NCBI GenBank assembly: GCA_024742415.1
Contig: JANSYN010000001.1
Span: 310,001 to 374,000, forward strand
Length of the DNA stretch: 64,000 nucleotides
DNA from: Gammaproteobacteria bacterium
GTDB lineage: Bacteria > Pseudomonadota > Gammaproteobacteria > Pseudomonadales > Halieaceae
Reading direction: 5' to 3'
The notes under the pieces are model-generated. The model did no database searches and was not told the origin of the DNA. It saw nothing but the letters and a program-made list of their open reading frames with translations. The position numbers and the translations under genes are program-made. This document shows, in pieces, positions 1 to 64,000 of this stretch (position 1 is its first letter; each line of letters starts with the position of its first letter).

Positions 1-1380
1 GGGAATTATGCCCCGGTAGAGGTAGAGAGCGATTTCGATAATAACCAGCTAACCGTTGAAGGCACCGTGCCACAAAGCCTCACCGGCGCCTTCATGCGCG
101 ACGGCGCCAACGTGGCGTTTCAGCCCAATCACTACGTCTATCCGCTGGACGGTGACGGCATGATCCACGCCGTCTATTTTGACGATGGCAAAGTGCATTA
201 CCGCAACAGGTGGGTAGAGACCAACCACCTGAAAACAGAGCGCCAGTTCGGCCGCATGATTTACGGCAGCGTAGGCAAGCTGCTCGAGGTGCCGCCCGAG
301 GTGATAGCGGCCGGGGGTGAGCCCAGCCCGATCCGCAATACGGCAAACACCAACGTGATTTATCACGGCAACAAATTGCTCGCGATGTGGGAAGGCGGTT
401 TCCCGCACCTGCTCAACAGTGACCTGTCTACGGTAGGTCTGTTCGATTACGACGGCGCGCTGCAGCCTGGCGATGCGCTCACGGCGCATCCCAAGATTTG
501 CCCGGTAAGTGGCGACCTTATTACCTGCACCCAGCGCTGGGACAGCCCCAATTACTACTTGCAGGTGTTTGACAAAAACGCCAAACACAAGCAAACCACA
601 CTGGTCGAGTTTGAGCGCAAGGGCATCATTCACGATCTGCAGATTACCGACAACTACGTGATTATTTTCTATGCCCCGGCATTTCACAGCCTCGAAAAAG
701 CCATGCGCGGAGAAGACCCGTTTGAGTGGGAGGCGCAACTGGGCACCAAAATTATTGTCATTCCGCGCGATGGCAGCTCCGGGCAGAAAGTCTTTGAAAC
801 CGAGGCCTTCTTCAGCTGGCACTTTTGTAACGGCTTTGAAAGCGGCGGCAAGATCATTATCGATTACGTCTGGATCAACTCCATACCGTTCACCCAGGCG
901 CAGGGCACTGGTGTTGAAAAACAGCCGCGGCGCATGTACCGCATGGAACTCGACCTGCAGACCAAAGCGGTGAGCAATGAGCAGTTCTCCGACGTGTTCT
1001 GCGAATTCTCTCGCGTCGATGAGCGGCGCATGGGTAAAACGTACCGCTACGGGTTTGCCGCATCCTCGAATCGCGATTGGGGTGACGCACACGGCTATAA
1101 CTGCACCGGCCGCTACGATTTCCATACTGGCCAGACGCAGCTTTGGGAATACGGCGCCGAGGCCAATGCCGGCGAGCCGGTGTACGTTGCCAACCCCGAG
1201 AGCGACAAGGAAGCCGACGGCTGGGTCATGTGTTTTGTGTACAACCCCGAAGAGGGCGCCTACCTGTCGATTTTGAGCGCCGGTGATTTTGCCAGTGGCC
1301 CGGTCGCCAAGGTCAAGGTGCCCGCCCGTGTGCCCAACGGTTTTCATGCCAACTGGATGCAGGGTCTTACCCTGAACTGA
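1..1380 (+). CDS. Carotenoid oxygenase (RPE65/CCD family), 5' end outside window
   Basis: Non-heme iron dioxygenase of the carotenoid/stilbene cleavage family. The frame is open from base 1, starting with the family N-terminal block (GNYAPVEVE, then LTVEGTVP and FMRDGANVAF), so the start codon lies upstream and only a few residues are missing. FDGDGM-type motif is present as LDGDGMIHAVYF. The four iron-ligand histidines are placed as in the family: codons at 487 (AHPK), 631 (HDLQIT), 820 (SWHFCNGFE) and 1345 (GFHANW). Family members cleave carotenoids, apocarotenoids or lignostilbenes; the substrate cannot be read here. A truncated relic of a second copy follows directly, and DUF35/thiolase genes lie downstream on the same strand. 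Confidence 0.9.
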   Translation, partial: GNYAPVEVESDFDNNQLTVEGTVPQSLTGAFMRDGANVAFQPNHYVYPLDGDGMIHAVYFDDGKVHYRNRWVETNHLKTERQFGRMIYGSVGKLLEVPPEVIAAGGEPSPIRNTANTNVIYHGNKLLAMWEGGFPHLLNSDLSTVGLFDYDGALQPGDALTAHPKICPVSGDLITCTQRWDSPNYYLQVFDKNAKHKQTTLVEFERKGIIHDLQITDNYVIIFYAPAFHSLEKAMRGEDPFEWEAQLGTKIIVIPRDGSSGQKVFETEAFFSWHFCNGFESGGKIIIDYVWINSIPFTQAQGTGVEKQPRRMYRMELDLQTKAVSNEQFSDVFCEFSRVDERRMGKTYRYGFAASSNRDWGDAHGYNCTGRYDFHTGQTQLWEYGAEANAGEPVYVANPESDKEADGWVMCFVYNPEEGAYLSILSAGDFASGPVAKVKVPARVPNGFHANWMQGLTLN

Positions 1381-1407
1381 TAGCCAGCACTGCGCAGGAG
1401 ACTGAGC

Positions 1408-1675
1408 ATGACCTCCAGACCAGCGATGGATTCCTGTGAGTTTCCCTATGTGCAGGGCAACTATGCGCCTGTGCTGGATGAGTCAACGCTCGATGAAGGC
1501 GCCGGCGTCCTGCGGGTTGAAGGACGCGTACTGCAGAACCACAGCGGCGCCTTTGGCGCCCCTGGCTATTCTGAGCGCTGCTGCAATCGAACGTGGGCCC
1601 CTGGCAAAGGTGTACAGACGCACACGAGTCACTAACGGGTTTCACGCAAACTGGATGCCGGGCATCACGCTTCAG
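1408..1675 (+). pseudogene. Internally deleted relic of a second carotenoid oxygenase
   Basis: Two fragments of the upstream gene family are fused out of frame. Bases 1408-1557 (frame of 1408) encode an N-terminus with VQGNYAPVLDE and LRVEGRVLQNHSGAF, matching GNYAPVEVE and LTVEGTVPQSLTGAF of the intact copy. Bases 1562-1675, in the next frame, encode ILSAAAIERGPLAKV and NGFHANWMPGITL, matching the last about 38 residues of the intact protein (ILSAGDFASGPVAKV, NGFHANWMQGLTL). About 1.1 kb of middle is missing, including three of four iron histidines. The junction sits at GGCGCC, a hexamer also present at both corresponding sites of the intact gene. The C-terminal fragment has lost its stop and runs in frame into the DUF35 gene. 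Confidence 0.85.
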
Positions 1676-1711
1676 GGCGCGGCTGGCCGACCAACACACG
1701 GGAGTAACGTT

Positions 1712-2137
1712 ATGCCCCATCAGGTTCCTATCGCGGAGGGTCTGTTTACCTGGCCCGCCGACCAACCGGCCCTGCTGTGCAGCCGCTGTCAGCACTGCGG
1801 TATCGCCAGTTTTCCTGTGGCTGATTCCTGCATGGCCTGCTCCGGTCAGGAGGTCAGCGTAGAAGAGCTGCCGAACCAGGGCACCCTGTGGACGTGGACC
1901 GTACAGCACTTCATGCCAAAAACGCCCTATAACAGCGGCGAAACCATGGAAACCTTCAAACCGTATGGGGTGGGTTATGTCGAGTTGCCCGGCGGCGTAC
2001 GCGTTGAGGGGCGCCTGACCGAGAGCGACCCGCAGAAGCTGCAGATCGGCATGCCGATGGAAGTCGTGTTTGCGCCGTATCGCACCGATGACGACGGCAA
2101 CGAGGTAATCAGCTTCTTCTTCAGGCCGGTTCAATAA
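1712..2137 (+). CDS. DUF35 Zn-ribbon/OB-fold acyl-CoA-associated protein
   Basis: A 141-residue protein of the DUF35 (ChsH2-like) family: an N-terminal rubredoxin-like zinc ribbon (CSRCQHC then CMAC, residues about 23-48) followed by an OB fold with GVGYVELPGGVRVEGRL. Such proteins bind the CoA end of substrates and pair with thiolase-like or MaoC-like partners; a thiolase-like gene follows 49 bp downstream. Start chosen at ATG 1712 because GGAG lies 8 bases upstream; the frame is open further 5' only because it runs into the carotenoid oxygenase relic. Function as partner of the next gene is inferred from context. Confidence 0.85.
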   Translation: MPHQVPIAEGLFTWPADQPALLCSRCQHCGIASFPVADSCMACSGQEVSVEELPNQGTLWTWTVQHFMPKTPYNSGETMETFKPYGVGYVELPGGVRVEGRLTESDPQKLQIGMPMEVVFAPYRTDDDGNEVISFFFRPVQ

Positions 2138-2186
2138 CCCTGGCCTGTCCGGATGTATCGCGCGTAATCGATAGAGAGAGAACAGC

Positions 2187-3329
2187 ATGGACGTAGCAAT
2201 AGTTGGTATTGGAATTCACCCGTTTGGACGCACCCCGGCGCGCACCGGGTTGCAGCAGGGGGCCTATGCGGCGCGTGCTGCGCTCAAGGATGCCGGTGTT
2301 GAATGGCGCGACATCCAGTTTGCCTTTGGTGGTAGCGCCAGTGCGGGCAGCGCGGATGCGCTGGTCAATGAACTGGGGCTGACGGGTATTCCCTTTATCA
2401 ATGTAGCCAATGGCTGCGCGACCGGTGGCAGTTCCCTGATTTCAGCCTACAACGCGATCAAGTCAGGCCAGTACGATATTGGCCTGGTGGCGGGTTTTGA
2501 CAAACATGATCGTGGCGCCTTCAACGCCGATCCCAAAGAACTGGGCATTGGCCAGTGGTACGGCGAGGTGGGTATGATGATGACGACCCAGTTCTTTGCC
2601 ATGAAAATCCAGAAGTACATGCACGACTACGGTATTTCGACGGACTCGCTGGCGCGGGTGTCCGAAAAGTCGTTTATCAATGGCGCGAAAAATCCCAACG
2701 CCTGGCGCCGCGAGCCGATTGGCCTGGATGAGATCAAAAGCGCCACGATGGTTAACGATCCGCTAACCAAGTATATGTTTTGTTCTCCCTCTGAAGGAGG
2801 TGTGGCCCTGATACTGTGTCGGGCCGATCACGCCAGCCGCTATACCCGCACGCCGGTGTATCTCAAGGCCGCATCATTCAGGTCGCGCCGCTTTGGCTCT
2901 TTCGAGGTGTTTGCGCCCAGTCAGGCGCTGCAGCAGGTTGACGGCCCCACGGTGGACGCCTCCCGGGCCGCGTTTGAAATGGCGGGAGTGGGGCCCAAAG
3001 ATATCGATGTGATGCAACTGCAGGATACCGAGGCCGGGGCCGAGATCATGCACATGGCTGAAAACGGCTTTTGTGAACATGGCGAGCAGGAACATTTGCT
3101 GGCCAGCGGCGCAACGCATATCGACGGCAGAATGCCGGTGAACACCGACGGCGGCTGTATAGCCAATGGCGAACCTATTGGCGCGTCAGGTCTGCGCCAG
3201 GTGTACGAGAACGTGGCGCAGCTGCGCGGCGCGGCGGGTGAGCGCCAGGTGCCGGGCGATCCGAAACTGGCCTATACGCATGTTTATGGCGCGCCCGGTA
3301 TCAGTGCCGTCACGATTTTGCAAAAGTAA
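2187..3329 (+). CDS. Thiolase-like protein (SCP2-thiolase/lipid-transfer type)
   Basis: A 380-residue thiolase-superfamily protein. The nucleophile cysteine is Cys77 in ANGCATGGSS. Near the C-terminus NTDGGCIANGEPIGASG replaces the usual CxG loop of condensing thiolases, and the GHP/HxxxF histidine region reads QLQDTEAGAE. This pattern fits the non-thiolytic SCP2/Ltp2 group that acts with a DUF35 partner, for example retro-aldol cleavage in steroid side-chain degradation, rather than a biosynthetic thiolase. GAGAGA Shine-Dalgarno before ATG 2187. Clear DUF35 gene immediately upstream. The actual substrate is not readable. Confidence 0.85.
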   Translation: MDVAIVGIGIHPFGRTPARTGLQQGAYAARAALKDAGVEWRDIQFAFGGSASAGSADALVNELGLTGIPFINVANGCATGGSSLISAYNAIKSGQYDIGLVAGFDKHDRGAFNADPKELGIGQWYGEVGMMMTTQFFAMKIQKYMHDYGISTDSLARVSEKSFINGAKNPNAWRREPIGLDEIKSATMVNDPLTKYMFCSPSEGGVALILCRADHASRYTRTPVYLKAASFRSRRFGSFEVFAPSQALQQVDGPTVDASRAAFEMAGVGPKDIDVMQLQDTEAGAEIMHMAENGFCEHGEQEHLLASGATHIDGRMPVNTDGGCIANGEPIGASGLRQVYENVAQLRGAAGERQVPGDPKLAYTHVYGAPGISAVTILQK

Positions 3330-3482
3330 ACGTGCGCGCTGTGCCTGGCCTGGCCCGCACAACGATTCTTTGATGCGCGCAGAACTTGGCTCGCGCTTGC
3401 CGCTATGCATGGCCTGCCCGCCAGTGGCACGTGCCAGTACTTGCACTGACCGCCGCAAACACCACCTACAGGACCGACAAGA

Positions 3483-4259
3483 ATGAATGACATCCTGCAA
3501 CCCTTCCTGCTGCACGATAAAGTTGCGCTGGTGACGGGCGCCTCCAGTGGTTTTGGTCGGCATTTTGCAGCCGTGCTGGCGCAGGCCGGTGCCCGCGTGG
3601 TGCTGGCTGCAAGACGTACAGAGCTGATCGAACAGCAGGCGCAGGCCATCAACGCTGGCGGTGGCAAGGCGATTGCAGTGACCATGGATGTTGCCAGCAG
3701 TGAGAGCATCCGTGCGGCGCTGGATCACACAGAAAGTACGTTTGGCACTGCCACTGTGATCGTGAACAACGCCGGTATCACGATTCCGAAATTGCTGGTT
3801 GAACTGAGCGATGAGGATTGGACCAACGTCATTGACACTAATCTGAACGGCGTCGCTTATGTGACACGCGAGAGTGCCCGGCGAATGATTGCCGCGGGCC
3901 AGGGCGGCAGTGTGATCAACATTGCCTCGATCCTGGCACAGCGCGTGCAGAAAGCCCTGACCAACTATGCCGCGACCAAAGCCGGCGTGGTGCAATTTAC
4001 CAGGGCGGCGGCACTTGAACTGGCCCCACACGACATTCGGGTGAATGCGATTTGCCCCGGCTACTTCCAGACTGAACTGAATAATGAGTGGTTCAAAACC
4101 GAGGAGGGCCAGGCGCTGATCCGACGTATTCCACAACGCCGCACCGGTGAGCTGCATGAACTGAACGGACCGTTATTGCTGCTGGCGTCCGATGCCGGCT
4201 CGTTGATGACCGGAGCAAGCATTACTGTTGACGGTGGCCACGTGCTGTCGTCGCTGTGA
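3483..4259 (+). CDS. SDR family oxidoreductase
   Basis: Classical short-chain dehydrogenase of 258 residues. The cofactor motif TGASSGFG is at residues 18-25, NNAG at 95-98, catalytic Ser about 149 and YAATK with Tyr162/Lys166. It ends with the usual MTGASITVDGG block. The residue pair LAARR after the second strand suggests NADP(H) preference (inference). AGGA lies before ATG 3483. It follows the thiolase by 153 bp on the same strand, so it may belong to the same catabolic unit. Substrate unknown. Confidence 0.9.
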   Translation: MNDILQPFLLHDKVALVTGASSGFGRHFAAVLAQAGARVVLAARRTELIEQQAQAINAGGGKAIAVTMDVASSESIRAALDHTESTFGTATVIVNNAGITIPKLLVELSDEDWTNVIDTNLNGVAYVTRESARRMIAAGQGGSVINIASILAQRVQKALTNYAATKAGVVQFTRAAALELAPHDIRVNAICPGYFQTELNNEWFKTEEGQALIRRIPQRRTGELHELNGPLLLLASDAGSLMTGASITVDGGHVLSSL

Positions 4260-4530
4260 GTGGTGTGCCGGGCGGTGCGGTCCCTGGCTGGCTGCCGCTC
4301 AAGGCCTGGAGCGGCTGACGCCTCGCGCAGGCAGGACTGAGCGCGAAGCGATGCTCGTTGCACCACGCCCGGGTTGCAGTTGTGATGTAAGATAGGACGC
4401 AGGGCGCAACAGCGTGAGCGTGCACGGCAGCGCAAGCAAGCTGTCGCTGCGGGGATCCAGCGGCTGCAACACAGGCGGCGCCGAACGAGCACGATGTGCG
4501 GGCATACAGACTACCACCACGGGAGAGACC

Positions 4531-5454
4531 ATGGCGCAGTTCAGCAAAAAGACCACCGCAGAGGAGGCCAGTCGCGGTGTGAATCTCGAGGGTAAGAACG
4601 CGCTGATTACCGGCGCCAACACCGGCCTTGGCAAGGAAACCGCCCGCGTGCTGGCCCTGCGCGGCGCGCGCGTTGTGATGGCGTGTCGTGATACGGCAAA
4701 GGCCCTGGCGGCACGGGAGGACATCATCGCCAGCTGCCGCGGTATCGTGTCTGAAGATCAGATTGACGTGCTCGCGCTGGACCTCAACAGTCTGGAAAAG
4801 ACCCGCGCTGCCGCGCAGAAGTTTCTGTCCTGGAACATGGCAGTGGATATTCTTGTGAACAACGCCGGCATTATGATTCCCATGGAACGGCGCACTGAAG
4901 AAGGCTTTGAGGCGCAGTTTGGCGTTAACCACCTGGGACACTTCCTGTTCACCCACCTGTTGCTGGAGCCCCTGAAAGAAGCGGTGAATTCACGAGTTGT
5001 GGTGGTGTCTTCCGCAGCGCAGGCCTGGGCGACGCTGAAGCCCTCCCTGGATGACCTGAACTGGGAAAAACGCAAGTTCAAGGGTATGCGTGCCTACGGT
5101 GACTCCAAACTGATGAACATGATGTTTGCGCGCGAATTGCATCGACGTTATGCCGGGCATGGCATTGTCGCCAATGCGCTGCACCCTGGCGTGATCGCCA
5201 CCGAACTGGGCCGCGACCAGCCTGCGGCCTTTGCCCTGTTCGGCGTTCTGGCTCGACCCTTCACCAAGTCAGTACCGGAGGGCGCTGCAACGCAAGTGAT
5301 GCTCGCCGCGCAGCCCGAGTATGGTCAGGGCGGTGGTGACTATTTCGTGAACTGCCAGCGGCGCAAGCGGCCGGACAACAAGCTCGCGCTGGATGACGCT
5401 GTGTGCCAACGCTTGTGGTCTATCAGCGCCGAACTAACGGGGGTTGCCAGGTAA
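4531..5454 (+). CDS. SDR oxidoreductase, retinol-dehydrogenase/WWOX-like
   Basis: A 307-residue SDR of the RDH/WW-oxidoreductase-like group. TGANTGLG cofactor motif near residue 27, VMACRD after beta-2, NNAGIMIPMER, then FGVNHLGHFLFTHLL, which is typical of this subgroup, and the active site YGDSK. The start was placed at ATG 4531 with GGGAGAG just upstream; the frame is open 39 codons further 5' but that part has no family similarity. Members of this group oxidise or reduce retinoids, sterols and other lipophilic alcohols, which suits a neighbouring carotenoid oxygenase, but the link is an inference. Confidence 0.88.
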   Translation: MAQFSKKTTAEEASRGVNLEGKNALITGANTGLGKETARVLALRGARVVMACRDTAKALAAREDIIASCRGIVSEDQIDVLALDLNSLEKTRAAAQKFLSWNMAVDILVNNAGIMIPMERRTEEGFEAQFGVNHLGHFLFTHLLLEPLKEAVNSRVVVVSSAAQAWATLKPSLDDLNWEKRKFKGMRAYGDSKLMNMMFARELHRRYAGHGIVANALHPGVIATELGRDQPAAFALFGVLARPFTKSVPEGAATQVMLAAQPEYGQGGGDYFVNCQRRKRPDNKLALDDAVCQRLWSISAELTGVAR

Positions 5455-5645
5455 GGGGGTGTTTGCCGCAGATGCCGGCCCGGTGCTGGCGTCGCGCAGT
5501 GCGGGTCGGCAAGCGCCAGGGTGCTGTCAGCGGATACGTCGCACCGGATCGTCATTGACTGGACGGCAGTCACCCTTGCAGCGACTGTGAACACCGCGAC
5601 GCTCGGTGCGGCGCCGATGAATCCAATAATAACGAGGAACACTGC

Positions 5646-6401
5646 ATGTCATCTTTATCAGGAAAAACCGCCGTTGTTCTGGGTGCCTCGGGTACCCGGA
5701 ATTTTGGCAATGAGATTGCCAGGACGTTTGCGCGCGAGGGGGCCAATGTGGTGGTCGCCGCGCGGCGCAAGGAAGCGCTGCAGGCGCTGGCCGACGACAT
5801 CGGCGGCACTGCCATTGCGTGTGATGTGACCGACGAGGCACAGGTCGAACGATTGTTTGCGGCAACCGCCGATACTTACGGCGGCGTCGATACGGCGGTG
5901 TTTTCCGCTGGTATCTATGGCCCTGGCATGATTGCAGAACTGACCGCAGAAGCCATTCGTCCCAGCCTCGAAGTGAGCTTTATTGGTGCACTGATGTTTT
6001 TTAAACATGCAGCCGCGGCGATGGTCAGCGACGGCTCCGTCATTACGGTGTCGTCACTCACCGCGCGCTTGCCCGGCCCGGGCCTTGCTGTCTACGCCGG
6101 TGCCAGGGCGGGTATCGATTACGTCATAAAGGTTGCGGCCTGGGAGTACGAGACCCAGCGCATTCGCTTCAACTCGATTGCCGCGGGCCTGATTGAAACC
6201 GATATGACCGGCGGTCTGTTCGAAATGCAGCCCATCATCGACGCCCACCTGGCCAACACACCTGCAGGGCGCATGGGGACGCTAGAAGACATGGCAGAGG
6301 CCGCCCTGTTTCTCGCCGATGACCAGCGCTCAGGCTTTATCAACGGGCAAGTCCTGGATCTGTCCGGCGGACAACACATGGGCCGTCTGCCGCGCTTCTA
6401 G
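5646..6401 (+). CDS. SDR-family protein with Lys-to-Arg change in the active site
   Basis: A 251-residue Rossmann protein of the SDR family. The glycine motif is spaced as GASGTRNFG (residues 13-21), SAGIYGPG stands where NNAG is usual, and the tail SGFINGQVLDLSGGQ is family-typical. The YxxxK active site reads YAGAR (Tyr150, Arg154): the catalytic lysine is replaced by arginine. Serines at 136-137 are kept. It may be a low-activity or non-catalytic member, or one with altered substrate handling. GAGGA Shine-Dalgarno before ATG 5646. Confidence 0.85.
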   Translation: MSSLSGKTAVVLGASGTRNFGNEIARTFAREGANVVVAARRKEALQALADDIGGTAIACDVTDEAQVERLFAATADTYGGVDTAVFSAGIYGPGMIAELTAEAIRPSLEVSFIGALMFFKHAAAAMVSDGSVITVSSLTARLPGPGLAVYAGARAGIDYVIKVAAWEYETQRIRFNSIAAGLIETDMTGGLFEMQPIIDAHLANTPAGRMGTLEDMAEAALFLADDQRSGFINGQVLDLSGGQHMGRLPRF

Positions 6402-6489
6402 CGCGCGGTAACAACGGGGGTTGCACAAACGTCAAGCGGCCCCGCCGCGCCGACAACAACGAATCATCACCGGCCGAAGGTGCGATGCA

Positions 6490-7005
6490 ATGACACAAAC
6501 AACGCTGCAGGGTTACGAGGATGTCACGCTGTATGAGCTGTCCGCCGAGCGCGAGCAGGAGTTGCTGCGCAAACAGGTAGAGTGCAATTTCATCTGGACC
6601 AACCGCGAGGGCCACGGGATTGGCGTGATCATGAATTACGTGGCGCGCAACGGTTCTATCTGGCTCACCGCCACTCGCCAGCGCGCGCGCATCAAGGCAT
6701 TGCAGCGTGACCCGCGTGCCTGCGTCGTCATATCCAGCATGGGTACCGATATGGGCGCGGGCAAGCAGGTTACGTATAAGGGGCGTGTCAAACTGCATGA
6801 GGACGCCGCCACCAAAGCCTGGTTCTATCCGGCAATGGCGCAGATCATCACGCCGTACCCCGCGCCCACGGTAGAAGCTGCCCTGTTACATCTCGATACG
6901 CCGCTGCGCGTCGTCATTGAGCTGATACCGGAAAAAACCATCAAGTTCGACGGTGACCGTATTTCGCAGGCGTCCTACGCAGGTACGGTGCCAGGCCACG
7001 ATTAG
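6490..7005 (+). CDS. Pyridoxamine 5'-phosphate oxidase-fold protein (paralogue 1)
   Basis: A 171-residue split-barrel flavin/F420-binding-fold protein. The block FIWTNREGHGIGVIMNYV, followed by IWLTATRQRARIKALQRDPR, corresponds to the PNPOx-like fold. ATG 6490 is chosen because GAAGG lies about 10 bases upstream and the alignment with its paralogue at 13627-14208 begins here. The two paralogues share long stretches (FIWTNR-GHG, TAT-QRAR-KAL-RDPR, DTP-R-IIE--PEKTI-FDG). Cofactor (FMN or F420) and substrate are not decidable from sequence alone. Confidence 0.85.
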   Translation: MTQTTLQGYEDVTLYELSAEREQELLRKQVECNFIWTNREGHGIGVIMNYVARNGSIWLTATRQRARIKALQRDPRACVVISSMGTDMGAGKQVTYKGRVKLHEDAATKAWFYPAMAQIITPYPAPTVEAALLHLDTPLRVVIELIPEKTIKFDGDRISQASYAGTVPGHD

Positions 7006-7160
7006 GTGCCCGGTGTGTGTGGCCTGCGTGTGCGTGGTGTTTGACCGTCCAAACACAGGCGGCGCGAGCATTGCCTGTAAAGGATGCTACCTGCGGTGCG
7101 CAGTGGCGGTCGCACCGCACAGGCACTGAGACAAGGAGGCAGTGAGGCAAGGAGCCAGAG

Positions 7161-9644
7161 ATGACTATGCGGCGATCCGTTCAGTATGTGCTTGTTGTTC
7201 TGCTGGTATGCGCGCTAGCGGTAGGGCTGGTCGCACACTTCCTGGCCTCGGGGGCTCTGGGTAACAGGCAACCTGTTGGAATGGTCACGGCGCTGCCACG
7301 AGATCCGGGTTTTGTGCTGGAAAAGGCGCAGCGCCAGGCTGCCGTGCAGCCAGCGCACCTGCTCCCGAACACTGGGGCTCGCCTTGTTGGTCAGGGCGCC
7401 GATGGTACGGTGGACCCGGCAGCGGACAAGGGTCTGGCGGCGACTGCGCAGCCCTCGGGCGTGGGGCGCACACGCGTGCAACCAGACAAACACATTTTGT
7501 TCGGCGACCTGCACGTGCACAGCACCTACTCATTCGACGCCTACAACGCCAGCCTGCCCATGTACCGCGGTGATGGGTCACACCCGCCCGGCGATGCCTG
7601 TGATTTTGCGCGCTATTGCTCGGGCCTGGATTTCTGGTCCATCAACGATCATGCTGAAGGCCTGACACCGCGCCAGTGGCAACAGACCAGGGACATGGTG
7701 CGCCAGTGCAATGCCGCGGCCGGTGATCCCGCCCACCCGGATATGGTGACCTTCCTGGGGTGGGAGTGGACGCAAATAGGCAATACCCCGCAGGACCATT
7801 ACGGCCACAAAAATGTTGTGTTGCGCGATACCGGTGAGGGCGAGGTGCCCGCTCGGCCAATTTCCTCGCGCGAGCAACTGTTTCCAGGTGGGCAGGACCC
7901 CTTTAACATGCTGATGCGCCTTAGCCTGCTGGCGAGTGCGCGCGATGCAACGCAGCGTCAGCGTTATCACGATTTCATCCGTTTTTTGCAGGACCGCGAG
8001 GAACTGCCTGTCTGCCCGGGCGGTGTACCGGTGCGTGACTTACCCGTGAACTGCCAGGAGAGCGCGTCGACGCCACGCGAACTGTTTGCCAAGCTTGATG
8101 ACTGGGGCTTTCCCTATCTGGCGATTCCCCACGGCAACAGCTGGGGTTTTTACACGCCACCGCTCAGTCGTTGGGACAAACAGCTGCGCGCACACAGCGA
8201 TCCGCAGCGCCACGAACCCTTGATTGAAGTTTTTTCCGGGCACGGCAACATCGAGCAGTACCGCGACTGGCGCGCCGTGCGCCTTGACCAGGATGGCAAG
8301 GCGGTGTGTCCGCCGCCCACGCCCGACTACCTGCCTGAGTGCTGGCGTGCAGGGCAGATAATCGAGCAACGCTGCCTGGCCGCTGGCGAGACTGCGGCAG
8401 TGTGCGACGCGCGCGCAGCGGCCACGCGAGCGAACTTTATCCTGACCAAGGATTCCGGACACTGGACCGTGCAGGGTGCAACGGTGGAAGACTGGCTGGA
8501 TGCCGGCCAGTGCCGCGACTGTTACATGCCGGCCTACAACCATCGTCCGACCAGTTCCATGCAGTATGGCCTTGCCATCAGCGATTTCAGCACACCCGAC
8601 GCAGCGCAGTCTGCCAGCAGCGCTGTGCCAAAGCGTTTCCGGTGGGGCGTGATCGGATCGTCCGATGTACACACCGCGCGACCCGGCACCGGGTTCAAGG
8701 AATTCAGGCGGCGTAACATGACCGATGCGATGCTCGGACTGCTCGGGCCGCCGGCTTTCCTGATTGAGGATGAACCCCTGCCGGAGTTTGTCAGTCTCGA
8801 AGAGGTCGGCTTCAGTGGCCCGAACTTCGCGCGTTTCGCCTCGTTTTTTGGTACCGGCGGGCTTGTGGCTGTGCACGCTAATGGCCGCGATCGCGAGTCG
8901 ATCTGGCGTGCCTTGCAGGCCAGGGAAGTCTACGGCACCAGCGGCGATCGTATTCTGTTGTGGTTTGACCTGCTCGAGTCGCCTGCGCCGCAAGCAGCGA
9001 CGCACGCCGCGCCCGCAGGTACACTTGCGGCGACGAGCACCCCGGATAGGCCAATGGCGCTTGCCGGGAATGACACGCCGCAGGCGTTGCCACTGCGTTA
9101 TCCCATGGGCAGCGCTGTTGTGCGCAGCGCCAACCCGGTCTTTGAGGTCAATGCGCTGGGGGCGTTCGAGCAAAAGCCGGGCTGCCCCGCGGACAGCCTG
9201 CGCGCGCTGCCCGAAGATCGCTTGCGCAGCCTGTGCGGTGGTGAATGCTACTACCCGGGTGATGCTCGTCGTCCTATCGAGCGCATCGAGGTAGTGCGCA
9301 TCCGCCCGCAGATATCACCGGCAGAGGATGTCGGCTCACTGATCGAAGATCCATGGAAAGTCTTTCACTGTCGCGCCGACCAGCTCGGCTGCCAGGTGCG
9401 CTTTACTGACCCTGAGTTTGACGCGGTACGCCGCGACACCCTGTATTACGTGCGCGCCCTGCAGGCACCGACGCCCACCATCAATGGCGACCAGTTGCGT
9501 TGCGACGTTGACGCTAATGGCCAGTGTGTACGGGTCGATCCCTGTCATGCCGGCGAACCCACCGCATTTGAGGATGACTGCCTTGCCAATGTGGCAGAGC
9601 GCGCCTGGTCGTCGCCGATTTACGTGGACTACGCGCGCGAGTAA
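7161..9644 (+). CDS. DUF3604 family protein, secreted or membrane-anchored
   Basis: An 827-residue protein of the DUF3604 family. It starts with a hydrophobic segment (residues about 8-28) after MTMRRS, so it is exported or anchored facing the periplasm. The core opens with FGDLHVHSTYSFDAY, then FWSINDHAEGL and FLGWEWTQ, a PHP-hydrolase-like metal-binding layout. Later motifs GVIGSSDVHTARPGTG and GRDRESIWRALQAREVYGT are typical of the family. Several Cys pairs in the C-terminal third suggest disulfides. Biochemical role of the family is not established. AGGAG lies before ATG 7161. Convergent with the beta-propeller gene, 13 bp apart. Confidence 0.88.
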   Translation: MTMRRSVQYVLVVLLVCALAVGLVAHFLASGALGNRQPVGMVTALPRDPGFVLEKAQRQAAVQPAHLLPNTGARLVGQGADGTVDPAADKGLAATAQPSGVGRTRVQPDKHILFGDLHVHSTYSFDAYNASLPMYRGDGSHPPGDACDFARYCSGLDFWSINDHAEGLTPRQWQQTRDMVRQCNAAAGDPAHPDMVTFLGWEWTQIGNTPQDHYGHKNVVLRDTGEGEVPARPISSREQLFPGGQDPFNMLMRLSLLASARDATQRQRYHDFIRFLQDREELPVCPGGVPVRDLPVNCQESASTPRELFAKLDDWGFPYLAIPHGNSWGFYTPPLSRWDKQLRAHSDPQRHEPLIEVFSGHGNIEQYRDWRAVRLDQDGKAVCPPPTPDYLPECWRAGQIIEQRCLAAGETAAVCDARAAATRANFILTKDSGHWTVQGATVEDWLDAGQCRDCYMPAYNHRPTSSMQYGLAISDFSTPDAAQSASSAVPKRFRWGVIGSSDVHTARPGTGFKEFRRRNMTDAMLGLLGPPAFLIEDEPLPEFVSLEEVGFSGPNFARFASFFGTGGLVAVHANGRDRESIWRALQAREVYGTSGDRILLWFDLLESPAPQAATHAAPAGTLAATSTPDRPMALAGNDTPQALPLRYPMGSAVVRSANPVFEVNALGAFEQKPGCPADSLRALPEDRLRSLCGGECYYPGDARRPIERIEVVRIRPQISPAEDVGSLIEDPWKVFHCRADQLGCQVRFTDPEFDAVRRDTLYYVRALQAPTPTINGDQLRCDVDANGQCVRVDPCHAGEPTAFEDDCLANVAERAWSSPIYVDYARE

Positions 9645-9657
9645 ACCTGTCGGGCCG

Positions 9658-11487
9658 CTACGACGGCTGCCCGCCCAGGCGCGCGCACAGTGCGATGGGG
9701 TTCGCGTCCAGCGTGGCAGCGGGCTGCAGGCGCAGTTGGGCGCGCCGGGCCTGCTCCATGAGTGCGGTGATCCGCGCCTGAGCCCATGCGCGCTGCGCGG
9801 GCGTGGCCTCGGCTCCTTGGGTGAGCTGCTTCTGAAAGTTTGCTGCACTGCAGGCTGCCTCACGCATCAGCACGTTATCGTTGGCGGATACGAACTTTGT
9901 GATGCCGCCGCGAATGGGGCCGTAACGCTCGCCAAGGATCGCCGCGGTGCCCAGCCTCCTTACCGGGGAATGCGCGATGGTAAAACCGCCGTCGGCATCG
10001 ACCACGGTCACCGAAATGCTCTCTTCGGGGCTTGCAACAAAGCCGCGGACTTTGCCGGTGGCGCGATCGATGAGCCCGAAGCCTGCGCTTTTAAGTAACG
10101 AGGTGTTGCCGACTTCGCGCGTGGCGCCGATCGATACCGCAATCCCGTTGGCAGTTATCGTTGGGGTCAGTGCGTTGATGTTTTTGTGTCCGGGAAAAAC
10201 GTCAAGATCGGCACGCCACACCAGCTGTGCGGAGTCGCCGTTGTCCTGCAGCCTGATAATGTCATTGCGCGTGACTGCATAGATTTCTCCGTTGTCGGAC
10301 GACACGGCAATGGACGCGGCGACCTGGTCACCGACGTTGAATTCCCAGAGTTTATTAAGCATGTTGTCCAGCGCGATGACGTTGCCGTTTTCATCCGATA
10401 CGAAGACACGCTTGCCGTCGTTGGACACCGTCGGTGTTGAACCCGTGCCGCCATCAAACGCAAACCACGCCTTGATGACCGGCTTCAGGAAGTGGCCGGC
10501 CCTGGTAATTGCTATTGCATAGAGCGCGCCGTTGGCAGAAACACCGTCTTGGCTACCATCGGCCTTGTCTGGCGCGGTGGCGGCGATATACAGCCAGCCG
10601 CTGTTTGGATCCACGGCATAGTAATTGGAAACCTCGGAACCTGCGCCAAAAATGACGCGCACCATCTGCGTGAACAGGCCGCTGTCTTCCGGGATATCGC
10701 CAAAGACATCGCGGGCTACTTTGTCACCGCGCGCCAGCACCCAGTGTGGCGGCATGTTGGCGACCGTCGCAGCGGCTGGCTCGCCCGGCAGGTCAAAGGG
10801 TCGTGCGAAAATGGGTTTGCCGGTCTTGCGCGACAGGCCAATCACTTTGCCATCCTGCGTGACGCTGATCAGCGCATCCAGGCGTTCGATGTAATTCATG
10901 CCCCAGGCATGCGGGGCGACACCTGCGCCGTCGTATTGCAGCCCGGTCGGAGCCTCCCAGAGGATGTTGCCCTCAGGCGTCACCGCCCAGGCGTGGTGGT
11001 AGGTGGCATGATAGATAATTTGCTGCGGCGGGTTGTCAGGGTCGGTGAGTATCAGCGGTGCACCAGCGCCTTTGCGGTCGCCCCTGTGGGGTAGCGTCCA
11101 CAGCCGTTCACCGGTGTCGCCATCGAGCGCGACCAGGCTCACGTCCTCCCTGGGATACAGCGGACTAAAATACACACGCCCGTGATGGTCGATGGTAGGC
11201 CCCTCGGGCACATACAGGTGTTCCTCTACGCTCCAGGCCACCACTTGCTGCGGGGCAGTGGCGATCCATAGCTCATCGTTATTGTTGAGTCCGGCATGCA
11301 TGGTGTGAAAGGTCAGGGCAGGGCTTTGTGGCAGACCGCCGTTGCTGACCACTGGCAGGCCCAGTGCCTGCCACTGGCTGCCGCCATCGTCAGCAACCAC
11401 GCGTGGCTCGGGTACCTGTGCGAAGCGCTGCCAACCCCAAACGATGGCGGCGAGCAACAAAAAAGCGGGGATAATCAGGACGCGCAT
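9658..11487 (-). CDS. PQQ-like beta-propeller protein, membrane-anchored
   Basis: A 609-residue protein starting with an N-terminal membrane anchor (MRVLIIPAFLLLAAIVWGW) followed by repeated WD/PQQ-type blades such as VALDGDTGERLWTLPH, VTPEGNILWEAP and GKRVFVSDENGNVIALD. This is a BamB/quinoprotein-like propeller. No calcium or PQQ-dehydrogenase signature was noticed, so an outer-membrane or scaffolding role is as likely as catalysis. ATG 11487 chosen because it gives a normal signal anchor; the open frame reaches 11667 and a second ATG is at 11535. C-terminal region (TQGAEATPAQRAW) is helical and outside the propeller. Confidence 0.8.
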   Translation of the reverse strand: MRVLIIPAFLLLAAIVWGWQRFAQVPEPRVVADDGGSQWQALGLPVVSNGGLPQSPALTFHTMHAGLNNNDELWIATAPQQVVAWSVEEHLYVPEGPTIDHHGRVYFSPLYPREDVSLVALDGDTGERLWTLPHRGDRKGAGAPLILTDPDNPPQQIIYHATYHHAWAVTPEGNILWEAPTGLQYDGAGVAPHAWGMNYIERLDALISVTQDGKVIGLSRKTGKPIFARPFDLPGEPAAATVANMPPHWVLARGDKVARDVFGDIPEDSGLFTQMVRVIFGAGSEVSNYYAVDPNSGWLYIAATAPDKADGSQDGVSANGALYAIAITRAGHFLKPVIKAWFAFDGGTGSTPTVSNDGKRVFVSDENGNVIALDNMLNKLWEFNVGDQVAASIAVSSDNGEIYAVTRNDIIRLQDNGDSAQLVWRADLDVFPGHKNINALTPTITANGIAVSIGATREVGNTSLLKSAGFGLIDRATGKVRGFVASPEESISVTVVDADGGFTIAHSPVRRLGTAAILGERYGPIRGGITKFVSANDNVLMREAACSAANFQKQLTQGAEATPAQRAWAQARITALMEQARRAQLRLQPAATLDANPIALCARLGGQPS

Positions 11488-11775
11488 GCCTACCCTTAAC
11501 TGCAGTAAGTGGAACTCTACGCGGTGATTATTCATCAACCGCAGCCAAAACGCATCCCCGGCCCCACGCTGGACCCCACCTGGACCTGGTGTACACTCCT
11601 GAACATCAACAAGCGCAGCGCGCGGGGAACGGCAGTGCGATGGCCTGTGCAGCCCGGCACTGCTCAAGGTGCTTGCGAGCGCCGCGGCGGCACTGGGCCT
11701 TGGCTGCGCACAAGCCGATGCGCCGTGCAGGCCACTTGCGGCGCCGTTGGACTGTTACCGGCAGAGGCAGCGATT
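11488..11775. other. 288-bp divergent gap, no gene
   Basis: Divergent promoter region between the beta-propeller gene and the acyl-CoA dehydrogenase gene. The plus-strand frame through it is open and continuous with the dehydrogenase, but it has no Shine-Dalgarno or family similarity, and shows biased, low-information residues. No clear promoter hexamers or hairpin stood out. Confidence 0.4.
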
Positions 11776-13005
11776 ATGGCAATAGATTTTACCTTCAGCG
11801 AAGAGGTTGAACAGGCGCGATCGCGCATTCGGGAGTTTATGCGCGATACCGTGAAGGCGCGCTACAAGACGCTCAGCGAGAATGCCCAAACCAGCGAAAG
11901 CGACTGGCGCGCTGCGATCAAGGCACTGCGTGAAGAGGCGAAAGCGCGGGGCTTCTGGTTGCCCCATATGCCAACGGAGGCCGGCGGTATGGGGCTGGGT
12001 GTGACAGCGCTGGCGGCGGTAGCCGCAGAGGCGGCCAAAGTGCCCTATGGGCCTTACATCATGAATGCGCATGCGCCGGACGAGGGCAACATGCACACGC
12101 TGCATCACTTTGCGACTGAATACCAGCGCGAAAAATTTTTACAGCCCTTACTCGATGGCCAGATACGTTCCTGTTTCTCGATGACCGAACCCGAGGTGGC
12201 GGGCTCGGACCCTACGCTCATTCAAACCACAGCCGTACAGGACGGCGACGAGTGGGTGATCAACGGCCACAAGTGGTTCACTTCCGGCGCACGTGGTGCC
12301 AGCTTCGCGATTGTCATTGCCCGCACCGACCCGGACGCAGCGATACCGCAGGCGCGCAACTCCGCGTTTATCGTAGAAACCGACACCCCGGGGTTTGAAC
12401 TGGTGCGCGATGTCGAAACGATGTCGGGCAGCCACAATCACTGTGAGATTCGCTACAACGATGTGCGCGTGCCGGCCAGCCACCTGCTGGGCGAGCGGGG
12501 CGGCGGCCACAAGCTGGGCCAGGTGCGTCTGGGTCCTGCGCGACTGGCGCACTGTATGCGCTGGATAGGTGAGATCGAGCTGGCGCTGGAGATGCTCATC
12601 GATCGCGCGCAAAAGCGCTTTGCGCACGGCTCACTGCTCAGTGAAAAGCAGGGCATTCAATGGATGATGGCGGACAGCGCCATGGAACTCTACGCCGGCA
12701 AACTCATGGTGCTGCACGCGGCCTACAAAATCGAGCAGGGGCTGGATTTCAAGCAGGAAGTCTCGATGGCCAAACACCACGTGGCCAACACCCTGTGGCG
12801 CGTGTGTGACCGCGCCGTGCAGGTGCACGGCGCGCTCGGCTACTCTACCGACTCGCCGCTCAGCGGGATGCTCCAGCAGGCGCGTTGGGCACGTTTTGCC
12901 GATGGTGCAGACGAAGTCCACCAGATGCGCATTGCCGAAATACTCATGCGTACCTATAACGCCGAAGGGTCGGTGAATGGTGCGGTGGGTGGTTTGCCCT
13001 TGTAG
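11776..13005 (+). CDS. Acyl-CoA dehydrogenase
   Basis: FAD-dependent acyl-CoA dehydrogenase of 409 residues, introducing a trans-2 double bond into an acyl-CoA. The N-terminal helical domain begins MAIDFTFSEEVEQARSRIREF. The middle beta domain shows CFSMTEPEVAGSDPTLIQT and WVINGHKWFTSGA. The C-terminal domain has VQVHGALGYS at the FAD/dimer contact. ATG 11776 is chosen because it matches the family start. It is transcribed away from the beta-propeller gene and followed by a SnoaL gene. The chain-length or ring-substrate preference is not decidable. Confidence 0.9.
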   Translation: MAIDFTFSEEVEQARSRIREFMRDTVKARYKTLSENAQTSESDWRAAIKALREEAKARGFWLPHMPTEAGGMGLGVTALAAVAAEAAKVPYGPYIMNAHAPDEGNMHTLHHFATEYQREKFLQPLLDGQIRSCFSMTEPEVAGSDPTLIQTTAVQDGDEWVINGHKWFTSGARGASFAIVIARTDPDAAIPQARNSAFIVETDTPGFELVRDVETMSGSHNHCEIRYNDVRVPASHLLGERGGGHKLGQVRLGPARLAHCMRWIGEIELALEMLIDRAQKRFAHGSLLSEKQGIQWMMADSAMELYAGKLMVLHAAYKIEQGLDFKQEVSMAKHHVANTLWRVCDRAVQVHGALGYSTDSPLSGMLQQARWARFADGADEVHQMRIAEILMRTYNAEGSVNGAVGGLPL

Positions 13006-13164
13006 ACTGCGCAGCGGCAAGTCGGGATGCTGTGCACTGCAGGCCCCTGGCCGGTTCGTAAAGCGCGGCTTTTGCCCTACACTTTCAGGCGCAAGTGCAA
13101 GTTTGAGTTTACCGTTCGCCAGGCTGCGCCGGTGCAGGGCGCTTTTACGTCAAGGAGTCATGCC

Positions 13165-13593
13165 ATGAATGAGAACAACCCCGCTTACCAGATGTCGTTG
13201 AGATCGCGCGAATGCCTCAATACCAAGGATAAAGAAGGCTGGCTGGCCATGTGGGCCGAGGACGGCATTATCGAAGACCCGATCGGGCCAACGGCACTTG
13301 ATCCCGACGGCAAGGGCCACGCAACGCCCCAGGCGCGCGAGGCCTTTTATGACCGCAATATCGCCAACTCCACTATTGAGTACATCATCCACGACACCTA
13401 TACCTCTCACCTGGAGTGCGCGAATATCGTAACGCTCAATGTGCAAATGGAGATCGGCGGAAAACGCTACAGCCAGCAGGTGAACGGCGTGTTCTGCTAC
13501 GCCTGCAACGAAGAGGGCAAGCTCACTGCATTGCGCGGCTACTGGGAGTTTGACGAGGGCATGGCAACACTCAGGGAAATCGACGCCGCCTAG
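13165..13593 (+). CDS. SnoaL-like (NTF2-fold) protein
   Basis: A 142-residue protein with the NTF2/SnoaL cone fold: N-terminal helix SLRSRECLNTKDKEGWLAMWAEDGIIEDPIGPT, then a curved sheet ending in LRGYWEFDEGMA. Family members include ketosteroid isomerase, polyketide cyclases and limonene-epoxide hydrolase; here a dehydrogenase lies immediately upstream. AAGGA before ATG 13165. The specific reaction is not inferred. Confidence 0.8.
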   Translation: MNENNPAYQMSLRSRECLNTKDKEGWLAMWAEDGIIEDPIGPTALDPDGKGHATPQAREAFYDRNIANSTIEYIIHDTYTSHLECANIVTLNVQMEIGGKRYSQQVNGVFCYACNEEGKLTALRGYWEFDEGMATLREIDAA

Positions 13594-13606
13594 CAGCGCG
13601 GGTACC

Positions 13607-13669
13607 GACCGCTACTACTGCCGCTACTACCGACCGCTACTGCCGCTACTGCCGCTACTGCCGCTTTGC
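13607..13669. repeat. 9-bp tandem repeat at the end of the PNPOx-fold gene
   Basis: Units of CCGCTACTG occur in tandem at 13634-13642, 13643-13651 and 13652-13660, flanked by degenerate copies (CCGCTACTAC at 13621, CCGCTTTGC at 13661). The unit is a multiple of three and is read on the minus strand as a Gly-Ser-Ser tail of the flanking protein. Confidence 0.8.
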
Positions 13670-14208
13670 AGTGCTGCGCTGGTGGTGTCGCGCATCGCGC
13701 CGCCGTCAAAGCTGATCGTTTTTTCCGGCACCACTTCGATGATGATGCGCGCCGGCGTATCCAGGAATGCCACGAAGGCCTCCGGTGTAGGCGCAGGGCT
13801 GTTGGCGTGGCGAGCGAAATCCGGATAGAACCAGTCCTTGGTCGCCTGGTCCCTGTGCAGTATGGCGTGCCCCTTGAAGGTGATGGACTGGCTGACATCG
13901 GCGTCAACGCCAGCACTGGAGATGACCACGGCGCAGCGCGGGTCACGCGCCAGGGCCTTCATACGGGCGCGCTGCTCGGTGGCGGTGCACCAGATGCGGC
14001 CGTTGCGCCAGATGTAGCTCATGGTCACCCCCATACCGTGCCCATCCCGGTTGGTCCAGATGAAGGTCAGTTCGTTCTGCGCCAGCAGTAGCTGTTCCTG
14101 CTTCTGGCTCGCGAGCCCGTACCGGGTGACGTCATCGTAGTCTTTTACGGGTGTCTGCGCCGGGGTGTGTGCTGACGTATCGACCGAGCCGCTTGCTGAA
14201 TGGGCCAT
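13627..14208 (-). CDS. Pyridoxamine 5'-phosphate oxidase-fold protein (paralogue 2)
   Basis: A 193-residue paralogue of the 6490-7005 product, with the same split-barrel blocks (FIWTNRDGHGMGVTMSYI, RARMKALARDPR, IIEVVPEKTISFDGGAM). It differs by an N-terminal 20-residue Ser/Thr/Ala-rich extension and a C-terminal low-complexity tail (SGSSGSSGSSGR) coded by the 9-bp repeat. Start at CAT 14206-14208 with AGAGGA upstream on the minus strand. Convergent with the SnoaL gene, 33 bp apart. Cofactor undetermined. Confidence 0.85.
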   Translation of the reverse strand: MAHSASGSVDTSAHTPAQTPVKDYDDVTRYGLASQKQEQLLLAQNELTFIWTNRDGHGMGVTMSYIWRNGRIWCTATEQRARMKALARDPRCAVVISSAGVDADVSQSITFKGHAILHRDQATKDWFYPDFARHANSPAPTPEAFVAFLDTPARIIIEVVPEKTISFDGGAMRDTTSAALQSGSSGSSGSSGR

Positions 14209-14402
14209 AGAATCCTCTACATTAGTGAAGCGCGTTGGTACACTTTGCGCAGGGCGAAAAAAAGAAACAGTACGTCCTGACTGTTTTATGCTAAGGTACC
14301 ACGGTCGCTGCAAAATTCAAGCATGCGCGGGCAGTTTGCAGCGGTTGAGCGCCGTGCGAGTGCCCACAACAGGAATAACAGTACGAGGGAGAGCCAACGT
14401 CT

Positions 14403-15173
14403 ATGGGTCGTGTAGAGGGCAAAATTATTCTGATTTCCGGGGGAGCCTCCGGCCTTGGGTTGGCGTCTGCACGACGACTGGCACAGGAAGGCGCAACAGT
14501 GGTGCTGGCCGACATCAATGAAGCGCAAGGTCGCGAAGCGGCCGCAACCCTGCCCGGCGCGCACTTTGCGTTGTTGGATGTCACTCAGGAGCAGTCCTGG
14601 ATTGCCACCATCAACGACGTGCTAGCCACCCATGGCCGGCTGGATGTGCTGTTCAACTGTGCCGGTATCGTGCGACTGGCGAACATAGAACAGACCACCG
14701 AGGACATCTGGCGCCAGGTCAACGCCGTGGGTACTGACGGTACCTTCTATGGCTGTAAACATGCCCTGGCCGCGATGAAAGCCAGTGGCGGTGGCTCTAT
14801 TATCAATATGTGTTCTACCGCGAGCATCCAGGGCGGCCCCGGCATCTTTGCCTATGCCGCGTCAAAGAGTGCGATTCGCGGTATGACAAAATCCATCGCG
14901 GTACTCAGCGCGCAGGAGGGTTACGGCGTACGCTGTAACTCCGTCCACCCCGGCAACATGGAAACACCGATGCTCAGCGGCGTGCGTGACATCGTGCGCG
15001 AAAACGATCCCGAAGCAGCGCAGGGCATGGATCGTATCTGGGTGGGCGAGCCAGACGACGTCGCGCATATGGTTGTGTTCCTGGCCTCTGACGAGTCGCG
15101 CGCCGTCAACGGTGCCGCGATGGTGGTGGATAACACAACAACAATCACTGAGGGCGTGGTGCCGCGGCATTAA
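14403..15173 (+). CDS. SDR family oxidoreductase
   Basis: Classical SDR of 256 residues with SGGASGLG at the cofactor site, NCAGIVRLANIEQT, MCSTASIQGGPG before the active site YAASK, and the PGNMET loop after it. ADIN after beta-2 fits NAD(H) use (inference). Start ATG 14403 with AGGGAG upstream. Likely co-transcribed with the SnoaL-like gene 98 bp downstream. The reaction on a hydroxy/oxo substrate is unspecified. Confidence 0.9.
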   Translation: MGRVEGKIILISGGASGLGLASARRLAQEGATVVLADINEAQGREAAATLPGAHFALLDVTQEQSWIATINDVLATHGRLDVLFNCAGIVRLANIEQTTEDIWRQVNAVGTDGTFYGCKHALAAMKASGGGSIINMCSTASIQGGPGIFAYAASKSAIRGMTKSIAVLSAQEGYGVRCNSVHPGNMETPMLSGVRDIVRENDPEAAQGMDRIWVGEPDDVAHMVVFLASDESRAVNGAAMVVDNTTTITEGVVPRH

Positions 15174-15271
15174 CGCCTGCGCGTGTTCGGGCATGGCGAT
15201 TGCAGCGGTGCCCGAATCGTCCTAAAAAAACCGCGTTTACGCTTCGCGCAGAACGCCTGTCTGGAGTTGAC

Positions 15272-15745
15272 ATGCAAGACATCGAAAAACTACAGATCAG
15301 ACAAGCACTGATCGATAACTACAATTGTTACGCCGAGGGCCTGGACAGCAAAAACTGGGATCTCGTGCGCAGTTGCTTTGCATCACAGTTCTATATCGAC
15401 TACGGCGCGATCAGCGCAGCCTCGGGTGACCCACGCGTCGCGCGCAAGCTTGAAGACTGGATGCAGCACTTGCAGGCAGTGATCAACAGCTTTGACATCA
15501 CGCGGCACACGATCACTAACCATCGCGTGGTGATCGATGACACGCAGGTCAGTTGCAAGGCCTACCTGGTTGCCGACCACGTGCGCTTTGCGGATGCGAC
15601 GCAGCCCATCGTCGGACCGGACGACGTGGTGACCGTTGTTGGCGAATACCACAACCACTATGCGCACATCGACGGCGCCTGGCGAATCGTGCGATCGGCA
15701 CTCGCGGTGAACTGGACGTCCGGTAACCTGGCGCTGTTTGGATAG
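15272..15745 (+). CDS. SnoaL-like (NTF2-fold) protein
   Basis: A 157-residue SnoaL/NTF2-fold protein. MQDIEKLQIRQALIDNYNCYAEGLDSKNWDLVRSCF is the usual two-helix start of the SnoaL_4 type; HTITNHRVVIDD and GEYHNHYAHIDGAWRIVRSAL form the sheet. Related proteins are ring-hydroxylating dioxygenase beta-type or dehydratase folds. ATG 15272 with GGAG upstream. It follows an SDR gene on the same strand. Confidence 0.8.
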   Translation: MQDIEKLQIRQALIDNYNCYAEGLDSKNWDLVRSCFASQFYIDYGAISAASGDPRVARKLEDWMQHLQAVINSFDITRHTITNHRVVIDDTQVSCKAYLVADHVRFADATQPIVGPDDVVTVVGEYHNHYAHIDGAWRIVRSALAVNWTSGNLALFG

Positions 15746-16059
15746 ACACCACCTGGCGTTGCAAGGTGCATAGAGCGGCAAACTTGCGCTCTGCGCGATG
15801 GCGGCGCGTACGCCCTTGATGGGTGTCCCTGGGGCGCGGCGCTTAACCGCGCCAGTGCCGCGCTGCACATCACCCTCATGTCCGCCTTCATGTACGCGCA
15901 CTGCCTTGCCTGCCGGTCCATTGGCAGCACGGTTTGCTGGTCCCGGTTGACGCGGCGGTCAATCCGTTATCGGTGCCCCCTGGTAAAGGGCCATCATTCG
16001 CTATTGCTGTTTTGGTGTGCGAGCATGGCGCTTTATTCAAGGAACAAGCGTGGTAAGTA
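15746..16059. other. 314-bp gap before the AGCS transporter gene
   Basis: No gene supported. A short weak hairpin (GAGCG / CGCTC, 15771-15789) follows the SnoaL gene but lacks a T-run. The rest is presumably the transporter's promoter region; no confident hexamers seen. Confidence 0.3.
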
Positions 16060-17595
16060 ATGGTTAGATCGGTGCGGCAGCAAGCCGCAGGGTGTTGCAA
16101 TGTCCTTGCGGTGTTGTTGCTGCTCTGTGTTACCAGCAGTGCTCATGCACAGGGCATTGACCAGCAGGTAGAGCAGTGGGTGCGCCCCCTGGCCAACGCA
16201 CTGTCTTCTTTCGTTTTTTTCAAAGTCACTTTGTTTGGCAACGCGGTGCCGCTGATCGTAGTCTGGCTGGCGGTGGCGGCGACGTTTTTTACGTTTTACC
16301 TGGGTTTTGTCAATGTGCGCGGTTTCTGGCTGGCTGTGCGCCATGTGCGCGGCGATTTTCACGATCCGGGTGCGCAGGGCGAGATTTCCCACTTCCAGGC
16401 GGTGGCCACGGCGATTTCCGGCACGGTGGGTATCGGTAACATTGGCGGGGTTGCGATAGCGATCGTAGTGGGTGGCCCGGGCGCTGCATTCTGGCTGGTG
16501 CTGGCGGGGTTTCTGTCGATGTCGACCAAGCTCGTCGAATGCACGCTGGGTGTGAAGTACCGCAGGTACAATGCCGATGGGTCGGTCTCCGGCGGTCCGA
16601 TGTATTATCTTGAGCATTACCTGGCGGATCGGGGGGCACCTCGCTGGGGCAGGCTGTTGGGTGGCTTTTACGCGATTGCCCTGGTGATTGGGTGTCTGGG
16701 CATCGGCAATATGTTCCAGTCCAACCAGGCCTATGTGCAGTTTGTGATTATCAGCGGTGGCGCAGACAGTTTCTTCGCCGACAAGGGCTGGCTATTTGGG
16801 ATTTTGATCGCCGGTGCGGTGGGGCTGGTGGTGATCGGCGGTATCCGCTCCATCGCCCGCGTGGCCTCCAGCCTCGTGCCGTTTATGGCACTGCTGTACA
16901 TCGCCAGCGCAGTCGTCATTATCGCCATGAGTGCAGACCAACTGCCCATGGCCTTGCGCTTGATTTTCGACAATGCGTTCAGCATGCAAAGCGCCACCGG
17001 GGGTGCCATCGGGGCAATCATTGTGGGCTTCCAGCGCGCGCTGTTTTCCAACGAGGCGGGCATTGGTTCGGCGTCCATTGCCCATTCAGCAGTAAAGACC
17101 AGGGAGCCCGCCTCTGAAGGGCTGGTCTCATTACTGGAACCCTTTATCGATACCGTTGTGATTTGCACGCTGAGTTCGCTCGTGATCATCACCACAGCCT
17201 ATCCCCATGGCCTGATGGACCAGGGTCTGGAGGGTATCGCGTTAACCTCAGCGGCATTTGCCCATCACTTCAGTTGGGCGCCTTACCCGCTCGCGGTGGC
17301 GGCGTTGCTGTTTGCGTTCTCCACAACGATTGCCTGGTCCTACTACGGACTGAAAGGCTGGACGTATCTTTTTGGCGAAGGCGCCCGCACTAAAATCCTG
17401 TTCAATACGGTGTTTTGCTGCTTTGTCGCACTGGGCTGCATGATACAACTGCGCGCCGTGCTGGACTTCTCCGATGCGATGGTCTTTCTGATTGCGATCC
17501 CCAATATCATCGGCCTGTATCTGTATGCCCCTGAAGTGAAGCGTGAAGTGAACCGCTACATGGATAAACTCCAGGCGCTGGATAAAACAGCCTGA
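16060..17595 (+). CDS. Sodium:alanine/glycine symporter (AGCS family)
   Basis: A 511-residue inner-membrane carrier of the alanine-or-glycine:cation symporter family. After a signal-like start it shows ISGTVGIGNIGGVAIAIVVGGPGAAFW, then GCLGIGNMFQSNQ and GAIIVGFQRALFSNEAGIGSASIAHS, the AGCS signature with the conserved NEAG. About ten hydrophobic helices are visible. It would import a small neutral amino acid with sodium. Length agrees with the family. Isolated on its strand; the downstream gap holds a 16-bp repeat array. Confidence 0.92.
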   Translation: MVRSVRQQAAGCCNVLAVLLLLCVTSSAHAQGIDQQVEQWVRPLANALSSFVFFKVTLFGNAVPLIVVWLAVAATFFTFYLGFVNVRGFWLAVRHVRGDFHDPGAQGEISHFQAVATAISGTVGIGNIGGVAIAIVVGGPGAAFWLVLAGFLSMSTKLVECTLGVKYRRYNADGSVSGGPMYYLEHYLADRGAPRWGRLLGGFYAIALVIGCLGIGNMFQSNQAYVQFVIISGGADSFFADKGWLFGILIAGAVGLVVIGGIRSIARVASSLVPFMALLYIASAVVIIAMSADQLPMALRLIFDNAFSMQSATGGAIGAIIVGFQRALFSNEAGIGSASIAHSAVKTREPASEGLVSLLEPFIDTVVICTLSSLVIITTAYPHGLMDQGLEGIALTSAAFAHHFSWAPYPLAVAALLFAFSTTIAWSYYGLKGWTYLFGEGARTKILFNTVFCCFVALGCMIQLRAVLDFSDAMVFLIAIPNIIGLYLYAPEVKREVNRYMDKLQALDKTA

Positions 17596-17604
17596 GACAT
17601 CGTT

Positions 17605-17700
17605 GTGGGGGTGCCGGGCTGTGGGGGTGCCGGGCTTTGGGCGTGCCGGGCTGTGGGCGTGCCGGGCCGCGCACGTGCCGGGCCGCGCGCGCCGGATGTC
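17605..17700. repeat. 16-bp GC-rich tandem repeat, five clear copies
   Basis: Units starting at 17605, 17621, 17637, 17653 and 17669 share the core CGTGCCGGGC/GGTGCCGGGCT; a sixth degenerate unit starts at 17685. The first two copies are identical (GTGGGGGTGCCGGGCT). It fills the gap between two convergent genes and ends about 14 bp short of the dioxygenase stop. Confidence 0.9.
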
Positions 17701-17713
17701 TGCGGCGCCTGTG

Positions 17714-18538
17714 CTAGAAGGGGAGGTCCCCGTCGATGGTGATTCGCAGCAGTTGCCGATGCGCCGGGAAGTAATCGTTAATGGGCTTGTGCTGCGTGCT
17801 GCGATTGTCCCAAATGGCGATCGAGTGTGGCTGCCAGGCAAAGCGGCAGGTGTACTCATCGGTGGCGATGTGGGCATACAGGAACTGCAGCAGCGCCGCA
17901 CTCTCAGTGCGCGTCAGTCCTTCAATGTGTGTTGTGAACAGCGAGTTGACGTAGATGACTTTGTCTCCGGACTCGGGGTGTGTGCGAATCACCGGGTGTC
18001 TGACCGGGGGGTTCGCCGCAACGGCATCAGCAAGACGCTCGCGACCACCCGGCTCGGACAGGCTCTCCTTGAATCCCCAGGAAAAATCATGCACCGCCGT
18101 CAAGCCATCAAGCAGCGTTTTCATGGGCTCCGACAGGCCGCGATAGGCCGCTGCGGTGCTGCTCCACAAGGTGTCGCCGCCTCTGGGAGGTACGATCACT
18201 GAGCGCAGCACCGTCCCCATTGGCGGGTGGGCGCGAAATGTCATGTCGGTATGCCAGGCTTCAATCCGGGTCGGTTTTTCGGGAGTGCTTTCCAAAATGG
18301 TAATCTCGGGAAAGCCGTCCACGGTGTCATAGGCGGGGTGGGTCTGTAGCGGCCCGAAGCTCTGTGCCAGTGCTTTTTGCTGTGCGGGCGTAATGTCCTG
18401 GTCACGAAAAAATATGACGCCGTACTCGACGAGCAGGCGGCGGATGTCCCGGGACACGTCCTCCGTCAGTGGCTGTGTCAGGTCGACACCCTCGATGTGC
18501 GCACCCAGCGCACCGGCAATGGGAATGGCTTTAATCAT
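17714..18538 (-). CDS. TauD/TfdA-family Fe(II)/2-oxoglutarate dioxygenase
   Basis: A 274-residue alpha-ketoglutarate-dependent dioxygenase. The start IKAIPIAGALGAHIEGVDL and IFFRDQDITPAQQKALAQSFG are typical of the TauD group. The iron triad reads AWHTDMTF (His and Asp) with the distal His in DNRSTQHKPINDY, and the 2-oxoglutarate arginine is in HRQLLRITI. Members release sulfite from taurine or hydroxylate aryloxyacetates and other acids. No sulfur-import genes are near, so the substrate is open. Confidence 0.9.
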   Translation of the reverse strand: MIKAIPIAGALGAHIEGVDLTQPLTEDVSRDIRRLLVEYGVIFFRDQDITPAQQKALAQSFGPLQTHPAYDTVDGFPEITILESTPEKPTRIEAWHTDMTFRAHPPMGTVLRSVIVPPRGGDTLWSSTAAAYRGLSEPMKTLLDGLTAVHDFSWGFKESLSEPGGRERLADAVAANPPVRHPVIRTHPESGDKVIYVNSLFTTHIEGLTRTESAALLQFLYAHIATDEYTCRFAWQPHSIAIWDNRSTQHKPINDYFPAHRQLLRITIDGDLPF

Positions 18539-18606
18539 GTTGCGAGCAGTCTGGTTTCTGGCGCTGGGATTCTATCACTATTGGCGCGTTGCGCTAGCGC
18601 CTGGGC

Positions 18607-19971
18607 TCAGGTGCGCAATGGCAAGTCAACGGTGATGCACAAGCCGCCTGCCGCGTTGGCAGCACTGATACTTCCGCCATGGTATTCGGCGGCGCGCCGT
18701 GCGATGGACAAGCCCAGCCCTGTGCCGCCTGTCTCGCGCGTGCGCGCGGTTTCGACGCGATAGAACGCATCGAAAATCCGCTCAAGATCCTGCGCTGGCA
18801 CACCGGGTCCGGCATCTTGTACGGTTGTTCGGTAGACAATGCCGTCGCCATCGCGCACCTCGTCGAGCGTGACACGAATGTCACTGCCGGGCGGGCTGTG
18901 TTTGAGGGCATTGCGCAGAATGTTCTCGAAGCATTTGATTAGCAAGTCACCGTTGCTGCTGATGACTGCCTCGTGCAGGGCCGTACTGAGGCTAACCGTT
19001 TGCCCGGCAGGCTGGCCCTCGAAACCGGCATCGGCACAGAGCTGAGCGAGCAGCGCGACCAGGTCGATGTGCGTATCCAGTACTGCGTCTTCGGCGCTGC
19101 TCGAAAGCAGTTGCGCGATCAGTGCCTCAAGGCGTTCAGCCTCTTGCTCGATGCGTTGCAGGTGATTCTCGCGTGCTGCGGGGTCGTCCTGCGCGAGTGT
19201 CAGGGCGATACGCAATCGCGCCAGCGGCGAGCGCAGTTCATGGGAGACATCACCGAGCAGGCGCTTCTGTGCCTGTATACGTGCCTGCAGTTGTTCGGCC
19301 ATGCTGTTGAAATCCCTGGCCAGCTCGTCGGTCTCGTCACCGCCCTGGGCACGCACGCGCAAGCGCGTATCGAGTTCACCGTTGGCCAGGCGACGAGAGG
19401 CCAATTGCAGGACCTTCAGGCGGTTTGTAACCAGCCGCGAGAGTACGAAGCAGATGACGCCGCTGACGACAATTGCCATGGCAAGGCGCAACAGCGGGCT
19501 GTTGCCCAGAAGGTTGAGCAGCACGCCCTTGGGCTTGCGCGCCTGAATGACTGCTCGAAGTGCGCCGAGGTCACTGCGGTAGATGCGGTGGCCAAGTATG
19601 CGTCCGTCCGGTGTGTCGCGAAATGCCCTGCGTTTACCGCGATCCAGGTCGCCAGCCACATCCCGCACCTGGGCAGGTGCACTGCGCCCGAATACTTCTG
19701 TGCCGTCGCGCTGAAAAATATAGGCCTCAAGGCCGTGGTTTTTTTCCAGCCGCTCCAGCGCGAGCTTGAGGTCGCCCAGTTCAAGATTCTGCATGTCGTA
19801 GATGGTGCGCAGGATGACACGGTGCGGCGGTCGTGAGGGCTGGGGCTCGCGCTGTTCGCTGAGACCGGGAAGATCAGCGAAGTAGTCAGCACTCAGCATC
19901 CAGCTACCGAGAATGGCACAGGTGACAAACCAGAATGCGATGAAGATCTTGATGAAGAGCCGGCCGCCCAT
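18607..19971 (-). CDS. cpxA: Sensor histidine kinase, CpxA-like
   Basis: A 454-residue membrane kinase. An N-terminal helix (FIKIFIAFWFVTCAILGSWML), a periplasmic domain of about 140 residues, a second helix (LRLAMAIVVSGVICFVLSRLV), HAMP, then the phosphoacceptor box GDVSHELRSPLARLRIAL. The ATPase domain shows ILRNALKHSP, DAGPGVP and GTGLGLSIARRAAEYHGG. ELRSPLARL is characteristic of CpxA. Directly downstream of the regulator gene with 2 bp between, and next to a CpxP-like gene, supporting an envelope-stress role. Symbol assigned by motif plus context. Confidence 0.85.
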   Translation of the reverse strand: MGGRLFIKIFIAFWFVTCAILGSWMLSADYFADLPGLSEQREPQPSRPPHRVILRTIYDMQNLELGDLKLALERLEKNHGLEAYIFQRDGTEVFGRSAPAQVRDVAGDLDRGKRRAFRDTPDGRILGHRIYRSDLGALRAVIQARKPKGVLLNLLGNSPLLRLAMAIVVSGVICFVLSRLVTNRLKVLQLASRRLANGELDTRLRVRAQGGDETDELARDFNSMAEQLQARIQAQKRLLGDVSHELRSPLARLRIALTLAQDDPAARENHLQRIEQEAERLEALIAQLLSSSAEDAVLDTHIDLVALLAQLCADAGFEGQPAGQTVSLSTALHEAVISSNGDLLIKCFENILRNALKHSPPGSDIRVTLDEVRDGDGIVYRTTVQDAGPGVPAQDLERIFDAFYRVETARTRETGGTGLGLSIARRAAEYHGGSISAANAAGGLCITVDLPLRT

Positions 19972-19973
19972 GG

Positions 19974-20669
19974 TCAGGTTGCCGCGCTGCTGCGTTTGAA
20001 CTGGTAGCCGATGCCACGCACGCTGATGATAATGTCGTCGGCGCCGGCACTGGCGAGCTTCTTGCGCAGCTTGCTCACATGCACGTCGACGCTGCGGTCA
20101 TAGGCGGTCAGCGCCCTGCCCAGCGCCTGCTGGCACAGGGTGTCCTTGTCCACCACATGCCCGGCGTGTTGAACCAGCTCGGCAAGAATGTTGAATTCTG
20201 CGCTGGTCAGTTGCAGGTCCACCGCGCCCTGCGTGGCCACGCGTGTGGAAAAATTGACCCGGGTGTCGTCCACGACAATATCCAGCGGCGCTGCATCGCC
20301 TGGCTGGCCGGCGGCGCGGCGCAAAATGGCGCGCAGTCGGGCCGACAACTCGCGCGGGTTGCAGGGCTTGGGCAGGTAGTCATCAGCGCCCAGTTCCAGC
20401 CCGACAATACGGTCGGTATCAGCCCCGCGTGCTGTGAGCATCAATACCGGCATCGCGGTGAACTGCCGCAACTGGCGCAATACCTCCAGACCCTGCAGTC
20501 CTGGCAGCATGATATCCAGTACCAGCGCATCAAAGGCCGCGTGCCGGCAAAGTTCCACGGCCTCTGCGCCATCGTGTACACAGGTGACGGTGAAACCCTC
20601 AAGCTGCAGGAAATCTTCGAGCAGCGCGCAGAGCTCGCGGTCGTCATCGATCAGTAGCAGGTGTGCCAT
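19974..20669 (-). CDS. cpxR: Response regulator, CpxR/OmpR type
   Basis: A 231-residue regulator: receiver domain with acidic pair LLLIDDDREL, phosphoacceptor in DALVLDIMLPG and switch lysine in LPKPCNPREL, followed by a winged helix (TSAEFNILAELVQHAG, DRSVDVHVSKLRKKL, ISVRGIGYQFKR). Start at CAT 20667-20669, preceded on the minus strand by AAGGA. It sits upstream of the kinase gene and divergent from a CpxP-like gene across a 200-bp gap with a perfect CpxR box. Confidence 0.88.
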   Translation of the reverse strand: MAHLLLIDDDRELCALLEDFLQLEGFTVTCVHDGAEAVELCRHAAFDALVLDIMLPGLQGLEVLRQLRQFTAMPVLMLTARGADTDRIVGLELGADDYLPKPCNPRELSARLRAILRRAAGQPGDAAPLDIVVDDTRVNFSTRVATQGAVDLQLTSAEFNILAELVQHAGHVVDKDTLCQQALGRALTAYDRSVDVHVSKLRKKLASAGADDIIISVRGIGYQFKRSSAAT

Positions 20670-20750
20670 GGGGTGAATCCTTCGTTCTGTGCTGTCAGTG
20701 TGCATGTGTGCCACGCCGCTGTCATGCAGGTTAACGCTCGCTGGCGTTTC

Positions 20751-20765
20751 TTTACACATCTTTAC
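20751..20765 (-). promoter_or_regulatory. CpxR box, exact GTAAA-N5-GTAAA
   Basis: On the minus strand 20765-20751 reads GTAAA GATGT GTAAA, an exact match to the known CpxR consensus GTAAA(N5)GTAAA. It lies 82 bp upstream of cpxR and 105 bp upstream of the CpxP-like gene, so one site could control both divergent units. Confidence 0.8.
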
Positions 20766-20869
20766 GACCCCGGGGCAGAGATTAACGGCGGTGGGCGTTA
20801 CTTTGAATGCTCAGGGCCTGGCACGCATCGTGTCTGCCGGCCAACCTCGACAGACAGGGAGAATGGGAC

Positions 20870-21349
20870 ATGGGTATATCGTTGAAACGTGCAATGATTG
20901 GCGCCGCCGCCGCGGGCACACTGACGCTGGCGTTCGCTGCATCTGGCTGGTCCATGCATCGCGGTGCGGAGATGGCCAGGGATCCTGCGCAGGCCGCGCA
21001 TAAGATAGTGTACCGGCTGAACTATACGCTGGACTTTTCCGAGCCTCAGGAAGCCGCCATCACTGACGTGCTTACCGGTGCATTGGGCGCGTCCGCGCAA
21101 ACGCGACAGCGCCTGCATGAACTGCGTGGCCAGTTGCGAGCGCTGCCCAGTGACTACGATGCGCAGCTCGCCGGCGAGTTGACCGCGGAAGTGGGGGAGT
21201 TGACCGCCGAGCTTGTGCTGCGCAAGGTCTCGACCCAGGCCGAGATCTACCAGTTGTTGAGTGTGGAACAGCGTGCAGAAATGGATGCGCTGCTACAAAA
21301 GCGCCAGCGACAGGGCTTTATGCAGCGCCGCGAGCGCGGGCAGTTCTGA
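20870..21349 (+). CDS. CpxP/Spy-like periplasmic stress protein
   Basis: A 159-residue exported protein: signal segment MGISLKRAMIGAAAAGTLTLAFAASG, then an all-helical mature part with two LTxxQ-like segments, LDFSEPQEAAI and LLSVEQRAEMD, as in CpxP/Spy. It would bind misfolded proteins and damp the adjacent kinase. The helices are charged and the C-terminus is Arg/Gln-rich. Start ATG 20870 with AGGGAGA upstream. The divergent arrangement from cpxRA and the CpxR box support the assignment. Confidence 0.8.
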   Translation: MGISLKRAMIGAAAAGTLTLAFAASGWSMHRGAEMARDPAQAAHKIVYRLNYTLDFSEPQEAAITDVLTGALGASAQTRQRLHELRGQLRALPSDYDAQLAGELTAEVGELTAELVLRKVSTQAEIYQLLSVEQRAEMDALLQKRQRQGFMQRRERGQF

Positions 21350-21397
21350 GCAGCGCTGCGATTCGCAGCGGCCGCAGTGGACAGCCCCGTAACAATG

Positions 21398-24340
21398 CTA
21401 CAACTGATGCAGTGACAGCGCTTGCTCGCTCAGCAAATCCTGTACCGCGTCGCGCGCATTGGACGGCGCGATCACTGCTGTGCTTGCATGCTCCGGTTGC
21501 AGGTAAGCCTGTGTTACGCGGCGCAAGTCATCCAGTGTGACCGCCAAAACCTGCTGCCTGAAGTGCTCGCGCTGTGCATGGGTGCGGCCGTAAAGACGAT
21601 TGTGAAAATGCTGCTTTGCCTCGCCGGCCGGTGAGCTGGGTTTGTCCATGCTGCCAATGACGCCCAGTATGGCTTCTTCCAGTGCGCGTGCTTCGTGTCG
21701 CGTGTGCAGCATCCAGTCGATCGACGCGTCGAAGTCCGCGAGCGTTTCTTCACGACGCGGATCGCGGTACGAGTAAAAGCGGAAGGCGGCAATGGACGGA
21801 TCCTGCGACGCGCCGCCACCATAAGCACCGCCTTGTTCCCGGATGCAGCGATGCAGATAACCATTGCGCAGGAAGCCGCCGAGCACCGTCAGCGCCGGCG
21901 CATCGGGGTGCTGTACCGGCACCGTGGGGTAGGCTCGGGCACAGAAGTTGACCTGTGTATTGGTGAGCCAGAGCTCGCCACAGCGCTCGCGCAGGGGTGG
22001 GAGCGAAAAGGTGCTGTCCTGGTGGCGTACAGGCTGGTCCGCCAGCGTCGCCTCGAGTGCAGCCAGCAGTGTGGGCATCTGTTGCTCATCGGTGATGGCC
22101 AGTAACTGCATAGGACTTTGCGCGAGTGTGTTATGCAGTTGCGCCAATTGTGCGGCGAATGCGTCGACCCCGGTGGGCTCATCCAGGCTTTTTGCCAGCT
22201 CTCTCAGGGCCGCGATGCCGGCGAGTCCGGATTGCTGGTGGCTGAGCCTGGCCAGTGGGCTCATTCCCGCACAGGCCGCCGTCATTGCCAGCCCGTGACC
22301 ATTGCCGCTGACAGACTGTTCGCGCCGTGCAAGGATTTGCCTTGTGAGTTCACGCAGGCGGCCTGTCTCGTCAAAACGCGCTGCGTTCCACACGTCCAGC
22401 ATCAGCTTCGCCTGTGGCTCGGCGTTGCGAATCAACGCCTTGGACGACAGCGCAAAGTACGCGCGGATATCCTGTTCGTTGTCGATCGCGCCGCGCAGGC
22501 TCGAAAATGCGTTTATCGACCCTACCGTGGCAGATTGCCGCTCCTGCACCTGCAGGTAGCTGCTGGGGCCAACGCCCATCTCGGTGAGCACGCTGCTATA
22601 CAGCGGCATGATCTGTAGTTCTGCTGGCTGCAACTGTGGCAGCGGCGCGACCATCTGCAGGTAGCTCAATCCGTTGGTGCCCCTGACGTAGCGCGTCACG
22701 GCGTGGTCGCCGATGCGTTGCTCGTGAAACGCCAGGTCGGGGATCTGCGGCGCAACATCCTCCAGTTCGACTTTCGGCAGGATGCTCTCATCATCTTCCT
22801 GCTGCTGTCGCGCGATCAGTGCGGCAGCCAGCTCGACCGTGGCGGTGCGCTGTGCGTCGCTCATCGAGGCCTTGATGGCCGCCAGTCGCGCGGCTTCAGC
22901 CTGCTGGCGTTGCTGTGAGAGTGTTGCGTCCGGCTCCATGATCAGCGTAACGCGGTGGGTATTGTCCAGCAGTAGCGTCCTGGCCAGCTGTTTGATGTAC
23001 TGCGGGTCGGCAATTTTTTTGCGCAGGTCGGCAATGACCGGGTCCATGTTGAGGACGTCAATTGGGTCACTGTAGTGCGTCGCCGAGCCCAGCCCCTGCA
23101 GAATGAGCTGCAGTCCATAGGGATAGCTGTCGCCGCTGATCTCGCGCTGGTGCAGTTCCAGCTGGTGCAAAACCGCTTCAACCCGTTCGTGCGCAACGCC
23201 CCGGGTGGCAACGTCCTGTACAACCGCCAGTACCTGCTCTTCCAGCGCTTGGGCATGGTGGGCCTCGCTGCCTTCAAGGCCGCAGGCAAACACCATTTCT
23301 CGCATGGAGTCTTCCAGCCCGCACAGGGGCGAGGGTGATCGACCCAGTTCCGAGGTTTCAAGTAGCTGTTGCAGCGGTGATGCGCTGTTGTCCATCAAGA
23401 CGCTGGAGAGCAACTGGGCCTCCAGCATCTGGGTAAGGTCTGTGCTCTCGCCGAGCATCCAAGCGATTACGATGTGCGTCTTGTTGGCCCGGTCGGTGTC
23501 GTCGTCCAGGGCGTAGCGTTCGGTGACGCGCCTGGGCTGTGGCAGGCGCTGCTCTGGTTTGACCTCTATGCGCTCGGGCAAACGTTGGAAGCGGCGCAGC
23601 ACGTTGTCCTGAAAAACGGCATGGTGCTCGCTGGCGGGAATGTCGCCAAAGGTCATGAAGATGGCGTTGCTGGGGTGGTAGTGGCTGCGATAGAACGCCA
23701 GCAGATCGTCATAGCTCAAGTCGGGAATGTGCTCCGGGTCGCCACCGCTGTTGTAACCATATGTGGACGTGGGGAAAAGGTGAGAGCAGAGCGTATTCCA
23801 CAGCGTGCTGGAAATCGAACTCATGGCGCCCTTCATCTCGTTGAAAACCACGCCCTTGAATACCAGGTCGCTGTTGGGGTCGTCAGCCTTGCTGAACTCT
23901 ACCCGGTGGCCCTCCTGTGCGAAATCCAGTGGGTCCAGGCGCGAGAAGAACACCGCGTCCAGGTAGACGGCCAGCAGATTGTTAAAATCCTTGCGGTTCT
24001 GGCTGGCAAAAGGATAGGCCGTCCAGTCGGAACTGGTAAACGCATTCATAAAGGTGTTGAGCGAGCGCCGCAGCATCATGAAGAACGGATCGCGCACCGG
24101 GTAGCGTTCGCTGCCGCACAGCGCAGTGTGCTCGAGGATATGGGCAACGCCGGTGGAGTCCTGGGGAACGGTGCGCAGTGCCACCAGGAAGACGTTTTCG
24201 TTATTGTCCGCGGCCAGGTGATAGTGCATGGCGCCGGTGGCAGTATGTTCATATTGCTCAACGCGCAGGTTCAGTGAATCGATGGTTTCGCAACGTACAG
24301 ATTTAAAGGCAGGATGGGCGCTGCCGGCGCTGTCGGACAT
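21398..24340 (-). CDS. M16C-family zinc metalloprotease (PreP/insulinase-like)
   Basis: A 980-residue pitrilysin-fold protease of the presequence-protease subgroup. The inverted zinc motif HILEH is at residues 67-71, in the context VAHILEHTALCGSERYPVRDPFF that is typical of M16C, with NTFMNAFTSSDWTAYPFASQN following and the distal Glu in VVFNEMKGAM. The second half is the non-catalytic sister fold, ending with GGAYGGGA and SSPAGEAKQHF. It degrades short peptides inside a closed chamber. Start at ATG 24340 because GAGAG precedes it; an in-frame ATG at 24352 has no ribosome site. Convergent with the CpxP-like gene. Confidence 0.92.
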   Translation of the reverse strand: MSDSAGSAHPAFKSVRCETIDSLNLRVEQYEHTATGAMHYHLAADNNENVFLVALRTVPQDSTGVAHILEHTALCGSERYPVRDPFFMMLRRSLNTFMNAFTSSDWTAYPFASQNRKDFNNLLAVYLDAVFFSRLDPLDFAQEGHRVEFSKADDPNSDLVFKGVVFNEMKGAMSSISSTLWNTLCSHLFPTSTYGYNSGGDPEHIPDLSYDDLLAFYRSHYHPSNAIFMTFGDIPASEHHAVFQDNVLRRFQRLPERIEVKPEQRLPQPRRVTERYALDDDTDRANKTHIVIAWMLGESTDLTQMLEAQLLSSVLMDNSASPLQQLLETSELGRSPSPLCGLEDSMREMVFACGLEGSEAHHAQALEEQVLAVVQDVATRGVAHERVEAVLHQLELHQREISGDSYPYGLQLILQGLGSATHYSDPIDVLNMDPVIADLRKKIADPQYIKQLARTLLLDNTHRVTLIMEPDATLSQQRQQAEAARLAAIKASMSDAQRTATVELAAALIARQQQEDDESILPKVELEDVAPQIPDLAFHEQRIGDHAVTRYVRGTNGLSYLQMVAPLPQLQPAELQIMPLYSSVLTEMGVGPSSYLQVQERQSATVGSINAFSSLRGAIDNEQDIRAYFALSSKALIRNAEPQAKLMLDVWNAARFDETGRLRELTRQILARREQSVSGNGHGLAMTAACAGMSPLARLSHQQSGLAGIAALRELAKSLDEPTGVDAFAAQLAQLHNTLAQSPMQLLAITDEQQMPTLLAALEATLADQPVRHQDSTFSLPPLRERCGELWLTNTQVNFCARAYPTVPVQHPDAPALTVLGGFLRNGYLHRCIREQGGAYGGGASQDPSIAAFRFYSYRDPRREETLADFDASIDWMLHTRHEARALEEAILGVIGSMDKPSSPAGEAKQHFHNRLYGRTHAQREHFRQQVLAVTLDDLRRVTQAYLQPEHASTAVIAPSNARDAVQDLLSEQALSLHQL

Positions 24341-24403
24341 TATGGCTCTCATCAAGGAAAAAAATGAGGCGCTATTCTAGCGCGAATTTGCCTGGCTTGC
24401 GCC

Positions 24404-25270
24404 TCATGATTGCGGTTCAAGGCGAATATGGTAGAGCCAGGGCCAGCGCTTGCCGGTGACCCAGATGTTGCCGGTGGCGGCATCGTGTGCGATCCCGTTG
24501 AGCACGTCTGTTGTGCGCTCGCGTTCGGCCGCCGGCAGTAATCCGGTCAGATCGATGCGAGCCTTTACGGTGCCATCATCGGGATCGATGATCACGATGA
24601 TGTCCTGGCCCCAGACGTTGGCCCATAGTTGTCCGTTGATCCACTCCAGTTCGTTGATCAGCCGCAGTGGTTTGCCCTGTTGCGTGACGCGCAGTGTCCG
24701 TTCGATGCTGCCGTCGGCGGTAGATAGAAAAAACAGTTGGTCCGAGCCATCGCTGTAGATCAGTTGTTTGCCGTTGTTGGTCAGGCCCCAGCCCTGTCCC
24801 GGTATCGTCCAGCCCCCTTCAAGTACCATCGTCGCGCGGTCGTAGATCAACAGCCGCCGTTTGCGCCAGGTGAGCTGGTAGATTTTCTCACCCAGCAGCG
24901 TAATGCCCTCGCCAAACAGGTGACGCCCCAGGTCCCGTGACACTTCCAGCGCGCCGCTGTCAAAGTCATAGCGCATGAGCCTGGACTGTCCGTACAGGCC
25001 GGTACCCACGTACAGCTTGCCCGCGTGAATCTCCAGCCCCTGTACGAAAAGACTGCGCGATTGCGGTTTTCGATCGAGCACCTGCACGCGGTACTGCGCT
25101 ATCGAGGCGGGCGAAGAGTCGCTGGCTTGTCGCGCATGCGCGGTAGGGCCTGCGTTAGTCAGCAGCAAGGCTGCCAGCAGTGGCGCCCAGCGTTTAAGCC
25201 GCCGGTTGGTTTGCCTGGCTTGCACTAGTGCGGCGATAGCGGTCTGTGCGGCGCTGGCTGATGTCGGCAT
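24404..25270 (-). CDS. Glutamine cyclotransferase, exported
   Basis: A 288-residue beta-propeller enzyme of the glutaminyl-peptide cyclotransferase family, which turns N-terminal Gln into pyroglutamate. After an export signal (RRLKRWAPLLAALLLTNAGPTAHA) come FVQGLEIHAGKLYVGTGLYGQS, LFGEGITLLGEKIYQLTWR, GWGLTNNGKQLIYSDGSDQL and NELEWINGQLWANVWGQDII, the family blades. Start CAT 25268-25270, with AGGAAG upstream on the minus strand. It overlaps the end of mnmC by 46 bp, suggesting coupling in one transcript. Confidence 0.88.
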   Translation of the reverse strand: MPTSASAAQTAIAALVQARQTNRRLKRWAPLLAALLLTNAGPTAHARQASDSSPASIAQYRVQVLDRKPQSRSLFVQGLEIHAGKLYVGTGLYGQSRLMRYDFDSGALEVSRDLGRHLFGEGITLLGEKIYQLTWRKRRLLIYDRATMVLEGGWTIPGQGWGLTNNGKQLIYSDGSDQLFFLSTADGSIERTLRVTQQGKPLRLINELEWINGQLWANVWGQDIIVIIDPDDGTVKARIDLTGLLPAAERERTTDVLNGIAHDAATGNIWVTGKRWPWLYHIRLEPQS

Positions 25271-27471
25271 GGCCGGGCTTCCTGGATTTTGTGTCTGGCG
25301 AGATCTCGAATGATAAAACGCGCCGGTGAAAGCGCACGACACAGGCTGCGTTCCAGAGGCGGTGGCTCGTTGCAGATGGTACTTGCCAACAACTCTGCCG
25401 CCAATGGGGTAGAGGTCAGGCCGCGCGAGCCGTGGGCGGTTGTCACGTAGAGCCCGGGTAGTTGCGGGGCGGTGTGGTCCAGCGTCTGGCGCGCGTTGTC
25501 GCGCAGCGCCGCATAGCGTTGCAGGAACGCTGCATAATCCGGCACCGGCCCAACCATGGGCAGGTAATCGGGGCTTGCGCAACGCAACGCGGCGCGACCG
25601 GCCAGCGCCGCTGTTTGCAGCTTGCCCAGCGCATCGGCCAGCTGCGGCAGTGCAGTGGCCAGCTTGTGAAGATTGTCCGTGTGCTCGCGCTCGCTGGGAG
25701 CATCCGCCGGCGCATCCAGTTCAAAACTGGCGCCGATGCAATGTTCGCCAGCACGCGCTGGCGCAATGTAACCGGCGTGGCACAGGGCGGTGCGCAAGTT
25801 GTGTAGCGCTGGCAGGGTGGGCAGCTGGGTTGTCTGGCCGCGTATGCCCCGTGTCGGCAGCCATGCAAGCTGTGCGATGTCGCTGGTCTCTATGCCCGCC
25901 GCCACCACGACGCAGTCTGCACGCGCAACCGGTTGGCCGGCTGCGTCCAGTATGTCCCAGCGGCCGTTGTCGTGTTGTAGGCGCAGGGCCCCGCAGTGTT
26001 CCCTGAGCGTAATGTTCGCTCTGCGCAGCAGGGCGGCGCACACCGCGCGCGGGTCCAGCCACCCCGAGTCGGGAAACCAGTAGGCAGCGCTGTGCAAGGT
26101 GATGGCGGCTTTTTCGCTGGCTGCCCGGGCATCCAGGATGTCTGCCAGGCCCGGCACTGCGGCCAGCGCGTGACGCAGAGACGACAGCTCCCGGGGGTTG
26201 TCGACCAGTTGCAAATTGCCACATAAAGCGCCGTCGCGCCCCTCACGCAGTGCATCGGACGCAAACAGCGCGCGATAGCGTCGCGTGGCAAACGCATAGC
26301 TGAGCAAACTGAAATCCGTCAACAGGGAATGCCGATGTGACAAGCGTGTGTAGAGCACGCCCTGGGCGTTGCCAGAACCGGCACACGCAGTATGCGCTTG
26401 TTCCAGCACTGTGACCGGTATGCCGCGTTGTGCCAGGCAGTGTGCCACCCAGCAGCCTGCCAGGCCTGCCCCAAGGACCACGGCATGACTTGGCCGCGCC
26501 AGCGGTGTTGCGCCAATATCCCAGGGTGTGAGTTCGCGCGGGACAGCGGGCTGCGCCGCTGCGGCATCGCGCGATGGCAAGGGCAGCGTCTGCCCGGATG
26601 GTTGCCCCTCAGCCGCGGTGGGACCGCCTGCACCGGGTCGCGTTGTGGCATGGGCATCGCCAGTTGGCGCCGTGCAAACTTGTTCCGGCGCAGGTGGCCT
26701 GACCACAGCGGTCGAGGCGGGCGGGGTGGCGCCGCGTTGCCATACTCCGCGCAGTGCCTCGCGCTTGCGGCCAAAGCCCGCTGCTTTGTGCATGCTGAAG
26801 CCGGCGGCGGCCCATGCGCGCCGCACCGCACCGGCTGCGGTGAAAGTCGCCAGAGTGGCACCGGGATTGCTCAGTCGCGCGGTGTGCTGCGCCAGGGTAT
26901 CTGTCCACATCGCTGGATTGGTTGCGGGCGCGAAGCCATCCAGGTACCAGGCATCTATCCAGTGCCTGTTGCAAGAGGCCAGTTCGTCCATCACATCGTG
27001 AACATCACCCAGGTGCAGATCCAGGCGCACACGGCCAGCATTGAACAGCAGCCGGTGGCAGCCTGGAATCAGGGCAGGGTACTGGTCCAGCAAGGTTTGC
27101 CTCAGTTGTGCAAGCGTCTCCCAGTTGGCCAGTGCCCGCGCCAGGTCCGCAGGGTGCAAGGGGTGAGCCTCGACCGCCAGGTAGTGCAAATCCGGCTTGG
27201 GTTCTGCCGCCTGCAGCCACGCTTGCCAGGTCAGCAAGAAATTCAGAGCCGTGCCAAAGCCTGTCTCGGCGATGCAAAACACCGGATCCGCAAAGTGTTG
27301 CCAGCGTTCGGGCAGCCCGTTGCCGCGCACAAAGGTATGCTGGCTCTCTTGCAGACCATCGTCCGTTGAATAGTACACGTCGCCAAACGCGGCTGAGACG
27401 GGGGTATTGTTCTCGCGCCAGTGCAGGTCGGCGGGCTGCAGCGCAGGGAAGTCGTGATGATCCCGTTTCAT
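25225..27471 (-). CDS. mnmC: tRNA mnm5s2U bifunctional enzyme MnmC
   Basis: A 748-residue bifunctional enzyme making mnm5(s2)U at the wobble base of some tRNAs. N-terminal methyltransferase half: HWRENNTPVSAAFGDVYYS, FCIAETGFGTALNFLLTWQAW and WYLDGFAPATNPAMW. C-terminal FAD oxidase half: VVLGAGLAGCWVAHCLAQRG and YVTTAHGSRGLTSTPLAAELLA. The two are joined by about 70 Ala/Pro/Thr-rich residues, which makes it longer than E. coli MnmC (668 residues). Start at ATG 27471 overlaps the stop of a small upstream frame by ATGA. Confidence 0.95.
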   Translation of the reverse strand: MKRDHHDFPALQPADLHWRENNTPVSAAFGDVYYSTDDGLQESQHTFVRGNGLPERWQHFADPVFCIAETGFGTALNFLLTWQAWLQAAEPKPDLHYLAVEAHPLHPADLARALANWETLAQLRQTLLDQYPALIPGCHRLLFNAGRVRLDLHLGDVHDVMDELASCNRHWIDAWYLDGFAPATNPAMWTDTLAQHTARLSNPGATLATFTAAGAVRRAWAAAGFSMHKAAGFGRKREALRGVWQRGATPPASTAVVRPPAPEQVCTAPTGDAHATTRPGAGGPTAAEGQPSGQTLPLPSRDAAAAQPAVPRELTPWDIGATPLARPSHAVVLGAGLAGCWVAHCLAQRGIPVTVLEQAHTACAGSGNAQGVLYTRLSHRHSLLTDFSLLSYAFATRRYRALFASDALREGRDGALCGNLQLVDNPRELSSLRHALAAVPGLADILDARAASEKAAITLHSAAYWFPDSGWLDPRAVCAALLRRANITLREHCGALRLQHDNGRWDILDAAGQPVARADCVVVAAGIETSDIAQLAWLPTRGIRGQTTQLPTLPALHNLRTALCHAGYIAPARAGEHCIGASFELDAPADAPSEREHTDNLHKLATALPQLADALGKLQTAALAGRAALRCASPDYLPMVGPVPDYAAFLQRYAALRDNARQTLDHTAPQLPGLYVTTAHGSRGLTSTPLAAELLASTICNEPPPLERSLCRALSPARFIIRDLARHKIQEARPCRHQPAPHRPLSPH

Positions 27472-27665
27472 CGCATGACACCCATCGCCCTGTAGCGGGC
27501 AGGGAGAGTGCCTCGCTGCCATGCCCTGCGTTGGTCGGCGCGCTGCGATGGCTGCCGCCTGAGCGCAACGTCCCGCCGGTGCTTGCGTGTATGTGTGAGA
27601 ACCAGATAAAGCATAAAAACAATAATAAACAAAAAGATAAGTAATAAAATTAAAGCAATTTCCAT
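27468..27665 (-). CDS. Possible small single-pass membrane protein, coupled to mnmC
   Basis: A 65-codon frame. The first 24 residues are almost wholly hydrophobic (MEIALILLLIFLFIIVFMLY), followed by a basic stretch (THTRKHRRD), consistent with a small inner-membrane protein. Its TGA overlaps the mnmC ATG in an ATGA arrangement. The first 60 bp are AT-rich, unlike the surroundings, and no Shine-Dalgarno is visible before its ATG, so it could instead be the AT-rich leader or promoter of mnmC read by chance. Confidence 0.4.
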   Translation of the reverse strand: MEIALILLLIFLFIIVFMLYLVLTHTRKHRRDVALRRQPSQRADQRRAWQRGTLPARYRAMGVMR

Positions 27666-27862
27666 TAGAAGCAGGCATCCCGCTGGCTGTGTGTCAGGGC
27701 GGCTGAGACCCAGGCTCCGAGACAGGTCTGCGCGCTGACTTTGCGCAGGCGTTTATAGCACAGCTTGGCGGTGAACGTGGCGCGCCACTGCAGCGCGTGC
27801 GCATTGCCCTGTTGCAGGCAGCCTATTAGACTGCGCGCAGACATTGTTCCCGAGGTACCCCT

Positions 27863-28372
27863 GTGGCCACTCAAGCCCTGCCCCAACGCCAGTTTTTGCT
27901 GGTTGCCGCCAATCTCATTCACCGTTGCCTGCTTGCGCCATCGCGCGCCGAGGCCAAGCAGCGTTTTCGCAGCCTGGAGAGCGGCCAGTTGCTGGCGCTG
28001 CCACCGATAGAAATGGAAGACAAGACACACGCACGGTTTGGCCTGGCCTTCGATCACAGCGAATTTGTTGGCAAGCTGAACTTCAGTGCGTTTCGTTCCA
28101 GCCTGGAAGTGCTGCTGGCGAACCTCGTCCAGCAGATAAAGGCCGAACAGGACCTGAAAACGTTCAGCGCCCAGGAGCAGGGTGAGGCCATGATTTTCGG
28201 CGTAACCGGTGTCACCGTGGATGGCGGTCAGCCCAATGTCATGGTGTTGGGCTCGGAGCCCGATGCGCGCGGCGATGCCACCATCCTGCGCTTGATGTAC
28301 CTGGATCCAGAACAGTTTGCGCCGCAGGCAGTGACCGCGGCCACGCCGGCATCACCCAGCCAGGGTGTTTGA
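27863..28372 (+). CDS. Conserved-looking hypothetical protein
   Basis: A 169-residue soluble protein; I do not recognise the family. Start GTG 27863, with GAGG 8 bases upstream. Helical N-terminal part (LVAANLIHRCLLAPSRAEAKQRF), a middle region HSEFVGKLNFSAFRSSLEVLLANLVQQIKAEQ and a strand-rich end FGVTGVTVDGGQPNVMVLG, then a Thr/Pro/Ala tail. Codon use agrees with neighbours. It is transcribed away from mnmC and ended by a strong hairpin terminator. Confidence 0.7.
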   Translation: MATQALPQRQFLLVAANLIHRCLLAPSRAEAKQRFRSLESGQLLALPPIEMEDKTHARFGLAFDHSEFVGKLNFSAFRSSLEVLLANLVQQIKAEQDLKTFSAQEQGEAMIFGVTGVTVDGGQPNVMVLGSEPDARGDATILRLMYLDPEQFAPQAVTAATPASPSQGV

Positions 28373-28441
28373 TGCCTCTGGCGAGAGCGCGGCCGTGCCG
28401 GCGCCGCTGCTTCGCGCTATGATGTCAGGGCAGAGTTAGCG

Positions 28442-28467
28442 CCGGGTCGTCCCCGGTTTTTTTCTTT
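28442..28467 (+). terminator. Intrinsic terminator before hrpA
   Basis: Stem CCGGG / CCCGG with a 5-nt loop (28442-28456), extended by a seven-base T-run and a further T-rich stretch. It ends the hypothetical gene 70 bp upstream and lies 23 bp before the hrpA start. Confidence 0.75.
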
Positions 28468-28489
28468 TCAGCAACGTTGAATCAATCGC

Positions 28490-31400
28490 ATGCCCGAGCA
28501 GCAAGAGGGAGCAGGGCGCTCGCTCAACATCAGCTATCCACCTGAACTGCCTGTCGCCGAACGCCGTGACGACATCGCCGCCGCCATCGCCGCGCACCAG
28601 GTCGTGATCGTGGCCGGCGAGACCGGCTCGGGTAAAACCACGCAAATCCCGAAAATATGCCTGGAACTGGGGCGCGGGCAAACCAGGCTCATTGGCCATA
28701 CCCAGCCGCGTCGCCTTGCGGCGCGCACCGTGGCTACGCGAATCGCCCAGGAACTGGGCGTGGAAGTCGGTGGCCTGGTCGGCTACCAGGTACGTTTTGG
28801 TGATCATGTTGGCAACGCAACCGCTGTCAAGCTGATGACGGATGGTATTTTGCTCAACGAGATGCAGCGCGACCGGCTGCTGCGCCACTACGACACGCTC
28901 ATTATCGATGAGGCCCACGAGCGCAGCCTGAACATCGATTTCATCCTCGGATACCTCAAGCGTATTCTTGCGCGACGGCCTGACCTCAAAGTGATTATCA
29001 CTTCGGCTACCATCGATGTTGAGAGTTTCTCGCAACACTTTGATGGCGCGCCGATCATAGAGGTCTCGGGCAGGACATATCCAGTAGACACCCACTACCT
29101 GGGCGCACAGGTCGACGCGGACACAGCCGACGTTGAATCGGAGCTGAGCCGCATCGCCACGCTGGTTGAGCAGATCGAGCGCGGCAAGTTTGGTCCGCGC
29201 GGCGATGTCCTGGTGTTTCTGCCCGGTGAGCGCGAAATCAGGGAGCAGGCCAGGGCCCTGCGTGGGCTCGAGCGCGTTGAAGTGTTGCCCCTGTATGCGC
29301 GCCTGGGCCAGGGCGAGCAGCAGCGTGTGTTCAACAGCGGCAGGGGCGGCGCCGGGCTGCGCGTGGTGCTGGCCACCAATGTGGCCGAGACATCCGTCAC
29401 GGTACCCGGTATTCGCTACGTTATTGATCCGGGTGTCGCTCGCATCAGTCGCTACAGTCACCGCTCCAAGTTGCAGCGCCTGCCGGTCGAGGCGATCTCG
29501 CAGGCCAGCGCGAACCAGCGCAAGGGCCGTTGCGGACGCGTAGGGCCGGGCGTTTGTTTGCGTCTGTACAGCGAAGAGGATTTCAACGCGCGCGCCGAGT
29601 TCACCGAACCGGAGATCCAGCGCACGAACCTGGCTGCTGTCGTACTGCAGATGCTGGCGCTGGGCCTGGGCGAGGTAGAGAAATTTCCGTTTATCGATCC
29701 CCCAGACGGCAGGTTGGTGCGCGACGGCTACAAGGTGCTGGAGGAACTGGGCGCGGTCTCTGCGCAAGGCAAACTCACCGGCCTGGGCAAGCGTTTGGCG
29801 CGCCTGCCGGTGGATCCGCGTCTGGGTCGAATGCTGTTGCAGGCGGGCCGCGAGCATTGCCTTGCCCAGGTGCTGGTGATTGTCAGCGCCCTGAGTGTGC
29901 AGGACCCGCGCGAACGGCCGGCAGATCGCCAGGCACAGGCTGACCAGATGCATGCACGCTTCAGGCACGAGCGCTCGGATTTCATGGCCTGGCTCAAGCT
30001 GTGGGCTTACTACGAGGAGCAGCGCCAGGTACTGACGCAAAGCAAGCTGCGTAAGCTCTGCCAGCGGGAATACCTGTCATTTATCAGGATGCGCGAGTGG
30101 CGTGCAGTGCATAGCCAACTGACGATCGCCTGTCGCCAGCAGCAACTGCGACCCGCTGCGCTGCTTGCGGAAAAAGAAAATTACCGGGGTATACACCGGT
30201 CACTGCTGGGCGGTTTATTATCCAATATTGCCCAGCAACACGAAGGGCGCGAGTATCTTGGTTCTCGCAACCGCAAAATGCAGATCTTTCCGGGCTCCTC
30301 GCAGGCGCGCAAAAAGCCGGCGTGGATCGTGGCTGCTGAAATTGTTGAGACTTCGCGGGTGTTTGCGCGCGAGGTGGCCGCCATCGACCCGCGCTGGGCG
30401 CTGGATCTCAACCCGAATTTACTCAAGCATCATTACTCAGAACCCCGCTGGCGTGCGCGCACCGGCCAGGTCATGGCCAATCATCGTGTCACGCTCTACG
30501 GCTTGACGTTGCTGGACAAGGAGGCGGTTCACTATGGGCCGATAGCGCCTGCCGAGAGTCGGGCCCTGATGATCAGCCAGGGCCTTGTTGCCGGCCAATT
30601 CAATCGCTTTCCCGATTTTCTCAAGCACAACCGCGCGTTGGTGCGTGACCTGGAGGCGCTGGAAGCACGGACCCGCCGTCGCGACATACTGGTAGAGGAT
30701 GCCGTGCTCTTTGCGTTTTATGACGAGCGACTCCCGCAGGAGCTGTACACCGCAAGTGGCCTGCAAAGCTGGCTCAAGAAAAACCGCGCGGCCTCGGCAA
30801 GTCTCACGATGGAGCGCGAGATGCTGATTGCGCGCGATCCCGGTCTTGGGGTGGAAGAGCAATTTCCGCAAACCCTGCAGGTGCAGGATCTGTCATTCAG
30901 GCTCAGCTACGAGTTCGAACATGGCCATGCGGCCGACGGGGTTTCCGTCACGGTGCCCGTTGCTTTGCTCAACCGCGCGCCGCGCTACCTGTTCGACTGG
31001 CTTGTTCCGGGTCTGCTGCGGGAAAAGTGCATCGCATTGGTCAAGGGCTTGCCCAAGGAAAAGCGCAAGCAGCTGGTGCCGGTTCCGGATGTTGTCGAGC
31101 GCGCACTGGCCGTTATGACACCGTCCGACACCGACCTGCTGGTAACTCTGGCAGCCACCCTGGCAGAGCAGGCAGGGGTCCGGCTGAGCCGGGAGGATTT
31201 TGCCGCGGTCGTGCTGGATGACTACTACCGCATGAACGTGCGCGTGGTGGATGAGCGCGGACGCCTGCTGGAGCAGGGGCGAGACCTGGCCGCACTGATC
31301 GAGCGTTACCGTGAAGATACCCGCGTCAGCGTCAGCTTTGGCGATGCGCAGTCTCCGGCACGCGAGGGGCTCACCCGATGGGACTTCGACTCGCTGCCCG

Positions 31401-32248
31401 AACGTTTCCAGTTTCGGCAGGCGGGCATTGATATCCTGTCATGGCCGGCACTTGAAGATAGGGGCGACAGCGTCGCGATAGTTTTGTGTGACTACGCCTC
31501 GCAGGCCGCGTTGACCCATCGCGATGGTGTGCTGCGCCTGGCGCGGTTGAGTTCCATGCAGAAGGTCAAGTATCTGCGCAAGCAGTGTCTGCGCGGTAAT
31601 GAAAGCCAGTTGATCCTTGCGGCGGTAGAGCGTGATCGTACCGCCCTGGTCGATGACCTGATCGATGCAGCCTATGTGCAGGCGCTGGCGCTGGACGCGC
31701 AGCTGCCACGCGAGCAGTCTGCGTTCGAAGCCTGCCTGCAGCGGGCGCAGCCCGCGCTGGTGGAATGTGCGCAGTTACTGGAGCGCAATCTGTTGGTGTC
31801 GTTGCACACCCTGGGGGCAGTGCGCCGTGCGATGCAGCGCTGGGACGCACACAGTTTTGCCGATACGCGCGCGGACATCGCCGAGCAGCTGGCGGCGTTG
31901 CTGGCGCCGGGCTTTATGCGCGATACCCCGGCCTACTGGTTGCAGCAGTTTCCGCGTTACATGAATGCCTTGCAGCACCGCGTGGAACGGCTCACTGGCC
32001 AGTACCCGAAAGACCAGCGCAACCTTGCCCTGCTGGCGCAGGCCCGGGAGCCGCTGGCACAGGTATTGCGCGAGCGTCCGGATGTGCTGCGGCTAAGCGC
32101 AGCGCTGTCAGATTATCGCTGGATGCTGGAAGAGTTTCGTGTGTCGCTGTTTGCGCAAAGCCTGCGCACCGTGAAGCCGGTATCGAGCAAACGCCTGCAG
32201 GAACAGTGGCAAAAGGCCGAGGACTGGCTGTTAAATAACCCTGTTTAA
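28490..32248 (+). CDS. hrpA: ATP-dependent RNA helicase HrpA
   Basis: A 1252-residue DEAH-box helicase, close to the length of E. coli HrpA (1300). Walker A is in VAGETGSGKTTQIP, Walker B in TLIIDEAHERSLN, motif III SATIDVESF, and motif VI QRKGRCGRVGPG. The long C-terminal part carries the helicase-associated, OB and DUF3418 domains found only in HrpA. The enzyme resolves collided or stalled ribosomes on mRNA. Start ATG 28490. The intrinsic terminator just upstream means its promoter overlaps that region. Confidence 0.96.
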   Translation: MPEQQEGAGRSLNISYPPELPVAERRDDIAAAIAAHQVVIVAGETGSGKTTQIPKICLELGRGQTRLIGHTQPRRLAARTVATRIAQELGVEVGGLVGYQVRFGDHVGNATAVKLMTDGILLNEMQRDRLLRHYDTLIIDEAHERSLNIDFILGYLKRILARRPDLKVIITSATIDVESFSQHFDGAPIIEVSGRTYPVDTHYLGAQVDADTADVESELSRIATLVEQIERGKFGPRGDVLVFLPGEREIREQARALRGLERVEVLPLYARLGQGEQQRVFNSGRGGAGLRVVLATNVAETSVTVPGIRYVIDPGVARISRYSHRSKLQRLPVEAISQASANQRKGRCGRVGPGVCLRLYSEEDFNARAEFTEPEIQRTNLAAVVLQMLALGLGEVEKFPFIDPPDGRLVRDGYKVLEELGAVSAQGKLTGLGKRLARLPVDPRLGRMLLQAGREHCLAQVLVIVSALSVQDPRERPADRQAQADQMHARFRHERSDFMAWLKLWAYYEEQRQVLTQSKLRKLCQREYLSFIRMREWRAVHSQLTIACRQQQLRPAALLAEKENYRGIHRSLLGGLLSNIAQQHEGREYLGSRNRKMQIFPGSSQARKKPAWIVAAEIVETSRVFAREVAAIDPRWALDLNPNLLKHHYSEPRWRARTGQVMANHRVTLYGLTLLDKEAVHYGPIAPAESRALMISQGLVAGQFNRFPDFLKHNRALVRDLEALEARTRRRDILVEDAVLFAFYDERLPQELYTASGLQSWLKKNRAASASLTMEREMLIARDPGLGVEEQFPQTLQVQDLSFRLSYEFEHGHAADGVSVTVPVALLNRAPRYLFDWLVPGLLREKCIALVKGLPKEKRKQLVPVPDVVERALAVMTPSDTDLLVTLAATLAEQAGVRLSREDFAAVVLDDYYRMNVRVVDERGRLLEQGRDLAALIERYREDTRVSVSFGDAQSPAREGLTRWDFDSLPERFQFRQAGIDILSWPALEDRGDSVAIVLCDYASQAALTHRDGVLRLARLSSMQKVKYLRKQCLRGNESQLILAAVERDRTALVDDLIDAAYVQALALDAQLPREQSAFEACLQRAQPALVECAQLLERNLLVSLHTLGAVRRAMQRWDAHSFADTRADIAEQLAALLAPGFMRDTPAYWLQQFPRYMNALQHRVERLTGQYPKDQRNLALLAQAREPLAQVLRERPDVLRLSAALSDYRWMLEEFRVSLFAQSLRTVKPVSSKRLQEQWQKAEDWLLNNPV

Positions 32249-32293
32249 GCTAGGGGTACTGGCTGCGGACAAAAATTCTTTCCCATTGATTGT

Positions 32294-32323
32294 GAAACTA
32301 ATGGTTTGATGGTATGTCATACC
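32294..32323 (+). promoter_or_regulatory. Candidate promoter and operator of the hvf cassette
   Basis: GAAACTA at 32294-32300 and GTCATA at 32316-32321, with 15 bp between, resemble a Group-IV (ECF) sigma promoter. A perfect 13-bp palindrome, GGTATG-T-CATACC (32311-32323), overlaps the -10 element. Both are visual matches; ECF control of the gene family is known in some bacteria, but no sigma gene lies in this window. Confidence 0.4.
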
Positions 32324-32326
32324 CTG

Positions 32327-32365
32327 CACGAACGCTGTTCGCGCAGGCAAGTCTGCGTGTTCGTG
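32327..32365 (+). other. Hairpin in the hvfA leader
   Basis: Two nested stems: outer CACGAAC / GTTCGTG (32327-32333 and 32359-32365) and inner CGCAG / CTGCG (32342-32346 and 32353-32357). There is no following T-run. It could stabilise the precursor mRNA or be a protein site. Confidence 0.45.
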
Positions 32366-32435
32366 TCGGGTAAGGCTCGATTAGTTCAATAACGAAGGTA
32401 CCAACCATTCAATTACCGAAATAGGGATTCATCTC

Positions 32436-32810
32436 ATGGCAAACTTTAAAAAACCTCTAGCAACGGCTCTGGGCGCCGCGTTTCTGGCCAGCGCGGTCGT
32501 ACCTATGGCTTCCGCGGAAGTCAATCCGTTCTCTGCCCAGCAATTGTCAGGAGGGTATGACCTGCCCAACTTCGCCGGCCACAAGGAAGGCGGCTGCGGT
32601 GAAGGCAAGTGTGGTGAAGGCAAATGTGGCGAAGGTGAAGGCCACGGCGCCGATAAAGGCGACGGCGAAGGCAAATGTGGCGAAGGTAAGTGTGGTGAAG
32701 GCGCCGACAAAGGCGACGGCGAAGGTAAGTGCGGCGAAGGCAAATGCGGTGAAGGTGATGCCAAGGCCGACGGCGAAGGCAAATGCGGCGAAGGTAAGTG
32801 CGGTAGCTAG
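32436..32810 (+). CDS. hvfA: EGKCG-repeat RiPP precursor, HvfA/bufferin type
   Basis: A 124-residue precursor with an N-terminal export signal (residues 1-27, ending ASA before EVNPF). The mature part carries eight EGKCG motifs in four adjacent pairs (56-65, 78-87, 96-105, 114-123), separated by Gly/Asp/Lys spacers, and nine cysteines (Cys54 plus one per motif). EGKCG cysteines in this family are converted by the DUF692/DUF2063 pair into oxazolone/thioamide or thiooxazole groups that bind copper. The partner genes follow at 2 and then 3 bp. The DNA repeats behind the motifs vary at third positions, so they look selected. Assignment is strong; the metal is inferred from the family. Confidence 0.88.
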   Translation: MANFKKPLATALGAAFLASAVVPMASAEVNPFSAQQLSGGYDLPNFAGHKEGGCGEGKCGEGKCGEGEGHGADKGDGEGKCGEGKCGEGADKGDGEGKCGEGKCGEGDAKADGEGKCGEGKCGS

Positions 32811-32812
32811 CG

Positions 32813-33664
32813 ATGCCTGAGAACAACCGGGAACTCCACGGAGCGGGACTCGGTTTACGGCGGGCCCTTCTGGGCCCGCTTTTGTCTATGGACGAGACAC
32901 ACGTGGATTTTATGGAAGCGGCGCCAGAAAACTGGATAGGCGTGGGCGGCCGCTACGAGAAGCAATTCATGGCGCTGGCAGAGCGCTACCCGCTGTCATT
33001 TCATGGCCTGTCGCTGGATATTGGCGGGCCGGATGCGCTGGATGTGGACCTGGTGAAGTCGGTCAGGGCGCTTATGGATGCCTGCAGGGTGTCCGTGTAC
33101 AGCGATCACCTGACCTACTGCGCGGCGGACGGCCACCTGTATGATTTGTTGCCGATTCCTTTTACGCAGGAGGCAGTGCGTTACGTGGCTGATCGAGTGC
33201 GACAGGTGCAGGACATTATCGGCGCGCCCATCGCACTTGAGAACGCCTCGTACTACGCGCAGGCGCACACCGAGTTGAGCGAGGCTGAATTTGTCAGCGC
33301 CGTAGTGCATGAAAGCGGCTGTGACCTGCTGCTAGACGTCAACAATATCTACGTCAACAGCATCAACCATCGCTATGACCCGGTGGCATACCTCGACGCA
33401 CTGCCGCTGGAAAAAGTGCGCTATATTCATGTGGCAGGACATTATGATGAAGCGCCCGATCTGAAAGTCGACACGCATGGCACGGCGGTGATTGATCCGG
33501 TGTGGGCACTGTTGACGCAGGCCTATCAGCGCATCGGTTGTGTGCCAACATTGCTGGAGCGTGATTTCAATATTCCGCCGTTGGACAAACTCCTCGAAGA
33601 GGTCAGCATGATTCGCCAGCTACAGGCGCCGTTTGTAGCGCGCAACGCGCAGGCGGCAGGCTAG
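32813..33664 (+). CDS. hvfB: DUF692/MNIO multinuclear iron RiPP-maturation oxidase
   Basis: A 283-residue TIM-barrel MNIO enzyme. Metal-site motifs are all present: SFHGLSLDIGG, YSDHLTY, IALENASYY, LLLDVNNIYVNS, HVAGH, DTHG and LLERDFNIP. With its DUF2063 partner it oxidises cysteines of the EGKCG precursor. ATG 32813 is 2 bp after the hvfA stop; no strong ribosome site is visible, so translation is probably coupled. A terminator-like hairpin sits inside codons 17-24 (see 32860-32883). N-terminal LRRALLGPLL is coded by that hairpin. Confidence 0.92.
   Translation: MPENNRELHGAGLGLRRALLGPLLSMDETHVDFMEAAPENWIGVGGRYEKQFMALAERYPLSFHGLSLDIGGPDALDVDLVKSVRALMDACRVSVYSDHLTYCAADGHLYDLLPIPFTQEAVRYVADRVRQVQDIIGAPIALENASYYAQAHTELSEAEFVSAVVHESGCDLLLDVNNIYVNSINHRYDPVAYLDALPLEKVRYIHVAGHYDEAPDLKVDTHGTAVIDPVWALLTQAYQRIGCVPTLLERDFNIPPLDKLLEEVSMIRQLQAPFVARNAQAAG
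32860..32883 (+). terminator. Intrinsic terminator/attenuator inside the 5' end of hvfB
   Basis: Perfect 8-bp GC stem GCGGGCCC / GGGCCCGC (32860-32867, 32872-32879) with a TTCT loop, followed by TTTT then GTCT. This is the classic terminator shape, 49 nt after the hvfA stop and within the hvfB reading frame. Confidence 0.6.
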
Positions 33665-33667
33665 CAC

Positions 33668-34438
33668 GTGGCGGCCCCCTTGCACGACGTGCAAAAAGCC
33701 ATGGCGCGCTATCTGCGCAACCCTGAACAGGAACCAGCGCCTGAGGGCATAGAACCGCGCCGGCTCAAGATCTATGAAGACCTCGTCTACAACAATATCG
33801 AGGGGTTTTTGACCAGCGGGTTTCCGGTGCTGCACAGCCTGTACTGCGCGCAGGACTGGCAGGCGCTGGTGCGCCGTTTTATGCAGGATCATCGCTGTCA
33901 CTCACCCTATTTCCTTGAAATCAGCCAGGAATTCCTGCAGTTCCTGATGGAAGATCATCAACCCCGTGAGTGTGATCCGCCGTTTCTGACAGCGCTGGCT
34001 CACTACGAATGGGTAGAGTTGGCACTGGAAGTCTCCCAGGAAACGTTGCCCGAATCAGCTGACTTTAGCGTGATTGGCAGCGCGGTCGCGCGACTGTCGC
34101 CGTTGGCGTGGGCGCTGGCATACCAGTTTCCGGTGCATCGCATAGGGCCAGGGTTCAGGCCGCAGACAGCCGGGCAGCCCACGTACCTGCTGGTGTATCG
34201 CGCCGCTGATTTCAGTGTCAAGTTTGTTGAGCTCAATGCACCCACGGCGCGACTGCTGGAACTGCTGCGCGACAATCAGCACAGCACGGTGGATGCGCTC
34301 CTGGCGGTTTTAGCCGGCGAGTTGGGCACCAGCGTCGAGGCGATTGCCGCTTTCGCCCACGAACAACTGTTGCAATGGCTGCGCGATGGCGTGTTGTGGA
34401 TTGCCGCTGACACACAGGCACCGGTCAGTCGTTCGTAA
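33668..34438 (+). CDS. hvfC: DUF2063 partner protein of the MNIO enzyme
   Basis: A 256-residue protein. The N-terminal DUF2063 helical domain has PLHDVQKAMARYLR, RRLKIYEDLVYNNIEGFLTSGFPVLHSL and SPYFLEISQEFLQFL. The C-terminal domain shows TYLLVYRAADFSVKFVELNAPTARLLELL. These proteins bind the precursor and present it to the DUF692 enzyme. Start is GTG 33668, 3 bp after the hvfB stop. The usual DoxX-like fourth gene of such cassettes is absent; an mlaA gene follows. Confidence 0.88.
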   Translation: MAAPLHDVQKAMARYLRNPEQEPAPEGIEPRRLKIYEDLVYNNIEGFLTSGFPVLHSLYCAQDWQALVRRFMQDHRCHSPYFLEISQEFLQFLMEDHQPRECDPPFLTALAHYEWVELALEVSQETLPESADFSVIGSAVARLSPLAWALAYQFPVHRIGPGFRPQTAGQPTYLLVYRAADFSVKFVELNAPTARLLELLRDNQHSTVDALLAVLAGELGTSVEAIAAFAHEQLLQWLRDGVLWIAADTQAPVSRS

Positions 34439-34448
34439 TCCCTTCAGG

Positions 34449-34466
34449 GGCGGGTTGTGACCCGCC
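34449..34466. other. Perfect hairpin between hvfC and mlaA
   Basis: GGCGGGT / ACCCGCC, 7-bp perfect stem with a TGTG loop. It is followed by AAAA, not T, on the plus strand and has no T-run after it on the minus strand, so it is not a normal terminator; RNA processing or a protein site are possible. Confidence 0.5.
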
Positions 34467-34543
34467 AAAAGTAGGGCGGTAGTAGTTGAATGCGCGCAGT
34501 CACGCCAGTAACATGCCTCTTCCCATCGCGTGCGGATCAGACG

Positions 34544-35317
34544 ATGCCAGCGTTACGTCTTTACCTCTTGCTTGTGCTTCTGTTCACATCGGCGTCTGCT
34601 GTGGCCCAGTCTGACGAGGCCTTCGCGTTCGCGTCCGACTCTGGTGCGATTGCAGTGGTCGAGCCGGCTGAGAATCCGGACCCCTGGGAGCCGATGAACC
34701 GCAAGGTCTTCGCGTTCAACGAGGCGCTGGATGCCTATTTTCTGCGCCCGGTTGCTAAGGGCTATCGCTTTGTCACCCCTGACCCTGTTGAGCTGGGTGT
34801 CACCAACTTCATCAGCAACATTTATGAGTTCAATACGATCCTGAATTCCATACTTCAGGGGCGGCCGGGCAATGCGTTTGACAGCCTCGGCAGGCTCACC
34901 ATCAATTCGACCGTTGGGCTGTTGGGTTTTTTTGATGTGGCTTCGGCCATTGGCGTACCGCATGTGCCGGCAGATTTTGGCCAAACCCTGCACACCTGGG
35001 GTGCGGATGCCGGCCCGTTTTTGATGGTGCCGGTGGCGGGGCCACGCACGCTGCGCAGTGGCGCAGGCCTGGTGGTGGACAGCTTTACCGCGCTGCCGTC
35101 GCTCTCGGGTGAGAATCTTTTCAACTGGACTTTCCTGGGAATAGAGGCTGTTGATGTGCGCGCGCAGTTGCTCAAGGCCGATGAGCTGATCTCGGGCGAT
35201 CGGTACATTTTCCTGCGCAACGCCTATCTGCAGCGGCGTGAAACCTTTCTCAATGGCGGCGTTGTCATTGACGATTTCTCGGATTTCGAGGAAGGCGAGG
35301 AGTTTGAAGATTTTTAG
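34544..35317 (+). CDS. mlaA: MlaA (VacJ) phospholipid-transport outer-membrane component
   Basis: A 257-residue MlaA family protein that removes phospholipids from the outer leaflet. Motifs NPDPWEPMNRKVFAFNEALD, NFISNIYEFNTILNSILQG and DFGQTLHTWGADAGPFLMVP are diagnostic. Start at ATG 34544 gives a signal peptide ending SASAVAQ; there is no cysteine or lipobox, whereas E. coli MlaA is a lipoprotein, so it may be released by signal peptidase I. The C-terminus is acidic (DFSDFEEGEEFEDF). Same strand as the hvf genes, 105 bp downstream. Confidence 0.9.
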   Translation: MPALRLYLLLVLLFTSASAVAQSDEAFAFASDSGAIAVVEPAENPDPWEPMNRKVFAFNEALDAYFLRPVAKGYRFVTPDPVELGVTNFISNIYEFNTILNSILQGRPGNAFDSLGRLTINSTVGLLGFFDVASAIGVPHVPADFGQTLHTWGADAGPFLMVPVAGPRTLRSGAGLVVDSFTALPSLSGENLFNWTFLGIEAVDVRAQLLKADELISGDRYIFLRNAYLQRRETFLNGGVVIDDFSDFEEGEEFEDF

Positions 35318-35444
35318 TGCCCCGCAGCCGTTGGACGGTGATAGTAAGTTTGTAAAATCCTGCCGAAACCCTGATGCCGTCGGTTGCCTGCTCAGTCCTA
35401 TGCGCGTAACGTTCCGCTAATTGCTCCCGCCAAGCCGTTCCGCC

Positions 35445-36626
35445 ATGGAATCAAATGGAAACCTCCTGATCGTTGACGATCAACCCGACCGAGCCCAGGC
35501 GTTGGCCAGCACCCTGGTGGACGCCGGATTCCAGGTGCAGTTCGTGACAGACCCGACAAAGTCCGACTATTCGATCGGCCCCGGCAGTGATATCGACGTC
35601 ATCCTGTGCGAGTTGGATCTGGAGGGCGTATCCTGGGGCGATGCCCGCCGCTCCCTGCGAGAGATGGATGTGCAGGTGCCGGTGATTATGTTCGGTGACG
35701 TTGCCGACGAGCTGCATATCATGACGGCGCTGCGCCTGGGTGCGCACGATTTCTTTCAGCGCCCGGTGAAAGACCAGCATGCCTTGCAGCGCTCGATCCG
35801 TCGATGCGTTCGCGATCGGCAGCTGCGTCGCGAACTAGCGATTTCACGACAGCGCCTCGAGGTCACCAATGCTGAACTCAAGGGCACGGTAAAAATGCTC
35901 GAGCAGGATCAGCAGGCGGGGCGCCAGGTGCAATTGCGCATGTTGCCGGCCACACCGCTGGTGCTTGATGATTACGTGTTCAGCCACACCGTTATTCCAT
36001 CGCTCTACCTGAGCGGCGATTTCACTGATTACTTTACGGTGGGCGACAGCCATGTGACGTTTTTTATGGCAGACGTCTCCGGCCACGGCTCTTCATCGGC
36101 GTTTGCCACTGTGCTGCTGAAAAACCTGTTTGCGCGCAAGCGTTCGGACCTGCTGCGCAAGGATGACCACAGTATCCTGAGCCCTGTCGAAATGCTGCAG
36201 CAGGCCAACCAGGAACTGCTCGACCTGGGTGTTGGCAAGTTCGCCACGATGATTGTTGGCCTGCTCGACATGGAAAACAACACCTTGCGTTACAGTGTTG
36301 CCGGTCACCTTCCCCTGCCCGTGCTGGTAAGCAGTGAAGGCGCTCGCTATCTGCAGGGCGAGGGTTCTGCGGTGGGCATTGCCGAGGAAGTCGAGCTGGA
36401 GGAGCATAGCGTCGAGCTGCCGGACAGCTTTATGCTCGCGCTGTTTTCAGACGGCATTCTCGAGATTCTACCGCCCAGGGATCTGGTCGAGAAAGAGGCG
36501 TATTTTATCGATGTATTTGCGCAAACGGCCGACTCCCCCGAGCAGCTGGTCACGCACCTTGGGCTCGATCACGTGGAAACAGTGCCGGACGACATCGCCG
36601 CGCTGTTTCTCATAAAGCGAGGGTGA
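35445..36626 (+). CDS. PP2C (SpoIIE/RsbU-type) phosphatase with degenerate receiver
   Basis: A 393-residue regulator: receiver-fold domain (1-125), a helical linker, and a SpoIIE-type PP2C domain with SGDFTDYF, FFMADVSGHGSSSAF, GKFATMIVGLLD and LALFSDGILEI, with the metal aspartates present. The receiver keeps the acidic pair (Asp11-Asp12) but has Glu56 for the phospho-Asp, Gly84 for the Thr/Ser and Arg106 for the switch Lys. This resembles the HsbR/RssB-type partner-switch of pseudomonads. The STAS gene immediately downstream is the likely substrate. Start ATG 35445. Confidence 0.85.
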   Translation: MESNGNLLIVDDQPDRAQALASTLVDAGFQVQFVTDPTKSDYSIGPGSDIDVILCELDLEGVSWGDARRSLREMDVQVPVIMFGDVADELHIMTALRLGAHDFFQRPVKDQHALQRSIRRCVRDRQLRRELAISRQRLEVTNAELKGTVKMLEQDQQAGRQVQLRMLPATPLVLDDYVFSHTVIPSLYLSGDFTDYFTVGDSHVTFFMADVSGHGSSSAFATVLLKNLFARKRSDLLRKDDHSILSPVEMLQQANQELLDLGVGKFATMIVGLLDMENNTLRYSVAGHLPLPVLVSSEGARYLQGEGSAVGIAEEVELEEHSVELPDSFMLALFSDGILEILPPRDLVEKEAYFIDVFAQTADSPEQLVTHLGLDHVETVPDDIAALFLIKRG

Positions 36627-36627
36627 C

Positions 36628-37110
36628 GTGCAGGAGGGGAAAATCCTAGCAGCGAGTCAGGACGGTGCCTATGTCATTCGCCTGGTGGGCGATGTGCGAT
36701 TGACCCTGTGTACGACGATAGACGAGTATTTTGCGCGCATGTATGAAGATCCGGAATTTGCCAGCGTCTGGGTCGATCTCACTGCTGCCCAGGGCGTGGA
36801 TAGCACAACGCTGGGCATGCTTGCCAAGCTCGCGCTTGAGGTCAAAAAACGTTTTGGCTTCCGCCCGGCAATCTATGCCTGTGACCCGGGTATTCTGCGT
36901 CTACTGCAAAGTATGGCGTTTCATCGTTTATTCGAAGTGCGCAAGGAAAAGTGCGCCAACCCCGGTGAAATGGCACCCGTGCCTGCCGTTGACCGGGGCG
37001 AGGACGAACTGCGGGAAAAAGTCATCGAGGCGCATCGTGTGCTGATGGGCCTTTCTGCAGAGAATCGCGAGCGCTTCCAGGACCTGATGAACGTGTTGGA
37101 ACAGGGGTAG
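36628..37110 (+). CDS. STAS-domain anti-sigma-factor antagonist-like protein
   Basis: A 160-residue protein with a STAS domain (residues 1-100): VIRLVGDVRLTLCTTIDEYF and WVDLTAAQGVDSTTLGMLAKLA, where the GVDSTTLG serine/threonine is at the usual phosphorylation site, and a charged C-terminal helix (ELREKVIEAHRVLMGLSAENRERFQDLM). Start is GTG 36628, 1 bp past the stop of the PP2C gene. It is the probable target dephosphorylated by the PP2C protein in a partner-switching circuit. No kinase/anti-sigma gene is visible nearby. Confidence 0.82.
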   Translation: MQEGKILAASQDGAYVIRLVGDVRLTLCTTIDEYFARMYEDPEFASVWVDLTAAQGVDSTTLGMLAKLALEVKKRFGFRPAIYACDPGILRLLQSMAFHRLFEVRKEKCANPGEMAPVPAVDRGEDELREKVIEAHRVLMGLSAENRERFQDLMNVLEQG

Positions 37111-37184
37111 GGCGTTCGTGCCGTGATACCAACATCAGCACTTCGCCAGTGGCACGGTTTTACAGTGGCATGTGCTGCGCCGGC

Positions 37185-37628
37185 TCAGGCTTTCCCCGCC
37201 TCCAGCTTGCTGCGCACGTAGTCACCATGGGGCACGTAGGTCAGCTCTGCTATTTTGCGTATCAGGTGTTCTTCGTACTTATCAATGTTGCCGTCCGCGT
37301 AGGCGACCGCCCACATGGCATCAATCACTTTGAGTTTTTCAGCCGGTGTGTAGTGATCGTTGATGACACGGGTGAATTCATACAGGGAAGTGGATTCATC
37401 CACGCGCTCCGTCGCATGTTGTACCAGCTCGTCGATGTCCTGTGCGCTAAGCGCCAGTGAGTCACGCAACACCGCCTTGAGCGCTGCGACTTCTTCTGCC
37501 GCCTCGGTAAAATCCGCGCGCGCGGTTTCAACCAGCAGGGCTGCGGTAGCCAGGCGCATGAGTCTGTCCCGATCCTCGATGGGCTGTTCGCTGTTGGATT
37601 CAAAAAGAGCCTTGAGTGCGCCGATCAT
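37185..37628 (-). CDS. TerB-family protein
   Basis: A 147-residue all-helical protein. DRLMRLATAALLVETARADFTEAAEEVAALKAVL and LKVIDAMWAVAYADGNIDKYEEHLIRKIAELTYVP match the TerB/tellurite-resistance-type helical fold, with the acidic YADG-D metal-like loop. Role unproven. The ATG at 37628 overlaps the dusA stop by 4 bp (ATGA), so its translation is coupled to dusA. Confidence 0.82.
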   Translation of the reverse strand: MIGALKALFESNSEQPIEDRDRLMRLATAALLVETARADFTEAAEEVAALKAVLRDSLALSAQDIDELVQHATERVDESTSLYEFTRVINDHYTPAEKLKVIDAMWAVAYADGNIDKYEEHLIRKIAELTYVPHGDYVRSKLEAGKA

Positions 37629-38644
37629 ACGGGGGAGATCTCCTGTCGATGAGTCAGTTGGGCGGCAGCGGTGAGCTCGTCAACCAGTTGCTGTGCATGC
37701 AGTAATACCGTGCTGTTGGCGTTGGCGCGATAGGCATTTTCGCTCAGGTGCCGACGGAATTTACGCGCTCCGGGCACACCCTGGTACAAGCCCAGGATAT
37801 GCCGCGTAATGTGGTTGAGGTTGGCGCCATCGCGCATCTGCTTTTCGATGTACGGCACCAGTGCCTTGATGACATCGCCGCGGGTTGCACACGGGGCATC
37901 GCTTGCGCCATACAGTGTGGTGTCTACCTGCGCCAGCAGCCACGGGTTCTGGTAGGCCTCACGTCCAAGCATCACGCCATCCACGTGCTGCAGGTGTGTC
38001 TGGCAGTCCTGCAGGGTCTGTATGCCGCCATTGATCACGATAGTCAGGTGTGCGAAGTCTTGTTTGAGGCGGTAGACCCAGGGGTAGTTGAGCGGTGGAA
38101 TCTCGCGATTCTCCTTCGGTGACAAGCCGCTGAGCCATGCCTTGCGCGCGTGTACGATAAACACGTCACAACCGGCATCGGCAATGGTGCCGACGAAATG
38201 TGCCAGCTCGTCGTAGGATTCCATGTCATCGATACCGATGCGGTGTTTGACCGTGACCGGCAGGTCGCAGGCGTCGCGCATGGCCGCGACACCCTGCGCA
38301 ACCCGCTCCGGCTCTGCCATGAGGCAGGCGCCAAACAGGCCGGACTGCACGCGGTCGGACGGACAGCCGCAATTCAGGTTCACCTCGTCATAGCCCCACT
38401 GTTGGGCAAACGCGGCGCAGCGTGCCAGTTCCTGTGCATCACTGCCACCCAGTTGCAGCGCGACCGGGTGCTCGCAGGCGTTGTAGCGCAGGAAGCGTTC
38501 GGTGTCGCCATGAATGAGCGCGCCGGTCGTCACCATTTCGGTGTAGAGCAACGCCTGGCGCGTGAGCAGGCGCCAGAAGTAACGGCAATGGCGGTCAGAC
38601 CAGTCCATCATCGGGGCGATAGCGAATGTTCGGTTCAGGCTCAA
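37625..38644 (-). CDS. dusA: tRNA-dihydrouridine synthase A
   Basis: A 339-residue flavoenzyme reducing uridines 20/20a in the D-loop of tRNA. FAIAPMMDWSDRHCRYFWRLLTRQ, VALQLGGSDAQELARCA, EVNLNCGCPSDRVQSGLFGACLM with the catalytic Cys, and KHRIGIDD are signature motifs. The only in-frame start is TTG 38644; no ATG lies upstream before a stop, and the family N-terminus requires this start. It overlaps the terB-like gene. Confidence 0.95.
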   Translation of the reverse strand: MSLNRTFAIAPMMDWSDRHCRYFWRLLTRQALLYTEMVTTGALIHGDTERFLRYNACEHPVALQLGGSDAQELARCAAFAQQWGYDEVNLNCGCPSDRVQSGLFGACLMAEPERVAQGVAAMRDACDLPVTVKHRIGIDDMESYDELAHFVGTIADAGCDVFIVHARKAWLSGLSPKENREIPPLNYPWVYRLKQDFAHLTIVINGGIQTLQDCQTHLQHVDGVMLGREAYQNPWLLAQVDTTLYGASDAPCATRGDVIKALVPYIEKQMRDGANLNHITRHILGLYQGVPGARKFRRHLSENAYRANANSTVLLHAQQLVDELTAAAQLTHRQEISPV

Positions 38645-39003
38645 GGGTGATGTCTTTGTCGCTGGAGGTAGCCTGCATCAACGCATGCAGCATCACGTCA
38701 ACAGGGGTGAGCACGCAGTTTATCAACGCGAGACTTTCGCCCGCAAGCGGAGACTGTTTGTCACCGGTGCACTGGTGTGGCTATGGGAAAGAACAGTTTC
38801 CCTTAGGGCAGTAATGCGTGCATGGCTGTGCAATCCAGCAAAATGCTATGATCGGGCGCAGGGTGACGCGCCGCCCGTAACGAACTGCCCGGGCAGCCCG
38901 GCGTGACCGTCTTTCGTGCTACAGCACTTGCAATGGGCCCGTCCATTTTTTGACGAGGCGCAACCTGCACGCTGTGGTGAAGCAGGTGCAGCGGAGAGTA
39001 GCG
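38645..39003. other. 359-bp divergent gap with extended -10 and inverted repeat
   Basis: Divergent region between dusA and the acyl-CoA dehydrogenase gene. It holds GGGAAA-GAACAG-TTTCCC (38785-38802), an inverted repeat, and TGCTATGAT (38844-38852), an extended -10 on the plus strand. The frame at 38950 runs into the dehydrogenase but lacks support as a start. No other gene seen. Confidence 0.45.
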
Positions 39004-40194
39004 ATGAGCGAGACAGCGACACAATGGGGAGCCTTCGACTGGCAGGATCCTTTCCTGCTGGAGCAGCAGCTATCGGAGGAAGAGCGCAGCGTTCGAGACG
39101 CCGCGCGTGCCTATGCCCAGTCAACACTCGCGCCCAGGGTGCGTGATGCGTTTCGCAACGAACAGACCGACCCCACGATTTTTCGCGAGATGGGCGAACT
39201 GGGGCTGCTCGGTGCGACCCTTTCGGGTTACGGCTGCCCGGGCGTGAACTACGTGAGCTATGGTTTGATCGCTCGGGAAGTAGAGCGCGTCGACTCTGGC
39301 TATCGCTCCATGCTCAGCGTGCAATCGAGTCTGGTGATGTACCCGATCTACGCGTTTGGCACGCAGGCTCAACGTGAAAAGTATCTCCCGCAGCTGGCCA
39401 GCGGCCACTGGATCGGCTGCTTTGGCTTGACCGAGCCCGACCACGGCTCTGACCCTGGCGGCATGACAACCCGTGCCAGGAGCGTGGAGGGCGGTTATTC
39501 GATCAGCGGCGCCAAGATGTGGATATCAAACGCGCCGATCGCCGATGTCTTTGTGGTTTGGGCGAAGGGCGACGATGGCCGCGTGCGGGGATTTATCCTG
39601 GACAAGGGCATGCAGGGCCTCAGCGCCCCCAAAATTGAGGGCAAGCTGTCGCTGCGCGCCAGCGTAACGGGCGAGATCGTGATGGACAACGTGTTTGTGC
39701 CGCAGGAGAACCTGCTGCCGGACGCAGAAGGTTTGAAAGCGCCGATGGCGTGCCTGAACGTGGCGCGCTACGGTATTTCCTGGGGCGTGCTCGGCGCGGC
39801 GGAAACCTGCTGGCACACCGCACGGCAATACGCACTGGAGCGCTCGCAGTTTGGTCGGCCGCTGGCCGCCAACCAGCTGATTCAGAAAAAACTGGCCGAC
39901 ATGCAAACCGAGATCAGCCTGGCACTGCAGGGCTGCCTGCAGGCAGGCCGCCTGAAAGAGCAGGATAAACTTGCCCCGGAGTTGATTTCACTGCTCAAGC
40001 GCAATTCCTGTGGCAAGGCGCTGGACGTAGCCCGCATGGCGCGTGACATGCTGGGCGGTAATGGTATTTCTGATGAGTACCCGGTTTTCCGCCATATGTG
40101 TAACCTGGAAACCGTCAATACCTATGAAGGCACGCACGACGTTCACGCGTTGATACTCGGTCGTGCCCAGACGGGCATCGCCGCCTTCAGCTAG
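39004..40194 (+). CDS. gcdH: Acyl-CoA dehydrogenase, glutaryl-CoA dehydrogenase type
   Basis: A 396-residue flavoenzyme close to glutaryl-CoA dehydrogenase, which oxidises and decarboxylates glutaryl-CoA to crotonyl-CoA in lysine and aromatic breakdown. [58 protein letters not shown] and the tail [26 protein letters not shown] (Glu in the YEGT loop) match the group. Start ATG 39004. Symbol is by family resemblance; lone on its strand. Confidence 0.85.
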
Positions 40195-40203
40195 GGCAAC
40201 GAT

Positions 40204-40782
40204 TCAGGCCGTGGCGGACTGCGCGCGGTAAGACTGCCGCCAGCGGACAAAACCCACTACCGACAGCACGCTGTAGATGCCGATCAGCACGGCGTAGATA
40301 TCCAGATCCCTGTCGTGGTAGAGCCAGATCGTGGCAAGGTTGATCAGGAACCAGTAAATCCAGGTTTCCAGGACCTTGGCGATTTGCAGGTACGTTGCCA
40401 GAAAACTGAACACGGTCGTGGTCGCGTCGAAGAACGGGCGCTGTGCGTCAGTGAATGCCGATGTAGTGAAACCCAGGCCCATGGCTAGCAGTACTGCAAC
40501 TGCAATGCTGCGCAGGTGCGCGCGCAGTGCCCAGCGGATGACGGGGTTGTCTGCTTGTTCTTCACGCCGGTGCCAGCGCAGCCATCCCCACAGGCCCATC
40601 ACCGCATAAAACACGTACAGTACAGACTCAGAATACAGGCGTGCATCCAGGAACAGGTACACACTCAATAGGCTGCCTATGATGCCAAAGGGCCAGCAGA
40701 TGATGTTTTCACGTATCATGAAAATGATATAAATAAGCCCTGCCAGCGTGGCGAGAATTTCGATGGTCAGTGCAAGCGTCAT
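40204..40782 (-). CDS. pnuC: Nicotinamide riboside transporter PnuC
   Basis: A 192-residue inner-membrane protein with about seven helices: LTIEILATLAGLIYIIFMIRENIICWPFGIIG, LYVFYAVMGLWGWLRW, FLATYLQIAKVLETWIYWFLIN. The last blocks (LQIAKVLETWIYW) are typical of PnuC, which takes up nicotinamide riboside for NAD synthesis. ATG 40782 is where family similarity begins; the open frame extends to a GTG at 40953, adding a hydrophobic stretch. Either could be right. Convergent with gcdH. Confidence 0.85.
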   Translation of the reverse strand: MTLALTIEILATLAGLIYIIFMIRENIICWPFGIIGSLLSVYLFLDARLYSESVLYVFYAVMGLWGWLRWHRREEQADNPVIRWALRAHLRSIAVAVLLAMGLGFTTSAFTDAQRPFFDATTTVFSFLATYLQIAKVLETWIYWFLINLATIWLYHDRDLDIYAVLIGIYSVLSVVGFVRWRQSYRAQSATA

Positions 40783-41035
40783 GGTAGGCAGGGTTTCTGT
40801 GAATGCGTCGATGGATGGCGTGCGACCGGGGGCAGCTTGCATCAACCTTGTCCAGGTTTGCGCAAACTGCAGCCGATGCCACACAAGCCGGAGCGCACAA
40901 TAGCAAAGTAACGGTAAGAGTATATGTCCGGCAAGGACATAAACCCAGCCCACACAGTTGATACGTGCGCGCAGTGGGTTGTGTTTGCGCCGTTCGCGGC
41001 AGTGGCACTGCCAGCATCAGCGGGGAGGCAGCACC

Positions 41036-41371
41036 GTGCATTTTATTTTTGAAGTTCACCTCAAGCCCGGGTACACCGCGCAGCAATATGCCAACGCATG
41101 GCTGCAGGCCAGCCAGATCATCCAGCGGGCACCCGGTGCCATGGGTACGCGCCTGCACCGGAAAATCGGCGATCCCGACACTCTGCTCGCCATTGCAACC
41201 TGGCAGAGTAAAGCCCTCCGTGATGCGATGGAGGGCTCACCGGCCGAGGAAGTGGTTGCCATTATCGCCAGCCAGGCCCCGTTTGTGGATATTCACCTGA
41301 TTGGCGAGTACGAGTCGCCCGAGTGGTCGGTGATTCCTCCCGGGCAGCAATCGCCGCCGGGCTGGGGGTGA
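41036..41371 (+). CDS. Small dimeric alpha/beta-barrel (ABM-like) protein
   Basis: A 111-residue protein. HFIFEVHLKPGYTAQQYANAWLQASQIIQRAPGAMGTRLHRKI and LLAIATWQSKALRDAME follow the antibiotic-biosynthesis-monooxygenase-like ferredoxin barrel pattern. Start GTG 41036 with GGGGAGG upstream. Function unknown. It lies divergent from pnuC and just before the gltX promoter. Confidence 0.65.
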   Translation: MHFIFEVHLKPGYTAQQYANAWLQASQIIQRAPGAMGTRLHRKIGDPDTLLAIATWQSKALRDAMEGSPAEEVVAIIASQAPFVDIHLIGEYESPEWSVIPPGQQSPPGWG

Positions 41372-41392
41372 ACACCACGCGCGCGGCTTTCG

Positions 41393-41421
41393 TTGGGTTT
41401 GTTGCCGACACGCCTTATAAT
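41393..41421 (+). promoter_or_regulatory. Probable sigma70 promoter of gltX
   Basis: TTGGGT (41393-41398), 17 bp, TATAAT (41416-41421), 33 bp upstream of the gltX start. The -10 is a perfect consensus match. Confidence 0.6.
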
Positions 41422-41453
41422 CGCCGCTTCTTCACTTTACCTGCCAGGATTCC

Positions 41454-42944
41454 ATGACCGTTCGCACACGTGTAGCACCTTCACCGACGGGCGATCCGCA
41501 TGTCGGTACCGCCTATATAGCGTTGTTCAACCTGTGCTTCGCACGCGCCCATGGCGGACAGTTCCTGCTGCGCATCGAAGATACCGACCAGGTGCGCAGC
41601 ACCGGTGAATCCGAGGCGGCAATCCTGCAATCACTGCGCTGGCTCGGGCTGGAGTGGGACGAGGGCCCCGACGTGGGCGGGCCCTGTGGCCCGTATCGGC
41701 AAAGCGAGCGCATGGACCTGTATCGGCAATATGCCGAGCAGCTGGTGGCACAGGGCGACGCGTTTATCTGTTACCGCACAGCGCAGGAGCTGGATGCCCT
41801 GCGCGAGGCGCGGCGTGAGGCGGGCAGTGGCACGGCATTAAAGCCCTCTGACCTGCACCTGGACGACGCCGAGGTCGGCAGGCGCAAGGCCGCCGGTGAC
41901 CCCTACGTGATTCGCATGATAGTGCCGGAAGACGCCGGCAGCTGTACGATTGACGATATGCTGCGCGGCACTATCGAACTGGACTGGGGCATGGTGGACG
42001 CTCAGATACTGCTGAAGTCCGACGGCATGCCAACCTATCACCTGGCCAACGTGGTGGATGACCACCTGATGGGCATCACACACGTGTTGCGCGGCGAAGA
42101 GTGGATTAACTCGGCGCCCAAGCACAAACTGCTCTACGGCTATTTCGGTTGGGAGATGCCACAGCTGTGTCACCTGCCGCTGTTACGCAACCCGGACAAG
42201 TCCAAGTTAAGCAAGCGCAAGAATCCCACCAGCATCCTGTACTACGAGCGCATGGGGTTTTTGCCCGAGGCACTGCTGAACTACCTCGGGCGTATGGGTT
42301 GGTCCATGCCCGATGAGCGCGAAAAATTTTCGCTGGCGCAAATGCTGGAACATTTCGACATCCAGCGGGTGTCTTTGGGCGGACCGATCTTTGACGTGGA
42401 CAAGCTCAAGTGGCTCAATGGCCTGTGGATTCGCGAGGACCTCAACGAGCAGGAATTGGCCGACCGCCTGCAGGCGTGGGCCCTGAATCGGGAGAACTTA
42501 ATGGCCGTGCTGCCCCATGCCCAGAAACGCATGGAGACCCTCAGCGATTTTGCGCCGCTGACAAACTTCCTGGTTGCCGGCGAACTGCCGCTGGCCGCGG
42601 AAGACTTTGCTGGCCTCAAGGCCGAGCACGATGACGTCATACAATCCCTGCAGTTTGCGCTGTGGCGGTTGGAAGAACTGCGCAACTGGTCACGCGATGC
42701 TGTGTGGGATGAACTGAAAGCCCTGGCGGATGCGCAGGGCGTTAAAATCAAGGACTTTCTGGCACCGCTGTTCATCGCTATCGCCGGGACGTCAGCCTCG
42801 TTTTCGGTGGTCGATTCGATGGCGCTGCTGGGCCCCGACATGACGCGCGCCAGAATTCGCCGCGCCGTTGACGTGCTAGGTGGCGTGTCGAAGAAATCCG
42901 CGAAGAAACTCGAAAAAGCCTACCGCGCGCTGGGCCAGGAGTAG
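41454..42944 (+). CDS. gltX: Glutamyl-tRNA synthetase
   Basis: A 496-residue class I aminoacyl-tRNA synthetase. The HIGH-type motif is [14 protein letters not shown], the KMSKS-type is [12 protein letters not shown], and [17 protein letters not shown] is the family block. It charges tRNA-Glu. Whether it is discriminating cannot be read here. The start ATG 41454 follows a consensus -10 promoter. Followed after 3 bp by the tandem GST gene. Confidence 0.97.
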
Positions 42945-42947
42945 ACT

Positions 42948-43709
42948 ATGGCAGGTCGTATCGCTACCTCGTTTGTCTCAACGCTGCTGCGGGCCAATAA
43001 CGGCATTGCCAGCACACCTGCGGCCAACAAGCCGGCCAGGCTATTGCAGTTGTTTGACATTGAGAACTGCCCCTACTGCCGCATGGTGCGTGAGGCGCTC
43101 ACCGAACTGGACCTTGATGCCGAGATCTATCCCTGCCCCAAGAACGGCCAGCGCTACCGCGAAGAAGTGATCGCGCGCGGTGGCAAGGCGCAGTTTCCCT
43201 ACCTGGTCGACCCCAATACCGGCGTTGAAATGTACGAATCGCTGGACATCATTGCCTACCTGTTCGACACCTATGCCGAGCGCGAGCTGCCATTGAAGTG
43301 GCGCGTCGGTCGCCTGCAAACGCTGGGCTCCATGATGGCAAGCTGGCCGCGCCTGAATGAACGCATGGCAGTGCTGCCCAGCCGGGCGCCTGAGTATCTG
43401 CTGGAGCTGTACAGCTTTGAATCCAGCCCCTACGCGCGCCCGGTGCGCGAGCTTCTGTGCAATCTTGAGCTGGCTTACATCGTGCGCAACTGTGGTCGTA
43501 CCCAGGCAGACGACTGGCTGCTGCCGGGGATGCGAGAGCGCATGGGCAAGGTTGCCGCGCCTGGCCAGGCCAATCGTGCGGCATTGCTGGAAATGGAGGG
43601 CAGGGTGGCTATTCCCTACCTGTATGACCCGAACACCGAGCGCGGGCTGTTCGAATCAGCGGATATTCTCGATTACCTGGAAGACAACTACGCGGCCCAG
43701 GCGCTGTGA
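42948..43709 (+). CDS. Tandem glutathione S-transferase N-domain protein
   Basis: A 253-residue protein made of two thioredoxin-like GST-N domains, each ending in the family pattern FPYLVDPNTGVEMYESLDII or IPYLYDPNTERGLFESADIL. The first domain has a CPYC redox site (residues 41-44); the second has SPYA (160-163), a degenerate site. No GST C-terminal helical domain follows. It may be a glutaredoxin-like reductase. It is 3 bp from gltX, probably cotranscribed. Confidence 0.8.
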   Translation: MAGRIATSFVSTLLRANNGIASTPAANKPARLLQLFDIENCPYCRMVREALTELDLDAEIYPCPKNGQRYREEVIARGGKAQFPYLVDPNTGVEMYESLDIIAYLFDTYAERELPLKWRVGRLQTLGSMMASWPRLNERMAVLPSRAPEYLLELYSFESSPYARPVRELLCNLELAYIVRNCGRTQADDWLLPGMRERMGKVAAPGQANRAALLEMEGRVAIPYLYDPNTERGLFESADILDYLEDNYAAQAL

Positions 43710-43715
43710 CTGGGC

Positions 43716-44198
43716 CTAGTGATGGTGTCCGCCTGGTCCGTGCGCGTGGCCATGCGCCTGTTCTTCGGCGCTCGCCTGGCGCACGTCGATAATCTCGATA
43801 TCAAAATTTAGCGTTTTACCGGCCATGGGATGGTTGCTGTCGATATCAACGCTGTGGCGCCCGGCCTTGATCACGGTGACCGGGTGCATACCCTCGCGCG
43901 TATTCAGCTGCACCACGTCACCGGGTTTCAGTTTGCCCATGAAAACAAGGTGTTTGGCGGGCACGCGTTGTGTACGTTCGGGGTTGCGCTGGCCGTAGGC
44001 ATCCTGCGGCTCGATCGTAACGCTAAAGACATCGCCCGCTGTTCTGCCGGCCATGGCTTTTTCCAGCCCTGGAATCACGTTGTTGGCACCGTGCAGGTAG
44101 GCGGTGGCGTCGCCGTCGCGTGATGTCTCCAGTTCGTTGCCGTCAACGTCGCTTACCGTATAGTGAAATGTCACGACAGAATGGTTGCCAATTTCCAC
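43716..44198 (-). CDS. slyD: FKBP-type peptidyl-prolyl isomerase SlyD
   Basis: A 160-residue SlyD-type isomerase with the FKBP domain interrupted by an IF domain: ETSRDGDATAYLHGANNVIPGLEKAMAGRTAGD, then VPAKHLVFMGKLKPGDVVQL, and DSNHPMAGKTLNFDIEI. The tail is His-rich (HGHAHGPGGHHH), as in SlyD nickel-binding ends. Start is GTG 44198, with GGAG six bases upstream on the minus strand, so the product begins MEIGNHSVVTFHY. Confidence 0.93.
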   Translation of the reverse strand: MEIGNHSVVTFHYTVSDVDGNELETSRDGDATAYLHGANNVIPGLEKAMAGRTAGDVFSVTIEPQDAYGQRNPERTQRVPAKHLVFMGKLKPGDVVQLNTREGMHPVTVIKAGRHSVDIDSNHPMAGKTLNFDIEIIDVRQASAEEQAHGHAHGPGGHHH

Positions 44199-44350
44199 TG
44201 TTATCTCCACAGGGTCACAAAAGGCGCATAGTATAGCCACTTGCGGTAAATGTCGCCGGGTGAGGTTCAAGCCATTGCACTCACAGATATTGCCCACAGC
44301 GGCCGCATGCGACACCATGCCACTCCGCTTGAAGAGTCTGGAAGCCAACC

Positions 44351-44986
44351 ATGCCCGAAGCCGATGCCAAACAGCACAGCGAGACGCTGCACGAGCTGAT
44401 CAATGCCGATGCGGTACAGCTTATTCGGCATTTGCGCTGCAGCGCTGCCCCCGAGGACGCGTTGAGTGCAGCAACAACCCATATTCAGCAGGCCATCGAG
44501 GTGCTTAAGCCCTGGTTGCAGGAGGGGCAGGGCTGGTCAACCATCACCATTGCACAGGAAAGTTCAGGCCTGCCCTGGGCCGAGGAAGATATCACTGCGG
44601 TGATGCCCTATAGCCCGGTCAGCGGTAAGCGCAACCCGGTGGCCCCACCGATAAAACTGTGGCGTGACGGCAACGACGTGCGCGGTGCCGTGGTGTTTTC
44701 ACCCACCTATGCAGGGCCGCCCGATGCCGTGCATGGCGGCATTATTGCGGCGGTGTTTGACGAGCTGCTGGCAATGGCCAATGTGGTGTCTGGCCACGCC
44801 GGTTTTACCGGCACGCTGACGATCAAGTATCACAAACTCACGCCGCTGAATGAGACCGTTGAACTGTGGGCAAGCAACTTGCGCCAGGACGGACGCAAGC
44901 AAATCAGCCGCGGTGAAATGCGTGTTAACGGCGAAATCACCGCCGTGGCCGAGGGCCTGTTCATTGCCGCAGCAGCGAAGGATTAA
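44351..44986 (+). CDS. Hotdog-fold thioesterase, PaaI-like
   Basis: A 211-residue protein. The C-terminal hotdog domain has YAGPPDAVHGGIIAAVFDELLAMANVV with the helix HGG motif and TLTIKYHKLTPLNETVELWA; the first 90 residues are a family-unspecific helical extension. Such enzymes cleave acyl-CoA esters. It is divergent from slyD by 152 bp and its last four bases overlap the convergent neighbour's stop. Confidence 0.82.
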   Translation: MPEADAKQHSETLHELINADAVQLIRHLRCSAAPEDALSAATTHIQQAIEVLKPWLQEGQGWSTITIAQESSGLPWAEEDITAVMPYSPVSGKRNPVAPPIKLWRDGNDVRGAVVFSPTYAGPPDAVHGGIIAAVFDELLAMANVVSGHAGFTGTLTIKYHKLTPLNETVELWASNLRQDGRKQISRGEMRVNGEITAVAEGLFIAAAAKD

Positions 44987-45369
44987 GCGTTGCTTTGCGA
45001 CTGCTGCAGCGCAATGCCGGCGATAATTGCCGTGGCGAACTCGTAGCCCAGCGCGCCCCAGGTGTAAAACGTGAGGCCCTCAGGTGCAGCAAAGGTGGAT
45101 ACCAGCCGGCCGATTGCCAGCGCCCCGATCACCATCACCAGCGCCACCAGCCCGCTGCGATAAAACTCACTCTTGAGGGCCGCCAACAGGCAGAACAGCC
45201 CGAAACCCGTTTGCAGCCCACCGTACATGGCGCCCACCTCGGCGTAGCCATTGCCGTTGAGCATACCCAGCCCGGCAAACTCGGCAGGCAATTGTGGCGA
45301 GAACAGGCAAGCCACACCGTAGGAGACAAAGGCGATGGTTGATACCCACAGAACGAGTTTTCCCAACAT
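44983..45369 (-). CDS. Small four-helix membrane protein, DUF4345-like
   Basis: A 128-residue membrane protein with four helices (KLVLWVSTIAFVSYGVACLF, EVGAMYGGLQTGFGLFCLLAALK, GLVALVMVIGALAIGRLVS, YEFATAIIAGIALQQ). The pattern ending GALAIGRLVS resembles DUF4345. Function unknown. Start is ATG 45369 on the minus strand; TGGA lies upstream. It overlaps the thioesterase gene end by 4 bp, tail to tail. Confidence 0.7.
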   Translation of the reverse strand: MLGKLVLWVSTIAFVSYGVACLFSPQLPAEFAGLGMLNGNGYAEVGAMYGGLQTGFGLFCLLAALKSEFYRSGLVALVMVIGALAIGRLVSTFAAPEGLTFYTWGALGYEFATAIIAGIALQQSQSNA

Positions 45370-45541
45370 AAGCGTATTCCACAACGATTGTTAAACGGTA
45401 AAGGCAGCATAGCACGGGCCCCGGCGCCTGCGTCAGCCCGGTTGACAGCACCCGGAGCTGTCTCTAGAATGCGCTCCTCTTCGTTGGTCTTGTTGCGAGA
45501 TTCAAATATCCAGCACGATCAACAGGTTACACCCGTTTTAT

Positions 45542-45617
45542 GGGGCTATAGCTCAGCTGGGAGAGCGCAACACTGGCAGTGTTGAGGTCAGCGGTTCGAT
45601 CCCGCTTAGCTCCACCA
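45542..45617 (+). tRNA. tRNA-Ala (anticodon GGC)
   Basis: A 76-nt cloverleaf: acceptor GGGGCTA / TAGCTCC (one G-U pair), D stem GCTC / GAGC, anticodon stem CAACA / TGTTG with loop CTGGCAG (GGC), T-arm AGCGG / CCGCT with TTCGATC, and an encoded CCA end. A strong terminator follows directly. Confidence 0.98.
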
Positions 45618-45621
45618 AATC

Positions 45622-45658
45622 AAAGACCGGGCCTTGTACGGGGCCCGGTCTTTTTTTT
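45622..45658 (+). terminator. Intrinsic terminator after tRNA-Ala
   Basis: Stem AAAGACCGGGCC / GGCCCGGTCTTT (45622-45633, 45642-45653), loop of 8 nt, then a T-run to 45658. Confidence 0.95.
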
Positions 45659-45905
45659 GTGGCTTCCGGGCGGAGCGTATGCTGCCGGTTGCTGCAGCAA
45701 CAGATGCTCTGCCGCTCCGGGCAGCATTAGAATCAGTTTGTAGTCAGTATCGTTAGACAGTGCCGCAGATGAACCATCGACGTGTAGTTGCGCACACTGC
45801 ATTGGCTCTGCGTTAGCCTCTTGCGGGAAGTTGCCAGCCAACCGGCTTCCAGACACACAAGGCAGAGCGTACACTTCTGATGTAGTAACAAGTAAGGCGT
45901 CAATA

Positions 45906-46343
45906 TTGAACCCACTGAGCAACTACAACAGCATTCTGGAAATCATCTTCGCCCTCAATGCGATGACGTACCTGTTCTCGATAGAACCCCAGCGGCGCGG
46001 TGAACTGCTGAGCCTGTTTCGTGAGTTTAAAAAACATGCGCCGAGGTTTGACCATACCGACAAAAAGTCTGTGACGGGGTATGTGATTCTCGCGCATTAC
46101 GGTGCCGCGCATCTTGCGGTGAGCATTGCGTCGCTGGTTTTTACCGTGACCTCGGCGGGCCTGATGTTGTGGAGCGCGGCCGACCCCAGCATCGAGGTGC
46201 CCACGCGCTGGATGGTTCCGGCCATGATTTTTATGCTGACGATGGTGCCGCTGGGGTCTATCTGGTTGACGTTTGTCTGCAAGACCCAGTTTCAGAAGTA
46301 CATCGCCGAAATCTCACCGTCTGACCAGGCGCCCGCGCCCTAG
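45906..46343 (+). CDS. Small membrane protein of unknown function
   Basis: A 145-residue protein. Two clear helices (AHLAVSIASLVFTVTSAGLMLW and VPAMIFMLTMVPLGSIWLTFV) and a weaker one near the start. Start TTG 45906, since AAGG lies 8 bases upstream. The section between holds the basic FREFKKHAPRFDHTDKKS. I do not recognise a family. The 45660-45905 region before it shows nothing else of note. Confidence 0.6.
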   Translation: MNPLSNYNSILEIIFALNAMTYLFSIEPQRRGELLSLFREFKKHAPRFDHTDKKSVTGYVILAHYGAAHLAVSIASLVFTVTSAGLMLWSAADPSIEVPTRWMVPAMIFMLTMVPLGSIWLTFVCKTQFQKYIAEISPSDQAPAP

Positions 46344-46369
46344 CCAGGCGCGGGTAGTGCGGGTGTGCG

Positions 46370-47725
46370 TTAGCAACCACTGCCGGGCTTTGTGATCAGA
46401 ACTTGCCAGAACTGGTGCGAACTGGGCAGTGTGATGGCGGGAATGGTGATCTCGCCGGGCGTCGTGACCGTTACGGTGCCGCTTTGTGCGGTTCCTGTCA
46501 CTTGCCAGTTCAGCACTTCACCCACCTCAAACTCAAAGTTCTGGAAGCGCCTTAGCGTGTAGGTAAAGGTGGCTTCTGTGGGCTGGTCCTCAAGATCGGC
46601 GCCCATGTTGGTGTGGCGCAAATAGCGAATGTAGGTGGAGACCAGTACAGCAGCATCGGCAAAGTTGGTCATGTCTGCCGAAAGGCCGAGGTTGTAGTGC
46701 CCGCGTAAGCCGCTGAGCGGGCTGTTGGCCGTGGATTGTGTAAATACCGGTTGCATGCGGTCGAGGCGGTGATCCATTAACGCACCGGCGTAGAGTGAGC
46801 GGGGCAGGTTGACGCCGACTTCTCCGGAGTGGGTGTGTCCGCCCTGATCCCAGGTGCCAAAGCAGGCAATCTTGTGTTGGTCGCAAAGCGCAAAGTACTC
46901 GGTGTCTACCGCGCCCAGTTGGTAGTCATTCTTGCCACCATGCATGGCGTAGTAGATGTGGCTGATCGAGCCGTTGGCAGCGGCAATGCGCCAATCCGCC
47001 GTCGAAATGTCAAAACCGGCCCAGGCGTTTTGCGTTGCTGGGTCCTGGCTGTAAATATGGCCCTGCTTGAAAAACAGGGTAAAGGCGCGGCTACCGTAGG
47101 CGGTAACAAATTGCTGTTGTACGGGAAAGGTCGCCATGGCCGGTGTCTGCGTATTCATGGCCGTGGCGCCGGCGCTGCTGCCGCGCAGGGCAATGCCTTT
47201 GTCCGGGTCGACCAGTGAGCCCAGCGTTGTTTGTGCATAGTCAATGGCAGAGGCGATGCGCCAGCCGGCGCTATTGGTGCCGCCAAAAGCGCCCCACCAG
47301 TCCTGCATGCCGGCATACAGGTTTTGATCCGGCCAGTGCGACATGCACGGCCGCGCGATGAGTTCACCCACAACCCCGGATTGGGCCGCCACACAGGCGC
47401 TGAGCGCCGGGTCGCCCTGCAGGTCAACGGTGACTTTGCGTTCACCGGGCTCGTTGGCCCACCAGATGAACATTACCGGGGGGCGCAGATGCCCCTGGCC
47501 TGGCGGGCTGTAGTTGTCACCCACGTACTCGCATTGCAGGTTGCGCCACCCGCCGAGTTCCACCGGCGGGTTGGGACAGTAAATGTCTGTGCCGACGCCC
47601 GCCGCAGCGCTGGCAGTGTGGCTCAGCAAGGCCAGGCCACAGGCGATAAACAGGCGGTGTATGAAGCAGGCGATGTTGAGTGGCCCCCGGTTTTTGTCGC
47701 GGGCAGCTAGTTCAGGGGTGGGCAA
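46370..47725 (-). CDS. Exported alpha/beta-hydrolase-like protein
   Basis: A 451-residue secreted protein. The signal region FIHRLFIACGLALLSHTASAAA is followed by a mature domain with GIALRGSSAGATAM, a GxSxG nucleophile elbow (GSSAG), and a later HTHSGEVGVN that may hold the catalytic His. It resembles distant secreted esterases/depolymerases. The C-terminal 80 residues (FTYTLRRFQNFEFEVGEVLNWQVTG) form a beta-rich add-on. Start TTG 47725 is the only option giving a signal; weak ribosome site. Confidence 0.6.
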   Translation of the reverse strand: MPTPELAARDKNRGPLNIACFIHRLFIACGLALLSHTASAAAGVGTDIYCPNPPVELGGWRNLQCEYVGDNYSPPGQGHLRPPVMFIWWANEPGERKVTVDLQGDPALSACVAAQSGVVGELIARPCMSHWPDQNLYAGMQDWWGAFGGTNSAGWRIASAIDYAQTTLGSLVDPDKGIALRGSSAGATAMNTQTPAMATFPVQQQFVTAYGSRAFTLFFKQGHIYSQDPATQNAWAGFDISTADWRIAAANGSISHIYYAMHGGKNDYQLGAVDTEYFALCDQHKIACFGTWDQGGHTHSGEVGVNLPRSLYAGALMDHRLDRMQPVFTQSTANSPLSGLRGHYNLGLSADMTNFADAAVLVSTYIRYLRHTNMGADLEDQPTEATFTYTLRRFQNFEFEVGEVLNWQVTGTAQSGTVTVTTPGEITIPAITLPSSHQFWQVLITKPGSGC

Positions 47726-47934
47726 AGTTCTTTGGCCTGTTTGCGGCTGAGTTTGCGAAAGCCCTGGCGTTTGAGTGCACTGGCGGCTTTGAAGCGGTTG
47801 GTATAGCGGGCCTTGAGAATCACCTTGCCGTGGGGGTCGTAAATGCCGGTTTTGCCTTCATCCTCGATGCGCGCCCACTGCTGCCACTGCATACCCGGGC
47901 CGAGAATCCACCATTGGCTGGAGAAAAATAACAT
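47707..47934 (-). CDS. Small hypothetical protein
   Basis: A 75-residue frame: WWILGPGMQWQQWARIEDEGKTGIYDPHGKVILKARYTNRFK, then LKRQGFRKLSRKQAKELC. The composition is protein-like and the frame uses neighbour-like codons. Its end overlaps the hydrolase start by 19 bp, suggesting coupling. No family recognised. Confidence 0.5.
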   Translation of the reverse strand: MLFFSSQWWILGPGMQWQQWARIEDEGKTGIYDPHGKVILKARYTNRFKAASALKRQGFRKLSRKQAKELCPPLN

Positions 47935-48146
47935 ATTGCGCTTGCGCTCCTCACTGTTGATCAGGGGTTCATTCGCTGTGCATTATTCGCACTATTAATG
48001 ATTCGGAGGACGTCCTTGTATGTCCGGTTGAATCAGCCGGCACCGTTGGCGCGGGGCTGGATTCGACGTCTTTTCCTTTGCGCTAGTGGCGATCATTATG
48101 CCAAAAATGTGAACTGCCCTGCAACAAAAGGCGCGGATCGGGCTTG
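47935..48146. other. 212-bp gap, promoter region of the small gene
   Basis: No gene seen. It is the shared 5' side of the minus-strand small gene and the 3' side of the TetR gene. GAATTC- or palindrome-like sites were not convincing. Confidence 0.3.
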
Positions 48147-48758
48147 CTAATTTGGCCGCTTGTGATCCTGCAGTAGCCTGCTGATGGCGTAGGCCAGGGC
48201 ATGGCGCTGTTCCCGCAGGGCCTTGACGCTGCGCTCTGCCGGATTGATCTCATCGGCCATGCCGCGCAGGGCGGCAAACATGAGCTTGCGCGCGCTCTGA
48301 CTGCGGGCGCGGCTGAGTTTGACGTCGGTGAAAGTGTTATCCCAAAGCCTGGAAACGCGTTGCGACCATTCATCGATGTAGCGTTGGCCGTTGATGGAGG
48401 AACTGGCGTCCTTGCCGGCATTGCGCAGTATCGCAATACTGACGCGATACTCTTTTTTACTGACCAGTGACCAGACCAGTTCGATCAACTCACTGATGCG
48501 CTCGTCCAGGGTAGTGCCTGCCAGGTTGGCCTCCTGCAGGGCCGTGGAAAAATCCTCGAAAATACATTCCAGCACGGCTTCCAGCAGCCCGTCTTTATCG
48601 CCGAAGTGATACTGCAGTACGCCCCAGCTCACACCGGCGGCCGCGGCAATGCGGTTGGTATTGGCCGCATGAAAGCCGCTATCGAAGATGGTATCAATAG
48701 CCGCCTGGATGACGCGCTGGCGGGTGACTTCGCGTTTACTGGGTTTCGCTTCTGGCAC
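48147..48758 (-). CDS. TetR-family transcriptional regulator
   Basis: A 203-residue repressor. The HTH is in VTRQRVIQAAIDTIFDSGFHAANTNRIAAAAGVSWGVLQYHFGDKDGLLEAVL. The C-terminal ligand domain (helices from LDERISELIELVW on) is family-divergent. Start GTG 48758, with AAGGAT upstream on the minus strand. A perfect palindrome lies 57 bp upstream and a related one in the P450 cluster control region, so this protein is the likely regulator of both (inference). Confidence 0.9.
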   Translation of the reverse strand: MPEAKPSKREVTRQRVIQAAIDTIFDSGFHAANTNRIAAAAGVSWGVLQYHFGDKDGLLEAVLECIFEDFSTALQEANLAGTTLDERISELIELVWSLVSKKEYRVSIAILRNAGKDASSSINGQRYIDEWSQRVSRLWDNTFTDVKLSRARSQSARKLMFAALRGMADEINPAERSVKALREQRHALAYAISRLLQDHKRPN

Positions 48759-48814
48759 GATGATCCTTGCGGGTGGGCTTTTTGGGCCGGTACGTTGCCG
48801 GGTGCGGCGTTCAC

Positions 48815-48828
48815 ATAGTTGCAACTAT
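48815..48828. promoter_or_regulatory. Palindromic operator in the TetR promoter
   Basis: ATAGTTGCAACTAT is a perfect 14-bp palindrome, 57 bp upstream of the tetR-type start, followed by an A-run. It repeats the half-site ATAGTT of the palindrome at 51441-51462. A second inverted repeat CACTTC-G-GAAGTG lies at 48843-48855. Confidence 0.7.
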
Positions 48829-48960
48829 AAAAAATTTGTACGCACTTCGGAAGTGTATTACGGTTATTGGCGCGATCGCATACGACGCTGTGGAAGCTTA
48901 ATGGCGCGCGTGTCGGGCCGCATGGCTGCGCAAACCGCTGCATGGCCGCTGCACAACGGT

Positions 48961-49080
48961 GATGTTGCGGGCTATGTTGTGGGCTATGTTTCGGACTAGG
49001 TTGCAGGCTATGTTTCGGACTATGTCGTGGGCCATGTTGTAAGCGACATCGTGCGCTATTTGGCGAGCCATGGCGTGGCC
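48961..49080. repeat. 12-bp tandem repeat, about ten degenerate units
   Basis: Consecutive 12-mers such as GATGTTGCGGGC, TATGTTGTGGGC, TATGTTTCGGAC, TAGGTTGCAGGC and TATGTTTCGGAC run for about 120 bp up to the next gene. As 12 is a multiple of three, both strands show a four-residue periodic frame (RNIA-type on the minus strand, VVGY-type on the plus strand). One TAG breaks the plus frame, so it is not counted as a gene. Confidence 0.8.
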
Positions 49081-49117
49081 TTTCCAATCCTTTAAATCCG
49101 TTAGCAGGAGTGTCGCT

Positions 49118-50392
49118 TTGAGTAGCAGTGTCACCATAACACCACTGGCCGAGTTCAGTCGGCTGCAACTGGCGCGGTTATGCCGTGAGCTGATGCTGGC
49201 TGCCCAGTTTAACAGCCGCACCGGTTATGCGGCGCTGCGCATCAATCACGGCGATGCCGCCTACAAAGACACGGCAATACAAAACTGGATGGGCGCAAGC
49301 CCTGTGTATACCCGTCGCATGCAGCAAACGCTGGGTTTTGCCGGTGGGGCAGACGTGCCCACCATCTTCAAGGGCCTGCAACTTGATGTGGGCTTTACCC
49401 ACCAGTATTTCGATGTGCACTTTGAGGTTCACTCGGCACAGGAAGGGCGCTTCTGGCTAAGAAGCTGTGGTGCCCTGCTGGAAGCGGAGCCGCGCGGTGA
49501 AGAGGCCGTGAAAGTCATGTGCCACGACATCGAGGATCCCACCTTCGACGCCACCGCGATGGCGACCAACCCCCGCGCGCGCATGCGTCCTGTGCACCGC
49601 CCGCCGCGCGCGCCGGTCGATCGTGAGCCCCACTGCGAGTGGCGCGTGTTCATAGATGAGCAGGCTGAGCCGCTGGTTGAGCCGCCCATTGCCGAAACAA
49701 TGGCTGCCACCCGCCTGGGTCAGTTGCCAATACAGAAACCGCCACAGGACGGCGCAGGGGGGCTGACAGCCTATGACGGGCAAGTGCAGGAGCAACTGCA
49801 CCTGGAGTGTTTTTCGCACAGTGCGCTGCTGGCAATATACAGCGAGTTGGCAGTGCAGATTCACCTGCTGATCAATGCCCTGCTGCTGGTGGTGACCGAA
49901 ACCTACGGCGCGGAGGCGGCCCAGGCCGTGGCCGAATTCCAGATGTGCGGTACCAGTTGGGTAGTGAGTGAGCGGCTCAAGGCGCTGTTGGCGCAGGACA
50001 TCGACGATGCCGACGGCATCCAGATGATGATGGCGGTCCTCGCCCTGCACCCGGCCTTCAAGCCCGATAACTACATCAACTGCAGCGTAGAGGTAACCGG
50101 GCAGCGCAGTGCACGCCTGACACTGGGCGACTGCCAGGCGGCGCAGGAGGCACTACCGTGCACCTGGTACGCATTGCTTGCGCGCGGTATCGACAGTGGA
50201 TTGCAGGCGCTGGTGCAGGGCGTGAATCGCTGCGCAACGATCAGCCCGGTGGCAAACACCGCCTTGTGCTGGGATATTGAGATCACCGATACAGACCAGG
50301 TACAGGAGGAGCCTTTTGCCGTGCAGGTTGCCAAGGGCACCGTACTTTACCAGACCCAACTGGACGACCACATACAGGTATTGCAGTTGTAG
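49118..50392 (+). CDS. Unknown 424-residue protein near the P450 cluster
   Basis: Start TTG 49118, chosen for AGGAG seven bases upstream. I do not recognise a named family. It has SRLQLARLCRELMLAAQFNSRTGYAAL at the start, a mid block KVMCHDIEDPTFDATAMATNPRARMRPVHRPPR that looks strongly conserved, and a second half with GVNRCATISPVANTALCWDIEITDT. No signal or transmembrane helix; some acidic and Cys residues. It lies next to the TetR gene and the P450 cluster, so a role there is plausible. Confidence 0.7.
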   Translation: MSSSVTITPLAEFSRLQLARLCRELMLAAQFNSRTGYAALRINHGDAAYKDTAIQNWMGASPVYTRRMQQTLGFAGGADVPTIFKGLQLDVGFTHQYFDVHFEVHSAQEGRFWLRSCGALLEAEPRGEEAVKVMCHDIEDPTFDATAMATNPRARMRPVHRPPRAPVDREPHCEWRVFIDEQAEPLVEPPIAETMAATRLGQLPIQKPPQDGAGGLTAYDGQVQEQLHLECFSHSALLAIYSELAVQIHLLINALLLVVTETYGAEAAQAVAEFQMCGTSWVVSERLKALLAQDIDDADGIQMMMAVLALHPAFKPDNYINCSVEVTGQRSARLTLGDCQAAQEALPCTWYALLARGIDSGLQALVQGVNRCATISPVANTALCWDIEITDTDQVQEEPFAVQVAKGTVLYQTQLDDHIQVLQL

Positions 50393-50469
50393 CCGTTGCT
50401 CTTGTTGCAGCTGTGACTGTGACGGTGGTTGTACTGGTATTTTTGGATAAGGTTGTAGACGTTGCTGTA

Positions 50470-50517
50470 GTTGTCGCGATCAATGGTTGCCGCGATCAAC
50501 GGGTGCAGCGATCAGCA
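50470..50517. repeat. 16-bp tandem repeat, three copies
   Basis: GTTGTCGCGATCAATG (50470), GTTGCCGCGATCAACG (50486) and a weaker GGTGCAGCGATCAGCA (50502) in tandem, between the unknown gene and the luciferase-like gene stop. Confidence 0.75.
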
Positions 50518-50534
50518 AGGTCGCTGCGCATGCC

Positions 50535-51395
50535 CTATACCAGGAAAGTTGTGGCAAACGCTTCCAGCCGGCGTTTCTTGTCGTCAATACTCGACAGCGC
50601 CGTGCGACCGTCCTCGGCCAGAAAGTTACAGCCATTGACCATGGTCACGCCTGCCTCTGCCAGGCGCTCATGTGTCCCATCCCCGGGGTTCTGCACGCCC
50701 GTCCAGATGTCGAAGGGCTTGTTGGTTGTGCCGGTGGCCTCGCGAACGGCCTGCAGCTGGTCAAGCAGTGGATAGATGTCCTGTTCTGCGTGTGAAGTCG
50801 CCATCCAGCCATCGTGCTGCGCAGCACGGCGCAGCGCCGCAGGCGCGTAGCCACCGACCATAATCGGTACCCGACGGGTGACTGCCGGTGACATGGTAAC
50901 TGGCGGGATGTCATAAAATTCGCCGCGATACTCTGTCATTTGTCCCGTCATGAGTTGGGGCAAGATGTGCAGCATTTCATCGGCGCGCTTGCCGCGCGTG
51001 TGGAAGTCCTGGCCAACCATATCGAACTCCGCCTTTTGCCAGCCGACCCCAACGCCCAGCGTGATGCGATTGTTGGACAGGTAAGCCGCGGTAGACACAG
51101 CTTTCGCCGCGTTAAGCGGATCGCGCAGCGGTAGAATGTAGATCGTTGACAGAAATTCCAGTGTCGTGGTGGCCTGCGCCAGCGCGGCGCTGACGACCCA
51201 TGGGTCGGGCCAGTGTGTTTCGGGGTTCCAGAAGATATTGCCGCTGTCTTTGTACAGGTATTCGTCGACTTGTTCGGCCGTGGTGACCAGGTGGTCGCCG
51301 TACGACACCCCGTGAAATCCCAGCGCCTCGCAGAATTGCGCCAGCTCCACCATTTGCTCCATCTCGACAAAGGCCAGTGATTGCCAGAACTTCAT
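50535..51395 (-). CDS. Luciferase-like (LLM) flavin/F420 oxidoreductase
   Basis: A 286-residue TIM-barrel oxidoreductase: FCEALGFHGVSYGDHLV, TTTLEFLSTIYILPLRDPLNAAKAVSTAAYLSNNRITLGVGVGWQKAEFDMVG, and VPIMVGGYAPAALRRAAQHDGWMA. Motifs suit the LLM class TIGR03619-like group, which use F420 or FMN. AAGGAAG before ATG 51395. It is divergent from the P450 operon across a palindrome. Cofactor and substrate are not inferred. Confidence 0.85.
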   Translation of the reverse strand: MKFWQSLAFVEMEQMVELAQFCEALGFHGVSYGDHLVTTAEQVDEYLYKDSGNIFWNPETHWPDPWVVSAALAQATTTLEFLSTIYILPLRDPLNAAKAVSTAAYLSNNRITLGVGVGWQKAEFDMVGQDFHTRGKRADEMLHILPQLMTGQMTEYRGEFYDIPPVTMSPAVTRRVPIMVGGYAPAALRRAAQHDGWMATSHAEQDIYPLLDQLQAVREATGTTNKPFDIWTGVQNPGDGTHERLAEAGVTMVNGCNFLAEDGRTALSSIDDKKRRLEAFATTFLV

Positions 51396-51440
51396 TGGGT
51401 GCTTCCTTCACGGGGGTTCTGCGGTATTCTGCCAGATCTT

Positions 51441-51462
51441 TTTTATAGTTGAAACTATAAAA
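51441..51462. promoter_or_regulatory. Palindromic operator of the P450 cluster
   Basis: TTTTATAGTT-GA-AACTATAAAA, a perfect inverted repeat with a 2-nt centre, lies between the divergent luciferase-like gene (46 bp away) and the SnoaL gene (79 bp away). The core ATAGTT-NN-AACTAT matches the palindrome at 48815. Confidence 0.75.
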
Positions 51463-51540
51463 AGTATGGGCTAATGTCCTGTGTCAGCAGCTGCAAGCAG
51501 GCTGCAACCTGCGAAGAATCATGAAGAATGAGGAGCCCCC

Positions 51541-52029
51541 ATGGCCGCGTACAGCAGAGAGGAAATGGAAGAAATGATGCAGCGCTGGATCGCTGTGAAC
51601 GACAAGGCCGAGCGCGAGGGCAACTGGCGCTGCCTGGCAGATTTCTTTACCGAAGATGTGGTCTACGGTTGGGATACACCCAACGGCAAATACGAATTCA
51701 ACGGCCGCGATGCCGTGCGCGAAACCTGCGTGGGTGCCGCGATGGATCCCTATCAGGGGTGGACATACCCCTACGACAAGATCGTGATCGATGAAACGCG
51801 TGGCGAAGCGTTTGTGACCTGGTGGCAAACACCCCCCGGCGCCCCCGTGCGTGAAGACGGCAGCGCTATGAAAGTGATCGGCGCGTCGTGGTTCAAGTAC
51901 GGCGGTAACTACCAGTGGAGTGAGCAGCTCGATATGTACGACTACGAGAACATTACCAATCTCATCAAGGAGTGCGTGGAAAAGGGCATCCTGGAGAAGA
52001 TGCCGGTCATGTCCAAGGAGCAGGTATGA
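51541..52029 (+). CDS. SnoaL-like (NTF2-fold) protein
   Basis: A 162-residue NTF2-fold protein: MAAYSREEMEEMMQRWIAVNDKAEREGNWRCLADFFTEDVVYGWDTPNG and ATYVTWWQTPP-type sheet residues. First gene of the P450 cluster; it overlaps no gene and is 10 bp before the P450. AGGAG is upstream of ATG 51541. Likely an enzyme or binder for the same substrate as the cluster. Confidence 0.8.
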   Translation: MAAYSREEMEEMMQRWIAVNDKAEREGNWRCLADFFTEDVVYGWDTPNGKYEFNGRDAVRETCVGAAMDPYQGWTYPYDKIVIDETRGEAFVTWWQTPPGAPVREDGSAMKVIGASWFKYGGNYQWSEQLDMYDYENITNLIKECVEKGILEKMPVMSKEQV

Positions 52030-52039
52030 GGCAACGACC

Positions 52040-53386
52040 ATGAGCGAAGCAGCAACAGCAGATCTGAAGGCGCCGCCCAAAGTCAGTGGCGAAAAACCCG
52101 GCGTTGGTCATATGGAAGAATTCGGCGTTAACTTCGCGCGCTTCCTGATGCGCTGCAACGCGGAGTGTGGCGAACTGGCGGAGTACAACATGGGCGGCCA
52201 GCAGACGGTTTTGATGAGCGGGCCCGATGCTCAGGAAGCTTTCTTCAAAACGCTGGACAGTAAACTCAGCCGGGCAGCGGCGTATCAGGCCATGGTTCCG
52301 GTGTTTGGTGAGGGTGTGATTTTCGATGCGCCGCCAGATCGCATGAAAACGCAGCTGAAGATCCAGGTCGATGCCCTGCGCTACCAGAATATGAAGGCCT
52401 ACGCCTCGGTGATTGCGCAGGAGGTGCAGGACTGGGTGGCCGAGTGGGGTGACGAGGGCGAGATGGACTTTCTCGACGAGTTTATCCAGCTCACGTTAAA
52501 CACCGCATGCCACTGCCTGCTTGGCGCTGACTTTCGTTACAAGATGACGGACGAGTTCAAATCGCTGTATCACGATCTGGAGCGTGGCCTGCAGGCGATT
52601 GCGTTTGTTGATCCGTACCTGCAGCAACCGATTTTCGAAGCGCGCGACAAAGCACGCGCCCGTTTGCAGGAATTGATCAGCGGCATTATTGCCGAGCGAC
52701 GCGCCAACAAGGACACCGTCTACGGCGATGCACTGGAAACGTTCATGTCCGGTACCTACGCCGATGGCAGCTATCTCTCCGACAACGAAGTTACGGGCCT
52801 TGTGATTGCGACCATGTTTGCCGGGCATCACACAAGTTCGGGTACGGCGGCATGGACTGCGGTAGAGCTTGCGCGCAACCCCAAAGCAACTGAAGAAGTC
52901 CTGGCCGAGGTCAATGCGCTGTACGCCAATGGTGGTGAGCTGACCATGGAAACCCTGCGGGATTTGCCGTTGCTGGAGAGATTCATCGAAGAAGTGCTGC
53001 GCATTCACCCACCGCTGGTGCTGCTGATGCGCCGCGTAATCGAAGATGTAGAATACAAGGGTACGCTGATTGAGGCGGGCAAAACCGTAGCCATCTCAAC
53101 GTATGGTTCACACCGCAACACGGATTATTTTCCCGACCCGGAGGTGTTCGACCTGCACCGCGCGAAACCCGACACACTATGGGCGTACATCCCGTTCGGG
53201 GGTGGGCCGCACAAGTGTGCCGGTAATGCCTTTGCCCTGATGCAGCTAAAATCTATCTTCGCCGCATTGCTGCCCCGGTATGAGTTTGAACTGGTGGACC
53301 CGCCGCAGAGCTATGTCGATGACCTCTCCGCGATGGTCTTGAAGCCAGGTTCACCGTGTCGGTTGCGCTATCGCCGGCGCAAATAG
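52040..53386 (+). CDS. Cytochrome P450, CYP51-type
   Basis: A 448-residue P450 with sterol-14-demethylase family motifs: the B-C region YQAMVPVFGEGVIFDAPPDRM and the I-helix FAGHHTSSGTAAW (from residue 260), then EEVLRIHPPLVLLMRRV, and the heme loop FGGGPHKCAG with Cys393. The CYP51 family uses C14-methyl sterols, but no cyclase or squalene gene is visible and the neighbours fit terpenoid or steroid breakdown. No transmembrane anchor. ATG 52040. Confidence 0.9.
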   Translation: MSEAATADLKAPPKVSGEKPGVGHMEEFGVNFARFLMRCNAECGELAEYNMGGQQTVLMSGPDAQEAFFKTLDSKLSRAAAYQAMVPVFGEGVIFDAPPDRMKTQLKIQVDALRYQNMKAYASVIAQEVQDWVAEWGDEGEMDFLDEFIQLTLNTACHCLLGADFRYKMTDEFKSLYHDLERGLQAIAFVDPYLQQPIFEARDKARARLQELISGIIAERRANKDTVYGDALETFMSGTYADGSYLSDNEVTGLVIATMFAGHHTSSGTAAWTAVELARNPKATEEVLAEVNALYANGGELTMETLRDLPLLERFIEEVLRIHPPLVLLMRRVIEDVEYKGTLIEAGKTVAISTYGSHRNTDYFPDPEVFDLHRAKPDTLWAYIPFGGGPHKCAGNAFALMQLKSIFAALLPRYEFELVDPPQSYVDDLSAMVLKPGSPCRLRYRRRK

Positions 53387-53397
53387 GAGCATACGCC

Positions 53398-53610
53398 ATG
53401 CCGCTAACTGTGAAAGTCGATCTGGAGCTCTGCCAGGGGCACAGTGTCTGCCTGAGTGAATGCCCCGCCGTGTTTGATGTGGTAGAACACGACGACGGCT
53501 ACCCGCAAGTTGTGGTGCTGCAGGAAACACCGGATGACGCGCTGCGCGACCAGGTGTTGGCCGCGGCCAGGTATTGCCCCAACCATGTGATTACTGTGGT
53601 CGAGGATTGA
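53398..53610 (+). CDS. Small ferredoxin, 3Fe-4S type
   Basis: A 70-residue ferredoxin. Cys12, Cys18 and Cys59 in CQGHSVC and YCPNHV make the CX5C...CP 3Fe-4S pattern; an extra Cys22 (SECP) and a His15 in place of the second Cys are notable. AGGAG is before ATG 53398. It directly follows the P450, the usual redox partner arrangement, as in the actinobacterial CYP51 loci. Confidence 0.88.
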   Translation: MPLTVKVDLELCQGHSVCLSECPAVFDVVEHDDGYPQVVVLQETPDDALRDQVLAAARYCPNHVITVVED

Positions 53611-53674
53611 GGCCGGCCATGGCTATGGGGCTGGCAATGAGGCTGGGAATACGGCGGGTAACGAGGGCCGGACC

Positions 53675-54709
53675 ATGAAAGTACTGGTCACCGGTGGTAC
53701 CGGCTTTGTTGGCTCGCACGTGGTGCGCAACTTGCTCGCCAGTGGCCAATCGGTGCGCCTGCTGGTGCGCGATGTCGATCGCGCCATGGCGATGGGCACA
53801 AGCGCTGGTTGGGTGATGGAAGCCAGCGACCCTGTTCCATCTCTTGAGTTTGTGCAGGGCGATATTACCGATCCCGTTTCTGTCAGTGCGGCAATCGCCG
53901 ATTGCGACGCGCTTGTGCATGCGGCCGCCGGCACCCCCATCAGAACCCGATCAGTCGACGAGATGTTTGCCGTGAATGTGGGTGGCGTAAAGCACGTGGT
54001 GACGTCGGCCCTCGCTCAGGGCGTCGAGCGCATTGTTGTTGTGTCGAGCATCACCGCAATTTTCAATGCGGATGCCAGCAAGGTTACCTCCGACGCGCCG
54101 CCGGCACGCTCGAACATGCCCTACGGCAAGAGCAAGGTTGAGGCAGAGCACTACCTGCGCGCACTGCAGGACGAGGGCGCCCCCATCGCTATTGTCTACC
54201 CTGGCGGTGTTATCGGCCCCGACGACCCCGGCTTTTCCGACACCTGTATGGCGCTCAAGCATCGCATTGAAAACGGTTTCCGCATTTTTGGCCAGGGCGG
54301 GATGCAGCATGTGGATGTGCGCGACCTGGCGGCGTTTATAGATTCGCTTGTCACGCAGGGCGGCACAGGCAGGTTTCTGCTGCCTGGTGTGTATCTCACC
54401 TGGACGGAGTTGGCCGATACCATTGAGCGTGTGTCGGGTTGTACGTTACAGCGCATACCTGCGCAGGGTTGGAAACTGCGCATGATGGGCAGGCTGATAG
54501 ACGTTGTGCGCAAGTTTCGCACGGTAGATGCCCCGATCTCCGCTGAGACCATGCGCTATGCCACGCTTTGGCCGAACATCGCCAACACCGATGAACTGCA
54601 TGCCCGCAACCTGCTGCTACGCGATCCCGCAGACACGTTCGCCGACACGCTGCGCTGGATGGTCAGGGCCGGGCACCTCGAGCCGCAGCGCTGCCCGCAA
54701 CTGCAGTAG
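53675..54709 (+). CDS. NAD-dependent epimerase/dehydratase (3-beta-HSD-like)
   Basis: A 344-residue extended SDR: MKVLVTGGTGFVGSHVVRNLLASG, LVHAAAGTPIRTRS, PYGKSKVEAEHYL and VIYPGGVIGPDDPG-type residues, with the active-site YxxxK as YGKSK. Similar to 3-beta-hydroxysteroid or dihydroflavonol reductase types. Part of the plus-strand cluster after ferredoxin, 64 bp apart. Confidence 0.85.
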   Translation: MKVLVTGGTGFVGSHVVRNLLASGQSVRLLVRDVDRAMAMGTSAGWVMEASDPVPSLEFVQGDITDPVSVSAAIADCDALVHAAAGTPIRTRSVDEMFAVNVGGVKHVVTSALAQGVERIVVVSSITAIFNADASKVTSDAPPARSNMPYGKSKVEAEHYLRALQDEGAPIAIVYPGGVIGPDDPGFSDTCMALKHRIENGFRIFGQGGMQHVDVRDLAAFIDSLVTQGGTGRFLLPGVYLTWTELADTIERVSGCTLQRIPAQGWKLRMMGRLIDVVRKFRTVDAPISAETMRYATLWPNIANTDELHARNLLLRDPADTFADTLRWMVRAGHLEPQRCPQLQ

Positions 54710-54769
54710 CGCGCCAGCAACCGCCCGCTGCCCAGCACCTGCGAATCAAATGACGAGTGAGCATTTGCC

Positions 54770-55255
54770 ATGGACACAACACCAGGACGCGCGTTTTATT
54801 TTGAAGATTACAGCGCCGGTGAGCAGCAGCGCGCCGGCAGCTATGAGGTCACTGCAACCGAAATCATTCACTTTGCGCGGCAGTGGGATCCACAGCCCTT
54901 TCATATCGATGAGGCGGCGGCAAAGGCTTCCGTGTTTGGTGGCCTCACGGCCTGCTCAGCGCATATCTTTTCAATTTTCTGTATTACCAGCCAGCAGTGG
55001 CAGAGCGGGGTTGTGCAGCAAGCGGTGGCGGGCCTGGGGTTTGACGAAATGCGCATGCTGCGTCCGGTGTATGCCGGCGACACGCTGCAATGCGTATCGA
55101 CCATAGAATCGGTACGCGATTCGAACAGCAGGCCGGACTGCGGTATCGTGGTGTACGCCACGCAGTTGCTCAACCAGCGTAATGAAACCGTTTTCAGTAT
55201 CAAGGCGGCGAGCCTGATTGCGCGGCGTCCGACAGCCGGTGATGTCGAGCCCTGA
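54770..55255 (+). CDS. MaoC-like dehydratase
   Basis: A 161-residue hotdog hydratase: TPGRAFYFEDYSAGEQQRAGSYEVTATEIIHFARQWDPQPFHIDEAAAKASVFGGLTACSAH contains the MaoC hydratase segment (DPQPFHID, then GGLTACSAH). Probable enoyl-CoA or related hydration step in the cluster. Start ATG 54770; the 61 bp spacing from the previous gene is unremarkable. Confidence 0.88.
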   Translation: MDTTPGRAFYFEDYSAGEQQRAGSYEVTATEIIHFARQWDPQPFHIDEAAAKASVFGGLTACSAHIFSIFCITSQQWQSGVVQQAVAGLGFDEMRMLRPVYAGDTLQCVSTIESVRDSNSRPDCGIVVYATQLLNQRNETVFSIKAASLIARRPTAGDVEP

Positions 55256-55281
55256 CTGCCATTTCTTAAAGAGAGGCCAGC

Positions 55282-57399
55282 GTGTCCAAGAGCAGCTTTG
55301 CGCAGCACCGCCAGTTTCCGCTGTTGTCCTCGGCGGCGCAGATTGGCGCCATGACGCTGAAAAACCGCATGGTCATGTCACCCATGACCACCGCCTATTG
55401 CAACGATGACCAGACACCCAGTGAGCGCCTGATACGCTACTTTGAGGAGCGTGCGCGCGGCGGTGTCGGGCTGATCACCATGGAATTGATCACCATCGAC
55501 GAGACACACCGCTATATGCATCGTTCGATGACGCTGGGCCACGATCGTTACATCGAGCACCATCGCCGGATTACCGAGCGGCTGCACGCGCATGGCGCAA
55601 AGGTGCAGCCGCAGATCAGCCACACCGGCCCCGAAAGCGTGGCCCCCCTGTTTGATGGCCCGCAACCGTTGGGCCCCTCGGTCAATGTCGCGCCCGTTTG
55701 GGGCTGGGCGTCGCGGCCACTGGCACTCACCGAATTGCCCGCGATCGCGCGCCAGTACGGCGAAGCGGCGCGACGCGCCCGCGAAGCGGGCTACGACGGT
55801 ATCGAGCTGCATGCCGCGCACTGCTACAACCTGCTGGCGTCGTTTCTGTCACCGCTGCGTAACAAGCGCAGAGACGACTATTCGGCGTTCAGGGCCGAAA
55901 CGCGCACCCGCCTGATCACCGAGGTGCTGGGTGAAATCAAGGCGCGCGCTGGCAAGGATTTTCCGGTGACACTGAGCATCTCGGGCTACGAGCGCACACC
56001 TGGCGGTCGCTCACTTGACGATACGCAGCGCCTGGCGCCGGAGCTGGTGGCGGCAGGGGTGGATTGCTTTCGCGTCAGCGGTGGCATATCGGATGCGCTG
56101 GTGACGATGATGGTCGGTCGTTCCGATTACGGCGATGCACACAATGTAGCGCAGGCGGCGGCGATTAAAAGCGTGGTCGATGTGCCGGTGATGCTCGTGG
56201 GACGCCTCCATGATCCGGAAGTGGCCGAGACCATTCTCGCCCAGGGCAAGGCGGACCTGATCGCCATGGCCAGGCCATTACTGGCGGACCCGTATCTGCC
56301 CCAGAAGGTGCTGCGCGGCGCCCCGGGGAAGATTCGCCGCTGTATTTCCTGTGAGCATTGTATTGACTCGATGCAGACGCACGACAACCTGGCCTGCGCC
56401 GTCAACCCCTATTCCGGGCGCGAGGCAGACCAGCCGCGCGCTAGCGGCGTGAAAAAAATTCTGGTGGTGGGTGCTGGAGCAGCGGGGCTCGAGGCCGCGC
56501 GACAGGCCGCTGAATTGGGCCACCGCGTGATCATCATGGAGCGCCAGAAGCGGCTGGGCGGCTCACTGTTGCTGGCATCGACCGTACACAGCGATAACCA
56601 GCGGTTTCTGGAGTGGTTACTGGCTGAAGTGCAGCGCCTGCCCATAGAAATTCGCACAGGCTGTAGCGCAACGCCCGCTAGCGTGCGCGCAGAGAATGCT
56701 GATGCCGTGATCGTGGCCACCGGGGCGCTCGTCGAGACGCCCGCCATACCAGGTGTGGAGCAGGCGCATGTGCTCACAGGCGCACTGATGCGGCAGTTGG
56801 TGGCGGGTGCGATCAGCGCACAGGAGGCGCACCGGCTGCCCCGCTGGCAGCGCCGGGCCATAACGCTGACCATGCCCTACATCGAACGTGGGCTCACCCC
56901 GGCGGTGCTGCGCACGGCCAGTCGCTGGTGGTTGCCCCTTGGGCGCTCCGTACTGATTGTTGGCGCGGACCTGGCGGCGGTGGAGCTTGCCGAGTTTTTG
57001 GCGCGACGTGGGCGCAAGGTTCACGTGCTGGATGAAGGCAGCAAGATCATCCCGGAAGTGGGCAAGAAGCGTCGCCATGAACACATGGATCGGCTTGACC
57101 AGTTGCAGGTTGTGGTCAATACCGGCATTACCCTGGTGCGAATCGCAACGGACGGCGTCGTCATTCGCGCGCCAGGTGGCGAGCGTTTGATCACGGCGGA
57201 CAGCATTATAGTCGCGGGCAGGCCCGTGGCCGACACCCGTCTTGCTCAGGCGCTGCAAGAGGCAGGCTGTGCTGTTACAACGATTGGCGACTGCACAGGG
57301 CTGGGCTTGATCGCCGGCGCAACCGCCGATGCGGCGCGGGCACTTGAGGCTATCGAAGCCCTGGCAAACGCGCAGGCTGAGGTTGTCAACACCGGTTGA
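55282..57399 (+). CDS. OYE-type NADH:flavin oxidoreductase with FAD/NAD domain
   Basis: A 705-residue 2,4-dienoyl-CoA-reductase-like enzyme: an OYE/FMN barrel (LSSAAQIGAMTLKNRMVMSPMTT, GYDGIELHAAHCYNLLASFLSPLRNKR), a 4Fe-4S site (Cys354, Cys357, Cys360, Cys372 in CISCEHCIDS...LAC) and a C-terminal FAD/NADH domain with LVVGAGAAGLEAARQAAELGH. Reduces double bonds. Start GTG 55282 with AGAGAGG upstream. Ends the operon; a repeat array follows. Confidence 0.9.
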   Translation: MSKSSFAQHRQFPLLSSAAQIGAMTLKNRMVMSPMTTAYCNDDQTPSERLIRYFEERARGGVGLITMELITIDETHRYMHRSMTLGHDRYIEHHRRITERLHAHGAKVQPQISHTGPESVAPLFDGPQPLGPSVNVAPVWGWASRPLALTELPAIARQYGEAARRAREAGYDGIELHAAHCYNLLASFLSPLRNKRRDDYSAFRAETRTRLITEVLGEIKARAGKDFPVTLSISGYERTPGGRSLDDTQRLAPELVAAGVDCFRVSGGISDALVTMMVGRSDYGDAHNVAQAAAIKSVVDVPVMLVGRLHDPEVAETILAQGKADLIAMARPLLADPYLPQKVLRGAPGKIRRCISCEHCIDSMQTHDNLACAVNPYSGREADQPRASGVKKILVVGAGAAGLEAARQAAELGHRVIIMERQKRLGGSLLLASTVHSDNQRFLEWLLAEVQRLPIEIRTGCSATPASVRAENADAVIVATGALVETPAIPGVEQAHVLTGALMRQLVAGAISAQEAHRLPRWQRRAITLTMPYIERGLTPAVLRTASRWWLPLGRSVLIVGADLAAVELAEFLARRGRKVHVLDEGSKIIPEVGKKRRHEHMDRLDQLQVVVNTGITLVRIATDGVVIRAPGGERLITADSIIVAGRPVADTRLAQALQEAGCAVTTIGDCTGLGLIAGATADAARALEAIEALANAQAEVVNTG

Positions 57400-57455
57400 T
57401 CGCTTCGGGCCCCGGCAGCGCACCGGCCCCAGTTGCGCCTCGGTGAGCAGGTAGT

Positions 57456-57581
57456 AGAGATCAGCTGATAACTATCAGGCCGGAACGATCAGGTCATAAT
57501 TATCAGGGCGCAATGATCAGGTCACAATGATCAGGGCTTAGTATTCAGTGCTTAACTATCAGGTCGTGATGATCAGGCGTA
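57456..57581. repeat. 14-bp tandem repeat running over the rapA stop
   Basis: Eight consecutive 14-mers starting at 57470, 57484, 57498, 57512, 57526, 57540, 57554 and 57568 follow AANNATCAGGNCNN; another degenerate copy begins at 57456. The last two units lie in the rapA coding end, the rest in the gap after the OYE gene. The unit length is not a multiple of three. Confidence 0.9.
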
Positions 57582-60321
57582 ACGCCTGCAGTTGCAGCTT
57601 GGCATGTCGTATGTGAACAGCGCATTCTTCAATCCGGTGATGCAGGTTGTCCAGTTCATCCTGGCGTATCGAGGGATTCACCTGGCTCAGGGCGGTCAGC
57701 CGTTCAAGTTCAGCCCCGAGCAGGGCGCGCATCTGTGCTTCTGCCTCGCGCAGTATGTTGTCCAGGCGGCCATTGGCAACCTCGGCCGCCAGCAGCATTT
57801 TGTCTTCCACCTCACTGCGCACCTGTTTGATGATGGCAAGGGCCGTGGGTTTTTTCACGCCCTCGATGAGTTCGTTCAGGCGGGAGTGGGGCACGACATC
57901 GGCCAGGTCCTTGCCGCGAGCATCCACCAGCAGGCGCAGCGGTGTCAGGGGCAGGAATCTGTCTACACCCAGCTGGGCCGGGGCAATACAACTGACCGTG
58001 TACAGCACCTCCAGTAACAGCGTGCCAGCGGGAACGCCCTTGAGTTTCAGCGTGCCCATGGCCGCGTTGCCGAGCTCGGTGGACTGCACCATTTCCATCG
58101 ACTCCAGCACCATGGGATGTTCCCAGGTGACGAATTCCATGTCTTCCCTGGCCAGGGCTTTGTCGCGACTGAACGTAATACTGGTGCCTTCCTCTCGCAG
58201 GTGCGGAAAGTGTCCCGTGAGCATGTGCTCTCCGGGCCTGAGAATCAGGCTGTGTTCAGAGTGAAAGTCCTGTTCGACACCAAAAATGTCGCAGAGATTT
58301 TCAAGATACTCGGGCAGGGCGTCCGTGGATTGCGCCTGCTCAATCTGTTCGATCACCTGCGCGGCAATCTCGGGCTTGCAGGAATTTCGTTCCAGCAGCT
58401 TGTCGCGCCCGGCGCTGAGCTCTTCGCGTGTGCGTGCGGTGAGCGCTGCGGTGTCTGCAAGCAGGCTGGCAAAGTCCCCGGAAGGGGCCAGCAATTCGCA
58501 GTGCAGTCTGTCCCTGAAGGTTTCCAGGATCATGTGCCCCGCAGAGCAGCTGGTGCGAAAAACATCCAGGCCCGCGTCATACCACTGGAAGAGTCGCTCC
58601 TGCGCAGTGTGCTGAAGATAGGGCACATGAATGTTCACATCCTGCTGCTGTCCGATGCGGTCAAGCCTGCCGATGCGTTGCTCCAGCAGATCGGGATTCA
58701 TAGGCAGGTCAAACAGAATCAGGTGATGGGCAAACTGGAAGTTACGCCCTTCACTGCCGATTTCCGAACAGACCAGCGTCTGCGCGCCGGCGACTTCGTC
58801 GGCAAAGTAGGCTGCCGCCCTGTCGCGTTCGATGATGGACAAGCCTTCATAGAACGCAGCCGAGCGAATACCGGCGCGCAGGTGCAGGTGGTGTTCCAGT
58901 GCAACTGCGGTGTCGGCATGTGCACAAATCACCAGCGCCTTCGCCGGACGCAGTGTTTTCAAAGTGTCCACCAGCCACTGCACGCGCGGGTCAAAGGCCA
59001 GCCAGCTATCGTCCGTATAGGGCAGCTCGGGGTAGAGCGTCTCTTCCAGGGACAGCGTCGCGTGACTGTAGGCGTCTGGCGTAGCCAGCGGGTCGCTGTG
59101 CAGCACGCGGTTGGGGAATCCGGCGATAGCCGCGCGTGTATTCCTGAACAGCACACGGCCTGTGCCGTGTCGATCGAGTATCTGCTCGATCAGCACCTGC
59201 GGTGGCAGCGTGGGATCCAGGTCATCTGGCAGGCCGCTGACAGGCTCGCCGCGTGACAGCTGATCCACGAGGTCACTCCATTGACGGTAGCGGGATTCCT
59301 CTTCACGAAATGCCTCCAGGTCGTGAAAGCGTGAGGGGTCGAGCAGGCGCAATCTGGCGAAATGGCTGTCCAGTCCTACTTGCTCGGGTGTTGCGGTCAA
59401 CAACAACAGGCCAGCGGCCTGGCGGCTGAGCTGCTCCACGAGGCGGTAATGCGCACCGCTGGCAGCCTCTGACCATTGTAAATGGTGGGCCTCGTCGATC
59501 GCGGCGATATCCCAGTGTGCCGCCAGCACGCTGGCCATCAGATCGGGGCGCTCATCAAACAGATCCAGGCTGCACAGTACCAGCTGTTCGGCTTCAAAGG
59601 GGTTTTCGTCGGCAACGGCGTCAACGCGTTCTGCATCAAACAGCGCAAAGTGCAGATTAAAGCGGCGCAGCATTTCCACCAGCCATTGGTGGAGTAACGT
59701 CGGCGGCACGATGACCAGCACGCGCGCGGCACGGCCAGTGAGCAGCTGCTGCTGAATAATCATGCCCGCTTCTATGGTCTTGCCCAAACCGACTTCATCG
59801 GCAAGCAATACTCGCGGTGCATGCCGCGAACCGACTTCATTAGCGATGTAAATCTGGTGGGGTAGCAGGTTGGTTCTTGACCCCAACAGCCCGCGCGCGG
59901 GTGAGCGTTGCAGGGCGTCGAGGTGAGTAAAGGTGGCAACACGCAGTGCGAAGGCACTGTTGCGATCGAAATGACCATTGAGCAGGCGCTGTTGTGGCGT
60001 TGTCAGCGCAATGAAGGGGTTGAGCTCCAGTTCAGAGATGCCAATCTGCTGGTCATGGTGGTCTGTACCAATATACATCAGCAGTCCGTTCTGCTCATGA
60101 ACCTGGCTGACGACCAGTTCAACCTCCTCGGTGGTGGAGATAAGGTCGCCCACTTTAAAGCGCAGGCGGGTGAGCGGCGCGTTATCGGTTGCGTAGGTTC
60201 GCTCTTCACCCACGGCGGGAAAGGCCAGCGTTACCCTGCGGCCTTCAAAGTCGACAACAACGCCCAAACCGAGCTGTGCATCAGCGTGGCTGACCCAGCG
60301 CTGTCCGATGATGTAATCCAT
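57559..60321 (-). CDS. rapA: RNA polymerase-associated helicase RapA (HepA)
   Basis: A 920-residue SWI2/SNF2 ATPase that recycles RNA polymerase. It opens with an N-terminal Tudor-like domain (DYIIGQRWVSHADAQLGLGVVVDF), then LADEVGLGKTIEAGMII (Walker A), AAIDEAHHLQW, ATPEQ and helicase C motif EQRIGRLDRIGQ. The tail ends QALRLIITT, within the 14-bp repeat. Length matches E. coli RapA (968). ATG 60321. Confidence 0.96.
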   Translation of the reverse strand: MDYIIGQRWVSHADAQLGLGVVVDFEGRRVTLAFPAVGEERTYATDNAPLTRLRFKVGDLISTTEEVELVVSQVHEQNGLLMYIGTDHHDQQIGISELELNPFIALTTPQQRLLNGHFDRNSAFALRVATFTHLDALQRSPARGLLGSRTNLLPHQIYIANEVGSRHAPRVLLADEVGLGKTIEAGMIIQQQLLTGRAARVLVIVPPTLLHQWLVEMLRRFNLHFALFDAERVDAVADENPFEAEQLVLCSLDLFDERPDLMASVLAAHWDIAAIDEAHHLQWSEAASGAHYRLVEQLSRQAAGLLLLTATPEQVGLDSHFARLRLLDPSRFHDLEAFREEESRYRQWSDLVDQLSRGEPVSGLPDDLDPTLPPQVLIEQILDRHGTGRVLFRNTRAAIAGFPNRVLHSDPLATPDAYSHATLSLEETLYPELPYTDDSWLAFDPRVQWLVDTLKTLRPAKALVICAHADTAVALEHHLHLRAGIRSAAFYEGLSIIERDRAAAYFADEVAGAQTLVCSEIGSEGRNFQFAHHLILFDLPMNPDLLEQRIGRLDRIGQQQDVNIHVPYLQHTAQERLFQWYDAGLDVFRTSCSAGHMILETFRDRLHCELLAPSGDFASLLADTAALTARTREELSAGRDKLLERNSCKPEIAAQVIEQIEQAQSTDALPEYLENLCDIFGVEQDFHSEHSLILRPGEHMLTGHFPHLREEGTSITFSRDKALAREDMEFVTWEHPMVLESMEMVQSTELGNAAMGTLKLKGVPAGTLLLEVLYTVSCIAPAQLGVDRFLPLTPLRLLVDARGKDLADVVPHSRLNELIEGVKKPTALAIIKQVRSEVEDKMLLAAEVANGRLDNILREAEAQMRALLGAELERLTALSQVNPSIRQDELDNLHHRIEECAVHIRHAKLQLQALRLIITT

Positions 60322-60544
60322 AAAGTCCGGTGAAATTCAGTCGTGTGTGTGGTGGTTGCAGAGGGCGCGTAGTGTAGCACCGAATGCCCTGCATGACCCC
60401 TGCAGGGGCGGGAATAAGACCCCTGGCAAGGCGCCGCGGAAACGGCGCGGCGGTGATGGCAGCCGTTGCTGATCGTATCGGCAGTGGCGCAGCCAGTGTT
60501 TGTGGCGTGCAGTTCGGCAGGCTCGTACGCGCTGGCGGTTCCGG

Positions 60545-61363
60545 TCAGTCTTGCACGCCGGCAAAAAAGACGCGCATGCTGTTGTGGTAGGCCTGGGTGA
60601 TCAGTTCCTCTGGCGTGAGCGCTTTAAGCTCGGCCAGTTGTTCAGCGATAAAGGGCAGATAGAACGGTGCGTTGGGTCGGCCGCGATAGGGTACCGGCGT
60701 GAGGTAGGGGGCATCGGTTTCCAGCAGTATGCGATCAACGGGTGTGTGGCGCACGACATCGCGCACGTTGTCCGCCTGCTTGAATGTGGTGATGCCGTTA
60801 AAGCCCAGGGTAAAGCCCTCTGCAAGACAAAACTCCGCAAGTGGCAGTCCCGAGGTGAAGCTGTGAATGACCCCTTTTTTACGCAGGCTCCCGCTGAAGT
60901 TTTGCAGGATGTCACGCGTGTCATCATCCGCCTCGCGGGTATGTATTACGACCGGCAGTTCGGTGTCTGCTGCAAGCGCCAACTGCTGCTCGAACACCCG
61001 TCGCTGCACTGCGCGGTCGGCGTGATCGTAGAAGTAGTCCAGGCCGATTTCACCCACCGCCACAATGCGCTCCTGCGCCAGTCCTTCCCGAATCGTTCGC
61101 TCGACCACAGCGGTGTAGGACTCTGCTTCGTGTGGGTGGATACCCTGTGTGCCCCATACGTCTGCGTGGGTGCTGGCAAGCTCGCGCACCACCTGCAGAT
61201 TATCGACGGACACGGCAATAGTAATGATGCGCTCGATGCCGACCTCGCGCGAGCGGGCCAGTGTGCTGTGCAGTGCGTCTTTGTCGAGATAATCGAGATG
61301 GCAGTGTGTTTCGATGATGGGCGCACTGTAGCGCGGAATGTCGCGACGCTTTGCTTTACTCAT
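60545..61363 (-). CDS. TatD-family metal-dependent hydrolase
   Basis: A 272-residue TIM-barrel hydrolase: IETHCHLDYLDKDALHSTLARS, GIHPHEAESY, AVGEIGLDYFYDHADRAVQRRVFEQQLALA, HTREADDDTRDILQ, LLETDAPYLTPVPYRGRPNAP. The metal His/Glu/Asp ligands are present. Family members are proposed 3'-5' nucleases. ATG 61363 overlaps the LysR stop (ATGA). The 60322-60544 gap holds a 12-bp CCCCTGCAGGGG palindrome. Confidence 0.92.
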   Translation of the reverse strand: MSKAKRRDIPRYSAPIIETHCHLDYLDKDALHSTLARSREVGIERIITIAVSVDNLQVVRELASTHADVWGTQGIHPHEAESYTAVVERTIREGLAQERIVAVGEIGLDYFYDHADRAVQRRVFEQQLALAADTELPVVIHTREADDDTRDILQNFSGSLRKKGVIHSFTSGLPLAEFCLAEGFTLGFNGITTFKQADNVRDVVRHTPVDRILLETDAPYLTPVPYRGRPNAPFYLPFIAEQLAELKALTPEELITQAYHNSMRVFFAGVQD

Positions 61364-62364
61364 GATGCTGGCACTTTCGGGGTTGGCTCCGCGCTGCCAG
61401 CGATAACACGCTGGCGTATTTTGTGTTCCTGGCTACTGAGGAGTTCGTCGATGGTATCGTTGATCTCCTGCCACAGCCAGCGATGTACCGCTGAACGTTC
61501 AGTGCGGCGGTGGGCAACCAGCGAGTAGTTGATCGGCTGCTGGCTTTCAACGGGTGCGGGCAGGGCGGTAATACCGTGCGTGGCGTTGCTGTTTTGCAGG
61601 ATATAGGCCGGTGCGGGCATAAAAAAGCTTGTGCAGCGCAGTGTCTCCAATGCGGTCAGCAGGTGTGAAATTTCCAGCGTGCCCATGGTTCGATCCAGAA
61701 CGGGAAGCAACGCCTCGGCGCCGCCGGACATATCCATTTGTTCGAGGTCCGAGACGTACAGGCGAATCATCGGGTAGCGTCCCAGGGCCTCCAGCGTGAC
61801 CGGCAGGGCGCATAGCGGGTGGCCGCTACCGACCAGAATGACCGGTGCCGCGCCACCAAGATCGACGACCCGGAAGCTGGCATCATAGCGCTGCTTCCTG
61901 ATGTGAATGGCAAAATCCAGATTCCCCGAGGCCAGTTCCTCCAGCTGGTTCTCGACGCGGGTGATGGCCCTGAGGTGCAGCAAGGGTGCCTGGGCGTTAA
62001 CCCGTTGCACCAGTCGCGGCAGCAGTACCACGCCAATGTATTCCGACAGCGCGAGCGTGATTTCGCCGCGAAAAAGCGCCGGGTCAAACGTTGCCGGAGC
62101 CAGCAAGTTGCCAATACTGCCCAGTATCTGCTCCAGCTCAGTGCTCAGTGCCAGGGCACGGGGGGTCGGCTGCATACCGCCGCTGCTGCGGGTAAAAAGA
62201 TCGTCGTCAAACAGAGTACGCAGTCGTGACAGGGTCTTGCTCATTGCCGGCTGCGTGATGTACAGCCGTTCAGCAGCTTTTGAGACATGCCTTTCCTCCA
62301 ACAAAACGTGGAGAGAAATCAGCAGGTTAAGGTCGACCTTGGCAAGTTCACGAAGCGTCATCAT
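61360..62364 (-). CDS. LysR-family transcriptional regulator
   Basis: A 334-residue regulator. The HTH reads VDLNLLISLHVLLEERHVSKAAERLYITQPAMSKTLSRLRTLFDDDLFTRS. The rest is the substrate-binding fold. Start ATG 62364 (or 62361), in an AT-rich zone with a 8-5-8 inverted repeat just upstream. The stop overlaps the tatD ATG. Target unknown; candidates are the divergent plus-strand unit and itself. Confidence 0.92.
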   Translation of the reverse strand: MMTLRELAKVDLNLLISLHVLLEERHVSKAAERLYITQPAMSKTLSRLRTLFDDDLFTRSSGGMQPTPRALALSTELEQILGSIGNLLAPATFDPALFRGEITLALSEYIGVVLLPRLVQRVNAQAPLLHLRAITRVENQLEELASGNLDFAIHIRKQRYDASFRVVDLGGAAPVILVGSGHPLCALPVTLEALGRYPMIRLYVSDLEQMDMSGGAEALLPVLDRTMGTLEISHLLTALETLRCTSFFMPAPAYILQNSNATHGITALPAPVESQQPINYSLVAHRRTERSAVHRWLWQEINDTIDELLSSQEHKIRQRVIAGSAEPTPKVPAS

Positions 62365-62366
62365 GT

Positions 62367-62413
62367 TATATGAATTTGGTTCATATATTTTATTAATTTA
62401 ATATATTTGAACC
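62367..62413. promoter_or_regulatory. LysR-type operator region
   Basis: TATATGAA-TTTGG-TTCATATA (62367-62387) is an inverted repeat with 5-nt centre and T-N11-A form; GGTTCA (62378-62383) and TGAACC (62408-62413) form a second, wider inverted pair. Both are in the AT-rich gap next to the LysR start. Confidence 0.55.
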
Positions 62414-62519
62414 ATAATACAGCCTTGGTTAGCATGTCGGCAACTCGAAACACCATCGACGAGATGGCGGCTGGCCACGCCAGCCACCCCCTCCAGGTCC
62501 TACAAGAGTTGTTGCATAC

Positions 62520-62551
62520 CCGCCCGGTGAATCCCCCGGGCGGTTTTTTTT
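62520..62551 (+). terminator. Intrinsic terminator in the LysR/wax-synthase gap
   Basis: CCGCCCGG / CCGGGCGG stem (62520-62527, 62536-62543), 8-nt loop, then an eight-base T-run. Orientation is plus only. No annotated plus-strand gene lies just before it. Confidence 0.85.
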
Positions 62552-62695
62552 GGCCTGCGTTTTTATCAGCCGTAAACGCGCAGTGGCCCCGGCGACGTGA
62601 TGGCAACGCGCTCACGGGCAGGCTTATGCAGACGCGGGTGCGTGGCAGGCAGCGGGCAGGACGAGTCGATGTCAGTGGTGCTACGGGAGCGCCAG

Positions 62696-64000
62696 CTAGC
62701 CGGCAGATTTAAGTTTGGGTTGGGCCGTTGCGACCGCGCGGCGTTTCACTTTCGGCCTCGGCGAACTGGCGCTCTTGGCAGCGGGAGACCTGGCCGCCCT
62801 GGCAGCGGGCTTGGTGCCAGCAGCCCTGGCCTTGCTCTTAGTGTTCGCCTTGCCCGCTTGTTTTGCGGTCGCGGCGGGCTTGCGTCCCGTTTTGCTCGCG
62901 CCCGTTGCTTTCTTCGCGGATGCGCTCACGCGCGCCGCTTTCTCTGCGGCTCGGGCCGTCGGTGCACTTCGCTGCGCCGCGCCTGCCGCGCTGGAGGTCG
63001 TCCCGGCGCGCTTGCGTGTGGTCTTCTTGCCGGTCTCTGCCTTGGCCTTGCGTTTTTTGTTGCCGGTACCCGTTGAGCGCAGTTTCGGCTGGCTGGTGGC
63101 CACTGCGCGCTTGCGCTTGGGTGACTTGATCTTTGCCTTGGCTGCCACATCGGCCTTGGTGGCACCTCGAGGGCCGAGCTTGACCGCCGCAGCGTACATT
63201 TCTTCATAAGCGGCCACGAGGCAATCGTGGTAGAACTCCGGCTCCGGCATGATGTCACGATCTGCCAGGACCGACAGTGTAATCTTGCCCGAGTAGCTGA
63301 ACACCAGGTGGAAAATACCCATTCCCGGCGTGAGTACGCCCAGGCCGTAGTAATCCACCATGCGCGCGCCAGCGCAGTACAGCGGGAAGTCCGGTCCCGC
63401 CACGTTGGAAATACAGGTAGAGATGTTCAGCGGTATGTGCTGCGACAGTTCATTGCGCGCCCAGAAGGCCGCGACGGACTTGGAGACAACCGGCGAAAAC
63501 ACGCCGGCGATCTTCAGCGCATCGACCATGGGGCTCGCTTCGCCGCTGTCCTTGGCGATCCTGGTGGAGGCGGAAACAGCGACCAGTCGCTCCATTGGGT
63601 CCTTGATGTCGGTATGCAACGAGGCGAACACCGAGCCCACCTGGTTGTTCTCGTCGGTGGAGCCGCGGCGCGTGCGCATATTCAGCGGCAGGCCAGCCGC
63701 GAGGGATCCTTCCTCCGGCGCCTGGCCTTTTGCTTCGAGGTAGCGCTGCAACGCACCGCCGACAACACCCAGCGCAACGTCATTCACGGTAACGCCCGCC
63801 GCATTCTTGATGTCCTTGAAGCCCTCGAGTGGGAATTCCGCTGCGTCAAACACGCGGTGCGGCCCTACCGGCTTGTTCAGAATCGTCTTCGGCGCGGTCA
63901 CATCCGGCGCCGGGATCTCGTTGCGCATCACGCCCAGCAGGTACTTGCCCAGGGCGGCGGAGTTCTTCACGGTCCCGGTGACAAGCTGCGCGGTGTTTTT
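62696..64000 (-). CDS. Wax ester synthase/DGAT with histone-H1-like tail, 5' end outside window
   Basis: The frame is open to the window edge, so the start and N-terminal catalytic HHxxxDG block lie beyond it. The visible WS/DGAT part has NDVALGVVGGALQRYLEA, LAAGLPLNMRTRR, NISTCISNVAGPDFPLY and PGMGIFHLVFSYSGKITLSVL. From about 63175 to the stop follows a 159-residue Lys/Ala-rich tail (SAKKATGASKT, KAGKANTKSKARAAG). The tail is framed by near-identical blocks RAVATSQPKLRSTG and RAVATAQPKLKSAG. It makes wax esters or triacylglycerols; the tail resembles AlgP/histone H1 and PhaF-type nucleoid-binding tails. Confidence 0.88.
   Translation of the reverse strand, partial: KNTAQLVTGTVKNSAALGKYLLGVMRNEIPAPDVTAPKTILNKPVGPHRVFDAAEFPLEGFKDIKNAAGVTVNDVALGVVGGALQRYLEAKGQAPEEGSLAAGLPLNMRTRRGSTDENNQVGSVFASLHTDIKDPMERLVAVSASTRIAKDSGEASPMVDALKIAGVFSPVVSKSVAAFWARNELSQHIPLNISTCISNVAGPDFPLYCAGARMVDYYGLGVLTPGMGIFHLVFSYSGKITLSVLADRDIMPEPEFYHDCLVAAYEEMYAAAVKLGPRGATKADVAAKAKIKSPKRKRAVATSQPKLRSTGTGNKKRKAKAETGKKTTRKRAGTTSSAAGAAQRSAPTARAAEKAARVSASAKKATGASKTGRKPAATAKQAGKANTKSKARAAGTKPAARAARSPAAKSASSPRPKVKRRAVATAQPKLKSAG

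Follow-up and report, generated by a model that had tools for sequence, protein, structure and literature searches.

Gene content of the cassette and its precursor

The window, by which we mean the whole stretch of DNA that was analysed (64,000 nucleotides), comes from a Halieaceae bacterium and contains three adjacent genes, hvfA, hvfB and hvfC, flanked by hrpA and mlaA and accompanied by two candidate control elements. The features are as follows.

28490..32248, + strand: hrpA helicase gene (TIGR01967), a conserved upstream neighbour, probably outside the pathway
32294..32321, + strand: predicted ECF-type hvfABC promoter, with GAAACT as the -35 element (32294-32299), a 16-nt spacer and GTCATA as the -10 element (32316-32321)
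32436..32810, + strand: hvfA, encoding an EGKCG captophorin precursor of 124 aa (NF050137, over the cut-off); a signal-like N-terminal segment (signal peptide judged by eye) is followed by NPFSAQQLSGGYDL
32595..32807, + strand: hvfA core, C54 (EGGCG) and four EGKCGEGKCG pairs, placed by motif positions
32813..33664, + strand: hvfB, MNIO (DUF692) maturase (NF003818, 421.8 bits, cut-off 360; PF05114)
32859..32880, + strand: candidate RNA hairpin, hvfB codons 16-23, GGCGGGCCC-TTCT-GGGCCCGCT, with a conserved inner 7-bp stem and pair changes
33668..34438, + strand: hvfC, DUF2063/RRE partner protein (NF050145, 300 bits, cut-off 142; PF09836, PF22106)
34490..35317, + strand: mlaA (PF04333, 232.5 bits), a conserved downstream neighbour, probably outside the pathway; an in-frame ATG at 34544 may be the true start

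The original prediction listed eight EGKCG motifs and nine cysteines, and both counts hold for the 124-residue product of hvfA. The motifs stand at residues 56, 61, 78, 83, 96, 101, 114 and 119, and no shuffled version of the core contained more than two (20,000 shuffles). They fall into four pairs, as predicted, but these are not evenly spaced, since their starts lie 22, 18 and 18 residues apart. The ninth cysteine, C54, is part of EGGCG, 5 residues N-terminal of the first pair, and the first cluster is thus a triple. The precursor scores 67.5 bits against NF050137, the model for repeated EGKCG (cut-off 19.5), but only 51.3 bits against the stricter HvfA equivalog NF050188, for which the cut-off is 95. 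It is therefore assigned to the EGKCG domain family and not to HvfA sensu stricto, and the missed cut-off counts against the overall reading preferred below. A Pfam search of the precursor returned no match, and an AlphaFold model, for which a beta-helix was considered (27 aligned precursors of 80 usable), had a mean pLDDT of 46.3 and no confident fold, a further point against that reading.

The maturase gene begins 2 nt downstream of the hvfA stop codon. The predicted succession of DUF692 (MNIO) and DUF2063 genes directly after the precursor gene is borne out, both exceeding curated cut-offs. HvfB matches PDB 3bww (E 4.1e-80) and HvfC matches PDB 3dee (E 1.3e-12). In the accessible text on FonB, R15 R16 and D249 F250 are named as the residues that contact the substrate and take part in catalysis in Lys-Cys enzymes (PMC13097082); HvfB carries the active-site residues of this group as R16 R17 and D251 F252, assigned by motif position and not by alignment with FonB itself. 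Against the bufferin maturase model NF050167, HvfB scores 274.3 bits, below the cut-off of 310, which places the locus outside BufABC. The genome as a whole has one MNIO match and a single precursor gene of the EGKCG type. With family matches for A, B and C, including the HvfB-family MNIO and the DUF2063/RRE neighbour of the EGKCG class, and with the enzyme signature residues, this is by gene content a captophorin cassette. The NCBIfam matches for all three genes likewise support the earlier view of an HvfABC-type RiPP cassette that is probably copper-binding.

Precursor pairing and the hrpA-mlaA slot

Comparisons were made with 110 loci, the nearest relatives by HvfB (30, the window's own genome among them, plus the best 80), which are not a random sample. 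Removal of 8 duplicates left 102 distinct loci; a precursor was not found at 4 and had fewer than two KCG motifs at 6, and pairing counts rest on the 92 precursors with at least two. Among these sampled nearest relatives, 562 of 661 KCG motifs occur in pairs, 52 of the 92 precursors contain pairs only, and 42 have eight or more EGKCG motifs. Paired EGKCG is moreover the published norm for captophorins (HvfA/oxazolin, fontiphorin, bulbicupramide), to judge from the available portions of the reports: Haemophilus influenzae HvfA has three AEGKCGEGKCG units (PMC13419390), and Microbulbifer precursors have di-Cys cassettes with two modified cysteines in each (PMC12538549). The suggestion that paired motifs are unusual is thus rejected, and the comparison of motif number and pairing that had been proposed as a check finds the paired form to be common in the sampled relatives.

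Other precursor arrangements were also seen. In three loci (L021, L039 and L010) the lysine before the cysteine is mostly replaced (EGSCG) and the motifs are mostly single, with the maturase RR retained; in two others (L057 and L076) EGKCG precursor frames lie 2.4-3.1 kb upstream of the MNIO gene.

The position of the cassette is shared as well. The nearest loci by HvfB are from Halieaceae, among the matches listed, and a common gene order, hrpA-hvfABC-mlaA-response regulator-STAS-dus, is shared by Halieaceae, Microbulbifer, Zhongshania, Dasania and further groups. At 50 of the 102 distinct loci, hrpA is found upstream and mlaA downstream of the cassette (slot loci, below). A copy of mlaA lies at most 3 kb downstream at 60 of the 102 and a DoxX gene within 3 kb at 28, the two occurring together at one locus; since flanks extend only about 1.5 kb at some loci and some contigs end early, these neighbour counts are lower bounds, and the DoxX search used a single 86-aa query. 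The single DoxX match in the window's own genome is on a different contig from the cassette. Eight family members have no HvfB match, and in seven of these mlaA follows hrpA at 174-253 nt (match to match), although the mlaA match of one (G021) contains a stop; in the eighth (G003; 470 contigs, 74% completeness) the search did not turn up a complete HrpA. On an HvfB tree of the 102 genes, inferred by a fast method, 5 changes suffice for the label "beside hrpA and/or mlaA". When both neighbours must have been seen (the strict slot label), 12 changes are required, compared with a mean of 34.4 after shuffling; these 12 changes nonetheless count against the preferred reading. Taken together, the neighbour counts, the cassette-free relatives and the tree point to an old slot that is mostly inherited, with clean presence or absence of the cassette. 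An exception among the family members is L028, which sits on a long tree branch. Its cassette adjoins DoxX, neither hrpA nor mlaA was matched in the short flanks, and the cassette may have been replaced from outside.

MlaA therefore looks like a bystander. It had been supposed to take the place of DoxX, but a gene that directly follows hrpA in seven of eight relatives lacking the cassette is no stand-in for DoxX, and with the slot present at half of the distinct loci that candidate was set aside. The broader reading, in which an atypical paired precursor forms a special two-site metal unit through its even pairing while MlaA does the job of DoxX, is very improbable. The pairs and the mlaA neighbour are truly present at the locus, and FonBC modified a two-repeat substrate and not a one-repeat substrate in the part of PMC13097082 that is accessible. 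Against this, pairs-only precursors make up more than half of the sampled set, pairing is already published, and hrpA and mlaA are adjacent in seven of the eight relatives without the cassette.

A predicted promoter and a candidate hairpin in the maturase gene

The predicted promoter is the sole match to its pattern within the window, where 0.01 would be expected. Upstream regions were scanned at 89 of the 102 loci (three of the 89 outside the four tabulated classes), with gene starts set by rule and some of them wrong. GAAACT-N16-GTC lies upstream of hvfA at 33 of 47 slot loci, 8 of 22 DoxX-type loci and 44 of all 89; with spacers of 12-15 or 17-21 it occurs at 0 or 1 of the 47 slot loci. For the looser AACY-N16-GTC the counts are 37 among the 47 slot loci (1.2 expected) and 9 among the 22 DoxX-type loci (0.7 expected). 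At nine other spacings this core reaches 0 to 5 of the slot loci, the highest being 5 at spacer 12 and 4 each at 17 and 19 (about 1.2 expected; three of the four at 17 are from Microbulbifer), and at most 3 of the 22 DoxX-type loci. Both patterns were chosen after the alignment had been viewed, so that the contrast with other spacings, and not the raw count, is the test. An earlier pattern that demanded C or G before GTC matched 14 of the 47. An AAC-type -35, a GTC-type -10, fixed spacing and conservation are together what would be expected of an ECF-type promoter. Counting against the preferred reading, 14 of the 47 slot loci lack GAAACT-N16-GTC in the scanned stretch, including all four Microbulbifer loci scanned. 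Ahead of the precursor gene, three of these four (L059, L064 and L067) have AACY-N17-GTC instead, which may be a variant whose spacer is one base longer; at another locus (L049) GAAACTT is cut off by the end of the scanned stretch.

The site may be close to operon-specific. All 21 matches to GAAACT-N16-GTCNTA in the best 80 loci are upstream of the cassette on the same strand, with none elsewhere. In 57 genomes GAAACTT-N15-GTCNTA has 20 matches, against 36 for a reversed control pattern, and the 20 comprise 11 hvfA promoters, one contig-edge repeat of the same sequence and 8 others. The own genome has two matches to GAAACT-N16-GTCATA, the hvf promoter and the start of an unrelated open frame, and the wider GRAACTT-N15-GTCNNA gives 3 there, against 5 for its control. 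Outside the hvf operon the element is not above chance, and match locations and control counts together indicate that the signal lies in the position of the site and not in the number of sites.

ECF control as such would not be new. Caulobacter and Sinorhizobium ECF studies reportedly mention DUF692. Homologous operons are under an ECF sigma in H. influenzae and Neisseria meningitidis, according to the accessible parts of PMC7907618 and PMC3240639, respectively. It may be asked whether the site is an ordinary RpoE (sigma-E/AlgU) promoter, which would place the operon in the general envelope stress regulon. The AACY-N16-GTC core and spacing do recur in 22 of 30 rpoE upstream regions (0.7 expected), but the surrounding bases differ: AAC is preceded by A in 35 of 39 hvf sites and by G in all 22 rpoE sites, and GTC is followed by A-T-A in the hvf sites (24, 28 and 37 of 39) and by T-A-T in the rpoE sites (17, 21 and 19 of 22). 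Given these differences, an RpoE promoter seems unlikely, though by no means far-fetched; an ECF sigma other than RpoE is the likelier reader of the predicted ECF-type promoter. In the own genome nine loci matched sigma region 4, a set not confined to ECF sigmas, and at none of them does about 3.1 kb of sequence contain GAAACT-N16-GTC; five own-genome queries for an ECF sigma near the cassettes gave only weak matches, only at three Lysobacter loci (L102, L108 and L110). That these searches found no cognate sigma weighs against the preferred reading.

The second candidate control element is the hairpin in the first codons of hvfB. Of 102 hvfB genes, 53 have a 7-bp stem with a 4-nt loop positioned exactly on the second Arg codon, where synonymous shuffles lead one to expect 1.75, and only 19 other such stems occur anywhere in the scanned sequence (up to 645 nt per gene, 102 genes). 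At the 37 nearest loci, 34 have a hairpin of at least 7 bp in the region, against 9.9 expected. The covariation set comprised 55 sequences: to the 37 nearest were added 18 from other groups, chosen after the hairpins had been seen; four members (L061, L080, L093 and L098) break the hairpin. Both sides have changed in 6 of 9 pairs and 94.5% of cells pair, and none of 500 shuffles reached the observed value on any of five measures. When the hairpin was slid by 1-3 columns, double changes were seen in no more than 5 pairs and 9 cells, and one slid version equals the 11 further pair types. Several results count against the hairpin. RNAalifold recovers the outer four pairs only, the stretch in the window itself has a folding z of -1.94, in 45 of the 102 genes at most 5 of the 7 inner pairs form, and no hairpin was seen in the genes inspected from Microbulbifer, Pseudomonas and Kangiella.

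Conservation of the RRALLGPL peptide in nearest relatives, combined with a very G+C-rich stem, could in principle yield such a hairpin as a mere by-product. The synonymous shuffles fall far short of the observed number, however, and pairs outlast residue changes (for example in L021, L050, L100 and L113), which leaves this explanation improbable. The hairpin probably keeps the precursor message in excess, by termination, processing or stability. It might specifically be an intrinsic terminator acting as an attenuator: TTTG directly follows it in the window, 7 of the 37 nearest genes have a terminator-like hairpin (0.22 expected), and six loci without the hvfB hairpin (L078, L082, L089, L099, L114 and L030) have a terminator-like hairpin in the hvfA-hvfB gap. 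Since 30 of the 37 do not pass as terminators, in most cases because a T-run is lacking, termination to the exclusion of processing or stability is doubtful.

Just upstream of the hairpin lies GGAGCGGGACTCGG (32840-32853). Among the 37 nearest hvfB genes, 14 contain it unchanged and 18 contain it if one base is left free, and it may be part of the same RNA element. A match to the Xanthomonas sRNA family sX14 in Rfam at 32815-32883 (23.3 bits, gathering 80, E 0.21) is attributed to chance, because four Lysobacterales loci, all with the hairpin, yielded nothing for sX14 even with E allowed up to 1. Some 4 kb from one Lysobacter cassette there is a guanidine-II riboswitch (L102:12781-12825, minus strand; 43.4 bits, gathering 32).

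Interpretation and comparison with known systems

The locus is very probably a standard three-gene captophorin (HvfABC/EGKCG) cassette of a Halieaceae bacterium, a reading that takes in its chemistry, slot, promoter and hairpin. The steps of chemistry, export and copper binding are inferred from characterised homologues and from the signal-like start of the precursor. HvfC, as RRE partner, would hold the precursor, while HvfB would carry out a four-electron oxidation that turns each Lys-Cys-Gly cysteine into a 5-thiooxazole. The modified peptide would then pass to the periplasm, where its thiooxazole thiols would bind Cu(I). For homologues, the 5-thiooxazole, a loss of 4 Da per Cys and Cu(I) binding are established, as the available portions of PMC13097082, PMC12538549 and PMC13419390 describe. 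Transcription would most likely begin from the conserved ECF-type promoter, whose -10 element is located 120 nt ahead of the hvfA start, and this promoter makes envelope stress, rather than copper as such, the probable trigger. In the least certain step, the hairpin would probably hold hvfA message above enzyme message.

More tentatively, and with rather less than an even chance of being right, it may be that Halieaceae and some other gammaproteobacteria carry a self-contained, stress-switched cassette, in which a non-RpoE ECF sigma reads the near operon-specific GAAACT-N16-GTCATA and the maturase-codon hairpin sets the precursor-to-enzyme ratio. The Microbulbifer cluster is kept in every genome studied and was not expressed with or without copper, and its authors are hesitant to assign copper protection, according to the accessible text of PMC12538549; both points count against the preferred reading. 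Envelope-stress sigma control would, if true, explain clusters that are conserved yet silent under copper, in Microbulbifer perhaps via a related promoter form. The conserved ECF-type promoter in related genomes points to such a signal, Microbulbifer itself having at most a variant element. A covarying hairpin within coding sequence would be a compact route to much precursor and little enzyme. More than 20,000 captophorins are known, on the count in the available part of PMC13097082; this cassette adds one, and its control elements matter more.

We found no earlier report of an ECF-type hvfA promoter or a hairpin in hvfB codons for such cassettes. Literature searches, which covered main texts outside most subscription journals, found nothing that joins DUF692 with hrpA and mlaA, or MNIO with Halieaceae. 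MNIO and RpoE met only in PMC13097082, where RpoE is in the reference list, and DUF692, DUF2063 and hairpin only in a crystal-structure paper. A promoter, hairpin, terminator or hrpA is nowhere mentioned in the main texts of PMC13097082 and PMC12452194. The main text of PMC12538549 is likewise silent on hairpin, promoter, sigma, hrpA and MlaA, although flanking genes are drawn in its figure 4A.

Bufferins (DUF2282 and 6/12-Cys types) resemble the cassette in their MNIO and DUF2063 partner, signal-bearing precursor and link to copper, but they have another precursor type, and HvfB falls below the bufferin maturase cut-off. Fontiphorin (fonABC of Fontimonas thermophila) is closer, with a minimal A-B-C arrangement without DoxX, EGKCG repeats and a maturase with RR and D-F; it has seven modified sites in the accessible text of PMC13097082, whereas eight EGKCG and one EGGCG are present here. 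Bulbicupramide (mmrABC of Microbulbifer) shares three genes and di-Cys cassettes, as far as the available text of PMC12538549 describes them. Its neighbours are also those found here, with hrpA and mlaA at five loci and mlaA at a sixth with a short flank. None of the six Microbulbifer hvfB genes has the hairpin, however, and GAAACT-N16-GTC, present here, is absent from the four scanned, three of which have AACY-N17-GTC.

Oxazolin (HvfABC of H. influenzae) likewise combines a paired EGKCG precursor, an HvfB MNIO and an HvfC partner. In the accessible descriptions its HvfA has three pairs and is accompanied by a DoxX gene (hvfX), whereas the precursor described here has four pairs and C54, no adjacent DoxX gene and a score below the HvfA equivalog cut-off. 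The oxazolin operon is under an ECF sigma in the available part of PMC7907618, and the Halieaceae cassette has a predicted promoter of the ECF type.
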